The translations under genes were made by a program, and so were the position numbers. DNA of 64,000 bases, from positions 372,001 to 436,000 of the forward strand of contig NZ_VDFW01000001.1 in NCBI RefSeq assembly GCF_006152065.1, read 5' to 3'. Under the pieces are notes generated by a model. That model was not told the DNA's origin, made no database searches, and saw nothing but the letters and a program-made list of their open reading frames with translations. Shown here piece by piece: positions 1 through 64,000 of the stretch. How positions within the stretch are numbered: the stretch's first letter is position 1; every line of letters begins with the position of its first letter. The stretch is from Amycolatopsis alkalitolerans (GTDB lineage: Bacteria > Actinomycetota > Actinomycetes > Mycobacteriales > Pseudonocardiaceae).

Positions 1-70
1 TCACACCAGCCACAAGCTGTTCCTCTCTTCGACGACGGCCAGGACAAACATTAAATCATTGGATGATTAC

Positions 71-120
71 CTGTCCAGAAATAGAAGTTGTACTATGCTA
101 ACTGTTATAGGTGTACAACT
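71..120 (+). promoter_or_regulatory. Promoter and MarR-type operator overlapping the MFS start codon
   Basis: A perfect 8-bp inverted repeat, AGTTGTAC (86-93) and GTACAACT (113-120), brackets an inner CTAT/ATAG pair and covers the GTG start at 111. A plausible promoter is CTGTCC (71-76), a 17-bp spacer and TATGCT (94-99), which puts the transcript start within a few bases of the GTG, so the mRNA would be nearly leaderless. No Shine-Dalgarno sequence is visible. The downstream MarR regulator is the obvious candidate ligand (inference). Bases 1-70 hold no recognisable gene. Confidence 0.55.
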
Positions 121-1565
121 ATTTGGGAGCGCTCTTGCCGGAGCTGACCTACCGCCGGAAGCTGCTGGTGCTGGCCATCTGCTGCACGAGCCTGTTCGTC
201 GCGTCGCTGGACAACACGATCGTCAACCTGGCCCTGCCGTCGATCCAGCGTGAGTTCTCCACCCGGGTGTCGAGCCTGCAGTGGACCATCGACGCCTACT
301 CGCTGGTCCTCGCCAGCCTGCTGATGCTTTCGGGCTCCACCGCTGACCGGCTCGGGCGGCGGCGCACGTTCCAGACCGGCCTCGCGGTGTTCACGCTCGG
401 CTCGCTGCTGTGCAGCCTCGCCCCGAACGTGGGGCTGCTCATCGTGTTCCGCATGATCCAGGCCGTCGGCGGATCGATGCTCAACCCGGTGGCCATGTCG
501 ATCGTCACGAACACGTTCACCGATCCGAAGCAGCGGGCGCGCGCGATCGGTATCTGGGGCGCGGTGTTCGGCGTCAGCATGGCGCTCGGGCCGGTCGTCG
601 GGGGCGCGCTGGTCGACGCGATCGGCTGGCGGTCCATCTTCTGGATCAACGTGCCCATCGGGGTCGCGGCCTTCGTGCTGGCCGCGGTGTTCGTGCCCGA
701 ATCGCGGGCGGCCCGCGCGCGCCGGGTGGATCCGGTCGGGCAGTCGCTGATCGTCGTGATCCTCGGCAGCCTGACCTACGGGATCATCGAGGCACCGCGC
801 GCGGGCTGGAGTTCCGCGCAGACGATCGGCTGCTTCGCGCTGGCTGTGCTCGCGGTGGCGCTCCTCGTGCCGTACGAGAAGCGCCGCGAGGAGCCGCTGA
901 TCGACCCCCGGTTCTTCTCCAGCGCACCGTTCTCGGGGGCGACGCTGATCGCGGTGTGCAGTTTCGCCTGCATGGGCGGGTTCCTGTTCCTCAACGCGAT
1001 CTACCTGCAGAACGTGCGCGGGTACTCGCCGCTGCACGCCGGGTTGCTGACCCTGCCGGCGGCCGCGATGATCCTCGCCCTTTCGCCGGTGTCCGGGCGG
1101 ATCGTCGGCGGCTGGGGGCCGCGCCTGCCGCTCGTGGTCGGTGGCGTGGGCATCGCCGCCTCGGCGCTGATGCTCACCTGGCTGACCGCGCATTCGTCGC
1201 TGGGATTCCTGGTGCTGACCTACTTCGTGTTCGGGGTCGGGTTCGGCATGGTCAACCCGCCGATCACGAACACCGCCGTCGCCGGGATGCCGAGGGAACA
1301 GGCCGGGGTCGCCGCCGCGGTCGCGTCGACGAGCCGGGTGGTCGGCGGTGCGCTGGGTGTCGCCGTGCTGGGCGCGGTGGTGACCTCACGCGTCAGTGGC
1401 CCGATCGAGACCGGATTCGCGGCCGCGAGCCATGCCGCATGGTGGATCATGGCTGGATGCGGAGTCGCGGTTCTCGTGCTCGGGTTCGTGACGACCGGCC
1501 CATGGGCGCGCCGGACGGCGGCGCGGTTCGTCGAAGCGGAGATGCTCGAGGCGGGCGCGCGGTGA
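111..1565 (+). CDS. MFS drug-efflux transporter, DHA2 (EmrB/QacA) type
   Basis: A 484-residue integral membrane protein with the hydrophobic pattern of about 14 transmembrane segments, the length expected of the 14-helix DHA2 family. The family signature LDNTIVNLALPSIQ lies in the first membrane segment (about residues 33-46), and motif A (GSTADRLGRRR) follows in the next loop. Members export small lipophilic or cationic compounds by proton antiport; the substrate cannot be read from sequence. The GTG start has no ribosome-binding site but lies where a leaderless transcript would begin. The stop overlaps the GTG of the MarR gene (GTGA), so the two are almost certainly co-transcribed and translationally coupled. 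Confidence 0.9.
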   Translation: MYNYLGALLPELTYRRKLLVLAICCTSLFVASLDNTIVNLALPSIQREFSTRVSSLQWTIDAYSLVLASLLMLSGSTADRLGRRRTFQTGLAVFTLGSLLCSLAPNVGLLIVFRMIQAVGGSMLNPVAMSIVTNTFTDPKQRARAIGIWGAVFGVSMALGPVVGGALVDAIGWRSIFWINVPIGVAAFVLAAVFVPESRAARARRVDPVGQSLIVVILGSLTYGIIEAPRAGWSSAQTIGCFALAVLAVALLVPYEKRREEPLIDPRFFSSAPFSGATLIAVCSFACMGGFLFLNAIYLQNVRGYSPLHAGLLTLPAAAMILALSPVSGRIVGGWGPRLPLVVGGVGIAASALMLTWLTAHSSLGFLVLTYFVFGVGFGMVNPPITNTAVAGMPREQAGVAAAVASTSRVVGGALGVAVLGAVVTSRVSGPIETGFAAASHAAWWIMAGCGVAVLVLGFVTTGPWARRTAARFVEAEMLEAGAR

Positions 1566-1969
1566 ACGATGTCGCGGCCCGCGCGTGGGGCCGCATGCTC
1601 GATCTCGTGCTGGAGCGCAACGACCGGCGCAAGGAGGTCGTGGACGCGCTCGGCATGAGTTTCGTGAAGACGAAAGCCCTGCGGCGCCTGGCCGCGCGCC
1701 CGATGACGATGCGGGAGCTGGCCGAGGAGCTGCTGACGGACCGGCCCTATGCGACCGTCCTGGTCGACGACCTCGAACGGCGCGGCCTGGTGCAGCGCGA
1801 AGTCCACCCCGAGGACCGCCGCTCGAAGATCGTCAGCGTGACACCGGCCGGCCGGGCGGTGTCCGACACGTCGGCGCAGATCCTCCAGCGGGCGCCGGCG
1901 TCGCTGCTCGCCCTGCCGGAAGAGGATCTGGCCGCACTGGACCGGATCCTGGCCAGGCTGGCCGAATGA
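1562..1969 (+). CDS. MarR family transcriptional regulator
   Basis: A 135-residue winged-helix protein beginning VNDVAARAWGRML. The recognition region reads MTMRELAEELLTDRPYATVLVDDLERRGLV, with the wing at EDRRSKIVSVTPAGR. This order (helix-turn-helix, D-R-R-S/K wing, TPAGR) is diagnostic of MarR. The GTG start overlaps the MFS stop by four bases. The likely role is autorepression of the exporter operon through the palindrome at 86-120, with release by a transported ligand; this is inference from the gene pair and operator position. No truncation is seen. Confidence 0.88.
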   Translation: MNDVAARAWGRMLDLVLERNDRRKEVVDALGMSFVKTKALRRLAARPMTMRELAEELLTDRPYATVLVDDLERRGLVQREVHPEDRRSKIVSVTPAGRAVSDTSAQILQRAPASLLALPEEDLAALDRILARLAE

Positions 1970-1979
1970 GGTGGCTGCC

Positions 1980-2496
1980 TCAGCGGGATGCGATGAACAC
2001 GAACTCCCGTCCAGGCCTGTCCGGTGCTTCGCGGATCTCGTCGATGCGGAAACCCTGCGCCTCCAGGGTTTCCTCGACCTCATCCCGGTCGCGGAACCGT
2101 AGCGTCGAGTCCGACGTGAGTACCTGCCCGTCCGAGGCGAACCGGTACGTCCACCGGAAAGTCACCAGCGGCAAGCTCACCTCGACGAGTTCGACCCGGC
2201 TTTCGACCTCCCCGGTGACCCGGTGCGAAGCCCCCCGCGTCCACTCCTGTCATCCCCGATACGCCGGGTCACGGGTCTCGAACACGAGATGCCCGCCGGG
2301 GCGTAACGCCGTGTGGATGCCGCGAAGCGCGCCTTCCCAATCATCGGGCGAAACGATGGCCTGGGCCACGTTCCCGGTCATCGTGACGCGCACCCAGCGC
2401 CTCGGCGACGGCCGCGTAGACCTCGAGATCCGGGCGGGCGCCTTCGAGCGTGTCGTAGATCGGCACCAGCCGGGGATGCTCGAAGACCTCGTCCAT
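1980..2496 (-). pseudogene. Degraded SAM-dependent methyltransferase
   Basis: Reading down from 2496, the N-terminus MDEVFEHPRL is followed by a typical start of a class I methyltransferase (IYDTLEGARPDLEVYAAVAEALGA). The frame then shifts and resumes at VTMTGNVAQAIVSPDDW, RPGGHLVFETRDP and finally SLPLVTFRWTYRF. The glycine-rich SAM-binding segment that should lie between the first two blocks is missing, so there is an internal deletion with frameshift. A second lesion is an in-frame TGA just after the FETRDPAYR block. The ATG overlaps the PucR stop (TGATG), so it was once the last gene of that operon. Only the last 66 codons (1980-2180) remain as an uninterrupted frame. Confidence 0.75.
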
Positions 2497-3977
2497 CAGT
2501 CTCCCATGGTCACCGTGCGGCAGGCCAGATGCAGCGCGAGCCGCTCGTCCCGGCGCGTCAGATCCACGCCCAGCAACTGTTCCACCCGCGCGATCCGTGC
2601 CGCCACCGTATTTCGGTGCACGCCCAGCACCGCGGCCGTTTCCGCGAGCGACGACTCAGCGTCGAGGTATGCGGCCAGGGTGCGCACGAGATCACCCGGC
2701 GCCGGCTGCAGGGGCGCGACAAGGGCACGCGCCGCCGGTTCGAACGTGTCCGTGCGTGTCCATTCCAGCAGCAGCTGCGCCATCCCGAGCTGGTCGACGT
2801 GCAGGAAATGCCCCGCCTCCGGCCGGGTCGCGGCCAGGCGCGCGGCATCGGTCGCTTCCGCGATCGTCGTCGCGAGCCCCTCCGCGCGCGGGTACGGCCG
2901 CCCGACGCCCATATGCGTCACCAGCGTGCGACCGAGCGCCTTGTGCGCCGCGCGCAGCCGTGCCGCCAGCTTTCGCACGCGTGCGGCGGTCGGCTCCTGA
3001 TCGAGCGTGAGCCAGCCCGTCCACCCCTCGCCGTGCTCGGCGATCACCGTGTCCTCCGCCCCGAGCGCGCGCACCACCTCATGGGTCCGCGCCACCGTGT
3101 CTACTGTGGACGACGCGCCGACGCGGATCCCGATATGCCAGCCGCCGAGCCGCCAGCCCGCGTCCGCGATCCGGCGGCGCAGATCCGCGCCTGGCTCGGC
3201 GTCGAGCCGCAGCAGATCGGTGAGCAACGCCGTCCGCGAACGCGCGTCCCGTTCCAGCTCCAGCCGGTTCGCCAGCAACCACCGCTGCACCGCGCTCGCC
3301 GCGACCGCGAGCGCGGGCGGTACGACGTCCGCCCGCGCCGCCGCGATTCCTTTCAGGGCCGTCGCGACCCACAATCCGGGTCTGGGATGTAACGCCGGAT
3401 GCGCCAGCAGCACCCCGTCGTCGAGATCGATCCGTTGGGGCACAGGCTCTTCGGCTCGCACGAGACCGGCTTCGGCGAGTTCGCCGGCAAACGGCTGACC
3501 TTGGTTGTCCAGCAGCGCGACGGGAGCGCGCAGCAACTCCCGCAGCACCGCGACAGCCTGGTCCGGCGAATGCGGCCGGTCGTCGAGCGCACGATGCGTA
3601 GCCAGCACAAGCTGTGCCCGGTCGAGGTCCGGGGCGACGAGGTGCAACCGCGCGCTCACCAGCAGCTCCAGCGGGTCGGTTTCGCTGACCAGCAACGGAA
3701 TGCCGAGCCTGTCCGCGAGTAGGCGCGTGCCCGTCAACGGCTCCACGGCGGGCAGGAGCAGCCCTGTTCCTCCGGCGTCGGCACTGCGGCGCAGCAGGGC
3801 GTCGATCCGCCAATCGGCCGGAGACACCGGACCCGCGAGCACCACGAGTTCGTCCGCGACCGGCACCTGCCCGAGGTCGAGTGTCGCGCGCACTGTCCGC
3901 AAAGGACGATCAGGATCGCCCGCGAGGACACGGACAGCGGCCCATTCCGGGGTCGCGAGCAGCGTGCGCAAGGTCAT
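2496..3977 (-). CDS. PucR/CdaR family transcriptional regulator
   Basis: A 493-residue regulator. The C-terminal 60 residues form the PucR helix-turn-helix (HTH_30): TLAAYLDAESSLAETAAVLG, then VHRNTVAARIARVEQLLGVDL. The N-terminal region (about 1-130) fits a purine-catabolism PucR_N-type ligand domain, with a GGDEF-like/CdaR middle part. PucR proteins usually activate catabolism of purines, allantoin, amides or similar nitrogen compounds. The ATG overlaps the stop of the upstream DUF917 gene by four bases, so regulator and enzyme are coupled. The regulator probably controls this operon and perhaps the permease/HyuA operon nearby (inference). Confidence 0.88.
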   Translation of the reverse strand: MTLRTLLATPEWAAVRVLAGDPDRPLRTVRATLDLGQVPVADELVVLAGPVSPADWRIDALLRRSADAGGTGLLLPAVEPLTGTRLLADRLGIPLLVSETDPLELLVSARLHLVAPDLDRAQLVLATHRALDDRPHSPDQAVAVLRELLRAPVALLDNQGQPFAGELAEAGLVRAEEPVPQRIDLDDGVLLAHPALHPRPGLWVATALKGIAAARADVVPPALAVAASAVQRWLLANRLELERDARSRTALLTDLLRLDAEPGADLRRRIADAGWRLGGWHIGIRVGASSTVDTVARTHEVVRALGAEDTVIAEHGEGWTGWLTLDQEPTAARVRKLAARLRAAHKALGRTLVTHMGVGRPYPRAEGLATTIAEATDAARLAATRPEAGHFLHVDQLGMAQLLLEWTRTDTFEPAARALVAPLQPAPGDLVRTLAAYLDAESSLAETAAVLGVHRNTVAARIARVEQLLGVDLTRRDERLALHLACRTVTMGD

Positions 3978-5029
3978 GGCAGCACCGGTTCCGTGTCGAT
4001 CCCGAACGCGCGCGGTTCGAGGACGGGCAGGTGGCGGGGATCGGTCCAGAACGGCGCCGCCGGCAGCCGCAACACCGCCACCTCGACGCCTTCACGGATC
4101 GCGTCGCAGCTGATCGGTACGCAGGTCCGGCGGTCGACGACGGTGAGCACGTCCGGGGTGGACGCCACCGCGCGCCCGTCCCGCATCGCGAGCAGGTACT
4201 CGTTCTCCATTTCCAGCCGCAGCAAGGACCCGTCGCGGTGGTCGGTCAGCATCACGCTCCCGCGCCCGAACCCCGGCCGCCCGTGCTCGCCGGGCCCGAT
4301 CCGGCGCGCGACCTCGAGGACGCGACCGGCAGCGAGCACGTCGCCGCCGACCGCTTCGGACAGTGTCGCGGCCGTCGGGCTTTCGCCGATCGCCAGCACG
4401 CGATGGCCCAGGTCTAGCGCGCCGCTGATCGAGCCGGGCACCGCCGCCTCGGACAGTTCCGGCGCGGGGATCGGCGCGAGCGCGAGGATCGCCCAGCCGC
4501 TCGAGCTGGCGAGGAAGGCGCGCGCGGTGCGCTCGATCGTCGCGTCAGAACCGCTGGCCAGCACCAGAACCTGGCCGCTCGGTTCGGCGACGACCGCCGG
4601 GGCGAGGCCACGCCCCACCGTCGCGACGGACAGCTGATCGAGCCGGGGCAGGCCGCGGCCCGACAGGTCGGCATCCACAATGGACAGGCCGAGGTCGTGC
4701 GCGGCGGCGATCGGCATCACCCCGTTGAGCCCGCCGACCTCGATCGAAATCAGCGCGTCGGCCCGCTCACCGGTCCACCGCTCGATCGCCGCGACGGCCG
4801 TCGCGATCTCATCGCCGCCGGGGAGCTTCTCGGTGAACACCGCCGTCGCCCCGATGACCCCGACCGGCACGACCTTCGCGTCCGGCGCGAGGCCGGCGAC
4901 CGGGGTCAGTTCGGCGGGCAAACAGTTGCGCAGCAAGGCGGCGGCCGTGATCGTGTCCCCGCCGCCACCCGAGCCGAGCAGCGCGACACCGCGTTCGAGC
5001 GCGGGCACGTCGCGGGCCGTGATCTGCAT
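3974..5029 (-). CDS. DUF917 family protein (paralogue 1)
   Basis: A 351-residue protein with the DUF917 hallmarks: an N-terminal glycine cluster (VALLGSGGGGDTI, about residues 16-28), the IEVGGLNGVMPI segment, the GRGLPRLDQ segment and a C-terminal LRLEMENEYLLAMRDG strand. DUF917 proteins are usually found beside hydantoinase/oxoprolinase genes; Pfam now names the family after an S-methyl-thiohydantoin desulfurase, so action on a thiohydantoin-like ring is possible but unproven here. This copy is the most divergent of the three in the window. It heads an operon with the PucR gene (4-bp overlap) and reads away from the S9 peptidase gene. No clear ribosome-binding site precedes the ATG. Confidence 0.85.
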   Translation of the reverse strand: MQITARDVPALERGVALLGSGGGGDTITAAALLRNCLPAELTPVAGLAPDAKVVPVGVIGATAVFTEKLPGGDEIATAVAAIERWTGERADALISIEVGGLNGVMPIAAAHDLGLSIVDADLSGRGLPRLDQLSVATVGRGLAPAVVAEPSGQVLVLASGSDATIERTARAFLASSSGWAILALAPIPAPELSEAAVPGSISGALDLGHRVLAIGESPTAATLSEAVGGDVLAAGRVLEVARRIGPGEHGRPGFGRGSVMLTDHRDGSLLRLEMENEYLLAMRDGRAVASTPDVLTVVDRRTCVPISCDAIREGVEVAVLRLPAAPFWTDPRHLPVLEPRAFGIDTEPVLP

Positions 5030-5103
5030 GGGAAGACGGTAGACGAGGCGAAGCGACGACGCCTAATCCATCGTCTGGCCCCGCACGCTGGCATAGTGGA
5101 CCG
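5030..5103. promoter_or_regulatory. Divergent promoter region between DUF917 and S9 peptidase genes
   Basis: Only 74 bp separate the two divergent starts. On the plus strand CATAGT (5092-5097) lies six bases before the GTG at 5104, the spacing of a -10 box for a leaderless mRNA. On the minus strand TACCGT lies shortly before the ATG at 5029, again implying a very short leader. Neither gene has a Shine-Dalgarno sequence. Shared control by the PucR regulator is possible. Confidence 0.4.
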
Positions 5104-6843
5104 GTGACCAACGAAGCGCTCACCGCGGAACTCGTGACCGCACCCGCGCCCACCGGACTCGCGCTGTCTCCGGACGGCGGGTGGGTCGCGTACCTGCTGG
5201 GCGAGGACCTCATGGTCGTCCCGGTGGACCGGAGCGCGCCGCCACGAAAGCTGGCCGGCGGGGCGACAGTGCCTCGATGGGCGCAGGATTCGGTCTGCTT
5301 TCTTTCGGGCGGGCAACTGCACCGGATCGCGCTCACCGGCGAGGCCGAGCAGGTGACGCGGTCGCGGCCGGGGATCCACGACTACCTGCCGCTGGCCGAT
5401 CCGGCGTTGATCGCCGTCATCGCGCCTGAGCGCGAAGACAGTGATGTGCGAGTGTGGAGCGAGGCGGAGCGGGACCGGCTGTGGCTCTACGACCTGCGCG
5501 AAGGCGGTCTGGCCCCGCTCGGGGACTTCGGTGACCGGCATGTCGTCGAAGTGGCCCAACGGCCCGGCGGCGGCCCGCTCGCCGTGTTGACCTGGTCCAA
5601 GCCCGAGATCGATCCTGGTTCGTACGAGCCCGAGGTACATCTGGTCGAGGACGGTGCGGTCACGAATCTGGGCCCGGCGACCGCGGAGGCGTCGTCGCTC
5701 ACCTGGCGAGGGCCGGAGCTTGCCTATCTCGGGAAGACGCCCCCGGGTCTCGTCGGCGGGGATGCGGTGTTCGGCCTCGTCCCGGGAGAGGGTGCCGAAC
5801 ACCGGAATCTGACCGCCGGCGAGCCGCGGTGCCCGGTCGAGATACTGCCGGACCTGACGGTGTACGCGCGCGGTCTGGATACGTGGATCGGGGACCTCGA
5901 AGTGCGCGGTCTCGCCGGGTCGGTGACCGCGGGCGAGAACCTGGTCGCCGCCGTGATCAGCACGGCGTATGAGCCGCCGGAGGTGTACGCGGGTCCGAAG
6001 GGCGGGCCGCTGAAACGGCTTTCCGACACCAGGCCGGAACTGCGCGAGATCCGGTGGGGCGTCCAGGAACGCTTGTGGTACCGGGCTTCCGACGGGCTCG
6101 CGCTCGACGGTCTGCTGATCCTGCCAGCGGGCAAGTCGCGTGTGGACGGTCCGTTCCCGCTGGTCACCCTCGTGCATGGCGGCCCGTACGGGCGGTACGC
6201 CGATTGCTTGCAGCTCGCCTGGTATCCCTCTGGTCAGTGGCTCGCGACCGCGGGGTACGCCGTCTTCCTGCCGAACCCTAGGGGCGGGCAGGGCCACGGC
6301 CACGAGTTCGCGGCGACCGTCGCCGGCGCGGTCGGTCTCGATGAGTGGACCGATATCGTCGCGGGCATCGATTTGCTCGTCGCCGAAGGGTTAGCCGATC
6401 CCGGCCGGCTCGGCATCGGCGGGTGGAGCCATGGCGGGTTCGTGGCGGCGTGGGCGGTCGGGCAGACGACGACGTTCAAGGCGGCGCTGGTCGGCGCGGG
6501 GATCAGTGACTGGGGAATGCTCGCCGCGACCGGGCAGTTCGGCGCGGCGGAGGCGGCGCTCGCCGGCAGTACCGGCTGGGAAGGGCCGGGCCCGCACCAG
6601 CACGACAGGGTGAGCCCGATCAGCTACGCGTCGAGGATCCGGACTCCGGTGCTGATCGCGCACGGCGCGGCCGACACGAACGTTCCGGTCTCCCAAGCCG
6701 AATTCCTGCACCGCGCGCTGCGCCACCACGGCGTCGAGCACGAGTATGTCCTCTATCCCCGGGAAAACCACGCGATCCGCGAGCGTGCTCATCAGATCGA
6801 TCTGCTGCACCGCATGCGGGCCTGGTTCGACCGGTGGCTCTAA
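5104..6843 (+). CDS. S9 family serine peptidase (acylaminoacyl-/prolyl-oligopeptidase-like)
   Basis: A 579-residue protein with an N-terminal beta-propeller-like half (residues 1 to about 320) and a C-terminal alpha/beta-hydrolase domain. The nucleophile elbow is GWSHGG with Ser442. Asp524 (HGAADTNVP) and His556 (YPRENHAI) complete the triad at the usual S9 spacing. No signal peptide is visible, so it is likely cytoplasmic. S9C enzymes cleave short peptides or acylated amino acids. It starts with GTG six bases after a -10-like box and ends in a TAATG overlap with the next hydrolase gene. Its position suggests a role in releasing or trimming amide substrates for the DUF917/HyuA region (inference). 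Confidence 0.9.
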   Translation: MTNEALTAELVTAPAPTGLALSPDGGWVAYLLGEDLMVVPVDRSAPPRKLAGGATVPRWAQDSVCFLSGGQLHRIALTGEAEQVTRSRPGIHDYLPLADPALIAVIAPEREDSDVRVWSEAERDRLWLYDLREGGLAPLGDFGDRHVVEVAQRPGGGPLAVLTWSKPEIDPGSYEPEVHLVEDGAVTNLGPATAEASSLTWRGPELAYLGKTPPGLVGGDAVFGLVPGEGAEHRNLTAGEPRCPVEILPDLTVYARGLDTWIGDLEVRGLAGSVTAGENLVAAVISTAYEPPEVYAGPKGGPLKRLSDTRPELREIRWGVQERLWYRASDGLALDGLLILPAGKSRVDGPFPLVTLVHGGPYGRYADCLQLAWYPSGQWLATAGYAVFLPNPRGGQGHGHEFAATVAGAVGLDEWTDIVAGIDLLVAEGLADPGRLGIGGWSHGGFVAAWAVGQTTTFKAALVGAGISDWGMLAATGQFGAAEAALAGSTGWEGPGPHQHDRVSPISYASRIRTPVLIAHGAADTNVPVSQAEFLHRALRHHGVEHEYVLYPRENHAIRERAHQIDLLHRMRAWFDRWL

Positions 6844-7709
6844 TGCGACGCCGGGCAATCCTCGCGGCCGATATGCCGACGCCCACCGTGATGCGGGACG
6901 GTCTCGCCGTGTACGTCATCGGCACCGGCGAGCCGGTGCTGCTCATGCCTGGCCCGCATCGCTTCCAGCGGCCGGGACTGCGCACCGCGGACGCGCTGAT
7001 CGCGGGTCTGACCGGGCTTGGCCGCGCCGTGGTCACCTTCGACCCGCCAGGGTCGGGCGCCTCGACCCGGCCCGCCCGGTTGGGCATGGCGGAAATGCGC
7101 GGCTGCGCCGACGAGGCGCTCGCGGCGGCGGGTGCTCCGGAGCGGGTCGACGCGCTCGGTCACAGTATGGGCGGGCTGGCGCTGCTGGACTACGCCCTGG
7201 ACCGGCCGGCCCGGATCCGGCGGATGGTGCTGATCGGCACGGGCAGCGGTGGCTACCGGCACGCGCCCGGGGCGTTGTGGAACCGCACGCACCCGCATTT
7301 CGCGCGCCTGGCGATGCTGGGCAGCCTGCACCTGCTCGTGCCGCGGCTGGCGACCGAACGGATCCTGAACAACCTCATCGAGCGCGAGTCCTACTGCGAC
7401 AAGGCGCTGGCGCACCCAGCACCGGTATCCGCCACCGACTGGCTGTGCGCGCCGCGGGGCCGGGCAGACTGGCACCGGATCGCCAGGAAGCTCGAGTTCG
7501 GCCCGCGCCTGGCCGAACTCGATGCGGCGGTGCTGATCCTGTGCGGGCGGCATGACCCGCAGTTCCCGCCGTCGTGTTCGAACCAGCTCGCCACCGGCAT
7601 CCGCCGAAGCGAGCTGATCTTCTTCGAGCGCAGCGGCCACTACCCCTTCATCGAAGAAGGCGCTTTCTGGTCTGCGGTCGGCACCTTCCTCGCGCGCACC
7701 ACGGGGTAG
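6843..7709 (+). CDS. Alpha/beta-fold hydrolase
   Basis: About 288 residues. The nucleophile elbow is LGHSMGG with Ser108, the acid is Asp238 (GRHDPQF) and the base His266 (SGHYPF), and an oxyanion-type region occurs after LLMPGP. This is an intact alpha/beta hydrolase of the proline-iminopeptidase/haloperoxidase-like class. The ATG at 6843 shares its first base with the TAA of the S9 gene; a GTG nine bases upstream and an ATG at 6873 are alternatives. It is in a two-gene operon with the peptidase and converges on the DUF917 gene at 7721, leaving 11 bp between the stops. Substrate unknown. Confidence 0.85.
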   Translation: MRRRAILAADMPTPTVMRDGLAVYVIGTGEPVLLMPGPHRFQRPGLRTADALIAGLTGLGRAVVTFDPPGSGASTRPARLGMAEMRGCADEALAAAGAPERVDALGHSMGGLALLDYALDRPARIRRMVLIGTGSGGYRHAPGALWNRTHPHFARLAMLGSLHLLVPRLATERILNNLIERESYCDKALAHPAPVSATDWLCAPRGRADWHRIARKLEFGPRLAELDAAVLILCGRHDPQFPPSCSNQLATGIRRSELIFFERSGHYPFIEEGAFWSAVGTFLARTTG

Positions 7710-7720
7710 AACGCCGGCGT

Positions 7721-8827
7721 TCAGCCTTGAGCCGCCGCGGGGACGATATCCTCGACGGGCCGGAATTCATGTGGTAGCCCGAAAGCCGCGGGCCCGAACG
7801 TCGCGAGCGCCTCGGAGGTGCGCATGAGCCGCGGGGTCGAGATGCCGACGACCGTCACCCGCTGGCCGTAGCGCAGGGTCTCGGTCGTGATCGGCTCCGC
7901 CGTTTCCGCTTCCAGCACGCAGATCAGATCCGGCACCAGGCAGCGCACCTCGCCGTCGACCCGGGCCACCAGGTTCTCGTTCTGGAACTCCAGCTCCAGC
8001 TTGTGCTCCCCGTCGAAGGACAGCGCGGCCGCGCGGCCCCGCGCGAACCCCGCTTCGGTCCGGCGTTCCACGTCCGCGATCTTGCCGCGGAAGAGCACGC
8101 GCAGATCGCGGTACAGCGTCTCTCTCAGGGCCTCCGCCAGGCATGCGATCGGGTCCGTGCCCCGGCCCTCGCGGATTGCCCGGCCCACCCTCAGCGCGAG
8201 GCTCAGCGTCCGCGGGATCGCCGTGCGTTTCACGTCCGCACCGCTCATCGAGTACTCCGCGATATGCGCGACCCCGCCGAGGCGGATCGTCACCCCGCGC
8301 GCGATCCACTCCATACGCCGGTTGTCCGTACCGGTGTCGATCACGGTGACCTCACCGCCCTCGCCGGCGACCGCCATCGGCGAGCCCGGCACCCCGTACA
8401 CGCCGAAGGTTTCCATCTGCAGCTCGGGAAACGCCCGGCCCATCCCGTCCGCGTCGACGACGGGCAACCCGGTCCGCGCACCGACGACGAGCGGGATCAT
8501 CGAGTTGATCCCACCGCATTCGATCGGCATCGTGGCGCTTGCCCGCACGCCGAGATGCTTTTCCAGCGCCGCCAGCGCTGTTTCGGGCTCGCGCCCGCTG
8601 GGCAGCTTTTCGAACACGACGGTCGGCGCGCCCATCTGCGCGGTCGGGATCACCAGCGCGTCGTCGTCGACCTCATCGGGGTCCAGTACGGTCACCGGGC
8701 CGTGCTCGCGGATCGCCTGCCGCACCAGAAGCCGCCCGACGTACGGGTCGCCACCGCCGCCGGTGCCCAGCACCGCCGCGCCACGCGCGAGATCTTCGAG
8801 ATGGTCCTCGGTCAGCTGCCAGCTCAA
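7721..8827 (-). CDS. DUF917 family protein (paralogue 2)
   Basis: A 368-residue DUF917 protein: VLGTGGGGDPYVGRLL near the N-terminus, IECGGINSMIPLVVGA and DADGMGRAFPELQMETF in the middle, ELEFQNENLVARVDGEV and TTETLRYGQRVTVVG toward the C-terminus. It is much closer to paralogue 3 than to paralogue 1. The start is TTG overlapping the stop of paralogue 3 by four bases (TTGA). Two adjacent, similar but not identical DUF917 proteins may form a heteromer, as noted for other HyuA-linked sets (inference). It is the last gene of the permease-hyuA-DUF917-DUF917 operon. Confidence 0.88.
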   Translation of the reverse strand: MSWQLTEDHLEDLARGAAVLGTGGGGDPYVGRLLVRQAIREHGPVTVLDPDEVDDDALVIPTAQMGAPTVVFEKLPSGREPETALAALEKHLGVRASATMPIECGGINSMIPLVVGARTGLPVVDADGMGRAFPELQMETFGVYGVPGSPMAVAGEGGEVTVIDTGTDNRRMEWIARGVTIRLGGVAHIAEYSMSGADVKRTAIPRTLSLALRVGRAIREGRGTDPIACLAEALRETLYRDLRVLFRGKIADVERRTEAGFARGRAAALSFDGEHKLELEFQNENLVARVDGEVRCLVPDLICVLEAETAEPITTETLRYGQRVTVVGISTPRLMRTSEALATFGPAAFGLPHEFRPVEDIVPAAAQG

Positions 8828-9882
8828 GCGGAAACCCCCACCGGGTCGATGTCGTAGCCGAAGTACCGCGGCCCGGCCAGCTCGATCCCGGCCTCGGTAT
8901 GCCAGCGCGGGTCGGCGGGCGCCGCGATCACCGTGACGCGCTGGCCGAACCGCAGGGTCTCAGTGGTCACCGCCTCACTGGTCTCCGTGTGCAGCACGCA
9001 GATCAGGTCCGGCACCGAAGCCAGCGTGCTACCGTCACGCGCGGCGACCAGGTGCTCGTTCTGGAAGCGCAGCACCAGCTCGCTGCCGGAATCGGTGTCC
9101 AAACCGGACAGCCGCGCCTCCCCGCGCGCGAATCCCGTGACCGTCCGGCGGGCGACGTCGATCACCTTGCCGGTGAACAGCGTCCGCCCGCGCAGCCGCT
9201 CGGCCACCGCGCGCACCGATCTCGTTTCGCGGACCAGCTTGCCCAGTTCCGCGCACAGGCTCAGGGTGCCGGGCACCATCGACTCGCGCGCCTGCGCGCC
9301 GGACATCGCGAACGTGCTGATCGCCGCCGAGCAGCCCATGTCGATCGCGGCCGAGCGAACCAGCCGTTCCGCCCAGTGATTGTCCACTGTGTCCAGGATC
9401 CCGCGGTTCCCCTTCTCGTCCGCATAGGCCATCGGGGTCGCGCGGATGCCGTACAGGGTCGGCAGCACCATCTGCAACTCGGGGAACGCGCGGCCCATCC
9501 CGTCGGCGTCCACGAGCGGCAGGCCCAGCTGCGCGGCCGCCACGGCGGGAACGAGCGAGTTGACCCCGCCCGCTTCCGCGCAGGCGATATGGGTGAGCTC
9601 CTTGCCGAGGTACCCGGCGAGCGAGCGTGCGGCGAGCCCGATCTGCTCGGCCGAGGGCAGTTTCTCCACCATCACCGTCGGCGCGCCCAGCATCGCGACG
9701 GGCAGGACCACCGCCTCGTCGGGTAGCTCGTCCAGCGCTACCAGAGGAACCGGTCCGTGCTCGCGTACGGCCGAGGCCGCCAGGAGCCGCCCGATGTACG
9801 GGTCGCCGCCGCCACCGGTGCCGAGGATGGCCGCCCCCCGCGCCAGATCGTCCAGATCGCCGTTCGTCACTGCCCTCATCAC
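8824..9882 (-). CDS. DUF917 family protein (paralogue 3)
   Basis: A 352-residue DUF917 protein with ILGTGGGGDPYIGRLLA, AEAGGVNSLVPAVAAAQ, DADGMGRAFPELQMVLP and LRFQNEHLVAARDGS, ending in TTETLRFGQRVTVIA. The tract DADGMGRAFPELQM is identical in paralogue 2, while flanking parts differ, indicating an old duplication. The GTG at 9882 overlaps the hyuA TGA; an ATG three bases later is an alternative. It lies between hyuA and paralogue 2 in one operon, all joints overlapping, which implies equimolar synthesis. Confidence 0.88.
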   Translation of the reverse strand: MMRAVTNGDLDDLARGAAILGTGGGGDPYIGRLLAASAVREHGPVPLVALDELPDEAVVLPVAMLGAPTVMVEKLPSAEQIGLAARSLAGYLGKELTHIACAEAGGVNSLVPAVAAAQLGLPLVDADGMGRAFPELQMVLPTLYGIRATPMAYADEKGNRGILDTVDNHWAERLVRSAAIDMGCSAAISTFAMSGAQARESMVPGTLSLCAELGKLVRETRSVRAVAERLRGRTLFTGKVIDVARRTVTGFARGEARLSGLDTDSGSELVLRFQNEHLVAARDGSTLASVPDLICVLHTETSEAVTTETLRFGQRVTVIAAPADPRWHTEAGIELAGPRYFGYDIDPVGVSA

Positions 9883-11420
9883 GCGGGCCCCAGCTGGAGG
9901 TCACCGACCGCCTTGACCCGGATTCGGGTCGCGTTGCCGGGCAGGTACGGGATCGGGACCTCGTCGAAGTCCACGATGTCCACACTGGACGGACTCGCCC
10001 CGGCGGCGACGGCACGGTCCACCGCTTCCTGCTTGGCCTCGTCGACCACCGTGTCCCGGCGACCGGGTTCGATCGCGTACACCCGGTCGACCTCGCCGCC
10101 GATCTGCGCGATCGCGGCGCCGATCGCGTTCGCCACCGCGTAGTGGTCGGGCCGGTGCACCTCGCCCGCGCCGGAAAGCTTGTCCGGCAACAGGATCGAC
10201 CCGCCGCCGACTGCCACCACGGGGAGCGGTTCGGCCGAGGTCCGCATCCTCTCGACCACATCGGACACGGCGCCCGCGACCCGCTCGAGCGCGGCCTGCA
10301 CGAGCTCGCGGTCGAGATGCGCGACCAGACCCGGGTCACCGATCTCGGCGCGGCCTGCGGCGACCGCGATGTCGGTGGCGGTGAGCGTGTCACCGCCGAA
10401 CACCAGCGCTTTCGAGGTCAGCTCGTACCCGACCGAGTCGGGCCCGACCCGGTCCGGGCGCACGCGGCTGCCGCCGCCGATCCCGATCGAGAGCACATCG
10501 GGCATCCGGAAGTTCGTGCGGATCCCCGCGACGCTCACGTCCGTCGTCGCCTCGCGCGGGAACCCTTGGCGCAGCACCCCGACGTCGCTCGTGGTACCCC
10601 CGACATCGACCACCGCGCAAGTGTCTAAACCGGACAGGACGGCGGCGCCACGCATCGAGTTCGTCGGCCCGGACGCGAAGGTCGCCACCGGGTAGCGGCG
10701 GGCGAAGTCGACATCCATCAGCGTGCCGTCGTTCTGGCTCAGATACAGCGGCGCGGTGATACCGGCGCCGCCGACCGACGCGGCCAGCCCGTCCACGATA
10801 TGCGCGGCCAGCTCGCGCAGTGCCGCGTTGATGACGGTCGCGTTTTCCCGTTCCAGCAAACCGATCCGGCCGATCTCGTGCGACAGCGAGATCGCCACGT
10901 CCGGCAGTTCGGCGCTGATGATCTCCGCGGCCTGCGCCTCGAACTCGGCGTTGACGGGGGAGAACACGGAGGTGATCGCGACGCTGCGCACCCCGGCGTT
11001 CCCCATGTCCTCGGCGGCCCTGCGCAGCTCGTCGGCGTTCAGCTCGGAGATGTGCCTGCCGTCGAACTCGTGGCCCCCGTGCGCGAGGTAGCTGCGCCCG
11101 GCGATCGCGTCGACGAGCCGTTGCGGCCAGTCCACCATCGGCGGCAGCGACGCGCCCGCGGGGAGGCTGAGCCGCACGGCCGCGGTCGGTGCCAGGCGGT
11201 GCGCCTCCACCAGCGCGTTGATGAAATGCGTGGTGCCGATCATCACCGCCCGCACCGCGGCCGGGTCGAAGGCCCGCTGCCGTTGCAGACCGTCGATCGC
11301 GGCGACGATGCCCGAAGTGACGTCCTCGGTGGTGCTGGTCTTGATCTCCGCCAGGACCTCCCGGCCGTCGAGCAGGACCGCGTCGGTGTTGGTGCCGCCG
11401 ACGTCGATACCGATGCGCAC
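9879..11420 (-). CDS. hyuA: Hydantoinase/oxoprolinase family protein, HyuA-type
   Basis: A 513-residue protein starting VRIGIDVGGTNTDAVLLDG, the ATP-binding start of the HyuA/5-oxoprolinase A family. Further landmarks are the acetate-kinase-like VVDVGGTTSDVGVL (about residue 270) and VGGGSILLPDKL. HyuA-type enzymes hydrolyse cyclic amides (hydantoins, 5-oxoproline, N-methylhydantoin) with ATP, normally with a HyuB partner. No HyuB gene is present; two DUF917 genes occupy its place. An AAGGAG ribosome-binding site (11428-11433) precedes the GTG. It is second in the operon after the permease, 11 bp away. It is short compared with 650-residue HyuA proteins but matches the short subfamily linked to DUF917. 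Confidence 0.88.
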   Translation of the reverse strand: MRIGIDVGGTNTDAVLLDGREVLAEIKTSTTEDVTSGIVAAIDGLQRQRAFDPAAVRAVMIGTTHFINALVEAHRLAPTAAVRLSLPAGASLPPMVDWPQRLVDAIAGRSYLAHGGHEFDGRHISELNADELRRAAEDMGNAGVRSVAITSVFSPVNAEFEAQAAEIISAELPDVAISLSHEIGRIGLLERENATVINAALRELAAHIVDGLAASVGGAGITAPLYLSQNDGTLMDVDFARRYPVATFASGPTNSMRGAAVLSGLDTCAVVDVGGTTSDVGVLRQGFPREATTDVSVAGIRTNFRMPDVLSIGIGGGSRVRPDRVGPDSVGYELTSKALVFGGDTLTATDIAVAAGRAEIGDPGLVAHLDRELVQAALERVAGAVSDVVERMRTSAEPLPVVAVGGGSILLPDKLSGAGEVHRPDHYAVANAIGAAIAQIGGEVDRVYAIEPGRRDTVVDEAKQEAVDRAVAAGASPSSVDIVDFDEVPIPYLPGNATRIRVKAVGDLQLGPA

Positions 11421-11431
11421 AGGGATTCTCC

Positions 11432-12751
11432 TTACAGGGCAGTTGCCGGTTCGGTGTCGGCGGTGCGGCTCATCCCGACGCCGCGCACCAGGCCGAGCTT
11501 CCCGGCGACCACGTAGAGCACGAAGCCGACGACGAGCGAGTTGATACTGGGCAGTCCCCATTCGACGAACTTGCCGACGAGCGCGGCCGCGAGCCACACG
11601 ACGATCGTGGCCGGTACCCAGTTCGGCGCGTCGTCCGGCACTCCGGCGCGGGCCGTTTCCAGGTTGCCGCGCCAGCGCTTCACCACGAAGTACTCGGCGA
11701 CCATGATCCCGGCGATCGGCGGGAACGCGACGCCCAGCACGGTGAGGAAGTCGGTGAACGCGTCCAGGATCCCGGCCGCCGCGAGGACGCTTCCGGCGAG
11801 ACCGAGCACGCCGGTCACCACCGCCCGGTTGAGGCGCTTGCCCGAGACGGTGCCGACGAAGTTCACCACGCCGAGCCCGGCGGAGTAGAGGTTCCAGTCG
11901 TTGATCTTGATGGTGCCCGCGATGACCACGAGGATGCCGACCCACCCGACCGAGGACGTGACGATCGTGGTGATCTCCGACGTCCTGACCGCATGCGCCA
12001 GCAGGACCCCGGCCATGCCGATCACGTACTCGCCGATGGTGACGCCGACGATCGTCTGCTTCGCGACGTCGCCCGCGGTCCGGTTGAAGCGGGTCATGTC
12101 CGGGGTGATCACCGCCCCCACGATGAAGCCGCCCGCGACGAGTGTGGTGCCCTGCAACAAGGTCAGGCCCGGCCCGGGCGGTGCCGACGACGCGAGGGCG
12201 CCGACGTCGTGTTTGGACAGTTCGGAAATGATCGACCAGCCGACGAGGACCAGGAAGGCCGGCACCGTCAGGTACGCGGTCCACGCCATGGAGTGGAAGC
12301 CACGCATCACGATCGCGGTCACGATCAGGCCGAACACCAGTGCCCAGGCCCATTCCGGCAGCACGCCGATGAGCTGGACCAGGCCCTGCGCGGAAACCGC
12401 GGACTGGATACCGAACCAGCCGATCAGGCTGATCCCGATCGCGAGCCCGATCAGGGCCGAGCCGCCGCGGCCGAACCCGGTCCAGCGGGCGAGCATCGAG
12501 GTGGACAGGCCCTCGCGCATGCCCATCACCCCGACCAGGATCATGATGAGTTCGAGGATCACCGCGCCGAGGGTGAACGCGAGGAATGCCGGCCAGAAGC
12601 TCATCCCGAAGCCGACGGTGGCGCCGAGCAGGAACTGGGACAGCGCGGATACCTGGCCGAACCGCTGGACGGCGACCGACCACCAGGAGTAGCGGGCGCT
12701 CCGGGGCACCCTGGTGAGGGCGTAGTCGTCGACACCGACAGTTGAGGCCAT
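11432..12751 (-). CDS. NCS1-type cytosine/purine/hydantoin permease
   Basis: A 439-residue integral membrane protein with about 12 hydrophobic segments. The N-terminal RVPRSARYSWWSVAVQRFGQ and the later TPDMTRFNRTAGDVAK and KINDWNLYSAGLG blocks match the CodB-like branch of nucleobase:cation symporter-1. Such carriers import cytosine, hydantoins or allantoin. A strong AGGAGG lies eight bases before the ATG. It is the first gene of the operon with hyuA and two DUF917 genes, so it probably imports the ring substrate they act on (inference). The 92-bp region upstream (12752-12843) should carry the operon promoter; no clear -35/-10 pair stood out. Confidence 0.9.
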   Translation of the reverse strand: MASTVGVDDYALTRVPRSARYSWWSVAVQRFGQVSALSQFLLGATVGFGMSFWPAFLAFTLGAVILELIMILVGVMGMREGLSTSMLARWTGFGRGGSALIGLAIGISLIGWFGIQSAVSAQGLVQLIGVLPEWAWALVFGLIVTAIVMRGFHSMAWTAYLTVPAFLVLVGWSIISELSKHDVGALASSAPPGPGLTLLQGTTLVAGGFIVGAVITPDMTRFNRTAGDVAKQTIVGVTIGEYVIGMAGVLLAHAVRTSEITTIVTSSVGWVGILVVIAGTIKINDWNLYSAGLGVVNFVGTVSGKRLNRAVVTGVLGLAGSVLAAAGILDAFTDFLTVLGVAFPPIAGIMVAEYFVVKRWRGNLETARAGVPDDAPNWVPATIVVWLAAALVGKFVEWGLPSINSLVVGFVLYVVAGKLGLVRGVGMSRTADTEPATAL

Positions 12752-12843
12752 GCCGACCTCCTTATCCGGGGGAGTGTTCCGCACACCGTAACCTCGGGCC
12801 CCCCGACCGTCACCGTGCGATGTGCACAGTCGGTCTCGTCCGA

Positions 12844-14049
12844 CTATGCGTCTCGCACGGCAGAGACCGCGTCGAGCAGGCGATTCACGTCGTCGGCGCT
12901 GGTGTACGGGGCGATGCCCGCGCGGACCGCGCCGGTATCTCCGAGGCCCAGGTGCCGGGAGCATTCGAGCGCGTAGAAGCTGCCGGCCGGCGCGTTGACT
13001 CCGCGTTCCGCGAGGCCACGGTAGACGTCGGCCGACGGGACGCCGTCGACGGAGAACAGCACGGTCGGCGCGCGGCGGCGAGTGGGGGAGCCGTAGCGGG
13101 TGACACCGGGGATCGCGGCGAGCCCGTCGTCGAGCAGGCGCAGCATGCTCTCCTCGTACTCCTCCAGCGCTCGCATCGAGTCGAGCAGGCGGGCGCGTCG
13201 CGTCCCGCCGCCCGGGACGAGGCCCGCGAGGAAGTCGATGGCGGCCGTGGCGCCGGCCAGCAGTTCGTACGGCAGCGTGCCCAGCTCGAATCGTTCGGGG
13301 ACGGCGTCGGTCGACGGGGCGAGCTTGTCCGGATGCAGGGTCTCGAGCAGGGAGGGGGAGGCGGCGACGAAACCCAGATGGGGGCCGAGGAACTTGTACG
13401 GCGAGCAGCCGAAGAAGTCCGCGCCGAGTGCCGCGACATCGACCGGGGTGTGCGGGGTGAGATGCACACCGTCCACATAGCACAGTGCACCGGCCTCGTG
13501 GACTTTCGCCGCGATCGCGGGCAGATCCGGGCGGGTACCCAGCAGGTTCGATGCGGCTGTCACCGCGACGAGCCGTGTCCGGTCGGTGAGCAGATCGGTG
13601 ACAGCCTCGACGGGCAACTCGCCCGTGGCCGGATCGAAGTCGGCCCACCGCACATTGGCGCCGCTCTGCACCCACGGGCGGATGTTCGCGTCGTGATCGA
13701 GGCGCGTCACGACGACCTCGTCGCCCGGCGACCACGTCTTGGCCAGTGCGCGGGAGAGGTCGTACGTCAGCTGCGTCATGCTGCGGCCGAACACGATGCC
13801 GCCAGGCTGGCCGCCGACGAGATCGGCCGCCGCCTGCCGGGCTTGACGGACGATCTCTTCGGCGCGGCGCTCCGCGGCGGTTACCGTGCCACGGTTGGAG
13901 ATCGCCGACACGAGCGTCGCGGCGACGGCCTCGCCGACGGCGTCGGGGACCTGCGATCCGCCAGGACCGTCGAAATGTGCGGCGCCCTCTTCGAGCGCGG
14001 GGAAGTGCTTGCGTACCGCGTCCACGTCATAAGCCACGGCCGCCAGCAT
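12844..14049 (-). CDS. Cysteine desulfurase-like protein (class V aminotransferase fold)
   Basis: A 401-residue PLP enzyme. The Schiff-base lysine is Lys219 in GCSPYKFLGPHLG; Asp193 and His196 (YVDGVHLTPH) contact the cofactor. The N-terminus AVRKHFPALEEGAAHFDGPGGSQVP and the segment RSMTQLTYDLSRAL are typical of the VC1184/TIGR01976 group named cysteine desulfurase-like. The true substrate is unknown; the family lacks the catalytic-loop cysteine context of SufS/IscS. It lies upstream of the permease operon in the same direction but separated by 92 bp. The 5' flank carries a diverged copy of the repeat seen at 20085-20527. Confidence 0.87.
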   Translation of the reverse strand: MLAAVAYDVDAVRKHFPALEEGAAHFDGPGGSQVPDAVGEAVAATLVSAISNRGTVTAAERRAEEIVRQARQAAADLVGGQPGGIVFGRSMTQLTYDLSRALAKTWSPGDEVVVTRLDHDANIRPWVQSGANVRWADFDPATGELPVEAVTDLLTDRTRLVAVTAASNLLGTRPDLPAIAAKVHEAGALCYVDGVHLTPHTPVDVAALGADFFGCSPYKFLGPHLGFVAASPSLLETLHPDKLAPSTDAVPERFELGTLPYELLAGATAAIDFLAGLVPGGGTRRARLLDSMRALEEYEESMLRLLDDGLAAIPGVTRYGSPTRRRAPTVLFSVDGVPSADVYRGLAERGVNAPAGSFYALECSRHLGLGDTGAVRAGIAPYTSADDVNRLLDAVSAVRDA

Positions 14050-14057
14050 GGCTGACA

Positions 14058-14157
14058 GTGCCGTTCGTGACCAATCCGACGGCAGTCACGGCGGAAACGG
14101 GTAGCTCCCAGCAGATCGGCTGCGGACCGTGTCCGCCTGCTTTCGGTCGGATCGGTC
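14058..14157. repeat. Diverged single copy of the ~89-bp intergenic repeat
   Basis: GTGCCGTTCGTGACCAATCC (from about 14058) followed by GACGGC resembles the unit in the tandem array near 20.1-20.5 kb (22 of 26 positions against the copy near 20356). The second block, GGACCGTGTCCGC followed by TTTCGGTCGGATCGGT at 14124-14157, matches the junction between array units. Block order and spacing agree. It fills the gap between two same-strand genes and may hold the promoter of the cysteine-desulfurase-like gene. Confidence 0.5.
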
Positions 14158-15109
14158 AGGCCGGCGCGAATGTCCGCCGGTAATCGTGTGGTGATACGCC
14201 GACCATCCGGTGAAAATGGTGTCTGAGCAGTGCCGCGGTGCCGAACCCGGACTCGCGGGCGATCTCCTCGATGCTCAGCCGCGTGTCCTCGAGCAGGGCC
14301 CGGGCGCGCAGCACGCGCTGGGTGGACAGCCACTTGTGCGGCGTTGTCCCGGTCTCCGCGACGAACCTGCGGGCGAACGTGCGCTCGGACATCTGCGCCC
14401 GGCGAGCCAGCGTCGCGACCGTGTGCTCCTGGGCGAGATTTTCCAGTAGCCACGCGAGGATCGGCTGCAGGCTGTCGCCGGTGCACTCCGGGATCGGCAG
14501 TTCGACGAACTGGCGCTGCCCGCCGTCACGCTGGGGCGGCACGACCATCCGACGCGCGATCGCGGTCGCGATCGCGGACCCGAGTTCGCGCCGGACCAGG
14601 TGCAGGCAGGCGTCGATGCCGGCGGCCGTGCCCGCGCTGGTGATCAGGTCACCCTCGTCGACGAACAGCACGTCCGGATCGACCTTCGCTTCGGGGAAGC
14701 GGGCCTGGAAGTCGGCGATGTGGTGCCAGTGCGTGGTGCAGCGGCGGCCGTCGAGCAGGCCGGTGGCGCCAAGCAGGAACGCGCCGCTGCACACGGAAAG
14801 CAGGGTGGCGCCGCGGCCGGCCGCTTCGCGGAGCGCTTCGAGGACGGCGGGCGGGTACTGCGCACGCACCGCGGCGGCGGGGATGGCGACCAGGTCGGCG
14901 CCCGCGAGCCCGTCGAGCCCGTGCGCCGGGGTCATCTGGACGCCGGGGATCGTGGTGGCGAGCGGCCGGCCAGGACGCTCGCCGCACACACGGAACTCGA
15001 ACTTCGGCACGCCGTCGTCGGTCCGGTCGATCCCGAAGACCTCGCAGATCACCCCGAACTCGAACGGCGCCAGTTCGTCGACCAGCACCGCGGCGACGGT
15101 GTTCAGCAT
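14156..15109 (-). CDS. GlxA family regulator (DJ-1/PfpI-AraC)
   Basis: A 317-residue protein. Residues 1 to about 185 are a DJ-1/PfpI amidotransferase-like domain with the nucleophile-elbow block LLSVCSGAFLLGATGLL and THWHHIADF. Residues about 215-315 are an AraC helix-turn-helix pair: HTVATLARRAQMSERTFARRF and LSIEEIARESGFGTAALLRHHF, ending SPHDYRRTF. Such proteins are transcription factors, often of amine or carnitine catabolism, and the DJ-1 domain usually senses a ligand. It is divergent from the small membrane protein gene at 15181, with a short palindrome between them. The target is unknown, but divergence suggests control of that gene and itself. Confidence 0.9.
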   Translation of the reverse strand: MLNTVAAVLVDELAPFEFGVICEVFGIDRTDDGVPKFEFRVCGERPGRPLATTIPGVQMTPAHGLDGLAGADLVAIPAAAVRAQYPPAVLEALREAAGRGATLLSVCSGAFLLGATGLLDGRRCTTHWHHIADFQARFPEAKVDPDVLFVDEGDLITSAGTAAGIDACLHLVRRELGSAIATAIARRMVVPPQRDGGQRQFVELPIPECTGDSLQPILAWLLENLAQEHTVATLARRAQMSERTFARRFVAETGTTPHKWLSTQRVLRARALLEDTRLSIEEIARESGFGTAALLRHHFHRMVGVSPHDYRRTFAPA

Positions 15110-15137
15110 GGCTGGATCTTATCGCATATCGTCAGAC

Positions 15138-15153
15138 CTGCCACTGTTGGCAG
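15138..15153. promoter_or_regulatory. Inverted repeat, candidate GlxA-type operator
   Basis: CTGCCA (15138-15143) and TGGCAG (15148-15153) form a perfect inverted repeat with a 4-bp spacer, centred between the divergent GlxA-type regulator (start 15109) and the small gene at 15181. Size and position fit an operator for a dimeric regulator. Assignment to the GlxA protein is inference. Confidence 0.4.
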
Positions 15154-15180
15154 GAAGTGATGGGGCGAAAAATAGTTGCC

Positions 15181-15420
15181 ATGACGAACCTGATCATCTT
15201 CATCGCCGCACTCGCCCTGCTTGGCTACGCCATCGAGCGCAACCACCGGCGTCAGCGTCCGGGGCGGATGAACGGCAGCGTCAATTTCGAAGACCGGGAC
15301 CGAGAACGAATAGCGGAGGAGTTCAGAGCCGCGCCGCGGTCCCCTCGCCCGGCACCCTCGCCCGACTCCGGTCAGGCCCCCCACGACGTCGGCGCCTGGC
15401 TGGTTTCGGGCGGAGCCTGA
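15181..15420 (+). CDS. Small single-pass membrane protein, unknown function
   Basis: About 79 residues beginning MTNLIIFIAALALLGYAIER: one N-terminal membrane segment (residues 3-19), then a basic stretch (RNHRRQRPGR) and a charged, proline-rich soluble tail. The basic side suggests the tail is cytoplasmic. Alternative in-frame starts are ATG 15160 and GTG 15157; an AGGAAG at 15152 is too close to these and too far from 15181, so the start is uncertain. It ends 37 bp before the AraC gene. I do not recognise a family. Confidence 0.6.
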   Translation: MTNLIIFIAALALLGYAIERNHRRQRPGRMNGSVNFEDRDRERIAEEFRAAPRSPRPAPSPDSGQAPHDVGAWLVSGGA

Positions 15421-15457
15421 CTACACTCGAAGGACCTCGAAGCAGAGGAGGTCGAGC

Positions 15458-16291
15458 GTGGCCGAGCTCGGGCTGGCCGATACGAACGGCATCCTGCGGC
15501 TGCCCTGGATCAGTCCCGACAGGTCCAGCGCGGGCCTCGGCTGGCCGGATCTGTACGTGTCCACGCAGTCCGAGACGCCGTACCGCGCGAGCTTCGACGC
15601 GGCCGGCACGCACCTCGTCATCCTGCATCTCGGCGGACCGGTCACGGTGCGCCGAGGCCGCGATCTCGTCCGCCGGATCCCGGCGGGCGGGCTGTTCATG
15701 CATCCGGCCGGGCGCGACCTGACGGTCGAGCTGGGCGGGCCGCTCGACACCGTGCACGCGTACTTGTCGGACACCGTGCTGCCGGTCGAGCTGAACGAGG
15801 AGATGGGCGTCGCGGACCCGCTCGTCGAGCAACTGATGCTCGCCCTCGACGGCGTGATCCGGCGGTGGGAACCGTCCGCGCGCACGTACGTCGACCATCT
15901 CACCGGGCTGTTCGCGGCGCACCTCGCGCACCATTTCGGCCGGGAGCGGGTCCGCGAGAAGGCCGCGTGGCTGTCGGAGCGGCAGCTTGCCGAAGCCAAT
16001 GACTTGATGACCGCACGGATGGCCGAGCCGATCCCGCTGGCCGATCTCGCCGCCGCCGTGTCGCTGAGCGTCAGCCAGTTCACCCGCCGCTTCAAGGCCG
16101 CGACCGGCGAGACCCCGCACCGCCACCTGATGCGCCTGCGTGTCGAGCAGGCCTGCCGCCTGCTGCGCACCAGCAGCCTCGGTATCCGGGAAATCGCCGT
16201 GCGGTGCGGGTTTTCGCATCAGGAGCACCTGACCCGCGTCATGCGCGCGCGGCTCGGTACCACGCCCGCCGCGTACCGCAGAGGACGTTGA
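15458..16291 (+). CDS. AraC family transcriptional activator
   Basis: A 277-residue regulator with an N-terminal cupin-like sensor (residues 1 to about 165) and a C-terminal AraC DNA-binding domain: IPLADLAAAVSLSVSQFTRRF, then LGIREIAVRCGFSHQEHLTRVM, ending TTPAAYRRGR. A good GAGGAGG ribosome-binding site precedes the GTG. It lies just upstream of, and in the same direction as, the aromatic-degradation genes. Repeated half-sites lie in the 127-bp gap between. The likely role is activation of the fused hydroxyquinol gene in response to a phenolic compound (inference). Confidence 0.9.
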   Translation: MAELGLADTNGILRLPWISPDRSSAGLGWPDLYVSTQSETPYRASFDAAGTHLVILHLGGPVTVRRGRDLVRRIPAGGLFMHPAGRDLTVELGGPLDTVHAYLSDTVLPVELNEEMGVADPLVEQLMLALDGVIRRWEPSARTYVDHLTGLFAAHLAHHFGRERVREKAAWLSERQLAEANDLMTARMAEPIPLADLAAAVSLSVSQFTRRFKAATGETPHRHLMRLRVEQACRLLRTSSLGIREIAVRCGFSHQEHLTRVMRARLGTTPAAYRRGR

Positions 16292-16334
16292 CGACGTCCT
16301 GGACTCCCGTGCTCCTGCCGGGTTGATGCGTCTT

Positions 16335-16391
16335 TCGTGCAGAAGGACGCTGGGATCGTGCAGGCGACCGTGCCACCGGTCGCCCGATACT
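16335..16391 (+). promoter_or_regulatory. Candidate AraC binding sites and promoter of the hydroxyquinol operon
   Basis: The octamer TCGTGCAG occurs at 16335-16342 and 16356-16363, exactly 21 bp apart (two helical turns), the usual layout of AraC-type direct half-sites. Directly after it is a perfect inverted repeat, GGCGACCG (16363-16370) and CGGTCGCC (16377-16384). A weak -10-like GATACT lies at 16386-16391. The start codon follows at 16419 behind AAAGGAG. Confidence 0.5.
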
Positions 16392-16418
16392 CGGCAAGAG
16401 CACAAAGGAGTGAAGGCG

Positions 16419-18341
16419 ATGCGGAACTTCGTGTACTCGGCGCATCCGTCGCGGGTGGTGTTCGGGCCAGCGGCGCAGGTGCGCGACGAGGTCGAGCGGC
16501 TCGGCGGCACCCGGGTCCTGCTGCTGACCAGCCGGTCGGCCGATGCCGGGCCGGTGCGTACCGCGCTCGGGCCGCTGCTGGTCACCGAGTTCGGCGGTGC
16601 CGTGATGCATACGCCGGTCGAGGTCACCGAGCGTGCGCTCGAGCGGGCCAAGGGTGCCGACTGTCTCGTGGCCGTCGGCGGCGGTTCGGTCACCGGCCTG
16701 TCGAAGGCGCTCGCGGTGCGCACGGGCCTCCCGCAGGTGATCCTCCCGACGACCTACGCCGGTTCCGAGGTCACGCCCGTCCTCGGCGAGAAGTCGGGCG
16801 GCGAGAAAATCACCAGATCATCGGACGAAATCCGGCCCGAGACCGTCATCTACGACGTTGCGCTGAGCCGCCACCTGCCGGTGCCCGTTTCGGTGACCAG
16901 CTCGGTCAACGCGATGGCCCACGCGGTCGAGGCGCTGTACTCGCCGCAGGCGAACGCCGTCGTGGACGGGATGGCGCTGGAGGCGATCAGAAAGGTCGCG
17001 CGCTCGCTCCCGGTTCTCGGCGCTGATCCGTCCAATGTGGAGGCACGGGCCGACTTGCTGGAAGCGGCCTGGCTCGGCGGACTGTGCCTCGCCGGCGTCG
17101 GGATGAGCCTGCACCACAAGCTGTGCCACACCCTGGGCGGATCATTCGACCTTCCCCACGCCGAGACCCACACCGTCGTGCTCCCGCATGCCATGGCCTA
17201 CAACGCGCCTGCCGCTCCCGCGGTGATGGCGCGAATCGCCGAAGCGCTCGGCGCGACCGATGCGCCCAGCGGCGTCTTCGATCTCGTCGCGAAGGCGGGC
17301 GGGCCGACTTCGCTTCGCGAGCTCGGCCTTGCCGAAGCGGATATCGCAAAGGCCGCGGAACTGGCGATCGCGAAGCCGTACCCGAACCCGCGCGAGCTCA
17401 CCCGCGACGGCATCGAGGAACTCCTGCGCGCGGCGTGGCGCGGCGACCGTCCCGGCGGAGGTCGTGCTGTTCCGGACCTGAGCTGGCTGACCGCGCAGGT
17501 CGTCACGAGCTTCGACGGCGCGCCCGATCCGCGCGTCAAGCAGCTGCTCACCGATCTCGTCCGGCATCTGCACCACTACGTCACGAAGAACGACGTCGCC
17601 CAGCCGGAATGGCAGTACGCCATCGAGTTCCTCACGCGCGCCGGGCAGATCACGACGGACACCCGCCAGGAGTTCGTGCTGCTTTCGGACGTGCTCGGCG
17701 TGTCCAGCGCGGTCGACGTCCTCACGAACTCGCGCACGCCGGGCACCACGGCCTCGGCGGTGCTCGGCCCGTTCTACGTCGAGGGCCCGCCCGCAGCCGA
17801 GCACGGCACGGACATCGCCGCCGGCCTGCCGGGCACCCCGCTGTGGGTCGACGTGCTCGTCACCGACACCGGCGGGAAACCCGTACCGGACACCATGGTC
17901 GACGTGTGGCAGTCCAATGAGGACGGCTTCTACGACGTCCAGTTGCCCGACCTGAACGGCCCCGTCCTGCGAGCCCGGTTCCACACCGACGCCGAAGGCC
18001 GGCTGCGGTTCTGGACGATCCTGCCGAGCGAGTACCCGATCCCCGACGACGGACCGGTCGGCCAGATGCTCGCGGCCACCGGGCGGCATCCGTGGCGGGC
18101 CCCGCATCTGCATTTCATGCTCGCCAAGCCCGGGTACACGCAGCTGATCACCCAGTTGTTCGTGCGCGGCGGGGCTTATCTCGATACGAGCGCGGGGCTG
18201 GGCGACGCGGTGTTCGGCGTCAAGGACGACCTGATCGTCGATTTCGTGCCCCAGCACGGACCCACGCCCGACGGCCGCTCGATCGACGCCGAATGGCGGC
18301 GGCTCGACTTCACCTTCAAGATCGCACCGGAGCAGAGATGA
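16419..18341 (+). CDS. Fused maleylacetate reductase / hydroxyquinol 1,2-dioxygenase
   Basis: A 640-residue two-enzyme fusion. Residues 1 to about 352 are an iron-containing-alcohol-dehydrogenase-type maleylacetate reductase: FVYSAHPSRVVFGPAA, nucleotide-binding AVGGGSVTGLSKALA, metal/active-site histidines in MAHAVEALYSPQ (His168) and LHHKLCHTLGG. Residues about 355-640 are an intradiol dioxygenase with all four iron ligands: Tyr453, Tyr539, His563 and His565. The dioxygenase opens hydroxyquinol to maleylacetate; the reductase turns this into 3-oxoadipate with NAD(P)H. AAAGGAG precedes the ATG. The join is in frame with no internal start, so it is a true fusion. The stop overlaps the monooxygenase ATG (ATGA). 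Confidence 0.92.
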   Translation: MRNFVYSAHPSRVVFGPAAQVRDEVERLGGTRVLLLTSRSADAGPVRTALGPLLVTEFGGAVMHTPVEVTERALERAKGADCLVAVGGGSVTGLSKALAVRTGLPQVILPTTYAGSEVTPVLGEKSGGEKITRSSDEIRPETVIYDVALSRHLPVPVSVTSSVNAMAHAVEALYSPQANAVVDGMALEAIRKVARSLPVLGADPSNVEARADLLEAAWLGGLCLAGVGMSLHHKLCHTLGGSFDLPHAETHTVVLPHAMAYNAPAAPAVMARIAEALGATDAPSGVFDLVAKAGGPTSLRELGLAEADIAKAAELAIAKPYPNPRELTRDGIEELLRAAWRGDRPGGGRAVPDLSWLTAQVVTSFDGAPDPRVKQLLTDLVRHLHHYVTKNDVAQPEWQYAIEFLTRAGQITTDTRQEFVLLSDVLGVSSAVDVLTNSRTPGTTASAVLGPFYVEGPPAAEHGTDIAAGLPGTPLWVDVLVTDTGGKPVPDTMVDVWQSNEDGFYDVQLPDLNGPVLRARFHTDAEGRLRFWTILPSEYPIPDDGPVGQMLAATGRHPWRAPHLHFMLAKPGYTQLITQLFVRGGAYLDTSAGLGDAVFGVKDDLIVDFVPQHGPTPDGRSIDAEWRRLDFTFKIAPEQR

Positions 18342-20063
18342 CCTACGACACCGATGTCCTGGTCGTCGGCAGCGGTCCCGCCGGTGGCTCGGCCGCGCTG
18401 CTGCTTGCCACGTACGGCGTGCGGACGCTGCTGGTCAGCAAGTACGGCTGGGTCGCGAACACGCCGCGCGCGCATATCACCAACCAGCGCACGCTCGAGG
18501 TGCTGCGCGACCTCGGCGTCGAGCAGGAGGCGCTCGACGCGGGCACGCCGCAGGAGTTGATGGGCGACACGGTCCTGTGCACGTCGCTCACGGGCGAGGA
18601 GATCGGGCGGATCCGCACCTGGGGCACCGGGCCGGCGTCGCTGAGCGAGTACGCCTCGGCGAGCCCGTGCGGGATGATCGACCTGCCGCAGACGTATCTC
18701 GAACCGATCCTCGTCTCGCGTGCCGCCGCCCGCGGCGCGAAGGTCCGGTTCGACACCGAGTTCCTATCATTGGACCAGGACCAAGACGGGGTCACGGCGC
18801 GGCTGTCCGACCGGGTGCGCGGTGACGAGTACTCCGTCCGCGCCCGGTACCTGATCGGCGCTGACGGCGGGCGCAGCCTGGTCGCGGAGCAGGTGGGCCT
18901 GCCGATCGCCGGGCAGAGCGGCAAGGCCGGCAGCATGAACATCGTCTTCAAGGCCGACCTGTCGGAGTACGTCGCGCACCGGCCGAGCGTCCTGTACTGG
19001 GTGATGCGGCCCGGTGCGCATCTCGGCGGGATCGGGATGGGCCTGGTGCGCATGGTTCGCCCATGGCACGAATGGCTGCTGACCTGGGGATACGACATCG
19101 AGCAGCAGCCACCCGATGTCGACGGCGCGGGCGCCAGGGAGATCGTGCACGATCTGATCGGTGACCCGTCGGTCGACGTCGAGATCACGTCCACTTCCTT
19201 GTGGACGGTCAACCACAGCTACGCGACCGAGTATTCGGCGGGCCGGGTGTTCTGCGCGGGGGACGCGGTGCACCGGCACCCGCCGTCGAACGGGCTCGGC
19301 TCCAACACATCGATCCAGGACTCCTACAACCTGGCCTGGAAGCTCGCGATGGTCATCCGCGGCGAGGCCGGACCCGGGCTGCTGGACACCTACACCGCCG
19401 AACGGGCGCCGGTGGGTCAGCAGATCGTGGACCGCGCGAACCTGAGCCGTGACCAGTTCGGCCCCATTTTCGAAGCGCTGGGTATCGCGGGCGGCAGCGA
19501 CGACGAGGGGATCGTCGCCGGGTTGGCCGCGTGCCGCGCGGAGGACGCCGAAGGTGCGAAGCGGCGGCAGGCGCTCGACGAGGCGATCCAGCTCAAGAAC
19601 TACGAGTTCAACGCGCACGGCGTGGAGCTCAACCAGCGTTACCGATCGGCGGCCGTGCTGGACGACGGCAGCCCCGCGGAGGACTGGTCGCGCGATCCCG
19701 AACTGTTCCACCAGCCGAGTACCCGGCCCGGGGCGAAGTTTGCCGCATGTGTGGCTGGTGGGCGCGCACGGAGCACGAGTGTCCACATTAGATCTCGTCG
19801 GCAAGGGCGGGTTCACGGTGGTCACCGGTTTGGCGGGCGGCCAGTGGCAGACCGCGGCGGCTCGCGCCGGGATCCGGTGCGTCCGCATCGGCGCGGACGG
19901 CGCCCGCGACGCCTACGGTGACTGGGGCCGGGTGCCCGGCCTCGACGAAGAGGGCTGCCTGCTCGTGCGGCCCGACGGCTACATCGCCTGGCGCGGCCCG
20001 GCGCTCACCGAAGGCCACGCGAACGCCTTGGCGCAAGCCCTTTCCCAGATACTCCAACGGTGA
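18338..20063 (+). pseudogene. FAD-dependent phenol monooxygenase (TfdB-like), frameshifted near its 3' end
   Basis: The intact frame encodes a class A flavoprotein hydroxylase: Rossmann VLVVGSGPAGGSAALLL at the N-terminus, the DG motif LIGADGGRSLVAEQ, and the GD motif AGDAVHRHPPSNGLGSNTS. At 19739-19741 an extra T (TTT where TT restores frame) shifts reading after RPGAK. The downstream frame gives the expected thioredoxin-like C-terminal domain (LPHVWLVGAHGARVSTLDL to ALAQALSQILQR) and stops at 20063, restoring about 574 residues. As written, the product ends out of frame at 19921. The family ortho-hydroxylates phenols; with the hydroxyquinol enzymes alongside, resorcinol or a similar diphenol is the best substrate guess. 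It may be a real lesion or a sequencing error. Confidence 0.85.
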
Positions 20064-20084
20064 CAACACGCCGCTCCGCGTGCG

Positions 20085-20527
20085 GTGCCGGTGGTTGCCG
20101 GTCCGACGGGCGGCCACGGCTACCGGCTCAAGGTAGGCCGCGCGCCGGCTGATCCTTTCGGCCGGATCGGTGCTGTGCTGTTGGTTACTGGGCTGATGGC
20201 AGCCGCGGGTGTCCGCGTGTGCGTCGCCTGGGGACCGTGCCCGCTTTTGGCCGGAAGGTGCTGTGCCGTTTGTTGCCAGTCCGGTGGCAGCGTCGGGTGT
20301 CCACGTGCGCGTTCTGCCGGGGGCCGCGCCCCTTCGCCTTCGGCCGGGCGGTCCTGCGCCGTTCGTTACCAGTCCGGCGGCGACGGGTGTCCACGTGTAC
20401 GTCGGTCGGGGGCCGTGTCCGCTTTCGGCCGGACGGTACTGCGCTGGTCGTTGCCAATCACGGCTGTCCGGCTTGCGTAGCAACGGTTGCGTGCTGTTCG
20501 GGGCCTGCCTACTTTGGCCGGATCGGT
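20085..20527. repeat. Degenerate tandem repeat, about five units of ~89 bp
   Basis: Units start with G(T/C)GC(C/T)G at 20085, 20175, 20263, 20356 and 20441 (spacings 90, 88, 93, 85). Each carries in order a GTTNGTTNCCAGTCCGG-like block, GGTGTCCACGTG, a GGGGNCCGTGCCCGC-like block and TTTCGGCCGGANCGG; the last block starts near 20156, 20246, 20338, 20423 and 20513. A truncated sixth unit ends near 20527. No plausible gene covers the array; codons in all frames look non-coding. It fills most of the 555-bp gap before the Nit-type operon. Confidence 0.7.
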
Positions 20528-20574
20528 AACACGCGGTTGTTCCGGATGAAACCGATCGGAAATAACTCCTGGCT

Positions 20575-20599
20575 GTACTGGTCGCCATCACGACAGTAC
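20575..20599. promoter_or_regulatory. Inverted repeat upstream of the Nit-type operon
   Basis: GTACTG (20575-20580) and CAGTAC (20594-20599) are perfect inverted arms, extended inward by GTCG/CGAC with one bulged base. The centre lies about 30 bp before the GTG at 20619. A second stem, GATCGGT (20521-20527) with ACCGATC (20551-20557), precedes it. Both are candidate regulator or attenuator sites for the operon; no regulator gene is part of the operon itself. Confidence 0.4.
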
Positions 20600-20618
20600 C
20601 CCGCGAGGAGGGCGTTCG

Positions 20619-21950
20619 GTGTCTCATCCACTCGATGGCCGCCATCACTGCGTGCTCGTGATCGGAGGCGGCCAGGCCGGGCTTTCGATGAGCCACGGCC
20701 TGCGGGCCCGCGGTATCGACCATCTGGTTCTGGAGCGGGACGAGATCGGGCACGAATGGCGTGACCGCCGGTGGGACACCTTCTGCCTGGTCACCCCGAA
20801 CTGGCAGTGCCAGCTACCCGGTTTTCCCTACCGCGGCGGCGATCCCGACGGGTTCATGAGGCGCGGCGAGATCGTGTCCTATATCGAGGAGTACGCGAAG
20901 TCGTTCGATCTCCCGGTGGTCGAAGGAGTCGAGGCGACGCGGCTGCGCCTGACCCCGCACGGGTTCCTGGTGCGTACCACCCGCGGGGACCTGACCGCGG
21001 ACCAGGTTGTGCTCGCGACCGGGCCGTACCAGGTGCCACTGATCCCGCGGATCGCCGAGCGCCTGCCCGAATCGCTGACGCAGCTGCATTCCTCCCAGTA
21101 CCGGAACCCGGCGCAGCTGCCGCCGGGTGCGGTGATGGTGGTCGGCACCGGGCAGTCGGGCTGCCAGATCGCGGAGGACCTGCACCTGGCCGGCCGGCGC
21201 GTGCACCTGGCGGTCGGCAGCGCGCCGCGGGTCGCGCGCCGGTACCGCGGTCGGGATGTCGTGGCCTGGCTCGACGATATGGGCTACTACCGGCGAGGTA
21301 TCGACGAGTTCGCGGACGCCGACGCGGTTCGCTTCAGGGCGAATCATTATGTGACCGGCCGCGACGGCGGGCACGACATCGACCTGCGAGCGTTCGCCCG
21401 CGAGGGAATGTGGTTGTACGGCAGGCTTTCCGGTTTCCGCTCCGGTTCGTTCCGGTTCCAGCAGGATCTGCGCAAGAACCTCGACGGAGCGGACGCGGTG
21501 TCCGAGGGCATCAAGAACTCGATCGACCACTACATCGCGGTCGCCGGGATCATGGCGCCCACGGAGGACTGTTACGTCCCCGTATGGGAGCCGGATCAGG
21601 AGCCGACCGCGCTGTCGCTTTCGGACAGTGGCATCACGTCGGTCGTCTGGAGCACCGGTTTCGGCCGGGACCACCGATGGATCGACGTGCCCATCTTCGA
21701 CGGTCGCGGCTACCCGACGCACGATCGCGGCGTGACCAGTTGCGAGGGGCTGTATTTCCTCGGGCTGCCCTGGCAGTACACCTGGGGCTCGGGCCGTTTC
21801 TGCGGGGTCGCGGCGGACGCCGAGTTCCTGGCCAACCGCATCGACCTGGTGTACCGGGGCGGCAAGAGTCACGAGGTGCGCTGGCTGGCGGGAGCCCCGC
21901 GGGGCGGTTACGAGAACGACGACTGGGTCGCGCCCCGGACCGTCGCCTGA
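20619..21950 (+). CDS. MSMEG_0569 family FAD-dependent oxidoreductase
   Basis: A 443-residue flavoprotein with two dinucleotide-binding motifs: FAD (VLVIGGGQAGLSMSHGL, from about residue 12) and NAD(P)H (VMVVGTGQSGCQIAED, about residue 175). The block VTPNWQCQLPGFPYRGGDPDGF and the C-terminal LPWQYTWGSGRFCGVAADA match the flavoprotein of the conserved eight-gene operon first noted in Mycobacterium smegmatis (MSMEG_0565-0572). The reaction is not established. GAGGAGG lies upstream of the GTG. First gene of an eight-gene operon with gaps of at most 34 bp, mostly overlaps. Confidence 0.88.
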   Translation: MSHPLDGRHHCVLVIGGGQAGLSMSHGLRARGIDHLVLERDEIGHEWRDRRWDTFCLVTPNWQCQLPGFPYRGGDPDGFMRRGEIVSYIEEYAKSFDLPVVEGVEATRLRLTPHGFLVRTTRGDLTADQVVLATGPYQVPLIPRIAERLPESLTQLHSSQYRNPAQLPPGAVMVVGTGQSGCQIAEDLHLAGRRVHLAVGSAPRVARRYRGRDVVAWLDDMGYYRRGIDEFADADAVRFRANHYVTGRDGGHDIDLRAFAREGMWLYGRLSGFRSGSFRFQQDLRKNLDGADAVSEGIKNSIDHYIAVAGIMAPTEDCYVPVWEPDQEPTALSLSDSGITSVVWSTGFGRDHRWIDVPIFDGRGYPTHDRGVTSCEGLYFLGLPWQYTWGSGRFCGVAADAEFLANRIDLVYRGGKSHEVRWLAGAPRGGYENDDWVAPRTVA

Positions 21951-21973
21951 GCTTGATGTCCGAAGGGATTTCC

Positions 21974-22789
21974 ATGGTATTCGACGCGCACCGCCACCTC
22001 GGCGTGTTGCCGGCGTACCCCTTCTACGGCGGGCCCGCGATCAACCCCGATATCAAGGCCCGCGCGACGATCGCGGAACTGGTCGCGGATCTCGACGCCG
22101 AAGGGACCGAACGCGCGCTGGTGATCCCCAACTACGGGGTGCCGGGCCCCGGGGTCGCCTTCGGCTTCAACGAGTTGTGTGTCGAAGCCGCCCAGACCGA
22201 CGACCGGATCCGCGCCGCGCTGTGGGTTTCGCCGCTGCCGACCGATCAGCAGCGCACCGAACGTGCGCTCGCGCTCGCCGGGGAACCGGGCGTGAGGGCG
22301 CTGAAACTGAGCTTCCTTCTCGGTGGCCGCGCCAACGACCCCGCCTGCCGCCCCGTGCTGGACCGGATCTTCTCGGTCGCGCGCGAGCGTGAACTCGTCG
22401 TGCACGTGCACACCTCGCCGGGCGCGGCCTCGGACATCGACGAGGTCGGCAATCTCGTCGAATGGTACGGCGATCAGGTCGCCGTGCATCTGGTGCATTT
22501 CGGTGGCGGTATGAGCGGTCACATCAAGCTCGCCGGGTCCCGGTTCTTCGACTGGATCGAGGCGGGAAAGCGGGTCTACACGGACTTGTCGTGGGCCATC
22601 GGGTTCGCACCCCGGTGGCTGGCGGAGGAGGTATCGCGGCGTGGCATCGGCCACGACCGGATCCTGTTCGCCAGCGACGAGCCCTGGGGCGACCGGGAAG
22701 GGGAGTACGCCCGGATGCGGGCGGCCACCGCGGACGGTGAGCTCTCCGGAATGGTGTTCCGGGAGAACTTCGAAAAACTCTACGGCTGA
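21974..22789 (+). CDS. Amidohydrolase family protein (Amidohydro_2/PF04909-like)
   Basis: About 271 residues. Metal-ligand positions are visible: FDAHRHLG at the start (HxH), ELVVHVHTSPG, VAVHLVHFGGG and LFASDEPWG near the end, the order expected of a TIM-barrel amidohydrolase with a mono- or binuclear metal site. It lies 23 bp after the flavoprotein gene. The ATG at 21974 follows GAAGGGA; an ATG at 21956 is the alternative but lacks a ribosome-binding site. I do not recall this gene as part of the core eight-gene set, so it may be a lineage-specific partner acting on an amide or hydrated nitrile intermediate (inference). Confidence 0.82.
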   Translation: MVFDAHRHLGVLPAYPFYGGPAINPDIKARATIAELVADLDAEGTERALVIPNYGVPGPGVAFGFNELCVEAAQTDDRIRAALWVSPLPTDQQRTERALALAGEPGVRALKLSFLLGGRANDPACRPVLDRIFSVARERELVVHVHTSPGAASDIDEVGNLVEWYGDQVAVHLVHFGGGMSGHIKLAGSRFFDWIEAGKRVYTDLSWAIGFAPRWLAEEVSRRGIGHDRILFASDEPWGDREGEYARMRAATADGELSGMVFRENFEKLYG

Positions 22790-22822
22790 ACCCACGGAAG
22801 AACGGAAATCGAAGGAGCTGGC

Positions 22823-23335
22823 ATGCCCGAGTTGACCGACCTGGAGCAGAAGAGTCTCGAGGAGATCCCGCACCCGGCCTTGCCGGAGGGGTCCACATTG
22901 TACGGCGGGACCAAGATCTTCCCGGATTACCAGGCGGAGAACGGCGAATCGTACTTCACGCTGGTCCACGGGATCGCGCACGAGTCGTCGGTGAGCTTCG
23001 TGGCGATCCTGCAGGCGACCCGCGCGCTGCGCAAGGGATTCGAGACCGCGATCTACTTCTACGGCCCCGGTTCGCTGAACTGCCTCGCCACCCGGGGGTT
23101 CCCGACCACGGGTAACGCGGCGTTCCCCGGCGAGATGAACATCAACGACCAGCTCAAGACGTTCATGGCCGAGGGCGGAAAGGTCTACTGCTGCAGGTTC
23201 GGCCTGTCGCTGCACGGCGCGCGCGAAGAGGACCTGATCGAGGGCGTCATCCCGGCGCATCCGCTCGACGTGCAGGACGCCCTGATCCACTACGCCCGCA
23301 AGGGCGCGATCATCAACTCGACCTACATGTTCTGA
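22823..23335 (+). CDS. MSMEG_0572/Sll0783 family nitrogen-starvation response protein
   Basis: A 170-residue soluble protein. The blocks GSTLYGGTKIFPDYQAENGE, AIYFYGPGSLNCLATRGFP and MNINDQLKTFMAEGGKVYCC identify the Sll0783/MSMEG_0572 family, named for a cyanobacterial gene induced by nitrogen starvation and always found in Nit1C-type clusters. Its fold resembles a DsrE-like sulfur-relay protein (inference), and conserved cysteines occur in LNCLAT and YCCRFG. Ribosome-binding GGAG lies six bases before the ATG. Its stop overlaps the radical SAM start (TGATG). Confidence 0.88.
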   Translation: MPELTDLEQKSLEEIPHPALPEGSTLYGGTKIFPDYQAENGESYFTLVHGIAHESSVSFVAILQATRALRKGFETAIYFYGPGSLNCLATRGFPTTGNAAFPGEMNINDQLKTFMAEGGKVYCCRFGLSLHGAREEDLIEGVIPAHPLDVQDALIHYARKGAIINSTYMF

Positions 23336-24450
23336 TGAGCCGGGGAGCCGCAGTGCGCGTTGGTACCGAAGAGGAACACGGCGTTCTCGAGGGTTCGCCG
23401 TCCTTCGCAGCCCGGGTGGACATCGCCGTGCGTGGCGTGCGCTGGGATGCGCCCGTCCGGCGGGACAAGGGCGCCGGGCCGAGCGATGACGGGCATCTGG
23501 TCGTCGACGGTGCCAACGCGGCGCTGCCGCTCAACCCGGAAAGCCCGTACACGGTCCGCGAAGGTCGTGTCTACAACGGCGGGATCGACCTCGGTCTGTC
23601 GGTGGAACCCGTTGCGCGGCCCAGGTTCTACGACCTGAAGACCGCGGACGGTGTGCCGTACCGGCAGATCGCGCTCCTGCACGGCCGTGATGTGCTCGCG
23701 ACGACGGTCGTGCAGACCTGTATCCGGTATGTGGAAGATCAGCGTTGCCGGTTCTGCACGATCGAGGAGTCGTTGCGGGCCGGATCGACCATCGCGGCGA
23801 AGACGCCCGCGCAGCTCGCGGAGGTCGCCGGAGCGGCAGTGCGGTTGGACGGGGTCCGGCAGATGGTGATGACCACCGGCACCACCGCCGGCCCCGACCG
23901 CGGCGCGCGGCATCTCGTCCGTTGCGTGCGCGCGGTACTGGCGGCGGTGCCGGGCTTGCCGATCCAGGTGCAGATCGAACCGCCGGGCGACCTGTCCGTG
24001 CTCACCGAGCTGCACGAGGCGGGTGCGACGTCGATCGGCATCCACGTCGAGTCCCTGGACGACGACGTGCGCCGTCGGTGGATGCCGGGCAAGTCGACGG
24101 TCCCGATGAGTGAGTACGAGGCCGCCTGGGACGCGGCGGTGCGTGTGTTCGGCCGCAACCGGGTGTCGACTTATCTGCTCATCGGCCTCGGTGAGAACCC
24201 GGACGAGCTGGTGGCCGGCGCCGGGAGGCTGATCGAACGGGGTGTGTATCCGTTCGTCGTGCCGATGCGCCCGATGCTCGGCACGCTCGCACGTCGAGAC
24301 GGCGCGAAGGCCCCGTCCGCGGGGTTGGTCAGGGACGTCACCCGGCGTGTGGCGGCGCTGCTCCGGGACGCGGGGATGACCGGCGCCGACCAGGGTGCGG
24401 GATGCGCGGCGTGCGGCGCGTGCGGTGCGCTGAGCGCGGCGGGAGCCTGA
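23335..24450 (+). CDS. MSMEG_0568 family radical SAM protein with CX8CX2C motif
   Basis: A 371-residue radical SAM enzyme. The [4Fe-4S] cysteines are Cys129, Cys138 and Cys141 (CIRYVEDQRCRFC), a CX8CX2C spacing rather than the usual CX3CX2C. The TIM-barrel continues with MVMTTGTTAGPDRG (SAM glycine motif), QIEPPGDLSVL and STYLLIGLGENPDEL. The extreme C-terminus is cysteine-rich (GAGCAACGACG), a possible second metal site. The family resembles cofactor-making radical SAM enzymes of the BioB/HydE type, but no reaction is established. It overlaps the previous gene by one base and ends one base before the next ATG. Confidence 0.87.
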   Translation: MSRGAAVRVGTEEEHGVLEGSPSFAARVDIAVRGVRWDAPVRRDKGAGPSDDGHLVVDGANAALPLNPESPYTVREGRVYNGGIDLGLSVEPVARPRFYDLKTADGVPYRQIALLHGRDVLATTVVQTCIRYVEDQRCRFCTIEESLRAGSTIAAKTPAQLAEVAGAAVRLDGVRQMVMTTGTTAGPDRGARHLVRCVRAVLAAVPGLPIQVQIEPPGDLSVLTELHEAGATSIGIHVESLDDDVRRRWMPGKSTVPMSEYEAAWDAAVRVFGRNRVSTYLLIGLGENPDELVAGAGRLIERGVYPFVVPMRPMLGTLARRDGAKAPSAGLVRDVTRRVAALLRDAGMTGADQGAGCAACGACGALSAAGA

Positions 24451-24451
24451 C

Positions 24452-25903
24452 ATGCGCGACGTACTGGCCGTCCTCGGTGACCGTGTGAGCGTCGAGCGTC
24501 AGCCGGCGTTTCAGATCGAGCGAGCCGACTCCGCCGCGGCGATCGCCGCGTACCGGACGTTGCGCACCCGGGTGTTCGTCGAGGAGCAGGGCCTGTTCGC
24601 CGGCCACGACCTCGACGAGCACGATGAGGACCCGCGCACGGTGATCCTCGTGGCGCGCGACCGCGAAGGCACCGTAATCGGCGGCGTCCGCCTGTACCCG
24701 GCCGTCGACGAGCCCGACCTCGGCTGGTGGATCGGCGGCCGCCTGGTTGTCGCTCCCACGCATCGAAGGCGCACCGTCGCGCCGCCGGTTCTCCCAGCGG
24801 CCCGGACGGCCCGGACGACAGCCGCGACGAGCGCGGGCCGCGTCGGCGCTGCCCTGGTACGCGCGGCGTGCGCCTACGCCGAGAACGCCGGTGTCATGCG
24901 TTTCGAGGCCACCATCCAAGTGCGCAACGAAACCATGTTCGCCCGGCTGGGCTGGCACCGGATCCGCCCGGTCACCGTCGCCGGCACACCGCACGTCCTG
25001 ATGCGGTGGCACATCGGCCGCATCCAGGCGCTTGTGGACGCGACCAAGCGCGACCTCGGGTCATTGCTCACCGGCCTGGCCGGCACCCCCGGCTTCGTCG
25101 GCGATGACGGCGTGCCGGTGCCCGGCAGCGACCTCGTCGCGGCCTGCGACGCGATCCTCCCCTCGATGGTCGAACGTGACCCCGAGTGGGCCGGCTGGTG
25201 CTCGGTCCTGGTCAACGTCAACGATCTCGCCGCGATGGGTGCGGAGCCGGTCGGCCTGCTCGACGCCCTCGGCGCCCGCGACAGGTCGTTCGCGAGCCGA
25301 GTACTGGCGGGCCTGCGGCGGGCGAGCGAGGCCTACGGGGTGCCGGTCCTCGGCGGCCACACACAGTTCGGCGTTCCCGCCGCGCTGTCGGTCACTGCGC
25401 TCGGGAAGACGTCGCACCCGGTGCCCGGAGGCGGGGGACGGCCGGGCCATGCCGTCCGCCTGACCGCGGATCTCGGGGGCCGGTGGCGCCCGGGCTATGC
25501 CGGGCGCCAATGGGATTCCACGACATCCCGACGCAAACCGGAGCTGCACGCGATGCTGGCCTCGGTCGGGCAAGCCCGCCCGGCCGCCGCCAAGGACGTG
25601 TCGATGGCGGGTGTCGCCGGCACCCTCGGCATGCTCGCGGAGGCCAGTGGCTGCGGTGCCGAGCTGGACCTGGCTCGGGTACCCCGCCCTGCGGGGACGA
25701 GTGTGGGCGATTGGCTCACCTGCTTTCCGGGATTCGCGATGCTCACCGCGGACGAGCCGGGTACCGGCCCGCTCGCGGCCGGCCCGGCCGTATCTGTCGA
25801 CTGTGGACGGTTGGTGCCCGGTCATGGCGTCGTGCTGCGCTGGCCGGACGGGGAGAGAACCGAAGTACTCACCGGGGGTGTGACGGGATTGGGAAGGGCA
25901 TGA
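24452..25903 (+). CDS. GNAT acetyltransferase-AIR synthase fusion (MSMEG_0567/Sll0786 type)
   Basis: A 483-residue fusion. Residues about 15-190 are a GNAT N-acetyltransferase (AAYRTLRTRVFVEEQGL, DEHDEDPRTVILVA, RFEATIQVRNETMFARLGWH). Residues about 200-483 are an AIR-synthase/PurM-like ATP-binding domain (VNVNDLAAMGAEPVGLLDAL, GVPVLGGHTQFGVPAALSV, AKDVSMAGVAGTLGMLAEAS). In many clusters these are separate genes. The GNAT acetyl-CoA loop is interrupted: VVAP is followed by about 25 Arg/Thr/Ala/Pro-rich residues (THRRRTVAPPVLPAARTART...) before GRVGAALVRAACA, where a compact R/G-x-x-G/A loop is expected. Function unknown; an acylated or phosphorylated intermediate is plausible. It overlaps the nitrilase start (ATGA). 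Confidence 0.85.
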   Translation: MRDVLAVLGDRVSVERQPAFQIERADSAAAIAAYRTLRTRVFVEEQGLFAGHDLDEHDEDPRTVILVARDREGTVIGGVRLYPAVDEPDLGWWIGGRLVVAPTHRRRTVAPPVLPAARTARTTAATSAGRVGAALVRAACAYAENAGVMRFEATIQVRNETMFARLGWHRIRPVTVAGTPHVLMRWHIGRIQALVDATKRDLGSLLTGLAGTPGFVGDDGVPVPGSDLVAACDAILPSMVERDPEWAGWCSVLVNVNDLAAMGAEPVGLLDALGARDRSFASRVLAGLRRASEAYGVPVLGGHTQFGVPAALSVTALGKTSHPVPGGGGRPGHAVRLTADLGGRWRPGYAGRQWDSTTSRRKPELHAMLASVGQARPAAAKDVSMAGVAGTLGMLAEASGCGAELDLARVPRPAGTSVGDWLTCFPGFAMLTADEPGTGPLAAGPAVSVDCGRLVPGHGVVLRWPDGERTEVLTGGVTGLGRA

Positions 25904-26760
25904 CCTCCTTGAGGATGGCCGCGGCCGCGGCCGCATTCGATCGGGATCTGGACGGGGATTTCGCCCGGATCGAAGGGATCATCGAGCAGGCCCGCGCGCA
26001 GGGTGTCGGCCTGCTCGCCTTACCCGAGGCTTGCCTCGGCGGCTATCTCGCCGACCTCGGTGGTGGCGCCGAAGGCCCGCCACCCTTGACGCTCGACGGT
26101 GCCGAGATCAAACGCCTGACGAAGCTGGCCGGCGACATGGTCGTCGTCGCCGGGTACTGCGAGCACGACGGTGATCGCCTTTACAACAGCGCGGTCTGTG
26201 TCAATGGCGACGGTGTGCTCGGCAACCACCGCAAGGTGCACCAGCCCCTCTCGGAGGACGCGAGTTACGGCGCGGGCCAGTCTTTCGCCGCCTTCGACAC
26301 GCCGGTCGGCCGCCTCGGCACCATGATCTGCTACGACAAGGCGTTTCCCGAGTCCGCCCGTACTCTGGCGCTGGACGGAGCCGAGATCGGTGTGTGCATC
26401 TCGGCGTGGCCGGGAAGCCGCACGAACCCGGCCGCCGACCTCGCCGAGGACCGCTGGAAGCGCCGGTTCGACCTGTTCGACCGGGCCAGGGCGCTGGAGA
26501 ACCAGATCGTATGGCTCTCGGCGAACCAGTCCGGCACCTTCGGCGCGTTGCGGTTCGTGGCCAGCGCGAAGGTGGTCGACCCGGGTGGCGAGATCATTTC
26601 CGACACCGGGGTCACGGAGGGTTTGGCGGTGGCCGAACTCGACGTGACGCACGCGCTGGAAACGGCCCGGCGTTCGATGGGGCATCTGCGTGATCGGCGC
26701 CCGGAGGCATATCCGGGCCTGGGTGGCGGCGAGGAAGAACTCGCCGCGACGAGATACTAG
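25900..26760 (+). CDS. Nitrilase (Nit1 branch of the nitrilase superfamily), catalytic triad intact
   Basis: A 286-residue carbon-nitrogen hydrolase. The catalytic triad is complete: Glu43 (LALPEACLGGY), Lys112 (NHRKVHQPL) and Cys144 (MICYDKAFPES). Length and motifs place it with the Nit1 proteins of Nit1C/MSMEG_0566-type clusters. These clusters have been tied to growth on cyanide as nitrogen source in Pseudomonas, so hydrolysis of cyanide or a nitrile adduct is a reasonable hypothesis, not shown here. The ATG overlaps the stop of the fusion gene. A paralogue lacking the nucleophile follows five bases downstream. Confidence 0.9.
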   Translation: MTSLRMAAAAAAFDRDLDGDFARIEGIIEQARAQGVGLLALPEACLGGYLADLGGGAEGPPPLTLDGAEIKRLTKLAGDMVVVAGYCEHDGDRLYNSAVCVNGDGVLGNHRKVHQPLSEDASYGAGQSFAAFDTPVGRLGTMICYDKAFPESARTLALDGAEIGVCISAWPGSRTNPAADLAEDRWKRRFDLFDRARALENQIVWLSANQSGTFGALRFVASAKVVDPGGEIISDTGVTEGLAVAELDVTHALETARRSMGHLRDRRPEAYPGLGGGEEELAATRY

Positions 26761-26765
26761 GTTCC

Positions 26766-27593
26766 ATGGGTCTCATCCGGATCGGTGCGGTGGCGGCGCA
26801 TTTCGGCCGCGACCTCGACTTCGACCTGCAGCGCATCGGCACTTTGATCGAGCATGCGCGAAGCTCCGGGGTGTCCTTTCTGGTCCTGCCGGACGCGGCG
26901 CTGGGCGGTTACCTCGCCGACCTCCGCCATCCCGATCCGGACGCCCTGCCGCCCGCGCTCGATGCCGAGGGGCCCGAGGTCGGGAAGGTCGCCGCGATGG
27001 CCGCGGAGATGGTGGTGTGCTTCGGCTTCTGCGAGGCCGAAGGCGACTTGCGGTACAACGCCGCGGTGTGTGTGACAGGGGACGGCGTGCTGGGCCGGCA
27101 CCGCAAGGTCCACCAGCCGGCGGGGGAGTCGGCGGCATACGCGCCCGGCGAGCGGTTCGCCGCGTTCGAAACTCCCGTCGGCCGTGTCGGCATGCTCATC
27201 GACTACGACAAGACGTTCCCCGAATCCGCCCGGACCCTCGCGGTCGACGGGGCCGAGGTGCTCGCTTGCCTCTCGGCCTGGCCGACGAGCATCACCAACC
27301 GCGCGCCGCGGATGGCACAGGATCGGCAGTCGCGGCTGTTCGACCTCTACGACCAGGCCAGGGCCGCGGAGAACCAGGTTGTGCTGGCTTCGTCGAACCA
27401 GACCGGCGCGATGGGCGGGATGCGGTTCCTCGGGCAGGCCAAGGTCGTCGGCCCTGGAGGTGACATCCTTGCGCGCACCTGGGCCAAGGCGGGGATCGCC
27501 GTCGCGGAACTGGACGTGCAGGCGGAGATCTCGACCGCCCGCCGCGTGCTGAAGCACCTCGACGAGCGCAAGCCCGAGGTCTATGAGGCATGA
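26766..27593 (+). CDS. Nitrilase-fold paralogue lacking the catalytic Cys and Glu
   Basis: A 275-residue protein clearly paralogous to the preceding nitrilase (shared tracts such as LGGYLADL, HRKVHQP and FPESARTLA). Its triad is altered: Glu to Asp43 (LVLPDAALGGY), Lys114 retained (RHRKVHQPA), and the nucleophile Cys to Asp146 (MLIDYDKTFPES). Without the Cys thiol it should not hydrolyse nitriles or amides. The frame is otherwise intact with normal codon use, so it looks maintained rather than decaying. A role as a structural or regulatory partner of the active nitrilase, whose family forms multimers and filaments, is likely (inference). It starts five bases after the nitrilase stop, without a clear ribosome-binding site, and overlaps the glycosyltransferase gene by four bases. 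Confidence 0.88.
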   Translation: MGLIRIGAVAAHFGRDLDFDLQRIGTLIEHARSSGVSFLVLPDAALGGYLADLRHPDPDALPPALDAEGPEVGKVAAMAAEMVVCFGFCEAEGDLRYNAAVCVTGDGVLGRHRKVHQPAGESAAYAPGERFAAFETPVGRVGMLIDYDKTFPESARTLAVDGAEVLACLSAWPTSITNRAPRMAQDRQSRLFDLYDQARAAENQVVLASSNQTGAMGGMRFLGQAKVVGPGGDILARTWAKAGIAVAELDVQAEISTARRVLKHLDERKPEVYEA

Positions 27594-28672
27594 GGATCGC
27601 GCTCCTGAGCTACTCGACGAAACCGCGCGGTGGGGTGGTGCACACGCTCGCGCTCGCGGAGGCGCTCGCGGCAGAGGGACAGGACGTCACGGTCTGGACC
27701 CTCGGCCGTGGCGGGGACAGCGGGTTCTTCCGGCCGGTGGACTTCCGGGTGCGCGTGCGGATCGTGCCCTTCCCTGAAGTCGAGGGCGAGGCCGTGGGGC
27801 CGCGGATACTGCGCTCCATCGAGACGATGCGTGCGGCTTTCGAACCGGATGGCTACGACATCGTGCACGCCCAAGACTGCATCAGCGCGAACGCGGTGGA
27901 CCGGTGCGTGCGGACCGTCCACCACATCGACCACTTCACGACCCCCGAGCTCGCCGCCTGTCACGAGCGGGCGATCGTGCGGCCGCACGCGCGCGTGTGC
28001 GTTTCGGCCTCGGTGGCGAAAGAACTGGCCGAGGGCTGGGGAATCTCGGCCACCGTGATCCCCAACGGGGTGGAGGCTGCGCGATTCTCCGCGGCGGCTT
28101 CGCCGGCCGCCCGGTGGCAGCGGCAGCGGTGGCGCGAGCGCCTGGGCCGGTATGTCCTTTCGGTGGGCGGGATCGAACCGCGCAAGGGCTCGCTCGACCT
28201 GCTCGAAGCCTTCGCTCTGCTGGACGAACCTGGTGTGCGCCTTGTGATCGCCGGCGGGGAGACCTTGTTCGACTACCGCGACTACCGTGCCCGATGGGAA
28301 CGGCGCGCGATCGAACTGGGCGTGTCGCCGGTGGTGCTGGGTGCCGTGGCTCATGACGAGCTTCCTTTCCTGGTTGCGGCGGCCGGGGCCTTCGCCTTCC
28401 CGTCGGTGAAGGAAGGTTTCGGGCTGGCCGCGATGGAGGCCGTAGCGGCCGGAGTTCCTTTGGTGGCACGAGATCTGCCGGTGCTGCGTGAGGTGTTCGG
28501 TGGGGTGGCGGGCTTCGGCTCGGATGCGCAGGGCCTGGCGCAGGAGCTTTCGCGGGCGTTGGCGGGGCCGGATCCCGCCCGGCGAGCGGCGGGCGAGGCT
28601 CTCGTTTCTCGCTACACATGGAGTGCGGCGGCGCGTTCTCATATCCAGCTGTACCACGCCCTGGCTTCCTGA
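27590..28672 (+). CDS. MSMEG_0565 family glycosyltransferase (GT4)
   Basis: A 360-residue GT-B fold glycosyltransferase. The N-terminal block MRIALLSYSTKPRGGVVHTL and HAQDCISANAV bind the acceptor side; the C-terminal half has VLSVGGIEPRKGSLDLLEAF and the donor-site motif AFPSVKEGFGLAAMEAVAAG (E-x7-E). These features and its place at the end of the cluster match the MSMEG_0565 family. There is no signal peptide or membrane segment, so it acts in the cytoplasm. Donor and acceptor are unknown. Last gene of the operon; a weak terminator-like hairpin follows. Confidence 0.88.
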   Translation: MRIALLSYSTKPRGGVVHTLALAEALAAEGQDVTVWTLGRGGDSGFFRPVDFRVRVRIVPFPEVEGEAVGPRILRSIETMRAAFEPDGYDIVHAQDCISANAVDRCVRTVHHIDHFTTPELAACHERAIVRPHARVCVSASVAKELAEGWGISATVIPNGVEAARFSAAASPAARWQRQRWRERLGRYVLSVGGIEPRKGSLDLLEAFALLDEPGVRLVIAGGETLFDYRDYRARWERRAIELGVSPVVLGAVAHDELPFLVAAAGAFAFPSVKEGFGLAAMEAVAAGVPLVARDLPVLREVFGGVAGFGSDAQGLAQELSRALAGPDPARRAAGEALVSRYTWSAAARSHIQLYHALAS

Positions 28673-28687
28673 GCGCGAACCTTCCAC

Positions 28688-28724
28688 CGATCCGGTGAAC
28701 GTTTCCGTGGATCGAGCCGTTTTT
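28688..28724 (+). terminator. Weak intrinsic terminator after the Nit-type operon
   Basis: CGATCC (28688-28693) and GGATCG (28709-28714) can pair around a 15-base loop, followed by TTTTT at 28720-28724. The stem is only 6 bp, so this may be a weak or partial terminator. Confidence 0.35.
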
Positions 28725-28776
28725 GTCGGTCCCTCCCGGCATAGTGGCGGCAAGCCCGAAGACCGAGGAGGCAGTA

Positions 28777-29062
28777 ATGTCCATTGTGGATACAGAAGTT
28801 GGTTTCCGTTCTACTTTTCTTGCCGTGCAAGGAGATTCCTGGATCGACTACGTGTGCGCTGGGCAGCTCACGGGTCTTGGTGGGGTGCGCTCCTATGTGC
28901 TCGAACCGGTCACCACCGATCCGCTGGGGAACTATGTTTTGCGGCCACCGCCTCGTCATCGAGTCTGGCGAGGCGAAAGCGCTGGCCATGCCCGCCGACC
29001 CATTCGGGGAGAACCAGTTGCCAGCGGTTCACCGAGTTCGGCAGCGCGACGGCGGGTTGTGA
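28777..29062 (+). pseudogene. Small unknown protein, frameshifted
   Basis: GAGGAGG sits just before the ATG, and a CATAGT -10-like box lies at about 28740. The first frame reads MSIVDTEVGFRSTFLAVQ to TDPLGNYV. At the T run near 28936-28939 the protein-like sequence moves to another frame (CGHRLVIESGEAKALAMPADPFGE, ending QRDGGL at 29062). Removing one T joins them into about 95 residues. I do not recognise the family. Either a disrupted gene or a sequencing slip; the good ribosome-binding site argues it was once expressed. Confidence 0.45.
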
Positions 29063-29338
29063 GGCCGGTGGTGGTTGGGTGAGTTTGACGGCCGGGGAGT
29101 GGCGCGGGTGCGGTCGAAGGTAGTCGATTCCGTGGCCGGGGCACCGACCCCGCAAGAACGAAAGGCCCCACGCTCGGGAAAGCCATCGCCACGAGATCAG
29201 GTGGGCTCGTAGGCCGGCAGGCAACAACGCACGACGGAAGCGGTCTGGAGGTGAACGAACAAATACAACATCGGGCTCCGTCTGCCGAACGCGAGGTTCC
29301 TAGAATGGGCCCTTCAGGACCTCGGGACCGGAGGAGAC
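29063..29338. other. Intergenic region with kinase promoter
   Basis: 276 bp without a credible gene. The only strong signal is TAGAAT at 29301-29306, a good -10 box about 33 bases before the kinase GTG; no convincing -35 was found 16-18 bases upstream. GGAGGAG at 29329-29335 is the kinase ribosome-binding site. The rest is G-rich and shows no clear hairpin or repeat. Confidence 0.4.
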
Positions 29339-30679
29339 GTGGCCGGCGAAGGTGAGCTGATCGCAGGACGGTACCGGCTGGTGTCCCGCATCGGCCGCGG
29401 GTCGATGGGTGTCGTGTGGCGGGCGCGGGACGATCGCCTGGACCGGACCGTGGCCGTGAAGGAGCTGGTGCTCGACGCGGCCGCGGGTGAGGAAGCCGCG
29501 CAGCAGGCCGTTCGTCGCGCGGTGCGCGAGGCGAGGCTGGCCGCTCGGCTACGCCATCCGCATGCCATCACCGTGCACGACGTGGTGGAGCACGGCGGGA
29601 AACCGTGCCTGGTCATGGAGTTCCTGCCGTCGAAAAGCCTGGCCGCGCTGCTCGCCGAGCGGGGGACGTTGCCGCCGGAAGACGTCGCCGGCATCGGTGG
29701 TCAGGTGGCGTCGGCGGTCGCGGCCGCGCACGCCGAGGGAATCGTGCACCGTGACGTGACGCCGGGCAATGTACTCATCACGGCCGATGGCACAGCGAAA
29801 CTGGCCGACTTCGGCATTTCGCGTGCCCTCGGTGAAGGCACCATGACGGATGGTGGGGTCATCGCCGGTACCCCGGCCTATCTGGCGCCGGAGGTCGCGG
29901 GCGGGGCGGATGCCGTCTTCGCGTCGGACGTGTTCTCGCTGGGCGCGACGATGTACGCGGCCGTGGAAGGCGTGCCGCCGTTCGATGGCGAGGAGAACCC
30001 GTACGCGCTGCTGCAACGGGTGGCGCGAGGTGACGTCCGTCCGCCGCGGCAGGCGGGTCCGCTCACCGGGGTGCTGGTCCGGATGCTGCGGCCGAACCCT
30101 GCTGACCGGCCGCGGATGGACGAGGTCGAGGAAACGTTGACGGCGGTGGCGGAAGGGAAACCCGCGCCGCCGCCGCGCGATCCGACGCTCCTGCTGCCCA
30201 GTCGCCGCAAGCCTTCTCGGCGGTTGGTCGTCGCTGGGGCGGGTGCGGTGGCCTTGCTAGCGGTTGGGGTTCTGCTCGGCAGCCGGATCAACGGCTCCGG
30301 CACGCGGTCGGCCGAGGGCGTTCCACCGCCGGCGGCGGCTCCCGCGAGCACGACCACCACGACGCAGGCTCCGGAGCCGGACTGTACGGCCGATTACCGG
30401 GTGACGAACTCCTGGCCGAACGGCTACCAGGTCGAGGTGACGGTGCGCGATGACGGGCGTGGCCTCACGGGGTGGGCCGTCCAATGGCAGTTGCCGGGCG
30501 GCGACGCGATCGACAACCTGTGGAACGGCACGCTCGCCCGCGACGGGCGCACCGTGACCGTGACGAACGCGGGATACAACGCCGTGGTCGCCGCCAACGG
30601 CACCACGAGCTTCGGTTTCGTCGCGACCACATCGGGCGGTGGCGCGGCCACGCCCGACTTGAGCTGCGCCCGTTCCTGA
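29339..30679 (+). CDS. Membrane Ser/Thr protein kinase with extracellular CBM2-like domain
   Basis: A 446-residue eukaryotic-type kinase. The cytoplasmic kinase domain (about 8-265) has the P-loop GRGSMGVVW, the VAIK-type lysine in RTVAVKEL, catalytic Asp139 (HRDVTPGNVLI), DFGISRALGEG and APE (YLAPE). After a basic linker comes one membrane segment (LVVAGAGAVALLAVGVLLGS, about 294-314). The extracellular tail (about 346-446) is a cellulose-binding-module family 2-like domain: CTADYRVTNSW, GLTGWAVQWQLP, IDNLWNGTL and a closing DLSC, with the paired cysteines and conserved Trp residues expected. It probably senses a polysaccharide or cell wall. The stop codon lies inside the stem of the terminator that follows. 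Confidence 0.9.
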   Translation: MAGEGELIAGRYRLVSRIGRGSMGVVWRARDDRLDRTVAVKELVLDAAAGEEAAQQAVRRAVREARLAARLRHPHAITVHDVVEHGGKPCLVMEFLPSKSLAALLAERGTLPPEDVAGIGGQVASAVAAAHAEGIVHRDVTPGNVLITADGTAKLADFGISRALGEGTMTDGGVIAGTPAYLAPEVAGGADAVFASDVFSLGATMYAAVEGVPPFDGEENPYALLQRVARGDVRPPRQAGPLTGVLVRMLRPNPADRPRMDEVEETLTAVAEGKPAPPPRDPTLLLPSRRKPSRRLVVAGAGAVALLAVGVLLGSRINGSGTRSAEGVPPPAAAPASTTTTTQAPEPDCTADYRVTNSWPNGYQVEVTVRDDGRGLTGWAVQWQLPGGDAIDNLWNGTLARDGRTVTVTNAGYNAVVAANGTTSFGFVATTSGGGAATPDLSCARS

Positions 30680-30712
30680 TCTGTTCGGCGGGGGTCCCGC
30701 CGAACAGATCAG
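30676..30712 (+). terminator. Perfect 17-bp terminator hairpin overlapping the kinase stop codon
   Basis: CTGATCTGTTCGGCGGG (30676-30692) pairs perfectly with CCCGCCGAACAGATCAG (30696-30712) around a GGT loop. The TGA stop of the kinase is in the first arm. There is no T tract, but very stable GC hairpins commonly terminate in actinobacteria. It could also act on transcripts entering from the convergent gene. Confidence 0.8.
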
Positions 30713-30990
30713 CCAGGGTCGGGGCCTGGGGTGGTTCAGGAATGGGGCCGTGTTCGGCGGTCGCGGGTGTGGGGGTCGTTTGAGAGTTGGGTCGTGTTCG
30801 GCGGTTGTTGGGGGAGGGGTCGGGCAGGTTAGTCAGGGTGAGGGTGTGGGGTGGCCCGGGAGCTGGGCCGTGTTCGGCGGTCGCGGGGGGCGAGAGCCGA
30901 ACCGGTCAGCTGGGGTTGGTGTCGGGCGGTTCGGGAGGTGGGTCGTGTTCGGCAGTCGCTGGGTGTGAGGGCCGAGCAGGTTAGTCGGGC
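30713..30990. repeat. Degenerate tandem repeat of ~75 bp between convergent genes
   Basis: TGTTCGGC(G/A)G recurs at 30751, 30795, 30871 and 30946, and also in the terminator arm at 30682. Between the cores lie variants of GCAGGTTAGTCAGGGTGAGG and GTGTGGGGTGG. The best period is 75-76 bp, with one shortened 44-bp unit. The tract is strongly G-rich on the plus strand and has no credible gene. It separates the kinase gene from the stop of the convergent secreted-protein gene. Confidence 0.6.
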
Positions 30991-32244
30991 TCAGGGCGTG
31001 GGGCAGTTCAAGAGCTGCACCGAGTTCTGCAGCCGCTGGGTGAGGAAGTCGAACAGGTTCGCGGCGCCGGCGTCTGGGGACGGTGCTTGCTGGAACAGGG
31101 CGCGATCGGTTGCCAGGCGGCGGTTTCCGATCGAGGCCAGGTTCGTGCAGTAGGCGTTCGCCGTATCGAGGCCCGCGACTGGCGGCGGCTGGTTCACGCC
31201 CGCACGGTACAGGTTCACCTTCGGGACGCTCGGTTTCCCGTCCGCCAGCGTCATCGGATCATTGGGCGGCACCAAGGCCACCGGCTGCGCCTGGTGCGCC
31301 GCCGCTTGGAGTTCGTTCAGCGCTAGCGACGTCGCCGGCTTGCCATGGTTCGTCAGATCCGGTGCGGTGAACGGAGTGCAGCCCAAAGCCGGGTCGACGA
31401 AGTTCACCAGCAGCCCGTTGTCGCTGCCGTTGGTCAGCGTGGTCGTGCCGGGCAGGCGGACCGTGCCGGCCTGCGCTGTGCGACCATCGCGCGTCGCGAG
31501 GTAGGTCGCGGTGACGTTGTCGCTCTGATCCTGGTCGACGAGGCCGAAGTCACGCACCGTCGGGCAGGGTTGCCCGTCCTTGCCGGTACCTATGTCAGGA
31601 ACGGTCAGCCGCTTGTTCTCGATGGCCGCGTTGGCGGCGGCGAAGAACGCCGGCGCGTTGCAGTACCCGAACTGACCGAACGGCGACCCGGGCAGGCCGT
31701 TCACGCATCCCGGCGCACCAGTCAGCGTGAGGACGTCGCCGTTGAACCCGAACCACACACCCACGACCGCGTTCGGGGGCAGGGTAGGCACGATCGTCGG
31801 CGCCGCGGGGCGCCGGCCGCGGTCCACGACCAGCGGACGGTAGACCGACAGCTTGCCCGTGGCCGGATCCAGGATCGTGGCCTCGACGAACGCCGACTGT
31901 GCGGCATCCGCTTCGTGGCAAGGGCCTCCGTCGCCGGTTCCGCTCAGTTCGTAGGGCGTCGCAAGACCCTGCGCTGTCAACGGGTTCGCCGGAACCGAGA
32001 GCGTGCAGTTGGGGTTCACCGCCTGCGGCGGCGGTTGCTCGCGTTTGTGTGGCCGGTGCCCGTAGGGCGTGCGTGCCGGCACGGCTTGCGCGGCCACCGT
32101 CAGCGTTTGGCCGCCGCCGCGCTGCGAGCCCGATCCGAAAGAGGCGAACCCGAAGACGACAAGGAGTGGCACCACCAGCAAAGTGCCGATCAGCAGATTT
32201 CTCGCGGGTTTCGGCGCACGATGCCGCCCGGTTTTTCTCAGCAA
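30991..32244 (-). CDS. Secreted or membrane-anchored protein of unknown function
   Basis: About 417 residues starting LLRKTGRHRAPKPARNLLIG, with a basic N-terminus and one hydrophobic segment (LLIGTLLVVPLLVVFGFASFG), so a signal anchor or signal peptide. The exported part has several paired cysteines and blocks conserved among actinobacterial proteins (CTLSVPANPLTAQGLATPYE, PTVRDFGLVDQDQSDNVTAT, PVALVPPNDPMTLADG, ending LLNCP). It resembles a widespread secreted actinobacterial family with no assigned function. TTG is chosen because AGGAG lies six bases upstream; longer in-frame readings lack this. It converges on the kinase gene. Confidence 0.75.
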   Translation of the reverse strand: MLRKTGRHRAPKPARNLLIGTLLVVPLLVVFGFASFGSGSQRGGGQTLTVAAQAVPARTPYGHRPHKREQPPPQAVNPNCTLSVPANPLTAQGLATPYELSGTGDGGPCHEADAAQSAFVEATILDPATGKLSVYRPLVVDRGRRPAAPTIVPTLPPNAVVGVWFGFNGDVLTLTGAPGCVNGLPGSPFGQFGYCNAPAFFAAANAAIENKRLTVPDIGTGKDGQPCPTVRDFGLVDQDQSDNVTATYLATRDGRTAQAGTVRLPGTTTLTNGSDNGLLVNFVDPALGCTPFTAPDLTNHGKPATSLALNELQAAAHQAQPVALVPPNDPMTLADGKPSVPKVNLYRAGVNQPPPVAGLDTANAYCTNLASIGNRRLATDRALFQQAPSPDAGAANLFDFLTQRLQNSVQLLNCPTP

Positions 32245-32552
32245 GGAATTCTCCTGTCGTGTTCGTTTCTCACCCCCCTCGGGTCGAACGGATCGTGAGG
32301 CTAGCACGGATAACGGGCGGATCACAGTATGATCACCGTGCGAAAAATTCCCCAGTTCAGCAGTGAGGTGCGGGTGGCCTTTTTCTTCCCGTTGAGTACC
32401 AGAAGTGGGCGCGCTGGGGTCGGAGCGCTTCCGTTTTCGGACGTTCGGTTCCCGGCGAGGGCCCAATGCCGGCGGGGTGCCGGAAATTGATCAGAGGTGC
32501 CTTGCGTCCCAATTCGGTATTGGAGGTAAAAAGGTCCGATTTGCGCGGGAGA
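32245..32552. other. Intergenic region downstream of glgB and upstream of the secreted-protein gene
   Basis: 308 bp between two same-strand genes. No credible gene. It should carry the promoter of the secreted protein on the minus strand; TAGCCT at about 32299-32304 (complement) is a possible -10. CCAAT/ATTGG near 32512-32524 is a short inverted repeat. Nothing else stands out. Confidence 0.35.
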
Positions 32553-34712
32553 TCACTCTGGAACGAGCCAGAGCACCCCGGCCGGAGGAAGCTGCAACAC
32601 CGCCGACGCGGGCATCCCGTGCCACGGCCGCGCCACCGCCTCCACCATGCCGTAGTTGCCGACGCCCGAGCCGCCGTAGACCTCGGCGTCGGTGTTGACC
32701 ACCTCGCGCCACCGGCCGGCGGACGGCAGGCCCACCCGGTAATCGTGGTGCGGCATGCCGGCGAAGTTCGCGATGCAGGCCAGTTTTGAGCCGTCGTCGC
32801 CGTGCCGGAGGAAGCTCACCACGTTCCCGTAGGCGTCGTTCGCGTCGATCCACTGGAAGCCTTCCGGCCTCGTGTCCGCCGTGAACAACGCGGGGGACCG
32901 GCGGTACACGGCGTTGAGTTCGGACAGCAACTGCCGGATACCGCCGTGTAACGGCTGGTCCAGGAGATGCCAGTCCAGCGACCGCTCCTGCGACCACTCC
33001 TGCTCCTGCCCGAACTCCCCGCCCATGAACAACAACTGCTTACCCGGATGCGCCCACATGAACGCCAGCAGCGAGCGCACGCCGGCCGCCTTGTTCCAGC
33101 CGTCGCCGGGCATCCGACCCCACAGCGAACCCTTGCCGTGCACCACTTCGTCGTGCGAGAGGGGCAGCACGAAGTTCTCGCTCCAGGCGTAGACCAGCGA
33201 AAACGTGAGTTCGTTGTGGTGATACGACCGGTGCACCGGGTCATGCCCCAGATACTGCAGCGTGTCGTGCATCCAGCCCATGTTCCATTTGAACCCGAAC
33301 CCGAGCCCGCCCAGATGCGTCGGGCGCGAAACGCCCGGCCAGGCCGTGGACTCCTCGGCCACCATCACCGTACCCGGGTGTCGCTTGTAGACGGTCGCGT
33401 TCAGCTCCTGCAGGAAGCGCACGGCGTCGATGTTCTCGCGCCCGCCGTACTCGTTCGGCACCCACTGCCCCTCCGGCCTGGAGTAGTCGAGGTACAGCAT
33501 CGACGCCACGGCGTCCACCCGCAGGCCGTCGAGGTGGAACTCCTCCAGCCAGTACAGGGCGTTCGCCACCAAGAAGTTCCGGACCTCGTTGCGGCCGAAG
33601 TCGAACACGTACGTGCCCCAGTCGGGCTGCTCACCGCGCCGGGGGTCGGCGTGCTCGTACAACGGCGTCCCGTCGAACCGGGCCAGCGCCCAGGAGTCCT
33701 TCGGGAAATGGGCGGGCACCCAGTCCACCAGTACGCCGATCCCGCGCTGGTGCAGCCTGTCGACGAAGAACCTGAAGTCATCCGGTGAACCGAACCGGGC
33801 CGTCGGCGCGTAGTAAGAAGTGACCTGGTAACCCCACGAGCCACCGAAGGGATGTTCCGCGACCGGCAGCAGTTCCACATGCGTGAAACCGGTCTCCCGC
33901 ACGTAGTCCGCCAGCTCCTCGGCCAGCTCCCGGTACCCCAGTCCCTGCCGCCACGAGCCGAGATGCACCTCGTAGATGCTCATCGGCGCGTCGGTCCAGT
34001 TCGTCTCGGCGCGCTCGGCGAGCCAGTCGTCGTCGCCCCACTCGTAGTGCGAATCCGCGACCACCGACGCCGTCTTCGGCGGCTTCTCCGTGGCGAACGC
34101 GAGCGGATCCGCCTTCTCACGCCAGTGCCCGTCCGCGCCGAGGATCCGGTACTTGTAACAGGTCCCGGCTTCGATCCCCGGGATGAAGATCTCCCACACC
34201 CCCGACGAGCCCAGCGAACGCATCAGGTGCGCCCGGCCGTCCCAGCCGTTGAAGTCGCCGATCACGCGCACGCCGCGCGCCGTCGGCGCCCATACCGCGA
34301 ACGAAACCCCGTGCACGGCCCCATAACGGCGGACGTGCGCGCCGAGCACGTCCCACAGCCGCTCGTGCCGTCCCTCGCCGATCAGGTGCCGGTCGAGTTC
34401 GCCCACCGTGGGCAGGTAGCGGTACGGGTCGTCGAGCTCCACGACATGCCCGCCGAAATCGGCTTCGAAGCGGTAGTCGCCGGGATGCCGGGGCAGCACG
34501 GCACAGAACAGCCCGTCCACGACGCGGGTCAGCTCGTACTTGTGGTCGGCGGCGACCAGCGTCACCGAGCGGGCTTGCGGCAGCAGGGCCCGCACGACGG
34601 CGCCGTCCCCGTGACCGTGCACCCCGAGCACCGAGTGCGGGTCGTGGTGCGACCCGGCCAGCAACCGGTCGATGTCCGCGGGCGCCGGGGCGCCTTCGGG
34701 CAGTTCGGACAC
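32553..34712 (-). CDS. glgB: 1,4-alpha-glucan branching enzyme GlgB
   Basis: A 719-residue GH13 enzyme with an N-terminal CBM48 region (about 110-220; [21 protein letters not shown]). Catalytic motifs are intact: [17 protein letters not shown] (nucleophile Asp), [12 protein letters not shown] (acid/base Glu) and [13 protein letters not shown]. It transfers chain segments to form alpha-1,6 branches, here on the linear glucan made by GlgE. The GTG start lies behind GGAGG at a spacing of about 11. It is the last gene of the glgE-treS-pep2-glgB operon, 70 bp after pep2, with a long hairpin in the gap. Confidence 0.96.
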
Positions 34713-34758
34713 GGGTTATTCGCCTCCTGAGCTACTGTTCCGGCAGATATCAAACCGA

Positions 34759-34814
34759 CCGAAAGTAAGCGGCTTGTGCAGGTCAGCCCGCTTCATCGGT
34801 CGGCTTACTTCCGG
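34759..34814 (-). promoter_or_regulatory. Hairpin spanning the pep2 stop codon
   Basis: CCGAAAGTAAGC (34759-34770) and GCTTACTTCCGG (34803-34814) pair at 11 of 12 positions, enclosing the pep2 stop. The same stretch encodes a duplicated C-terminal peptide ([13 protein letters not shown]), so the arm arose with a short duplication. A possible processing or attenuation site before glgB; function is inference. Confidence 0.4.
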
Positions 34815-36186
34815 CCTCATCGGTAAGCTGCGCGATCGACGCGAGCGGCACGCCGAGCCACTCCGGCCGGTTCGCGTGTTCGTAGGCGACCTCGTAGACC
34901 GCCTTGTCCAGTTCGAGGGCCCGCAGGAGGACAGCGTGCGCGCGCGGGTCGCCAATCGCGTCGTCCGCGCTCTTCGCGTAGCCCTCGCAGAACGCCGTTC
35001 GGTTGCGCCGCGCCCATTCCAGCGCGCGCTCGGTGAGCCTGGGCTCCTCCGGCTGCCCGACCAGCATCTGGTGCGCCGCGTAGTCGAACGAGCGCAGCAT
35101 GCCCGCGACGTCTCGGAGCGGTGAGCGCAGGGCCGACCGTTCGCTCACCGGCGCGGCGGGTTCGCCTTCGAAGTCCAGCAGCAACCAGCCGGTGACCGTC
35201 CGCAACACCTGGCCCAGATGCAGGTCGCCGTGGATGAACTGCATCGGGACCGGGCCGTCGTGGTCACGCACCTTTTCGAACGCGGCACGCAGAACCGGGG
35301 CGTACGCGCGCAGCTGCGGGACCGCCTCCAGCACCGAGTCGAGCCTGTCGTGCATCGTCTTCACCGTGCGGTCGAGCTCGTCTTGGTCCGCCAGTTGCCC
35401 GCCGAGCGCGCGCCGCAGGTCGTTGTGCACGGTCGCGACCGCTTGGCCCAGCCGGTGCGACTCACCCGCGAAGTCCCCGCCCACCTGGTCGGGCGGCAGC
35501 TCCGGATCCGCCATGAGATCGCGGACGCTCGTGGTGGCCATGGCCCAGCCGTCCACCGCGTCGGTGATGAACCGCTGCAGCATGCCGACCGTGGCCGGCT
35601 CGCCGCCCAGCTCGCCGGTGATGCTGCCCAGCAGCGGGGCGATGTGCTCGGACCCCTGCCGCTGCAACGCCCGGTGGAGCCGGACGTCCGGGTTCTCGCC
35701 GGGGGAGAGCTTGCGGAACAGCTTGAGGATGTACTGGTTGCCGTAGACGATCGAGGTGTTGCTCTGCTCGGAGGTGATCGGCCGGCCCCGGAGGCCGCCG
35801 CTCACCTCGGCGCCCGGCTCGTGCTCGAACTCGAGCGACCCCACCCGCGTGCCCTCGGCGATCAGATCCAGCAGCCGCCCGTTGACGTCGGCGTCCCCGG
35901 CCGCCTCGTAGCACGGGCGGCCCTGCTCGGTGCCGATCCAGCTCGAGCCGAGGTACTCCGGCAGCGGATCCCGGCTCGCGATCAGCAGCTGGTACGGCGC
36001 GCTCCGGTCGGCCTGGCGCACCTCGACGATCAGGTGCACCAGCAGCGGCTCCTCGGCCAGCACCGTCGTGCTCAGCGCACGCACCTCACTGACCGGGCGG
36101 TCCTTCCCGCCGAACCACCGCTGGCCCGGCAGCCATTCCGGCAGCGCGTGCACCAGGGGGCCGATCAGTTCAGCCGGATCGCTCAC
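34783..36186 (-). CDS. pep2: Maltokinase (Pep2/Mak)
   Basis: A 467-residue kinase of aminoglycoside-phosphotransferase fold. The N-terminal cap starts with [15 protein letters not shown], typical of maltokinase; the catalytic loop is [14 protein letters not shown] and the metal site LLLDFEGEP. It phosphorylates maltose to maltose 1-phosphate with ATP, the substrate of GlgE. The ATG start overlaps the treS stop by four bases, consistent with the TreS-Pep2 complex known in mycobacteria. The C-terminus ends in the tandem TDEAG. Confidence 0.94.
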
Positions 36187-38000
36187 GGTCCGTCACCTCG
36201 CCTCGCTTTCGCGTCCTCGTCGAGCAGCTGGAACCAGTAGAACCCGTGTCCGGGCAACGTCAGCAGGTAGGGAAGTTCCCCGATGTCGGGGAACGACACC
36301 CCACCGGTCAGCTCCATCGGCGTGCAGCCCTCGTGCTCGGCCAGGTTCAGCTCCACCGGCTGCGGGAACCTGGACAGGTTGTTGACGCAGAGCACCACGT
36401 CAAGCTGCCCGTCCGGCCGCATCCAGGTGCGCTTGTAGGCCAGCACGCTCGGGTTGGACCCGCCGAGCTCGATGAACTCGCCTTCGGCGAACGCGTGGTG
36501 CTGCTTGCGCACCTCGATCATCCGCCGCGTCCAGTTGAGCAGTGAGGAGGCGGCGTCCCGCTGCGCCTCCACGTTGATCGCCTGGTACCCGTAGATCGGG
36601 TCCATGATCACCGGCAGGTAGATCCGGCCGGGATCGCACTGCGAGAAGCCCGCGTTGCGGTCCGGTGTCCACTGCATCGGTGTCCGCACCGCGTCCCGGT
36701 CTCCCAGCCAGATGTTGTCGCCCATACCGATCTCGTCACCGTAGTACAGGACGGGTGAGCCCGGGAGCGAAAGCAGCATCGCGGTGAACAGTTCGAGCTG
36801 GTTCCGGTCGTTCTCCAGCAGCGGGGCCAGCCGCCGCCGGATGCCGATGTTCGCCTTCATCCGCGGATCCTTGGCGTACTCGGCGTACATGTAGTCGCGC
36901 TCTTCGTCGCTGACCATCTCGAGCGTGAGCTCGTCGTGGTTGCGCAGGAAGATGCCCCACTGGCAGTTGTCGGGGATCTTCGGGGTCTGGGCGAGGATCT
37001 CCGAGATCGGGAACCGCGACTCGCGCCGCACCGCCATGAAGATGCGCGGCATGAGCGGGAAATGGAAGGCCATATGGCATTCGTCGCCGCCGTTGGCCGG
37101 GTCGCCGAAGTACTCGACGACGTCGGAGGGCCACTGGTTCGCCTCCGCCAGCAGCACCCGGCCCGGGTACTCGTCGTCGACCACCTTGCGGCACTTCTTG
37201 AGGAACTCGTGCGTGCGGGGCAGGTTCTCGCAGTTGGTGCCCTCCTGCTCGTACAGGTACGGCACGGCGTCGAGGCGGAACCCGTCGATGCCGAGGTCCA
37301 GCCAGAACCGCAGGACGTCGACCATCGCCTCGGCCACGGCCGGGTTCTCGTAGTTGAGATCGGGCTGGTGGGTGAAGAACCGGTGCCAGTAGAACTGGCC
37401 GCGCACCGGGTCGTAGGTCCAGTTCGAGGACTCGGTGTCGACGAAGATGATGCGCGCGTCGGCGTACCGGGAGTCGTCGTCGCTCCACACGTAGAAGTCG
37501 CCGTACGGGCCGTCCGGGTCGCAGCGCGACTGCTGGAACCACGGGTGCAGGTCCGAGGTGTGGTTGAGGACCAGGTCGGTGATCACGCGGATGCCGCGCT
37601 TGTGCGCCTCGTCGAGGAGGTAGACGAAGTCCTCGACGGTCCCGAAGTCGGGCAGCACCGCGCGGAAGTCGGAGATGTCGTACCCGCCGTCGCGCAGCGG
37701 CGAGGCGTAGAACGGGGGCAGCCACAGGCAGTCGACCCCGAGCCATTCGAGGTAGTCGAGCCGGTTCGCCAGGCCGCGCAGATCGCCGGTGCCGTCGTTG
37801 TTGGAGTCGGTGAACGCGCGCACCAGCACCTCGTAGAACACCGCGCCCTTGAACCACATGGGGTTGGCCGGGGCCTGTTTCGCCGGCCGGAAGTCGTCGG
37901 CCTGCGGTTCGACCAGGATGCCTTCCGGGGTCACCGCTTCACCGGTGTGCGGCACGCCTTCCAGCCCGAGCGCCGCGTCGGGCCGGGGTTCTTGATCCAT
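36183..38000 (-). CDS. treS: Trehalose synthase/amylase TreS
   Basis: About 605 residues, GH13_16. Core motifs are [51 protein letters not shown] (nucleophile Asp), [13 protein letters not shown] (acid/base Glu) and [13 protein letters not shown]. It interconverts maltose and trehalose and can act as an amylase. ATG at 38000 is chosen; GTG at 38009 is three codons longer. The 4-bp overlap with pep2 indicates coupled synthesis. In this operon it feeds trehalose into the GlgE pathway via maltose. Confidence 0.95.
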
Positions 38001-38028
38001 CAGCTCCACCTCGTCCCAGTGCCGGTAA

Positions 38029-38055
38029 CCCCTGCGCGCCTCGCCGGCGCAGGGG
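38029..38055 (-). promoter_or_regulatory. Intergenic hairpin between glgE and treS
   Basis: CCCCTGCGC (38029-38037) and GCGCAGGGG (38047-38055) form a perfect 9-bp stem with a 9-base loop in the 75-bp gap. No T tract follows on the minus strand, so it may stabilise or process the mRNA rather than end it. Confidence 0.45.
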
Positions 38056-38075
38056 GTGGGTTCGCTCTTAAATCT

Positions 38076-40055
38076 CTAGTCGGCCAGCCGCCGTTGCAGG
38101 CTGACGATGTGGGCCACCGCCCGCCACGGCTCCAGCCGGACGAAGTTCGCCTGCCCCCAGTCCCAGGTTTCGCCGGTCACCTCGTCGTGCGCGATCAGCC
38201 GGTCGTACCAGCCGAACCCGAGCGAGGGCAGGTCGAGCCAGAGCGTGCCTTCCTCGGCGCCGTACGGGTTCAGGGTCGCCACGACCACGACGGTGTCGCC
38301 GGTGGCGGGATCCTGTTTCGAGTAGGCGATGAGACCGCCGTTGTCGACGTGATGGAAGCGCAGCGTCCGCATCTGGTGCAGGGCCGGATGAGCCCGCCGG
38401 ACCGCGTTGAGCTTCGTCAGCCACGGTTCGAGCGAGCGCCCCTCGGCGAGCGCGCCCGCGAAGTCGCGCGGGCGCAACTCGTACTTCTCGGAGTGGAGGT
38501 ACTCCTCGCTGCCCTCTCGCGCGGGCTGGCACTCGTAGAGCTCGTAACCGGAGTACACGCCCCAGGTCGGCGACATCGTCGCGGCGAGTGCGGCGCGCAG
38601 CGCGAACATGCCCGGCCCGCCGCGCTGCAGCGACTCGTGGAGGATGTCGGGCGTGTTCACGAAGAGGTTCGGGCGGCCGGAATCCCAGTGCTGGACGAGA
38701 TCCACCCCGAACTCGACGAGCTCCTCCTTCGAGGTCCGCCAGGTGAAGTAGGTGTAGCTCTGGGTGAACCCGAGCTTGGCCAGCCCCCACAGCCGCGCCG
38801 GGCGGGTGAACGCCTCGGACAGGAAGAGCACGTCGGGATGCGCGTCCTTGACCGTGCTGATCAGCCAGGCCCAGAAGTCCGGCGGTTTCGTGTGCGGGTT
38901 GTCCACCCGGAACAGCCGCACCCCGTGCTCGGCCCAGTGCAGCACGACGCGCAGCACCTCGTTGTAGATGCCCTGCGGATCGTTGTCGAAGTTGATCGGA
39001 TAGATGTCCTGGTACTTCTTCGGCGGGTTCTCCGCGTACGCGATCGTGCCGTCCGGGCGCGTGGTGAAGAACTCCGGGTTCTTCATCACCCACGGATGGT
39101 CAGGCGCGGCCTGCAGCGCGAGGTCGAGCGCGACCTCCATGCCCAGTTCCTCCGCGCGGGCGACGAAGGAGTCGAAGTCCTCGAGCGTGCCCAGCTGCGG
39201 ATGCACCGCGTCGTGCCCGCCCTCGTCGGCGCCGATGGCCCACGGCGAGCCGACGTCGGACTCGTCGGCCACGATGGAGTTGTTGCGGCCCTTGCGGTTC
39301 ACTCGTCCGATGGGGTGAATCGGGGGCAGGTAGACGACGTCGAAGCCCATCTTCGCGATCCGCTCCAGCTCGCGGCTCGCGGTCGCGAACGTGCCGTGCA
39401 CCGGTTTGCCCTCGGCGTCCCAGCCGCCCGTCGAGCGGGGGAAGAACTCGTACCAGGCGCCGTAGGCGGCGCGCTCGCGGTCCACCCAGAGCTTGAGCGG
39501 TTTGCCCTTGGTCACCAGCTCGCGCACCGGGTACTCGTGCATCACGTGCTCGACGTCCTCGGACAGCGCGGGCCCGACGCGCTCCGGCAGCAGGCGGACG
39601 GAATCGCGCAGCGCGGCCGAAGCGCTGGCCAATATCGCGCGTTCGCGACGACGGTCCGGCCTGCGCGACACCCGGTCGAGCAGCTGGGCGCCGGTTTCGA
39701 GGTCGTTGGCCAGCTCCTCGGCGCCCTGCCCAGCGGCCACCTTGACCTTCACGTTGTGCCGCCAGGTCGCCCACGGGTCGCTCCACGCGTCCACGCGGAA
39801 GGTCCACTTGCCCTCACAGTCGGGGACGATCACCGCCGCGTAGCTGTCGAGCCCCTGGCCCACCTCGGTCATCCGGGTGCGCCGGGCGACCCGGTCGTGG
39901 GGGCCGCGCCAGGTCACGGTCGCGGCGAGGGCGTCGTGACCCTCGCGCCAGACGGTCGCGGAAACCGGTACGTGCTCACCGACTACGGCTTTGGCCGGGT
40001 ATTGGCCACAGCTCACCATCGGGGTCACGTCGTCGATGCCGAGCCGGCCGGTCAT
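38076..40055 (-). CDS. glgE: Alpha-1,4-glucan:maltose-1-phosphate maltosyltransferase GlgE
   Basis: A 659-residue GH13_3 enzyme, the usual GlgE length. The N-terminal domain begins [20 protein letters not shown]; the catalytic barrel has [37 protein letters not shown] (nucleophile Asp), [19 protein letters not shown] (acid/base Glu) and the C-terminal [14 protein letters not shown]. It extends alpha-1,4-glucan using maltose 1-phosphate from TreS-Pep2. GAAAGGGG precedes the ATG. A 170-bp gap (40056-40225) separates it from glgX upstream and probably holds its promoter. Confidence 0.96.
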
Positions 40056-40225
40056 CGGCAGCGCCCCTTTCTTGCGAATGTGGATAGCAGCCGCAGCCTC
40101 GTGTGTGAACGTGGCGGTACGCGTTACCCGGCTGCGGACAGGCGCAAACCTATCGGTTGTCACTTTCTGCCGCCGGGCGGCTCCTGTCCAGTCCGCGAGC
40201 CGTCTGGTAACCCAGGTGTCACCCG

Positions 40226-42346
40226 TCAGCGGGGTGCGCGCAACAGCAGAAGGGACCAGGACGGCAGCGTGAGGGCGCCGCCCGGCTTCATCGGATCCGA
40301 GGAAACCGGCGTCCCGTCCGCGCGGCTCGTGTCGAGCGTCGGCTTGAACGTCGCGCCGTATTCCTCCGGGGGCAACGTGATCTCCACGGGTTCGTCGCCG
40401 GCGTGTAACCACAGCAGCCACGAATGGTCGGGGATCAGTTCGCCCGCACGGGTGCGCGACTGGCTGTTCGACCCGTCGATCCACATCCCGAGGGTGCGGC
40501 GGTCGTCGTCGAACCAGTCCTGTTCGGTCATCTCCTCGCCGTCGGGCCGCAGCCACACCAGGTCCGGTTTGCCGGTCGGCGTCGTCCGGCCCTCGAAGAA
40601 CTGCGGCTGGCGTAGCGCGGGGCTGTCCGCGCGCAGGTGGATCAGGCGCCGCGCGAACGCGAGCATCGATTCGGATTCGGCGCCGCCGGCCCAGTCGAGC
40701 CAGGACGTCTCGTCGTCGAGGCAGTAGGCGTTGTTGTTGCCGTGCTGGGTGCGCCACAGCTCGTCGCCCGCGGTGACCATCGGGGTGCCGGTGGACAGCA
40801 GGAGCGTCGCGAGGAGGTTGCGGGCCTGGCGGGCGCGCAGGGCGTTGATCTCCGGATCGTCGGTCGGGCCCTCGGCGCCGTGGTTCCAGGAGCGGTTGTC
40901 GTTGCCGCCGTCCCGGTTGTCCTCGCCGTTGGCCTCGTTGTGCTTCGCGTTGTAGGAAACCAGGTCCCGCAGCGTGAACCCGTCGTGCGCGGTGACGAAG
41001 TTGATCGACTGCCACGGCCGGCGCAGGTTGTGGTCGTAGAGGTCCGACGAGCCCGAGAGCCGGTACGCCAGGTCGTCCACCCGGACCATGCCGCGCCAGA
41101 AGTCGCGCACCGTGTCGCGGTAGCGGCCGTTCCATTCGGCCCACTGCGCGCCGAACGCGCCGACACGGTAGCCGTCGCCGGTGACGTCCCACGGCTCGGC
41201 GATCAGCTTGCAGTGGGACAGGACCGGGTCGGTGGTGATCGCGGTGAGCATCGCCGAGTCGCGGTCGAAGGCGCCGCCGTGCGGGCGGCCGAGGGTGCTG
41301 GCGAGATCGAAGCGGAAGCCGTCGACGCCCATCTCGGTGGCCCAGTACCGCAGGGAGTCGGTGACCAGGCGGATCACGGTCGGGGAGCCGGCCTCCAGCG
41401 TGTTGCCGCAGCCGGTGAGGTCGAACCCGCCGCCGCGCGGGCCGTGCAGGTAGTAGGCCGGCGCGTCGAGGCCGCGGAAGCTCAGCGTCGGGCCTTCGAA
41501 CCCGCCCTCGCAGGTGTGGTTGAAGACCACGTCCATGATGACCTCGATGTTCACCGCGTGCAGCGCGGCGACCATGGTCCGGAACTCCTCGACCTCGCGC
41601 CCGGGCTCGCTCGCGTACGCGACGTGCGGGGCGAAGTAGCCGAGAGGCGAGTAGCCCCAGTAGTTGCGGCGCCCGGTGCGGACGAGATGCGGCTCCTCGG
41701 TGAACCAGTGCACGGGCAGCAGTTCGACGGCGGTGACGCCGAGGCGCACCAGATGCTCGATGATCACCGGGTGGGCGATGCCGAGGTACGTGCCGCGCAG
41801 CTCCTCGGGCAGGAACGGGTGCCGCTCGGTGAAACCCTTGACGTGTAGCTCGTAGACGACCGATTCCTCGTACGGCACTTCGGGTTTGGCTCCCGTGTCG
41901 GGCCCGCCGTGCGAGCCGACGACCGACAGCGGGACACTGCCCAGAGAGTCCACTTCGGACGGTTTGCCGTGCATCGGGTCGCCGGTATAGCCGAGCGCCG
42001 CGTCGAGATCGGTCAGCGCGCCGGTGATCCTCGTGGCATACGGGTCGACGAGGAGCTTGGCCGGATTGCAGCGCACGCCCCGGTGCGGATCGTACGGGCC
42101 GTGGACGCGGTAGCCGTACCGCTGGCCCGAGGTGACGCCCGGGATCAGGCCGTGCCACACGCCGAAGGTGCGCTCGGTGAGTTCGACACGCCGCTCGGTG
42201 CCGTCCTCGGCGAGGAGACAGACCTCGACGGCCTCCGCGACACTGGAGGTGACCGCGAACCGGACGCCGCCACCCTCCGCGTGCGCACCCAGGGGAAACG
42301 GGTGCCCGGCGAGAGCGGACGTTTCGGCGGGCAGTCGGGTGGCCAT
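40226..42346 (-). CDS. glgX: Glycogen debranching enzyme GlgX (copy 1)
   Basis: A 706-residue GH13_11 enzyme: N-terminal CBM48 (about 18-105; [33 protein letters not shown]), catalytic blocks [26 protein letters not shown] (nucleophile), [17 protein letters not shown] (acid/base) and [17 protein letters not shown]. It hydrolyses alpha-1,6 branches. Its place beside glgE suggests recycling of GlgE-made glucan, in contrast to copy 2, which is in the treY-treZ operon. It reads away from the lipoprotein gene at 42464. Confidence 0.93.
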
Positions 42347-42396
42347 CTTCCGATCTTCTCAGTTCGGTACGACATTACGCATCTATGCAGGTCAAT

Positions 42397-42432
42397 GGTC
42401 TTCAGCGGGTCTTCAGGTCGGTCACCTAGCGT
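42397..42432 (+). promoter_or_regulatory. Direct repeats upstream of the lipoprotein gene, response-regulator-like
   Basis: GGTCTTCAG occurs at 42397-42405 and again at 42408-42416, an exact 11-bp period (one helical turn), as bound by OmpR/PhoP-type response regulators. TAGCGT at about 42427-42432 is a possible -10. The site lies in the 117-bp gap between divergent glgX and the lipoprotein gene. Confidence 0.45.
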
Positions 42433-42463
42433 GTCGATCACGGCTGAGGGAAGGGAGTTGTCG

Positions 42464-43654
42464 ATGTCGAGCGCCCTTGTGACGCGCCGCCGGATGCTCG
42501 GTCTGGCCACCGCGGCGGCCGGGCTCGCCGGAGCGGCACTCACGGGCTGTGGCTCGAACCCCGGCGCGACGGCGTCCGGCCGGGTCACCGCGCCGCCTCC
42601 GGCCGGTGTGCTGGGTGTCAACGTCGACCAGAACCTGAGTGCCACGAATTTCGCCGAGCTGCGGGCCGTGTGGGCGACCTGGCTGCGGGGCTTCTACCCC
42701 ATGCAGGACGCCGATCAGGGCGACGTGGCGGGCCAACAGGCCATGCAGAAGCTCCTCGCCGCCGTGAGCCAGGGCTACGGCACGGTGCTGAACCTCAAGT
42801 TCGACTATCCGCACGGGCTTCCCGCCGCGGGCAGCGCCGAGTTGAACGTCGCGTTCCAGCGGCTGGACAAGGTCCTCGCCGTGGTCATGGGCGAGGTCGA
42901 CATCCTGGTCGTCGGCAACGAACCCTTCTACGAATGCGGCCGCAAGACCGCCAACCTCAATGCGTTCTACGAGGCGCTCGCCCAGCACACGATCGACTAC
43001 CGGAACCAGCGGGCCCGAACAGCCGGCAAGACCCGGATCTATCTGGGTGCCCTCACCGATCTCGAGGATTCGCGGAGCCGCAACGCGCTGACCGACCGCT
43101 GGCTGGAGTTCGTGCGGAACACGCCGTCGGTCGCCGGTACGGATTGCCATCCGCACGTGGCCTCTTTGACCGACGCCCAGCAGTATCTCGACTACATCGT
43201 GCCCCGGCTTCGACCCGGCCAGAAATTCCTGGCCACGGAGTTCTCGCTGGTCAAGCTCTACAAACAACATCTCAAAGATCCCGTACCCACGGGGTTCGCC
43301 GACAGTTACCGGATACCGCGAGGCACCCTGGTGTGGCAGTTCGTGCGCGAGGCGATCGCGCGTCCGATCCCCGAGCGCGAGTGGAACGATTTCCTCTTGG
43401 CCTGCCCGTGGTTCGCGGACACCAAGCAGTTCCTGACGGATACCGTCGGGAACTTCCGGCGGACCGGCCGGTGCGCGGTGGCCGCCTGCGCACTGACCCA
43501 GGCCGCCCCGATGGTCCAGGATTTCGGCCCCGCGAAGCCGCCCTGGGTGTTCAACACGCTGTTCTGCCCGCGCACGGTCCAACCGGGAGCCGACGGCGTT
43601 CCCGGGCAGAACCTCACCTGGACCGGAGAATTTCGCCCACTGCAACAAGGCTGA
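42464..43654 (+). CDS. Tat-exported lipoprotein with glycosidase-like barrel
   Basis: About 396 residues. The N-terminus has a twin-arginine signal (TRRRMLGLATAAAGLAGAAL) ending in the lipobox LTGC, so it is exported folded and lipid-anchored. The mature part looks like a TIM-barrel glycoside hydrolase: LGVNVDQNLSATN, VDILVVGNEPFYECGRK (candidate acid/base Glu in GNEP), GTDCHPHVAS, and KFLATEFSLVKLYK (candidate nucleophile Glu). Family assignment is uncertain. ATG is chosen behind AAGGGAG; an in-frame GTG at 42431 is weaker. It lies on the opposite strand, between the two glucan operons. Confidence 0.75.
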   Translation: MSSALVTRRRMLGLATAAAGLAGAALTGCGSNPGATASGRVTAPPPAGVLGVNVDQNLSATNFAELRAVWATWLRGFYPMQDADQGDVAGQQAMQKLLAAVSQGYGTVLNLKFDYPHGLPAAGSAELNVAFQRLDKVLAVVMGEVDILVVGNEPFYECGRKTANLNAFYEALAQHTIDYRNQRARTAGKTRIYLGALTDLEDSRSRNALTDRWLEFVRNTPSVAGTDCHPHVASLTDAQQYLDYIVPRLRPGQKFLATEFSLVKLYKQHLKDPVPTGFADSYRIPRGTLVWQFVREAIARPIPEREWNDFLLACPWFADTKQFLTDTVGNFRRTGRCAVAACALTQAAPMVQDFGPAKPPWVFNTLFCPRTVQPGADGVPGQNLTWTGEFRPLQQG

Positions 43655-43656
43655 CG

Positions 43657-45363
43657 TCAACGCAGGTCCACCAGCACGAACGTCTTTGGCGGCAGCGTCG
43701 CGGCGCGCTCTGACGCCGTCGCGTCGCCCCAGGACAGCAGGATTCCCGCGGCTTCGCCGTCCAAGGGGGCCGTGACCGGCTCCGGGCCCAGGTTCACCGC
43801 CAGGCGCAGGGAGCCGCGGTGCAGGACAAGTGTGGAACCCTCGGCCTGCACCGTGAACCGGTCCAGCCGCGGATCCGCCAGTTCAGCGCGTTCGGCCCGG
43901 AGCGCGATCAGGGACCGGTACAGCTCCAGGATCTCCCGGTGGCCCGGTTCGTCACGTTCGGTCCAGGGCAGGCGCGAACGTTCGACCGTCGCCGGGTCGA
44001 TGGGGTCGGGAACCTCCGCCTCGCCCCAGCCGTGGCGGGCGAACTCCCGGCGCCTGCCCGTGCGGACCGCCTCGGCCAGCGCGGGGTCCGGGAACGAGGC
44101 GAAGAACTGCCATGGCGTGCTCGCCGCCCATTCCTCGCCCATGAAGATCATCGGCGTGTACGGCGAGCACAAGACGATCGCGGCCCCGCACGCGAGCCGG
44201 CCCGGCGACACCGAGGCGGACAGGCGGTCGCCGGTCGCGCGGTTCCCGATCTGGTCGTGGTTCTGCAGGTACGCCAGGAACCGGTGCCCCGGCACGGTGC
44301 GCGTGTCCACCGGACGCCCGTGAGTGCGGCCGCGGAACGAAGACCAGGTGCCGGCGTGGAAGAAGACCTCCCGCAGCGTGCGGGCCAGCGCGCCGGGTGC
44401 GGCGAAGTCGGCGTAGTAGCCGCTCTTCTCGCCGGTCAGTGCGACGTGCAGCGCGTGATGCAGATCGTCGGACCACTGCGCGTGCAGCCCGTACCCGTGG
44501 GCCTCGCGCGGGGTGACCAGTTTCGGGTCGTTGAGATCCGACTCGGCGATCAGCGTGAGCGGCCTGCGGACGGCCGCGGAAAGCGCTTCCACCGCGACGG
44601 CCAGTTCCTCCAGCAGATGCGTGGCGCGGCGGTCGGACAGCGCGTGCACGGCGTCGAGGCGCAGCGCGTCGACGTGGAAGTCCCGCAGCCAGCCCAGGGC
44701 GTTGTCGATGACGTAGCGGCGGACCTCGTCGGAACCCTCGCCGTCGAGGTTGAGGCCGGGACCCCAGTCGTTGTGCCCGGCGAAGTACGGGCCGAACCGG
44801 TCGAGGTACGCGCCCGAGGGCCCGAGGTGGTTGTAGACGACGTCGAGCACCACGGCCAGCCCGCGCCGGTGGCACGCGTCCACGAACCGCTTGAACCCGT
44901 CCGGCCCGCCGTAGGGTTCGTGCACCGCACCCCACAGCACGCCGTCGTAGCCCCAGCCCGCGGTGCCGTCGAACGAGTTGACCGGCATGACCTCGACGAA
45001 CGTGAGGCCGAGATCCGCGAGGTAGTCCAGCTTTTCGATGGCGGAGTCGAAGGTGCCGCCTTCGGTGAACGTGCCGATGTGCAGTTCGTACAGCACCCCA
45101 CCGGGCAGCGCGCGGCCTGTCCAGACCTGGTCCGTCCAGGCGAACGCGCTGTGGTCGTAGACGCGCGAGGGCTCGTGGACGCCGTGGGGCTGCCACGCCG
45201 AGCGCGGATCCGGCAGAGGTTCGCCGTCCCCGAGCAGGAACGAGTAGTCCGTTCCCGCGACCTCGGAGTACCACCACTCGCCCCGTTGGGCCATCTCGTG
45301 GTCGACGCCATCGACCCGCACGCGGACCCGCTGCTGCCCCGGGGCCCACACTCGGAAACTCAT
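43657..45363 (-). CDS. treZ: Malto-oligosyltrehalose trehalohydrolase TreZ
   Basis: A 568-residue GH13_10 enzyme starting MSFRVWAPGQQRVRVRVDGV (CBM48). Motifs: LYELHIGTFTEGGTFDSAI, DVVYNHLGPSGAYLDRFGPY, DALRLDAVHALSD (nucleophile), LTLIAESDLNDPKLVTP (acid/base) and YLQNHDQIGNRATGDRL. It releases trehalose from the maltooligosyltrehalose made by TreY. The ATG overlaps the treY stop by four bases, so synthesis is coupled. Last gene of the malQ-glgX-treY-treZ operon; it converges on the lipoprotein gene with 2 bp between stops. Confidence 0.96.
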   Translation of the reverse strand: MSFRVWAPGQQRVRVRVDGVDHEMAQRGEWWYSEVAGTDYSFLLGDGEPLPDPRSAWQPHGVHEPSRVYDHSAFAWTDQVWTGRALPGGVLYELHIGTFTEGGTFDSAIEKLDYLADLGLTFVEVMPVNSFDGTAGWGYDGVLWGAVHEPYGGPDGFKRFVDACHRRGLAVVLDVVYNHLGPSGAYLDRFGPYFAGHNDWGPGLNLDGEGSDEVRRYVIDNALGWLRDFHVDALRLDAVHALSDRRATHLLEELAVAVEALSAAVRRPLTLIAESDLNDPKLVTPREAHGYGLHAQWSDDLHHALHVALTGEKSGYYADFAAPGALARTLREVFFHAGTWSSFRGRTHGRPVDTRTVPGHRFLAYLQNHDQIGNRATGDRLSASVSPGRLACGAAIVLCSPYTPMIFMGEEWAASTPWQFFASFPDPALAEAVRTGRRREFARHGWGEAEVPDPIDPATVERSRLPWTERDEPGHREILELYRSLIALRAERAELADPRLDRFTVQAEGSTLVLHRGSLRLAVNLGPEPVTAPLDGEAAGILLSWGDATASERAATLPPKTFVLVDLR

Positions 45364-47621
45364 GCGCCGTCCCGCACCAGCAGTGCGACCGGATACCGCG
45401 TCAGCAGCTCCCCCACCCGCGGAACTGCCGTGAGGGACCCCCTCATGCCCTTATGTGCCGTGAGGGACCCCCTCACGGCACTGCCGGTCAGTGCATCGGT
45501 CCAGGTGCCGGGTGGCAGGGGCAGGACCGTGTCGCGCCAGCCCCCGGTCGAAGCGAGCCGGACCGGGAGGCGGGTTGCCACGGTGACGAGCCCGGCGCGG
45601 GCGAACGCCACGGCGTGCGCGGCCGCCGGTCCTTCCGCGTGAAGTGGGCGGTAGCCACGGAAAAGCTCGGGGCGCTCACGCCGCAGCGTCAATGCCTTGT
45701 GCACCACCAGGAGTTTCGCCGTGCCGGTGTCGTCGATCTCGGGGAGTTCGCCGCCGAGGATCTTCTCGAGCAGCTCGCGCCGGACGCCGTAGTCGACCGG
45801 ACGCCGGTTGTCCGGGTCCACAAGGGACAGATCCCACAGCTCCGTGCCCTGGTATACGTCGGGTACGCCGGGCGCGGTCAGCTGGATCAGCTTCTGCCCC
45901 AGCGCATTCGACCAGCCCGCCGCCTTGATCCGCTCGGCGAACGCCGCGACGTCCGGCTCGTCCAGCGCCCGCGCGGGCCAGGCCGCGATCTCCGCCTCGA
46001 ATTCCTCGTCGGGCTCGGTCCATGTGGTGCGGATCTTGGCTTCCCTGGCGGCTTTCAGCAGGTACTCACGCAGCCGCTCGGCGCTGATCGGCCAGGCGCC
46101 GACCAGTGTCTGCCAGGCCAGCAGGTTCAGCGCGGGTTCGTCGATCCCGCACTTCTCGGTCCACCGCTCCACCGCGTCGGCGAACTCGTCCGGCAACTCG
46201 GATAGCACGGCGAGGCGGGCCCGCACGTCTTCGGAACGCTTGGTGTCGTGGGTGGTCAGCGTGGTCATCGTCGCGGGATGTCCGGCCTCGCGCGCGGCGG
46301 CAAGGTCGTGGAACTCGGCGACACCGAGCCCGAAATGGTCCGGCGAGCCGCCGACCTCGTTCAACGCCGCGAATCGCGTGTACCGGTAAAATGCCGTGTC
46401 CTCGGTGCCTTTCGCGACGACCATGCCCGAGGTCTGCTGGATCCGCGTCGCGACCTCGCCATGTGGTTCGCCGCGCACGAGGCGATCGACCAGGTCCACT
46501 GTGGACGCAAGATCGGGGCGTTTCACCTTGACCCGTTCGACCGCGAGCGCCCAGTGCGCCGAACCCTCCGGCAAATACGAGCGGTACACCGGGAACGCGA
46601 TCATCAGCTCGGCGACGGCCTCGGCACCATCGGGCACCAGCGCGCCGATCCGGCGCATCTCCGCGACCAGGATCGTGTCGGTGACCAGGCGCCGCGCGTC
46701 CTCCTCGACGGCGTGGTAGTCCGGCGAACCGGCGAGCAGGGAGAACCGGGGCGCGGCGGCGGGATCGAGGAAAACCCCCGTGATCTCACGCAACGCGTCG
46801 TATCCGGTCGTGCCGTCCACCGGCCAGCTCTGCGGCAGATCCTCGCCCGGATGCAGGATCTTCTCCACGACCAGCCACGCGTCCGGCGCGGCCGACCGCA
46901 CCGCGCGCAGGTACCCGCCGGGGTCGGCGAGTCCGTCGGGATGGTCCACGCGCAGCCCGGTGACCTCGCCCGCGGCGACCCAGCGCAGCACTTCCCCGTG
47001 TGTGGCCTGGAAAACCTCGGGCAGCTCGACGCGCACCGCGGCGAGCGAGGTGATGTCGAAGAACCGCCGGTAGTTCAGTTCCGTGTTCCCGCGCCGCCAG
47101 TGCACCAGCTCGTAATGCTGCCGCGCGTGCACCTCGTCGGGAGTCCCGCCTTCGGTGCCGGGTGCGATCGGGAAGCGGTGTTGGTAGTACACCAGTTCGG
47201 AGCCTTCGATCTTCAGCTCCACGTCGTCACCGAGCACCGGCAGCAGGATCCGGCCACGGCTCCAGTCGATGTCGAAATAGGACGCGTAGGCCGAGGACTG
47301 CCCGTGCCGCAACACATCGAGCCACCACGGGTTCGGCACCGCCATATGGTTGGGCACGATGTCGACGACGAAGCCCAGCCCGGCCTCTCGCAGCTCCCGC
47401 GCCAGCGCCTGCCGACCGGGCTCTCCACCCAGCTCCGGCCGCGCACGCGCCGGATCGACCACGTCGTAGCCGTGTGCCGAGCCCGGCGTCGCGTCCAGCA
47501 CCGGCGACGCGTACAACGCACCCACGCCGAGCTTCCGCAGGTAGCCGACCTGGTTCCGGGCATCGGCGAAGGTGAACCCGGGGCGCAGCTGCAGCCGGTA
47601 GGTCGAGCTCGGCACGCTCAT
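45360..47621 (-). CDS. treY: Malto-oligosyltrehalose synthase TreY, with in-frame palindromic insert near the C-terminus
   Basis: A 753-residue GH13_26 enzyme: SVPSSTYRLQLRPGFTFADA, DIVPNHMAVPNPWW, GLRVDHPDGLADPGGYL (nucleophile), WLVVEKILHPGEDLP (acid/base), TTHDTKRSEDVRARLAVL, GVPDVYQGTELWDLSLVDPD. It turns the reducing end of maltodextrins into a trehalose unit. About 20 residues near the C-terminus (SAVRGSLTAHKGMRGSLTA) are encoded by a double-hairpin repeat and fall between DALTG and RVGELLTRYPVALLV, where a short loop is expected. The rest is intact, so the protein is probably active. The ATG overlaps the glgX stop. Confidence 0.95.
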   Translation of the reverse strand: MSVPSSTYRLQLRPGFTFADARNQVGYLRKLGVGALYASPVLDATPGSAHGYDVVDPARARPELGGEPGRQALARELREAGLGFVVDIVPNHMAVPNPWWLDVLRHGQSSAYASYFDIDWSRGRILLPVLGDDVELKIEGSELVYYQHRFPIAPGTEGGTPDEVHARQHYELVHWRRGNTELNYRRFFDITSLAAVRVELPEVFQATHGEVLRWVAAGEVTGLRVDHPDGLADPGGYLRAVRSAAPDAWLVVEKILHPGEDLPQSWPVDGTTGYDALREITGVFLDPAAAPRFSLLAGSPDYHAVEEDARRLVTDTILVAEMRRIGALVPDGAEAVAELMIAFPVYRSYLPEGSAHWALAVERVKVKRPDLASTVDLVDRLVRGEPHGEVATRIQQTSGMVVAKGTEDTAFYRYTRFAALNEVGGSPDHFGLGVAEFHDLAAAREAGHPATMTTLTTHDTKRSEDVRARLAVLSELPDEFADAVERWTEKCGIDEPALNLLAWQTLVGAWPISAERLREYLLKAAREAKIRTTWTEPDEEFEAEIAAWPARALDEPDVAAFAERIKAAGWSNALGQKLIQLTAPGVPDVYQGTELWDLSLVDPDNRRPVDYGVRRELLEKILGGELPEIDDTGTAKLLVVHKALTLRRERPELFRGYRPLHAEGPAAAHAVAFARAGLVTVATRLPVRLASTGGWRDTVLPLPPGTWTDALTGSAVRGSLTAHKGMRGSLTAVPRVGELLTRYPVALLVRDGA
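45427..45481. repeat. Double-hairpin palindromic element inside treY
   Basis: Hairpin one: GCCGTGAGGG, ACC, then CCCTCATGCCC (45427-45450). Linker TTAT. Hairpin two: GTGCCGTGAGGG, ACC, CCCTCACGGCAC (45455-45481), a perfect 12-bp stem. The same element occurs in malQ at 50986-51041. In the treY frame it has no stop and adds a two-fold RGSLTA repeat. Resembles a protein-embedded REP/MITE-like element. Confidence 0.85.
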
Positions 47622-49747
47622 CCGGCGACCTCGCGGATCCGCTGGAGCACCATCAGTGACCGGGCCGCGAGCGTGACCTTGCCGCCGGCCGCGACATCCG
47701 GTTCGCCGGGTTCCTCGATGATCTCGCCGTTCGCCGTGTCGATCATGATCGCCCACTCGGCGCCGTACTCACCGTCCGGAATGGTCAGTTCGATGTCCTC
47801 GTAATGCGCGTTGAACGCCATCAGGAACGAGTCGTCGCGCACCGGCATCCCGCGCTGGTCGAGATCGGGGATACCCTCGCCGTTGAGGAACACGACGACG
47901 GACTTGCCGAAGCCGTCGTCCCAGTTCTGCTCCTTCATCTCGCTCCCGGACGGGGTGAACCAGGCGATGTCGGCCACTTCGTCGCTCTTGCGGATCGGCT
48001 TGCCCTGGAAGAACCGCCGCCGCCGGAACACCGGATGCCGCCTCCGGAACTCCGCGAGCCGGCCGGTGAAGTCGACCAGATGCGGGTTCGCGTCGACCAG
48101 ATCCCAATCCACCCACGAGATCTCGTTGTCCTGGCAGTACGCGTTGTTGTTGCCCTGCTGCGTGCGGCCCATCTCGTCGCCGTGCAGCAGCATCGGCACA
48201 CCCTGCGACAGCAGCAGCGTCGCGAGGAAGTTGCGTTTCTGCCGCTCGCGCAGCGCCAGTATCCCGGAATCGTCCGTCTCGCCTTCGACGCCACAGTTCC
48301 ACGAGCGGTTGTCGTCCGCGCCGTCGCGGCTGTCCTCGCCGTTGGCCTCGTTGTGCTTTTCGTTGTAGGACACCAGATCCTGCAACGTGAACCCGTCGTG
48401 CGCGGTGACGAAGTTGATCGAGGCGAACGGGCGGCGGCCGTCGTCCTGGTACAGATCGGAGGAACCGGCGATGCGGGACGCGAACTCGCCCAGTGTCGCC
48501 GACTCGCCACGCCAGAAGTCCCGCACGGTGTCGCGGAACTTCCCGTTCCACTCCGTCCACAGTGGAGGGAAGTTGCCGACCTGGTAACCGCCGGGCCCGA
48601 CGTCCCACGGTTCGGCGATCAGCTTCACGCGGCTCACCGTCGGGTCCTGCTGCACGAGATCGAAGAAGGTGGACAGGCGATCGACGTCGTAGAACTCGCG
48701 GGCCAGCGTAGCGGCGAGGTCGAACCGGAACCCGTCCACGTGCATGTCGGTGACCCAGTACCGCAGCGAGTCCATGATCAGCTGCAACGTATGCGGGTTG
48801 CGCACGTTGAGCGAGTTCCCGGTGCCCGTGTAGTCCATGTAGTACCGCGGTTCGTCGTCGACCAGCCGGTAGTAGGCCTGGTTGTCGATGCCGCGCATGG
48901 ACAGCGTCGGGCCGAGGTGGTTGCCCTCCGCGGTGTGGTTGTACACGACGTCGAGGATGACCTCGATATCCGCCTCGTGCAGGGCGCGGACCATGCCCTT
49001 GAACTCCTGCACCTGACCGGCCTGTTCGGGCAGCGCCGCGTAACCCTCATGCGGGGCGAAGAACCCGATCGTGTTGTAGCCCCAGTAGTTCCGCAGGCCT
49101 TTCCGCGTCAGCCCGTGGTCGGTGATGAACTGGTGCACCGGCATCAGTTCGATCGCCGTCACGCCGAGTTGCTTGAGATGCTCGACCACGGCGGGATGCG
49201 CGAGCCCGGCGTACGTCCCGCGCAGCCGCGGCGGCACCGCTGGATGGTTCATCGTCAGCCCGCGTACATGGGCTTCGTAGATGACGGACTCGTTGTACGG
49301 GGTGCGCGGCGGCCGGTCGTCGGCCCAGTCGAAGAACGGGCTCACCACCAGCGAATGCGGTACGTGTGCGGCCGAATCCCCGTCGTTGCGCCCGCCGGGG
49401 GAGCCGAACGGGTACCCGAACAACGACTCGTCCCAGTCGAGGCCGCCGGAGATCGCCTTGGCGTACGGGTCGATGAGCAGCTTGTTCGGATTGCAGCGAT
49501 GCCCGTTCTCGGGCTCGTACGCCCCGTGCACGCGGTAGCCGTACCGCTGGCCGGCACCGATACCCAGCAGGTAGCCGTGGTGCACGAACCCGTCGACCTC
49601 GGGCAGCACGACGCGCTCTTCCTTGCCCTCCTCGTCGATCAGGCACAGCTCGACCCGGTCGGCGACCTCGGAGAACAGCGCGAAGTTGGTCCCGACACCG
49701 TCATAGGTGGCGCCAAGCGGGTAAGGCGTTCCGGGCCAGGGCGGCAA
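47618..49747 (-). CDS. glgX: Glycogen debranching enzyme GlgX/TreX (copy 2)
   Basis: A 709-residue GH13_11 enzyme. CBM48 start PGTPYPLGATYDGVGTNFAL and [20 protein letters not shown]; catalytic blocks DVVYNHTAEGNHLGPTLSM, GFRFDLAATLAREFYD (nucleophile), [17 protein letters not shown] (acid/base) and [21 protein letters not shown]. In a treY-treZ operon this is the TreX position: it debranches glycogen to supply linear chains for TreY. It differs clearly from copy 1 in the N-terminal domain, so the two are not a recent duplication. Its stop overlaps the treY start (ATGA), and its start lies 11 bp after malQ. Confidence 0.94.
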   Translation of the reverse strand: MPPWPGTPYPLGATYDGVGTNFALFSEVADRVELCLIDEEGKEERVVLPEVDGFVHHGYLLGIGAGQRYGYRVHGAYEPENGHRCNPNKLLIDPYAKAISGGLDWDESLFGYPFGSPGGRNDGDSAAHVPHSLVVSPFFDWADDRPPRTPYNESVIYEAHVRGLTMNHPAVPPRLRGTYAGLAHPAVVEHLKQLGVTAIELMPVHQFITDHGLTRKGLRNYWGYNTIGFFAPHEGYAALPEQAGQVQEFKGMVRALHEADIEVILDVVYNHTAEGNHLGPTLSMRGIDNQAYYRLVDDEPRYYMDYTGTGNSLNVRNPHTLQLIMDSLRYWVTDMHVDGFRFDLAATLAREFYDVDRLSTFFDLVQQDPTVSRVKLIAEPWDVGPGGYQVGNFPPLWTEWNGKFRDTVRDFWRGESATLGEFASRIAGSSDLYQDDGRRPFASINFVTAHDGFTLQDLVSYNEKHNEANGEDSRDGADDNRSWNCGVEGETDDSGILALRERQKRNFLATLLLSQGVPMLLHGDEMGRTQQGNNNAYCQDNEISWVDWDLVDANPHLVDFTGRLAEFRRRHPVFRRRRFFQGKPIRKSDEVADIAWFTPSGSEMKEQNWDDGFGKSVVVFLNGEGIPDLDQRGMPVRDDSFLMAFNAHYEDIELTIPDGEYGAEWAIMIDTANGEIIEEPGEPDVAAGGKVTLAARSLMVLQRIREVAG

Positions 49748-49758
49748 CTCGCATCTCC

Positions 49759-51738
49759 TCAGTCGGGCAACGGGCGGGCCGCCCGCAGGGTGGTGATCAG
49801 GCGGCGGACGCGCTCGTCGGCGAAGAACTCGTCGACGGTGACGGGCAAGGGTATCCGCCAGTTCGGGTACTGCTCGACGGTGCCCGGCAGGTTCGGCTGG
49901 CGGCGCTGGCCGACGACGTCGGCGGGGGCGGTCAGCAGCAGGCGGGAGGCGGCGGAGGCGAGCAGCGCGTGCAGCGCGGCCACCATGTCCTCGTAGGGAA
50001 TTCCTTGCCCGGCCAGGAAATCGGTGAGGTCCTCCCGTTCCCGGCCGGCCACCTCGTACTCCCGGTCGCCGTCGAGCAGGCCCAGTTCAGCGCGGACCCG
50101 CACGTGTTCCCCGGTGAGCCAGCCGGCGACGGTCGGCAGGTCGTGGGTCGTGATGCTCGCCATGGATTCGGGATCCCACTCGGATGGCGGAATGAACGGA
50201 TGCCCCGGCGTGTCGTAATCGCGCTGGAACCACAGCACGGCCGAGCTGAGCACGCCGCGTTCGTGCAGCGTCTCGGTGACTTCTGGCTCCACCGTGCCCA
50301 GGTCCTCGCCGACCACCACCGCGCCCGCCCGGTGCGCTTCGAGCGCGAGCACGCCCATCATCGCTTCGGCGTCGTAATGCACGTACGTCCCGCGAGAAGG
50401 CGGCTCGCCCGGCGGGATCCACCACAGCCGCCACAGGCCCGCGACGTGGTCGATGCGGATGCCGTCGGCATGCTGGAGCACCCCGCGCAGGACGTCACGG
50501 AACGGTGCGTAGCCCAGTTCGGCGAGCCGGTCGGGCCGCCAGGGCGGGAGGTTCCAGTCCTGGCCCTGCTGGCTGAACGCGTCGGGCGGCGCGCCGACGG
50601 TCACGCGTGGCGCGAAGACGTCGCCGAGCGCCCACGTGTCGGCGCCGCCCGGGTGCACACCGACAGGCAGGTCGTGCACGATGCCGACCGGCATCTCCTG
50701 TGCGGCCTCGCGCGCGGCGTCGAGTTGCTCGCGGCACAGGTGCTGGAGCCAGCCGTGGAAGGCGACGCGGTCCGCCAGCTCCTCGCGCGCCTTGACGACC
50801 TCGGGGCTGCCCGGATCGCGCAGCGGCTCGGGCCATTCGCGCCAGTCGGGGCCGTGTTTCTCGGCGAGCGCGCCGAAGGTCGCGAAGGCGTCCAGCGCGG
50901 GGTCGAGCTCCGCCGTTTCGCCTGGCCACAACAGTTCGAGCGCGGCGAGCTTCGCACTCCACACGGCGTCGTAGTCGATCAGTTCGGTGCCGTGAGGGAC
51001 CCCCTCACGGCACTTAAGGGCATGAGGGGGTCCCTCACGGCGTTCCGGCTTGAGAGCGCGGACGCGCGCGCGGGTCGGGGCGTCCGCGTCCGCAAACGCT
51101 TTCGTGTCGGTGACCCGCAGGTAGAGCGGGTTCGCGAAGCGGCGGCTGGACGGGGAGTAGGGCGAGCGTTCGACCGGGTGAGTCGGGCTGATCGCCTGCA
51201 CCGGGTTGACCAGCAGCACGCCCGCGCCCAGGTCCTTCGCGGACCGGCGGGCGAACTCCGCAAGGTCGCCGTAGTCCCCGGCGCCCCACGATTCGTCCGA
51301 GCGCAGCGCGTACAGCTGCAGCATCCAGCCCCACGCGGGCGGCACGTCCGGCAGCTTGTTCGGGACGACGGCGAGTACGACGTCCTGCTCCGCCGTGACC
51401 ACCCGGTGCCAGCCGAGCGGGAGATCGTCGGGAATGAACCGCTCGATCTCACGCCGCGTACCGTCTTCCAGGTGCACCACGGCCGGGCCGGTTTCGTACC
51501 CGGTGCCCTCCCCGAGCACCAGGGTCGGAGGCAGCACGGTACGTTCACGGGTCTCGCGGACCGCCGCCAGTTCACGCCGGATCGCTTCGGGGGTCGAAGC
51601 GTCGACGCCGAACTGGGCGAGCACCGCGACCACGACTTCGGCGTCGACGACGACCTCGCGCTGCTCGGCGTTTTCGTACCGGGTGGCGACTCCGTAGGCG
51701 TCCGCGAGTGCGGTGAGGTCGCTGAGGTCCTGCTGCAC
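49759..51738 (-). CDS. malQ: 4-alpha-glucanotransferase MalQ, with in-frame palindromic insert
   Basis: About 659 residues, GH77. Motifs: WGWMLQLYALRSDESWGAGD, SPYSPSSRRFANPLYLRVTD, DGIRIDHVAGLWRLWWIPPG (nucleophile Asp), VVVGEDLGTVEPEV (acid/base Glu) and TTHDLPTVAGWLTGEHV. It disproportionates maltodextrins, making chains for the other enzymes. Around residue 240, about 19 residues (ERREGPPHALKCREGVPHG) come from the double-hairpin repeat and separate RVRALKP from TELIDYDAVW, which should be nearly contiguous in a surface loop. The GTG start is chosen by homology; no ribosome-binding site is evident. First gene of the operon, divergent from the GH13 gene at 51801. Confidence 0.92.
   Translation of the reverse strand: MQQDLSDLTALADAYGVATRYENAEQREVVVDAEVVVAVLAQFGVDASTPEAIRRELAAVRETRERTVLPPTLVLGEGTGYETGPAVVHLEDGTRREIERFIPDDLPLGWHRVVTAEQDVVLAVVPNKLPDVPPAWGWMLQLYALRSDESWGAGDYGDLAEFARRSAKDLGAGVLLVNPVQAISPTHPVERSPYSPSSRRFANPLYLRVTDTKAFADADAPTRARVRALKPERREGPPHALKCREGVPHGTELIDYDAVWSAKLAALELLWPGETAELDPALDAFATFGALAEKHGPDWREWPEPLRDPGSPEVVKAREELADRVAFHGWLQHLCREQLDAAREAAQEMPVGIVHDLPVGVHPGGADTWALGDVFAPRVTVGAPPDAFSQQGQDWNLPPWRPDRLAELGYAPFRDVLRGVLQHADGIRIDHVAGLWRLWWIPPGEPPSRGTYVHYDAEAMMGVLALEAHRAGAVVVGEDLGTVEPEVTETLHERGVLSSAVLWFQRDYDTPGHPFIPPSEWDPESMASITTHDLPTVAGWLTGEHVRVRAELGLLDGDREYEVAGREREDLTDFLAGQGIPYEDMVAALHALLASAASRLLLTAPADVVGQRRQPNLPGTVEQYPNWRIPLPVTVDEFFADERVRRLITTLRAARPLPD
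50986..51041. repeat. Double-hairpin palindromic element inside malQ
   Basis: GTGCCGTGAGGG, ACC, CCCTCACGGCAC (50986-51012) is a perfect 12-bp hairpin. Linker TTAA is followed by GGGCATGAGGG, GGT, CCCTCACGGC (51017-51041). It is nearly the reverse complement of the treY copy but read in another frame (CCT-CAT-GCC...). No stop arises, so the gene stays open. Confidence 0.85.
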
Positions 51739-51800
51739 CCGTAAAGCATCGCGGTCCGGCCCGGGCCGCGCTACCGCTGGGCATGAGACAAGGAGCACGG

Positions 51801-53078
51801 ATGGTTCGCTGGGCCGAGTACGCGATCTTCTGGCAGGTCTACCCGCTGGGGTTCACCGGCGCGCCGCGGGTGCTGTCCGACGAGCCGGACCGGCACCGGC
51901 TGCGAAGACTCGTGGACTGGCTGGACTACGCGGTCGAACTCGGCTGCTCGGCGCTGCTGCTCGGCCCGGTGTTCCTGGCGGAGACCCACGGCTACGACAC
52001 GATCGACCATTTCCGTATCGACCCGCGCCTCGGTACGGACGAGGACTTCGACCGGCTGATCGGCGCTGCGCGCGAGCGCGGGGTGCGGATCGTGCTCGAC
52101 GGCGTGTTCAACCACGTGAGCAGGCGGTTCGAGCACACCGAGTGGTTCCGGCGCCGCGCGGACGGGACGTACGACGTTTTCGAAGGGCATCAGCACCTCG
52201 TCGCGCTCGACCATGAGAATCCCGCCGTCGCCCGGTACGTGGCGAGGGTGCTGGACCACTGGCTCGAGCGCGGTGCCGCAGGGTGGCGGCTCGACGCGGC
52301 GTACGCCGTGCGGCCGGAGTTCTGGCGGAAGGTGCTGCCTTCGGTGCGGCAACGGCATCCCGAAGCGTGGTTCCTCGGCGAGGTGCTGCACGGGGATTAC
52401 GCCGCGTACGCCGAGCGAAGCGGGCTGGACTCGGTCACGCAGTACGAGCTGTGGAAGGCGATCTGGAGTTCGCTCAACGACGCCAACTTCTTCGAACTGG
52501 CGTGGGCGCTGAAGCGGCACGCCGGATTCCTCGAAACCTTCGTGCCGCAGACGTTCGTCGGCAACCACGACGTGACGCGCCTGGCCACCTGCCTGACCGA
52601 CGAGCGGCATTTCGGGCACGCGCTGGCGTTGCTGATGACGCTCGGCGGCATCCCGAGCATCTACTACGGCGACGAGCAGGCGTTCCGCGGACTGAAGGAG
52701 GAGCGCGAGGGCGGCGATGACGCGATCCGCCCGCGGTTCCCGCGCGACCCGGCGGAACTCGCCCCGTTCGGCTGGCCGGCCTACCGGCTGCACCAGCGGC
52801 TGATCGGGATGCGCCGCCGCGACCCGTGGCTGGTGCGCGCGCAGACCTCGGTCGAACACCTGACGAACCGGGCCGTCGCGCTCCGGGCGCACTCAGCCGA
52901 AGGCGAGGTGCTCACGCTGCTGAACATCGGGGACGAGCCGTACCGGTTTCCCCTGGACACCAGCGGGTTCTCGGTGATCGGAGCGCCCTCGTCCGAGGAA
53001 GGACCCGGCAGGCCCGTGCCGGGGCACAGCTGGGTGGTGCTCAGGCGACCTGATGGACCCGGCGCAGCATCAGGCTGA
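51801..53078 (+). CDS. GH13 alpha-amylase family protein
   Basis: A 425-residue GH13 enzyme, short because it lacks extra N-terminal modules. Motifs: AIFWQVYPLGFTGAP, DGVFNHVSRRFEHTEWF, GAAGWRLDAAYAVRPEFW (nucleophile Asp), AWFLGEVLHGDYAAY (acid/base Glu) and FVGNHDVTRLATCL. This resembles the cytosolic alpha-amylase-like proteins of actinobacterial glucan loci; precise specificity is unknown. ATG at 51801 follows AAGGAG; an ATG at 51783 is less likely. Divergent from malQ with a 62-bp gap. Its last 38 bp overlap the end of the convergent HdeD-like gene. Confidence 0.9.
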   Translation: MVRWAEYAIFWQVYPLGFTGAPRVLSDEPDRHRLRRLVDWLDYAVELGCSALLLGPVFLAETHGYDTIDHFRIDPRLGTDEDFDRLIGAARERGVRIVLDGVFNHVSRRFEHTEWFRRRADGTYDVFEGHQHLVALDHENPAVARYVARVLDHWLERGAAGWRLDAAYAVRPEFWRKVLPSVRQRHPEAWFLGEVLHGDYAAYAERSGLDSVTQYELWKAIWSSLNDANFFELAWALKRHAGFLETFVPQTFVGNHDVTRLATCLTDERHFGHALALLMTLGGIPSIYYGDEQAFRGLKEEREGGDDAIRPRFPRDPAELAPFGWPAYRLHQRLIGMRRRDPWLVRAQTSVEHLTNRAVALRAHSAEGEVLTLLNIGDEPYRFPLDTSGFSVIGAPSSEEGPGRPVPGHSWVVLRRPDGPGAASG

Positions 53079-53625
53079 ACCAGATCATGCCGATCCCGCG
53101 GAAGAGCAGCGAGATGCCGAGCCAGATCGCGAGGGTGAGGATCGTGATCCCGGGCCACGCGAGCGCGACGACGCCGATGAGCACCGTCAGGATGCCGAGC
53201 ACGAGCGACAGCCCCCACATCGGCGCACGCGTGGTCACCGCCATCACCGACTCCAGGGCACCGGCGACGATGAGGCCCACCCCGACGGTCGCCGCGAGGG
53301 CCAGCAGGGTGATGCCCGGCCAGGCCAGCGCGATCACGCCGACGACGAGCCAGACGACGCCGAGCAGGTAGGACGGCCACCGCCGCCGCGCCCGGTCGGC
53401 CATCACCAGCTCGTTGAACCCCTCGAAGATCAGGGCGACCGCGACGAGCACGGCGAGCACCCCGACCGCGGTCGCGAGGTCCGCCAGCAGGAGGATCCCG
53501 AGCACAGCGGTCGCGAGGCCGAACAGGGCGACCAGCCACCACCTGCCGGTCACCTTGCGCACGGTTTCGCCGATGCCTTCAGCCGTGCCGAGCCCGAACG
53601 GGCGGTATGGCGGATTCGTCACCAT
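53041..53625 (-). CDS. HdeD/DUF308 family membrane protein
   Basis: A 194-residue protein with six hydrophobic segments arranged as three repeated two-helix units; the repeat ends VVGVIALAWPGITLLALA and LIGVVALAWPGITILTLA show the internal duplication typical of the HdeD family. In enterobacteria HdeD aids acid resistance; in actinobacteria the role is unknown. The start MVTNPPYRPFGLG is preceded by the decayed kinase fragment. The 3' end overlaps the GH13 gene on the other strand by 38 bp. Confidence 0.88.
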   Translation of the reverse strand: MVTNPPYRPFGLGTAEGIGETVRKVTGRWWLVALFGLATAVLGILLLADLATAVGVLAVLVAVALIFEGFNELVMADRARRRWPSYLLGVVWLVVGVIALAWPGITLLALAATVGVGLIVAGALESVMAVTTRAPMWGLSLVLGILTVLIGVVALAWPGITILTLAIWLGISLLFRGIGMIWFSLMLRRVHQVA

Positions 53626-53635
53626 ACCGCCGAGC

Positions 53636-53919
53636 TTAAGCGGGCTGGTCCAGTTGCGCTCGCTGGCGGATCTCGCCGGGGGTCAGCTCGAGCAACTGGT
53701 CGGGGCGCAGCGGCAGGTCGAGCAGGCTGCGGCTCGCGTGCGTGCCGGCCGGTCGACGACGACCGCATCGCGCCGAGCGTGGTCCCGTCGCCGCCGAGGC
53801 TGATGATCCCCTCGACCTGGCGCACGAACTCCTCGTCGGGCACCGGCGCGACGTCCGGCACCCGCTCGGCCTGCGACGCGCGCACCAGCACCCGTAACCC
53901 GTGCCCGCCGGCACCGGAT
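53636..53919 (-). pseudogene. Remnant of an NAD kinase-like gene joined to unknown sequence
   Basis: Reading leftward from about 53919, GAGGHGLRVLVRAS then DVAPVPDEEFVRQVEGIISL and GGDGTTLGAMR matches the N-terminal part of ATP-NAD kinases, including the GGDGT motif. After that the frame breaks; a second frame gives LLDLPLRPDQLLELTPGEIR and stops at 53636, and does not look like an NAD kinase C-terminus. Two decayed fragments seem to be joined. The 5' end is cut off near the MarR promoter. Confidence 0.55.
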
Positions 53920-53956
53920 TTGACAGTGCTTATATAAGTGCTGTTACATTTGGCCG
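53920..53956 (+). promoter_or_regulatory. Leaderless MarR promoter with operator between -35 and -10
   Basis: TTGACA (53920-53925), an 18-bp spacer and TTACAT (53944-53949) form a near-consensus promoter whose start falls at about the GTG (53957), so the mRNA should be leaderless. The perfect palindrome CTTATATAAG (53929-53938), flanked by ACAG and CTGT, lies in the spacer, ideal for repression by the MarR protein. Confidence 0.7.
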
Positions 53957-54442
53957 GTGACCGATCCCACCGAGCAGAGCCGGTGGCGCCCGCTGCGCCT
54001 GCTGCTGGACGCGATGGACGCCGATATCGACCGCCTCTACCGCGAAGCGCGGATCGAAGGGCTCAAGACGAGCTTCGTGATGGAGCTGATCCGCCTGGAC
54101 GCCCGCGGTCCGATGACCATCACCGAGCTGGCCGAATCCGTGGAGCGCACCCATTCGGCGATGAGTCAGAAGGTCTCCGCGATGCGCGCCGCCGGTCTGG
54201 TGCGCACAGTCGCGGGCTCCGACGCGCGCAGCAAGCGGGTCACGCTGACCGCGAAGGCGAAGCGCGTCGTCGGCCGGCTGGCGGCCGAGTGGCGCGCGAC
54301 CGAGGCCGCCGTAGCCGAACTCGAGGCCGAGGTCCCGTATCCGCTGACCAGGGTGGTCGCCGACATCCAGGAAGCCCTGGGCCGCAAGAGCTTCCACGAC
54401 CGGATCGCGGAGCGGCTCGCCGAGGATCCGGCGTGGCGGTGA
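53957..54442 (+). CDS. MarR family transcriptional regulator
   Basis: A 161-residue winged-helix regulator: MTITELAESVERTHSAMSQKVSAMRAAGLV is the recognition part, SDARSKRVTLTAKAKRVV the wing. It starts at a leaderless GTG directly after its promoter, where a palindrome lies between -35 and -10, pointing to autorepression. The stop overlaps the GTG of the MFS exporter gene (GTGA), repeating the exporter/MarR pairing seen at the window start but in opposite order. Confidence 0.9.
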   Translation: MTDPTEQSRWRPLRLLLDAMDADIDRLYREARIEGLKTSFVMELIRLDARGPMTITELAESVERTHSAMSQKVSAMRAAGLVRTVAGSDARSKRVTLTAKAKRVVGRLAAEWRATEAAVAELEAEVPYPLTRVVADIQEALGRKSFHDRIAERLAEDPAWR

Positions 54443-55692
54443 GACATGCCTTGCTCGATATCGGCCCGCTGAGATCTTCGCCCGCGTTCCGCCGGTTCTG
54501 GATCGGCCGCACCTTCTCGGTGTTCGGCAGCCAGATGACGATCGTCGCCCTGCTGTTCCAGATCTGGCAGACGACCTCGAGCACCGTCTGGACCGGCGCG
54601 GCCGGTCTCGCGCAGGCGCTTCCGATCCTCGCCTTCGGGCTGTTCGCCGGATCGCTCGCGGATCGCGTCGAACGCCGGAAGTTCTACCTCGGGGCGCTCA
54701 CCGGGCAGGCGGTCTGCTCGGTCGTCCTTGCGGTACAAGGCTTTCTCGGGCATCTTCCGGTGCTGCTCGTGTTGCTGGTGGTCGCCGCGCAGGCCACCTT
54801 CGTCGCGGGCGGGGGTCCGGTCGGGCGCGCGGTCGTCGTCCGGCTCCTGCCGCCCGAACAGCTCGGCGCCGGGCTCGCGCTCAACGGGTTTTCGTTCCAG
54901 GGCGCGATGTTGCTGGGCCCGGCGGTCGCCGGGGTGCTGCTGGGCTGGCTCGGTCCCGGCGGCTGCTACGCGGTCGACGCCGCGACGTTCCTGCTGGCCT
55001 TCTACGGTGCCTTCGGCCTGCCGCCGATGCGCCCGGACGGCGAACCGTCGCGGCCGGGCGTGCGCGGCGTGCTCGACGGCCTGTCGTTCCTGGTCCGTAC
55101 CCCCGTCGTGCGCGGCGCGCTGCTCACGGACCTGGCCGCGACGGTGCTGTCCATGCCGATCAGCCTGTTCCCGCTGATCAACGCCGAACGCTTCGGCGGC
55201 AACCCGCGCACCCTGGGCCTGTTCCTGACCGCGATCGCCGTCGGCGGCGTGCTCGCCTCGATCTTGTCCGGCACCTTCACCCGCCTGCCGCGGCCCGGGC
55301 TGGTCATGGTCGCCGGCTCGGCGGCGTGGGGCCTGGCGCTCGCGCTGTTCGGGATCGCCCCGAACGCGTGGCTGGGCCTGGGTTTCCTGGTGCTGGCCGG
55401 CGCCGCGGACACCGTCTCGGTCGTCTCGCGCGGCACCGTGGTCCAGTTCCATACGCCGGATCGCCTGCGCGGGCGGGTGAGCGCGGCGGAGCAGATGGTC
55501 GGGATGGCGGGCCCGGATGTCGGCAACATGCGGGCCGGGCTGGTCGCCGGGGCGACGTCAGGCGCGGCTGCCCTGCTCAGCGGTGGGCTGCTCTGCGTGG
55601 CCGCCGTGCTCGCCGTCGTCTGGCGTACGCCGGGGCTGGCGGCGGCGCGAACGCAGGAACCGCTCGGCGGGCATCTCGACGAACCGGTGTAG
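54439..55692 (+). CDS. MFS transporter, EntS/MFS_3-like exporter
   Basis: About 417 residues with some 12 hydrophobic segments. The start RSSPAFRRFWIGRTFSVFGSQM, the motif A-like GSLADRVERRKFY and the late block FHTPDRLRGRVSAAEQMVGM are typical of enterobactin-exporter-like (MFS_3) proteins. Substrate unknown; control by the coupled MarR protein suggests export of a toxic compound or siderophore. Its last 135 bp overlap the 3' end of the convergent acyltransferase gene, and both frames look real there. Confidence 0.87.
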   Translation: MRHALLDIGPLRSSPAFRRFWIGRTFSVFGSQMTIVALLFQIWQTTSSTVWTGAAGLAQALPILAFGLFAGSLADRVERRKFYLGALTGQAVCSVVLAVQGFLGHLPVLLVLLVVAAQATFVAGGGPVGRAVVVRLLPPEQLGAGLALNGFSFQGAMLLGPAVAGVLLGWLGPGGCYAVDAATFLLAFYGAFGLPPMRPDGEPSRPGVRGVLDGLSFLVRTPVVRGALLTDLAATVLSMPISLFPLINAERFGGNPRTLGLFLTAIAVGGVLASILSGTFTRLPRPGLVMVAGSAAWGLALALFGIAPNAWLGLGFLVLAGAADTVSVVSRGTVVQFHTPDRLRGRVSAAEQMVGMAGPDVGNMRAGLVAGATSGAAALLSGGLLCVAAVLAVVWRTPGLAAARTQEPLGGHLDEPV

Positions 55693-56709
55693 CACCTCGG
55701 AAACGAACGCCGCCGCGGCGAGCCCGGCGAGTACGCCCAGTTCTGGGCCGACGCGCGGGACGAGCAGGTTCATCAGCGGGTACATGCAGGCCAGATGCAC
55801 CAGGTAGATCGCGTACGTCCGCCGCGACCAGCCGGCGATCACCCTGGACCGGCTGACCCGGCCGTTCGCGCGCATCATCAGCAGCACCACGGCGGTCACC
55901 ACGAGCAGCGTGCGGGGCATCGCGGTGCCCTGGAAGGTGAAGCCGCCGATCCGGTCGGCCCAGATGAACAGCAGCACGTGCACCGCGCCGATGGCCAGCG
56001 CGACATAGCGGTGCACCGCGCGGGCGTGCACGAGGGAGATGAGCTGGCCGATGCACAGCACCGTCAGGTACACCGCCCATTGACCGATCTGGTGGGCCCA
56101 CATGTGCAGCGAGCCGGTGGTCGAGTTGCGGGACAGGGTGGACAGCAGGATCGCGACGAAGCAGACCGGGGCCATGATCGCCGGGGGCAACCACGGTCTT
56201 CGGCGCAACAGCGGGATGGCCGCCGCGACATAGCAGTAGAAGATGAGCTGGATCCACAGCGTCCAGGTGGATCCGACCAGCCCGATCTGCGGCCGCTGGA
56301 AGAAGTTCCACAGCACCATGCCGGAGAGCAGATCGCCGAGGTCCAGCCGCGGATCGCGCGTGGACGAGACCTGCAGGCCGAAGTTGATCAGCAGCCAGAC
56401 CAGCGGGGTGACCACCCACAGCAGCGGCATGAGCCGGCTGACGCGGCGGTACAGGAACGTCCACGGACCCTCGCGCGCGGTCACGTGCGTGACGACGACC
56501 CCGCTGATCATCAGGAACGTGCACACCCCGAGAAAGCCGAGGAGCGCGTTGAGGTGCAGGCCGCCGACGATCTCCGCCTCCGCCCAGTCGGTCAGCCACC
56601 AGTGCTGATGCGAGAGCGTGAAATAGGCGGCGATGTGTTCGTAGATCACCAGACACGAGGCGAGCACCCGCAGCAGGTCCAGCCCGTGCAGGCGGTCCGG
56701 GCGGCTCAC
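55558..56709 (-). CDS. Acyltransferase 3 family membrane protein
   Basis: About 383 residues with 10 or so membrane segments. RLHGLDLLRVLASCLVIYEH contains the catalytic-type Arg/His pattern of the family start, and VVVTHVTAREGPWTFLYRRV and WSRRTYAIYLVHLACMYPL are further landmarks. Members O-acylate cell-surface sugars. The GTG overlaps the stop of the previous gene by four bases. The charged tail (after about residue 340) lies in the region overlapping the MFS gene on the opposite strand. Confidence 0.87.
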   Translation of the reverse strand: MSRPDRLHGLDLLRVLASCLVIYEHIAAYFTLSHQHWWLTDWAEAEIVGGLHLNALLGFLGVCTFLMISGVVVTHVTAREGPWTFLYRRVSRLMPLLWVVTPLVWLLINFGLQVSSTRDPRLDLGDLLSGMVLWNFFQRPQIGLVGSTWTLWIQLIFYCYVAAAIPLLRRRPWLPPAIMAPVCFVAILLSTLSRNSTTGSLHMWAHQIGQWAVYLTVLCIGQLISLVHARAVHRYVALAIGAVHVLLFIWADRIGGFTFQGTAMPRTLLVVTAVVLLMMRANGRVSRSRVIAGWSRRTYAIYLVHLACMYPLMNLLVPRVGPELGVLAGLAAAAFVSEVLHRFVEMPAERFLRSRRRQPRRTPDDGEHGGHAEQPTAEQGSRA

Positions 56710-57623
56710 CGCGCATCCCCGAGCGGCCGTTGGACGAACCGGTACCCCGCCTCCGCGAGCGCGCCGGTCACGAGCACGGCGAGCACGAGCGAGACGGGCA
56801 GCGGGATCCGCTGGTAGCCGAGGCCGAGCACGGTCCAGCCCGCCGCGCAGGCCGCCCCGATCAGCCACAGAGCCCGCGAGGCGAGCCATCGCACGAGTGC
56901 CGTCTCACCGGCCACCTGCCCGCTCGGGGCGGAGAGCAGGCCGATCAGTACGGCGTACAGCGCGGTCACCGGGTACCAGTAGCCGTGCCATTCCGCGTAG
57001 CCGTGGTCGGTCATGATGAGCACCCCGAATGCGATCGCCCCCAGCGCGCCGCCCGCGAGCGCGGGCAGGCGGTGCGCACGCACGTAGCCGATCACCTCGC
57101 CGAGCACGAACAGCGTCGAGAACCCGGCCAGCAGGCCCGCCTCGTGCAGCGCGGCGGGCCCGTCGGCTCCGAACAGCACGAGATCGCCGATGACCACCAG
57201 TTGCACGGCGGTACCGGCCACCGGGTGCAGCCGCCGGGTCGCGAGTGCCAGCAGGGTGCCCAGCGCCGCGACGGCGAGCGGCCAGAGAAGCCCGGCATAC
57301 GGCTCACCGCCGAGAAGCCGCGCCGCGCCGCCCACGAGCACGGCGACCACGAGAACCGGCACCGTCACCACCAGCATGCGACGCACCGGGATCCCTTGTG
57401 CCACGCGGAAACCGGCTACGAGCAGGAGGACGGCGACACCCAGCACGCCGAAGTCCTGGCTGATCCCCGATGGTTTGTTCAGCCAGTCGCGGATCGCCAC
57501 GAGCGTGGCGGGGGAGTAGCCGTGGCGGTTGAGCCACAGCGCGCCCAAGTAGCTGTAGAGCACCAGGACGACGGCGATCGCGCTGGCGACCCGGAGCCCG
57601 GGTCGCGGGTCCGGTTCACGCAT
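56706..57623 (-). CDS. Acyltransferase-like integral membrane protein
   Basis: A 305-residue protein with about 9-10 hydrophobic segments and few loops; the ending LAEAGYRFVQRPLGDAR is typical of the end of acyltransferase-3 proteins. It lacks the N-terminal catalytic RxxGLDxxR block, so it may be a shortened or accessory form; the following gene has that block, and the two may act together (inference). It overlaps its neighbours by 8 and 4 bases, a tight operon. Confidence 0.75.
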   Translation of the reverse strand: MREPDPRPGLRVASAIAVVLVLYSYLGALWLNRHGYSPATLVAIRDWLNKPSGISQDFGVLGVAVLLLVAGFRVAQGIPVRRMLVVTVPVLVVAVLVGGAARLLGGEPYAGLLWPLAVAALGTLLALATRRLHPVAGTAVQLVVIGDLVLFGADGPAALHEAGLLAGFSTLFVLGEVIGYVRAHRLPALAGGALGAIAFGVLIMTDHGYAEWHGYWYPVTALYAVLIGLLSAPSGQVAGETALVRWLASRALWLIGAACAAGWTVLGLGYQRIPLPVSLVLAVLVTGALAEAGYRFVQRPLGDAR

Positions 57624-58230
57624 CCGCGGACAGCTCCTCGAGCTGACTGCCGATCACCTGGGTGAACGCGGGCCCGAGGGGGACGCCGGGTGCGGCCGCG
57701 AGGTCCACGCGGACCAGCAACTGGCCGTGCGCGTAGTGGACCCGGCCGTCCGGCGACGCTCCCCCGATCTCGACCCGGTGCACCCCGGGCGGGGCCGGCG
57801 CACGCCGCATCCCGGCGTCGACCTGGAGCCGGTCCAGTGCGGCGGCGGCGTCGCGGGCTGCCTGCGGGCTCGCCATCTTCACCACGACCGCGACGACCCG
57901 CCCCCGCGGGGTCTCGGCCACCTTCGCCCGCGCCGCGCTCGGCTGCCCTTGCCTGAACGCGGCGATCTCATGATCGCTCAGGAACTTCATGGCGACGACC
58001 TGAGTGAAGGTGTGCACGTAGTCATAGCCGTCGGACTCGCCGAAGCCGGCCAGCGCCAGCCCGTCACGCGCCATCCGGCCTTCTTCGCCGGTGGCGGCGA
58101 GCGTCTGGTAGTTCAGGTCCGGCAGCCGGGACGCGAAATGCTGGTAGGTGAGCGCGCAGCCGAGCGCGAGCACCACCAGCACGGTGATTCCGGCGAGGGT
58201 GCCACGGTCAGGCCTGCGTACCTGCGCCAT
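57616..58230 (-). CDS. Membrane-anchored or secreted protein, unknown function
   Basis: About 204 residues with one N-terminal hydrophobic segment (GTLAGITVLVVLALGCALTY) and an exported domain (GRMARDGLALAGFGESDGYDY, FLSDHEIAAFRQGQ, RVHYAHGQLLVRVDL). LGCAL might serve as a lipobox but is not a good one. GAGAGG lies four bases before the ATG. First gene of the three-gene membrane operon with the acyltransferases; a partner role in cell-surface modification is a guess. I do not recognise the family. Confidence 0.7.
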   Translation of the reverse strand: MAQVRRPDRGTLAGITVLVVLALGCALTYQHFASRLPDLNYQTLAATGEEGRMARDGLALAGFGESDGYDYVHTFTQVVAMKFLSDHEIAAFRQGQPSAARAKVAETPRGRVVAVVVKMASPQAARDAAAALDRLQVDAGMRRAPAPPGVHRVEIGGASPDGRVHYAHGQLLVRVDLAAAPGVPLGPAFTQVIGSQLEELSADA

Positions 58231-58250
58231 CACGCCTCTCACCCCCCAGC

Positions 58251-58323
58251 CCGGAATCGACCCGGGCAAGTTTCGCAAACGACCGGGCCACCGGCGCGCG
58301 GTGGTCGTCGAATCGATTCCCGG
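58251..58323. promoter_or_regulatory. Long inverted repeat downstream of the LuxR-type gene
   Basis: CCGGAATCGA (58251-58260) can pair with TCGATTCCCGG (58313-58323) with one bulged base, and CCACCG/CGGTGG forms an inner stem near 58288-58304. It fills the 101-bp gap between two same-strand genes and could end luxR transcription or mark the next promoter. Confidence 0.4.
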
Positions 58324-58331
58324 CGACTCGG

Positions 58332-59153
58332 CTAACTCCCGTCCAGCTCCTGGCTTGCCGGAGGCTCCGCCGCGCGCAGCCGGTGCGCCTCGCGGGCCAG
58401 GTCGATCAGCTGCTCGCGCGAGGCAAGCCCGAGTTTCACCCGCATGTTGTGCACATGGTTGCGCACCGTGCTGACGGTGACGAACAACCGGCGCGCGATC
58501 TGCTGGCAGTCGGCGCCTTGCCCGAGCAACTCGAACACGTCCCATTCCCGCCGGGTGAGGGTCGGATCCTGGTAGGCATGGTCGTGCCAGGTGACGAGCC
58601 GGGCGGCCAGCGAATCGTCGCCGGACGGCTGGGGGTCGGGCGCCGGGTGGGCATGCCGCCGCAGCGCTTGGCGGCGTACCTCCATGGCCAGCGCGACCGT
58701 GGCCGCCGCGGCCAGCACCCAGACAACCAGCACCGCGGGGCGCACCTCGCCGTTCGTGCGCGACACCTTCACGACGGCGCGGATGACGATCGCCAGGCCG
58801 AACACGCCCACGCCCGACAGCGCGCCCAGCCGGCCGTACCGGACGCTCAACCGGAACACGACGATGGGGAACAGCACCGGTGGGATGGCGTCAGGATCCG
58901 GCAGGAACACCAGGTAACAGGTAGTGGCGAGAAGGCCGTCCAGCACCAGCGAAACGTCGTGCAGCCGCACCGGCACCTCGGCCCGTCGCCGCATGGCCCA
59001 TTCCAGGTAGCCCGTCCACCCGGCGGCGACACCGGCGATCAGGATCGCCATCCATCCCGCGAACGGATCGAAAACCGCCCACATGACAACCAGTAGCGCG
59101 GCGCCGACCAGACGCAGCCGTCCGGCGACGCGCTCCTCTTCTGCCCCGATCAT
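58332..59153 (-). CDS. Membrane-anchored LuxR-type transcriptional regulator
   Basis: A 273-residue protein. The first 155 residues have about five or six hydrophobic segments (LVGAALLVVMWAVFDPFAGW, WMAILIAGVAAGWTGYL, SGVGVFGLAIVIRAVVK, AVLVVWVLAAAATVALA). The C-terminal 65 residues are a LuxR/GerE helix-turn-helix: LTRREWDVFELLGQGADCQQ, IARRLFVTVSTVRNHVHNM, RVKLGLASREQLI. No receiver domain or kinase is present, so signal sensing must occur through the membrane part. It is divergent from the SoxB-like gene and may control it (inference). Confidence 0.87.
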   Translation of the reverse strand: MIGAEEERVAGRLRLVGAALLVVMWAVFDPFAGWMAILIAGVAAGWTGYLEWAMRRRAEVPVRLHDVSLVLDGLLATTCYLVFLPDPDAIPPVLFPIVVFRLSVRYGRLGALSGVGVFGLAIVIRAVVKVSRTNGEVRPAVLVVWVLAAAATVALAMEVRRQALRRHAHPAPDPQPSGDDSLAARLVTWHDHAYQDPTLTRREWDVFELLGQGADCQQIARRLFVTVSTVRNHVHNMRVKLGLASREQLIDLAREAHRLRAAEPPASQELDGS

Positions 59154-59325
59154 GGCGCCATTACCACCGGCTCAAGGTAACAGTCCGATCTGCCCGGTTC
59201 CAGTGTGCGCGGCCCCTGAACAGGCTTCCAGGAAATCTGGATGCGGCGTCTATGGAAGTCCAACGCGGCGACGCGGTGAGTTGTTCTGGCCGGGTCACCG
59301 GCGAACACCAACGAAGGGTGACGCT
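59154..59325. promoter_or_regulatory. Divergent promoter region, LuxR-type regulator and SoxB-like gene
   Basis: 172 bp without a gene. The clearest element is the inverted repeat TCCAG (59227-59231) and CTGGA (59237-59241) around GAAAT, a size suited to a LuxR-type dimer. GAAGGGTG before 59326 is the ribosome-binding site of the phosphoesterase. No confident -35/-10 pair. Confidence 0.35.
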
Positions 59326-61062
59326 ATGCGCGAAGAGCACACCGAGCCCTCTCGATCGGGCGATGCGTTCCGGACCACTCGGCGCGACCTGCTCAAGGCC
59401 GTCGGCGTGGCCGGGCTCGCGGTGACCTTCGGGCCCACCGTGGCCGCGGAGGCCGGAGAGGGCACGGCGGCGCGGCAATCGATCCGGCGCAGCCGCGCCG
59501 TCGCCGGCGGGAAGGCAAGCCATCTGACGCTCCTGCAGACGGCCGACATCCACGGTCAGATCGAGACTCACGACGAGTTCTTCTGGGAGAACGGCCGCCC
59601 GGCCTACCGGCGGGTCGGTGGCTTCCCCCGGATCAAGACCCTTGTCGACGGGGTGCGGGCGGACAACCCCGGCGGCACCGTCCTGCTCGACTGCGGCGAC
59701 TGCTTCCAGGGCAGCGGCTACGCGGCGTTGAGCCGGGGCGAGGTGATGGCTCCGATCATGCGGGAGATGGGCTACAACCTCGTGATCCCCGGCAACTGGG
59801 AGGTCGTCTACGGCAAGGACCAGCTCCTCAAGGTGATCAACGACTACGGCGCGCCCGTGGTCTGCACGAACATGTTCCACGACGAGAACGGCCGTGCGGG
59901 TGGACCGCTCTTCCTGCCACACCACGTGGTGGACATCGCCGGCGTCCGCATCGGCGTCGTCGGCTTCAACGACCCGATGGTTCCGGTCCGCCAGGACCCC
60001 GCGTACAGCGCCGGAATCAAGTTCACGCAGCCCGAGTACAACGCGGCCGAGCAGATCCGCATGCTGCGCGAGGACGAGCACTGCGAGCTCGTGCTCGCCA
60101 TGACCCATATGGGGATCGCGCAGCAGGTAGGGCTCGCGTCGGAGCCCTACATGGCGGGAGTCGACTACGTGCTGGGCGCGGACACCCACGAGCGCATCCG
60201 CGATCCCTTGCAGGGCAAATACTGCCGCGTGACCGAGCCCGGCGCCTTCGGTTCGTTCGTCGGGCGCCTGGACGTGGTGGTGGAGAACGGCAAGGTCCGT
60301 GAACAGGGCTACGAACTGATCGAGGTGGCGGAGCGCCGCTACGTCGAGAACCCGAAGATGCGCCACGCGGTCAGCGAAGCCACCGGTCCGTACAAGGCCC
60401 GTCTCGAGAAGGTGATCGGCCGCACGAAGACGCCGATTCTCCGCTACTACATCCTCGAAACGCCGATGGACAACCTCATCACCGACGCGTTGTACGAGAA
60501 GGCACGTCCTGATGTCGCGTTGTCCAACGGGTTCCGATTCGGCCCACCGCTGGTACCGGGGCGCGGCGGTATCGCGCAGATCACCGAGAACTACCTCTGG
60601 AGCATGCTGCCGGTCAACTCACAGGCGGAGGTGGCCGACGTCTCGGGTGCGCTGCTGAAGCCATGGATGGAGAAGGAACTCAACAACGTCTTCGCCGCCG
60701 ATCCGGCCCAGCGCTTCGGGGGCTGGGTGGTGCGGATGCGCGGGATGGAGGTGAACTTCACCGCCGGCAAACCGTTCGGGAGCCGGGTGAACTGGATCAA
60801 GATCGCCGGCGCGCCCCTCGACCCGAACCGCGTGTACCGGGTGCTGGCCTGCGATCGCGGTGGCGACCCGCCGGACGTGCTGTGCCGCATCAAGGGCGTC
60901 GGGAACAAGACCGCGCTCGGCTTCACCATTCACGACGCCGTCACGGAGTACCTGGCCAAGAATTCTCCGGTCGCACCCCGGCTGGAGGGCCGCGTCACCG
61001 CGACGGATCTGCCGCAGACCGCGCTCGGGCAGCTGCCCGGGACCGGCTACGAGTTCCACTGA
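59326..61062 (+). CDS. Tat-exported SoxB-like metallophosphoesterase / 5'-nucleotidase
   Basis: A 578-residue protein. TTRRDLLKAVGVAGLAVTFG is a twin-arginine signal (about residues 17-36). The metallophosphatase domain has LLQTADIHGQ, LLDCGDCFQG, GNWEVVYG (Asn157-Trp158), MTHMG and GADTHERI. In ordinary 5'-nucleotidases the motifs are GNHE and GHTH; here the His positions are Trp and Asp, as in SoxB-type thiosulfohydrolases, which have GHWE and GRTHE. A 5'-nucleotidase C-terminal domain follows (TPMDNLITDALYEKA, NGFRFGPPL). No other sox gene is nearby, so the substrate is unclear. Likely co-transcribed with the propeller gene. Confidence 0.87.
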   Translation: MREEHTEPSRSGDAFRTTRRDLLKAVGVAGLAVTFGPTVAAEAGEGTAARQSIRRSRAVAGGKASHLTLLQTADIHGQIETHDEFFWENGRPAYRRVGGFPRIKTLVDGVRADNPGGTVLLDCGDCFQGSGYAALSRGEVMAPIMREMGYNLVIPGNWEVVYGKDQLLKVINDYGAPVVCTNMFHDENGRAGGPLFLPHHVVDIAGVRIGVVGFNDPMVPVRQDPAYSAGIKFTQPEYNAAEQIRMLREDEHCELVLAMTHMGIAQQVGLASEPYMAGVDYVLGADTHERIRDPLQGKYCRVTEPGAFGSFVGRLDVVVENGKVREQGYELIEVAERRYVENPKMRHAVSEATGPYKARLEKVIGRTKTPILRYYILETPMDNLITDALYEKARPDVALSNGFRFGPPLVPGRGGIAQITENYLWSMLPVNSQAEVADVSGALLKPWMEKELNNVFAADPAQRFGGWVVRMRGMEVNFTAGKPFGSRVNWIKIAGAPLDPNRVYRVLACDRGGDPPDVLCRIKGVGNKTALGFTIHDAVTEYLAKNSPVAPRLEGRVTATDLPQTALGQLPGTGYEFH

Positions 61063-61086
61063 GCCGGAAGGAACGGAGGAAGCGCT

Positions 61087-62403
61087 ATGGATACAGCAGC
61101 AAGAGGTCGCCGGATATCCGTCCTGCTCGTCATCGCGGCGGCCGTCGCGATGCTCGTCGCACTCACCAACCCGGCTGCCGGTGATCCGGCAGCGGCCCGG
61201 TTCGGCCTTGCCCCCAGGATCTACACCGTCACACCGTCCTCGGAACCCGGTGCGATCACCGGGCCGTCCAGCGTCAAGGTGTGGGACGCCGGGACGAACA
61301 AGATGATCAAGGAGGTGCCGGTTCCCTCGGACAGGGCGGACGGCCTCTCCAGGCCGCACCATTTCATGGCCATCCCGGGACGCAACTTCGCGTTCGTGAT
61401 GGGCTTCGCGCCGACCTCGTCCATCAAGGTCTTCGATATGGTGAAGAACGAGTTCACCGGCGAGATCCAGACCGGGCTGGGCCCGCGGCACCTCGAGTTC
61501 AACCCGAACGGCGCGGTCGCCTACAGCGCGAACTTCGACGGCGACAGCATCAGCGCGATCAATATCAACTCGCGGAAGACGGAGGCCACGATCCCGGTCG
61601 GTGACCGGCCGAACTACGTCGAGTACGTCAAGACCAAACACGGGCCGCGGCTGTTCGTGTGCAACTTCGGCGAGAACACCGTCACCGTCATCAATGCCGA
61701 CACCTACCAGGTCATCGGCAAGGTCACGGTGGGCGACGGTCCGTTCAACATGTCCGCCACGCTTGACAACAGGTTCCTCGTCACCGCCGACGCCCGCAGC
61801 AACACCGCGACGTTCGTCGACGTCGACACCCTCAAGGTGACCGACCAGATCGGCATCGGCGGCACGCACCGCACCGATCTCCCGCCGTCGGCCTTCCAGC
61901 GGCTGAACCCCCGGATCTCTCCCGACGGCAAGTGGCTGTTCATCGGCAACCAGGACGCTTCGGCGGTCAGCGTCATCAACATTCGCGAGCGCCGGCTCGA
62001 GGCGCTGATCCCGGCCGGGCTCGGTGCCGACATCGCCTTCTTCCCGGGAGGTCCCGCGGACGGCTACGCGTTGGTCACCAACCGCTACGACAATTTCGTG
62101 ACGGTGGTGAAGCTGCACGGCGACGAACCGCCGACGTTCGTCAAGAACATTCCCACCGAGCGGATCGGCTCCCACTACATCACCTTCAGCGAGGACTGGA
62201 GCAAGGGAATCGTCTCCGAACGGCCCGGGCGCGCCTACTCCGTCATCGACATGGCGAAGCTGGTGGAGACCGCGAACGTCTGGGTCGGCGGTACTCCCGG
62301 TCCCTCCGAACCCGACCACAGCCAGGACTACACCAGGGCCGGTCCCGACATGGCGGTCTACGTCTGGTTCGACAAGGGCAAGGCGATGTTCCACCACGAA
62401 TGA
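61087..62403 (+). CDS. Exported YncE-like beta-propeller protein
   Basis: A 438-residue protein with an N-terminal signal (RISVLLVIAAAVAMLVALTN, then PAAGDPAAA). The rest is a repetitive beta-propeller with YVTN/YncE-type repeats such as PRHLEFNPNGAVAYSANFDG, GKVTVGDGPFNMSATLDNRF and NPRISPDGKWLFIGNQDAS. No enzyme motif is clear; such proteins bind partners or metals outside the cell. It lies 24 bp after the SoxB-like gene and ends 27 bp before a perfect terminator, so the two form an operon and probably act together outside the cell. Confidence 0.85.
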   Translation: MDTAARGRRISVLLVIAAAVAMLVALTNPAAGDPAAARFGLAPRIYTVTPSSEPGAITGPSSVKVWDAGTNKMIKEVPVPSDRADGLSRPHHFMAIPGRNFAFVMGFAPTSSIKVFDMVKNEFTGEIQTGLGPRHLEFNPNGAVAYSANFDGDSISAININSRKTEATIPVGDRPNYVEYVKTKHGPRLFVCNFGENTVTVINADTYQVIGKVTVGDGPFNMSATLDNRFLVTADARSNTATFVDVDTLKVTDQIGIGGTHRTDLPPSAFQRLNPRISPDGKWLFIGNQDASAVSVINIRERRLEALIPAGLGADIAFFPGGPADGYALVTNRYDNFVTVVKLHGDEPPTFVKNIPTERIGSHYITFSEDWSKGIVSERPGRAYSVIDMAKLVETANVWVGGTPGPSEPDHSQDYTRAGPDMAVYVWFDKGKAMFHHE

Positions 62404-62430
62404 CGCGACGCCTGATCTGACCGCACACCC

Positions 62431-62467
62431 GAAGCCTGGGGCCGCCGCGACGGCGGCCCCAGGCTTC
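62431..62467 (+). terminator. Perfect 17-bp terminator hairpin
   Basis: GAAGCCTGGGGCCGCCG (62431-62447) pairs perfectly with CGGCGGCCCCAGGCTTC (62451-62467) around a CGA loop. It closes the metallophosphoesterase/propeller operon. No T tract, as is common in GC-rich actinobacteria. Confidence 0.9.
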
Positions 62468-62477
62468 GCGCTCGTTC

Positions 62478-62513
62478 TTGACCCAGAATTGACTAAGTGA
62501 TCTAATCAATTCT
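62478..62513 (+). promoter_or_regulatory. GntR promoter with overlapping operator
   Basis: TTGACC (62478-62483), a 17-bp spacer and TCTAAT (62501-62506) form a strong promoter. A perfect 8-bp inverted repeat, AGAATTGA (62485-62492) and TCAATTCT (62506-62513), covers the spacer, the -10 and the expected start site, so the GntR protein probably represses itself and the next gene here (inference). Confidence 0.7.
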
Positions 62514-62533
62514 GCGCGAGAACGGAGTACGCG

Positions 62534-63223
62534 ATGACGCGACGAGCTGAGACGACCGGGAACGGGCCGAGCCTGTCCGACCGGCTGGCCACCGGCCTAC
62601 TGGAACTGATCGCCGAACTGCGGCTGTCCCCGGGCGACCCCCTGCCCACCGTTCGCGAGCTGGCCCAGCGCTTCTCCGTCACCCCGCCGACCATCCGCGA
62701 GGCACTGCGCCGCCTGCAGGCCACCGACGCCGTGCGGCTGCGGCACGGGTCCGGCGTCTACGTCGGTGCTGGCCTCCACCGCACGCTCATGGCGAACCCG
62801 AACTCCGCGCCCCTGCAGGACGAACTGGTGCTGCAGATGGTCGACGCGAGGATCACGATCGAGCCGGGCATCGCGGCGCTCGCGGCGGCGCACCGGACCG
62901 AAGACGACCTGACCCAGCTGGAGCTCGCGCTCGACACCGCGCTGCGCGATCTGGCCGACAACCGTCCGCATCTGAACTTCCACCGGGAGCTCGCGAGCGC
63001 GTCGCGCAACCAGGTGCTGTTCGAGGTCGTGGACTCGCTGCTGACCGTGCGCGCACGGGAGCAGCGGATGGTGCGCGTGCTGATCCACGACCGCCGCCGT
63101 GACTACGACCAGCATCTGGCGATCTTCCAGGCGGTGCGCGACGGCGACCCGGCACAGGCCGAGCGCCTCACGCGCGAGCACCTGCACCAGCTTCGCGAGG
63201 ACATCACCGAGCGGCTCGGCTGA
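62534..63223 (+). CDS. GntR family transcriptional regulator, FadR subfamily
   Basis: A 229-residue regulator. The winged helix is at about 12-75: LRLSPGDPLPTVRELAQRFS and VTPPTIREALRRLQATDAVR. The C-terminal FCD ligand domain (about 95-220) has DARITIEPGIAALAAAHRTE, NFHRELASASRNQVLFEV and HLAIFQAVRDGDPAQAERLT, including the Asp/His positions that bind metal. ACGGAG lies six bases before the ATG. It is 26 bp upstream of the creatininase-family gene in the same direction and probably responds to that enzyme's substrate. Confidence 0.9.
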   Translation: MTRRAETTGNGPSLSDRLATGLLELIAELRLSPGDPLPTVRELAQRFSVTPPTIREALRRLQATDAVRLRHGSGVYVGAGLHRTLMANPNSAPLQDELVLQMVDARITIEPGIAALAAAHRTEDDLTQLELALDTALRDLADNRPHLNFHRELASASRNQVLFEVVDSLLTVRAREQRMVRVLIHDRRRDYDQHLAIFQAVRDGDPAQAERLTREHLHQLREDITERLG

Positions 63224-63249
63224 GCCCGGACACGACCCGTAGGAGACAC

Positions 63250-64000
63250 ATGGCGTCCCCCGATCATTTCGTGCTGCGCTCGCACCGGCTCGCGGACCTG
63301 ACCTGGCCCGAGATCGCCGGGCTGAGGCAGTACGCGCCGGTCGCGATCGTGCCACTCGGCGCGTGCGAGCAACACGGGCCCGCGATGGCGCAGCGCACCG
63401 ACACGACCCGCGCCGAGGTCGTCGCCGATCTGGTGGCCGAGCGGCTGAACCCGCGCGTCGTGGTCGCGCCCGTGATCCCGGTGGGAGTGTCGGAGCACCA
63501 TATGGCCTTCCCCGGCACTCTCACGCTTTCGCCGGTCACCCTGCAGCAGATGGTCTACGAGCTGGTCACGAGCCTGCACCGGCACGGCTGGCGGAAGGTG
63601 TTCGTGCTGACCGGGCACGGTGGCAACAACGCTGCCGTCGAGGTCGCCGTCTCGCGGCTGAGGGGCGATCTGCCCGCCCTGCACATCGCGTGGAGTGGCA
63701 TCACGCCCGTGGTGTCCGATGTGGCCAGTGAACTCGCGCTGAGCGAGATCCGGGGCCACAGTTGTGAAATCGAGACCTCGCAGGCGATCTTCGTCGATCC
63801 GGAGCTGGTGCTCGAAGAGCGGCTCGCCCGTGGAAGTTCTACTGTGGACGATCTCGACCCGGCCGGCCGGCTGTCCCGGAGCCAGCCGGGAATCCATTTC
63901 CCGCAGGGCTATGACGCGCTTTCGGCCACCGGCAACCTCGGTGACGCACGCGCGGCAGGCAAGGAGGCGGGCGCCCGGCTGATCACCACCGCAGTCGAGC
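63250..64000 (+). CDS. Creatininase family protein (3' end beyond the window)
   Basis: At least 250 residues, open to the window edge. Metal-site motifs of the creatinine amidohydrolase family are present: IVPLGACEQHGPAM (Glu, His), QRTDTTRAEVVADLVA (Asp), FVLTGHGGNNAAVEVAV and GHSCEIETSQAIFV (Glu). The family hydrolyses cyclic amides such as creatinine and precursor amides in cofactor pathways; the exact substrate is unknown. GTAGGAG precedes the ATG. The pairing with a FadR-type regulator suggests a catabolic role. About 5-10 C-terminal residues are probably missing. Confidence 0.88.
   Translation, partial: MASPDHFVLRSHRLADLTWPEIAGLRQYAPVAIVPLGACEQHGPAMAQRTDTTRAEVVADLVAERLNPRVVVAPVIPVGVSEHHMAFPGTLTLSPVTLQQMVYELVTSLHRHGWRKVFVLTGHGGNNAAVEVAVSRLRGDLPALHIAWSGITPVVSDVASELALSEIRGHSCEIETSQAIFVDPELVLEERLARGSSTVDDLDPAGRLSRSQPGIHFPQGYDALSATGNLGDARAAGKEAGARLITTAVE

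Follow-up and report, generated by a model that had tools for sequence, protein, structure and literature searches.

A REPIN-like twin palindrome, in most carriers tested without a detected RAYT transposase, as a candidate gene-end hairpin in Amycolatopsis alkalitolerans and its family

A 64,000-nucleotide stretch of the Amycolatopsis alkalitolerans genome (the window), analysed together with the rest of that genome and with its relatives, leads us with moderate confidence to a REPIN-like repeat that spreads without a RAYT transposase and serves as a hairpin at the ends of genes, where a function as terminator may be proposed. The two copies that lie inside the genes malQ and treY would be tolerated strays of this repeat. 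The features of the window on which the description rests are the following:

49759-51798, minus strand: malQ, 4-alpha-glucanotransferase (GH77)
50988-51042, plus strand: element copy in malQ, canonical orientation, the gene reading through it antisense; edges taken from the 44 copies
50992-51008, plus strand: first palindrome of the malQ copy, with loop ACC
51022-51038, plus strand: second palindrome of the malQ copy, with loop GGT; its start lies 30 bp from that of the first
47618-49747, minus strand: glgX-like debranching enzyme gene, between malQ and treY
45360-47756, minus strand: treY, maltooligosyl trehalose synthase; true start probably close to 47621
45426-45480, minus strand: element copy near the 3′ end of treY, canonical orientation on the coding strand
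43657-45363, minus strand: treZ-like alpha-amylase-family gene, after treY

The listed start of the treY open reading frame is probably some 45 codons too far upstream; a solved homologue aligns with it from residue 48.

The element is 55 bp long and consists of two palindromes of 17 bp each, set exactly 30 bp apart, which can jointly form one long hairpin of up to 28 bp. Its consensus unit is TGCC[GTGAGGG NNN CCCTCAC]GGC, followed by a variable spacer with ATAAGGGC and then by [ATGAGGG NNN CCCTCAC]GGCA. In the window, the core GTGAGGGACCCCCTCA is present four times where 0.07 would be expected; the 6.78-Mb genome as a whole has 63 exact cores, and the reversed control none. Full copies number at least 44; fetched and aligned, they are scattered over many contigs, and the 30-bp register between the palindromes is present in all 44. 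A 45th full twin, at about G000:C16:31567, has one mismatch in one palindrome and is left out of all counts of 44. Conservation ends sharply at both edges of the 44 copies, at -4 and +50, and the spacer is more variable than the palindromes. The loop triplets of each half occur in either orientation (GGT/GGT in 14 of the 44 copies, ACC/GGT in 13 and GGT/ACC in 5), and in the GGT/GGT copies the loop does not mark the second palindrome as inverted. Direct flanking repeats of 2-6 nt were sought around the 44 copies as traces of target-site duplication: those of 3-6 nt were not above shuffled pairs, and those of 2 nt exceeded the shuffles at one offset (9 vs 5.2).

The long hairpin, rather than two separate ones, is favoured by the pattern of substitutions among the copies. 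In a gapless alignment of 34 copies, compensatory changes for the long hairpin amounted to 125 cells vs 55 in shuffles and the covariation to 0.347 vs 0.152, values that none of 500 shuffles reached in either case; the loop columns were paired in 31, 27 and 31 of 33. Compensatory support was higher for the long hairpin than for the two separate hairpins in this alignment. Two of the five covariation measures were weakly above the shuffles, being reached by 32 and 22 of the 500. The twin search pattern fixes TGA.GG...CC.TCA, with R or Y at variable stem columns, so these columns are constrained by construction and the fold test is informed by the loop, spacer and flank columns. RNA folding chose the long form in 87 of 88 folds from this genome and in 59 of 60 others, and the fold energies of its own copies range from -36 to -61 kcal/mol. 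A comparison with Rfam returned sub-threshold matches alone; at the malQ copy, microRNA families accounted for three of these.

The copies are concentrated between genes and close to their ends. A simple ORF caller based on GC at codon positions assigns 21 of the 44 copies to convergent gene pairs, 13 to co-directional and 4 to divergent pairs, and places 6 inside ORFs. Thus, 38 of 44 copies are outside ORFs, whereas of 1461 places drawn at random from these loci 159 were outside and 1302 inside, and 31 of 44 fall between -12 and 30 nt from a stop codon, compared with 27 of the 1461 random places. The convergent arrangement (21/44 copies) was found in 10 of 53 background gene pairs when the loci only were used; in an alternative run over window and loci, which counted one convergent copy more, 22 copies stood against 16 of 94 background pairs (Fisher p about 1e-5). 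No tRNA genes were found as targets in the 13 loci scanned. Eight neighbouring gene ends fall 8 nt inside one of the 44 copies, at the element's own TGA, the repeat apparently providing the stop codon of these genes. The six copies in ORFs comprise the internal ones of treY and malQ, two in-frame C-terminal extensions and two that probably lie upstream of the real gene start. As the ORFs read at loci L005, L067 and L042 (C2:122445, C74:79709 and C42:9636), the element extends in frame the C terminus of a molybdopterin oxidoreductase and of a family-2 glycosyltransferase, and it reads in frame into the N terminus of a HemN-type radical SAM protein.

A stable hairpin just past the stop codon is a trait of intrinsic terminators, and the element has it in the 31 of 44 copies near a stop. 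A U-tract was not found: no T run follows the element, and the terminator scan called neither copy of the window. The T excess in the 44 copies is weak and lies at the first flanking positions. In actinobacteria, intrinsic termination without a U-tract is disputed. We infer that the intergenic element acts as a gene-end hairpin and is a candidate terminator.

A further line of evidence came from the comparison of three convergent junctions with the orthologous gaps of relatives, namely those of 18 genus relatives whose fetched locus spans the site (13, 9 and 13 genomes for sites 1, 2 and 3; three rows of site 3 with gaps over 300 nt were set aside). The twin element was present in none of these 35 gaps. 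In 29 of them there was an inverted repeat longer than any that 30 shuffles, preserving base composition only, produced; by site, the significant inverted repeats were found in 8/13, 8/9 and 13/13 relatives. A first subset of 10, 9 and 8 relatives had given 22 of 27. At site 3, GCCGGCCTCC-type hairpins are common to six relatives, and between the same stop codons A. alkalitolerans has the element alone. This suggests that the element took the place of terminator-like hairpins at the three junctions. The relatives are 80-90% identical, a distance at which the timing of the loss of the ancestral hairpin relative to the arrival of the element is not visible. At convergent site 1, the locus from genome G015 (L264) has a single core palindrome that forms the tip of a longer hairpin. 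The non-convergent site 4 (C7:56148; 12 rows) showed neither a clean empty site nor a hairpin to be replaced.

The alternative that survives best, which we consider somewhat unlikely, is that of a passive, selfish palindromic MITE without function that inserts anywhere and whose insertions at gene ends are mainly those that escape selection. Sharp edges and dispersal fit such an element, and purifying selection would be expected to leave a bias towards intergenic regions, together with rare survivors in frame; moreover, REPs between convergent genes are known (PMC1525189). The window and 15 relative loci have 32 predicted convergent gaps, and 22 of these measure no more than 11 nt; gaps of 55-75 nt might then have arisen by plain insertion. 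Since most gaps are too short for a hairpin, the replacement reading is not extendable to all junctions, and at other junctions plain insertion explains the gaps as well as replacement does. Against this, plain insertion predicts the old hairpin plus the element at the three junctions, whereas the element stands alone where 29 of 35 relatives' gaps have a hairpin, and an insertion at random would seldom hit gaps so small.

The same architecture extends beyond the species. A search for the 30-bp twin pattern was positive in 60 of 390 genomes of the family, belonging to 11 of 46 genera, and the reversed control gave none. The sequence of the palindromes differs between lineages and the 30-bp register is constant. 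The number of twins reaches 466 in genome G266, 162 in G265 and 147 in G015, the last of which also has 486 single cores. For the 30 of the 60 carriers for which a locus was returned, one copy each was classified: 22 were convergent (background 7 of 46 pairs), 6 co-directional, 1 in an ORF and 1 undecided, and 16 of the 30 were close to a stop. Genome G266 has a different distribution: among the first 30 of its 466 copies, 21 lie between co-directional genes, 5 are convergent and 13 are close to a stop. The twins of this genome are spread over 6.9 Mb, and some of those inspected (L227-L256) share flanks of 20-30 nt or more per side, like mosaic repeats. The mostly co-directional arrangement and the longer flanks shared by some copies weaken a strict terminator reading in G266.

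REPINs, as PMC8049555 describes them, are two inverted REPs that form a hairpin and are copied by a RAYT, and the present element resembles those of Pseudomonas and E. coli in its inverted short palindromes, variable spacer, long hairpin, many copies and mainly extragenic location (38/44). It differs from them in the actinobacterial host, in palindromes whose sequence varies with the lineage and in that, for 27 of 29 carriers tested, a Y1/RAYT enzyme was not found. The search for Y1_Tnp (PF01797, RAYT family) was carried out in 72 and then 21 genomes, among them 29 distinct twin carriers of the 60. Matches were obtained in the carriers G025 and G315; the remaining 27, including A. alkalitolerans itself, G266 (466 copies, 2 contigs), G265, G015, G272 and others, had none. 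The same search was positive in 5 of 14 control genomes, E. coli included. A Y1 (RAYT-type) transposase was accordingly rejected as the driver in these carriers. A true REPIN/RAYT system, with a RAYT that was lost or is too diverged for PF01797 to recognise, is also unlikely in our judgement. The architecture of two inverted REP units and a spacer in one hairpin is the same as that given in PMC8049555, and the spacer varies more than the palindromes in the copies of this genome; the failure to find Y1_Tnp in all but two of the carriers tested, by a search that worked in the controls, argues the other way.

No protein family was found to recur beside the copies. In an all-against-all comparison of 326 predicted proteins from 104 loci, the largest cluster, among the 14 largest clusters listed, had 7 proteins from 6 loci; of the transposase families, Y1 was the one searched. 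A 359-aa ORF lies between two element copies 1.1 kb apart (L034:472-1551, on contig C39 of this genome), and it has neither a Pfam match nor a relative in the other fetched loci. We infer that the mobility of the element is self-driven.

The two coding copies, from which the analysis started, form a 93% inverted pair 5.5 kb apart (arms 45427-45481 and 50987-51041). They are on opposite strands and read in different frames, AVRGSLTAHKGMRGSLTA in treY and REGPPHALKCREGVPHG in malQ, which bears out the view of the initial annotation that one element sits in both genes as near reverse complements. Its further proposals, of a dispersed multi-copy element and of several stop-free frames, agree with the 63 exact cores and at least 44 full copies of the genome and with the frames of the 44 copies: three of the six frames are open in 21 copies, four in 19 and two in 4. 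Insertion in frame into genes, on the other hand, does not hold as a rule for the family, as only 2 of 44 copies are internal to genes and 2 more are in-frame C-terminal extensions.

Both inserts are absent from relatives. Protein alignment showed the malQ insert to be missing in 27 of 27 relatives (drawn from 80 loci; L086 holds part of the gene only and L076 is from another genus), the closest of which, A. sp. GM8, A. pithecellobii and A. bartoniae, are 82-86% identical. The treY insert was missing in 6 of 6 aligned relatives. At the nucleotide level, malQ has a net gain of 51 nt with respect to four distinct relatives and of 48 nt with respect to three (10 rows, three of them repeat genomes of other rows, hence 7 distinct), and treY has gained 48 nt relative to 6 of 6; all of these changes are in frame. 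Since 55 is not a multiple of three, a clean insertion would have put the gene out of frame; either the target gave up a few bases, or the site has drifted. In the AlphaFold model of MalQ (mean pLDDT 82.9, pTM 0.86), helices 240-248 and 276-290 are joined by a coil that contains the insert, and the pLDDT of residues 255-271 is below 50, as is that of three other stretches. In an alignment with the MalQ structure 5b68, which we take to be from Corynebacterium, the insert stretch corresponds to an 11-residue gap. The suggestion that the element had landed in a loop thus finds agreement for malQ in a predicted loop of low confidence. The treY insert ends about 21 codons upstream of the stop; the model of TreY, built from 7 sequences, had a mean pLDDT of 40.9 and was set aside for its poor quality.

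The best reading is that the malQ and treY copies are tolerated strays and not a regulatory device of the malQ-glgX-treY-treZ operon. The malQ and treY strays would have survived because most copies of the element are open in 3-4 of the 6 frames and because the net length change is a multiple of three, and the one in malQ also because its site is a flexible loop. It had also been proposed that, with both host genes in one operon, the copies might have a role at the level of mRNA. The layout of the four genes, all on the minus strand and nearly abutting, is consistent with an operon as judged from the sequence. An adaptive intragenic hairpin that tunes transcript polarity or decay in this operon is nevertheless very improbable. 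The hairpins predicted in the mRNA of the two genes are very stable (-48.1 kcal/mol and z -8.6 for the malQ copy, -41.4 kcal/mol and z -6.9 for the treY copy, both in coding sequence), but translating ribosomes would open an mRNA hairpin, neither insert is present in the relatives with treY still close to malQ (6/6), and two of 44 copies in one operon may be chance. A role specific to the operon is not supported; a role at the mRNA level for the element family as a whole, as a gene-end hairpin and possible terminator, is plausible. Finally, the initial annotation had held that two copies only, together with relatives lacking them, would favour local duplication, and the relatives do lack the inserts but the copies number at least 44. 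A duplication within the operon without mobility, to which the 93% likeness over 5.5 kb might point, was rejected by the genome survey, with 63 cores and full copies on many contigs, the malQ copy being 98% like those on contigs C7 and C34 and 92% like that of treY.

According to the favoured reading, that of a REPIN-like repeat serving as gene-end hairpin, the element would spread non-autonomously, either through a copying enzyme other than Y1 in most carriers tested or by recombination, and would replace a few to some tens of target bases on arrival. It would persist at gene ends where its hairpin stands in for a lost bidirectional terminator or 3′-end hairpin. A broader proposal, to which we give tentative credence only, is that these repeats constitute a RAYT-independent REPIN-like class in Pseudonocardiaceae, characterised by 'terminator takeover', a constant 30-bp twin-palindrome register, a sequence that varies with the lineage and occasional coding for protein.

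Other known repeats share single features with the element. Rickettsia palindromic elements (PMC10969869) are about 150 bp long and are frequently found inside ORFs, in frame within protein genes; the likeness lies in a palindromic repeat read in frame within coding sequence, and the difference in the 55 bp and mostly intergenic location of the present element. With IS-derived MITEs it has in common its short length, its non-autonomy and its inverted-repeat ends, unlike them having no 3-6 nt target duplication and no protein family that recurs beside the copies. The mycobacterial TRIT is a terminator built from repeated sequence. Repeated sequences that double as gene-end hairpins are also represented by the USS dyads of Haemophilus (PMC5217627) and the pneumococcal SPRITE (PMC10969869). 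In all three systems, as here, one repeated sequence forms the hairpin at many gene ends; the present element differs from them in its double palindrome, its lack of a T run and a terminator function that is putative. No paper in the literature search matched any of six 15-letter core sequences, and the titles and abstracts listed contained no description of palindromic repeats in Amycolatopsis or Pseudonocardiaceae. The single traits are already known; what would appear to be new is the combination of REPIN architecture, no RAYT and hairpin replacement.

If the favoured reading is true, REPIN-like repeats are able to multiply in the absence of the transposase regarded as their defining feature, and one repeated module can replace gene-end hairpins at many places of a genome. 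The malQ and treY copies would further indicate that three to four open frames and a net length change in multiples of three suffice for a non-coding repeat to become protein sequence. The existence in the same family of genomes with zero, 42 and 466 twin copies makes the copying enzyme searchable by comparison.
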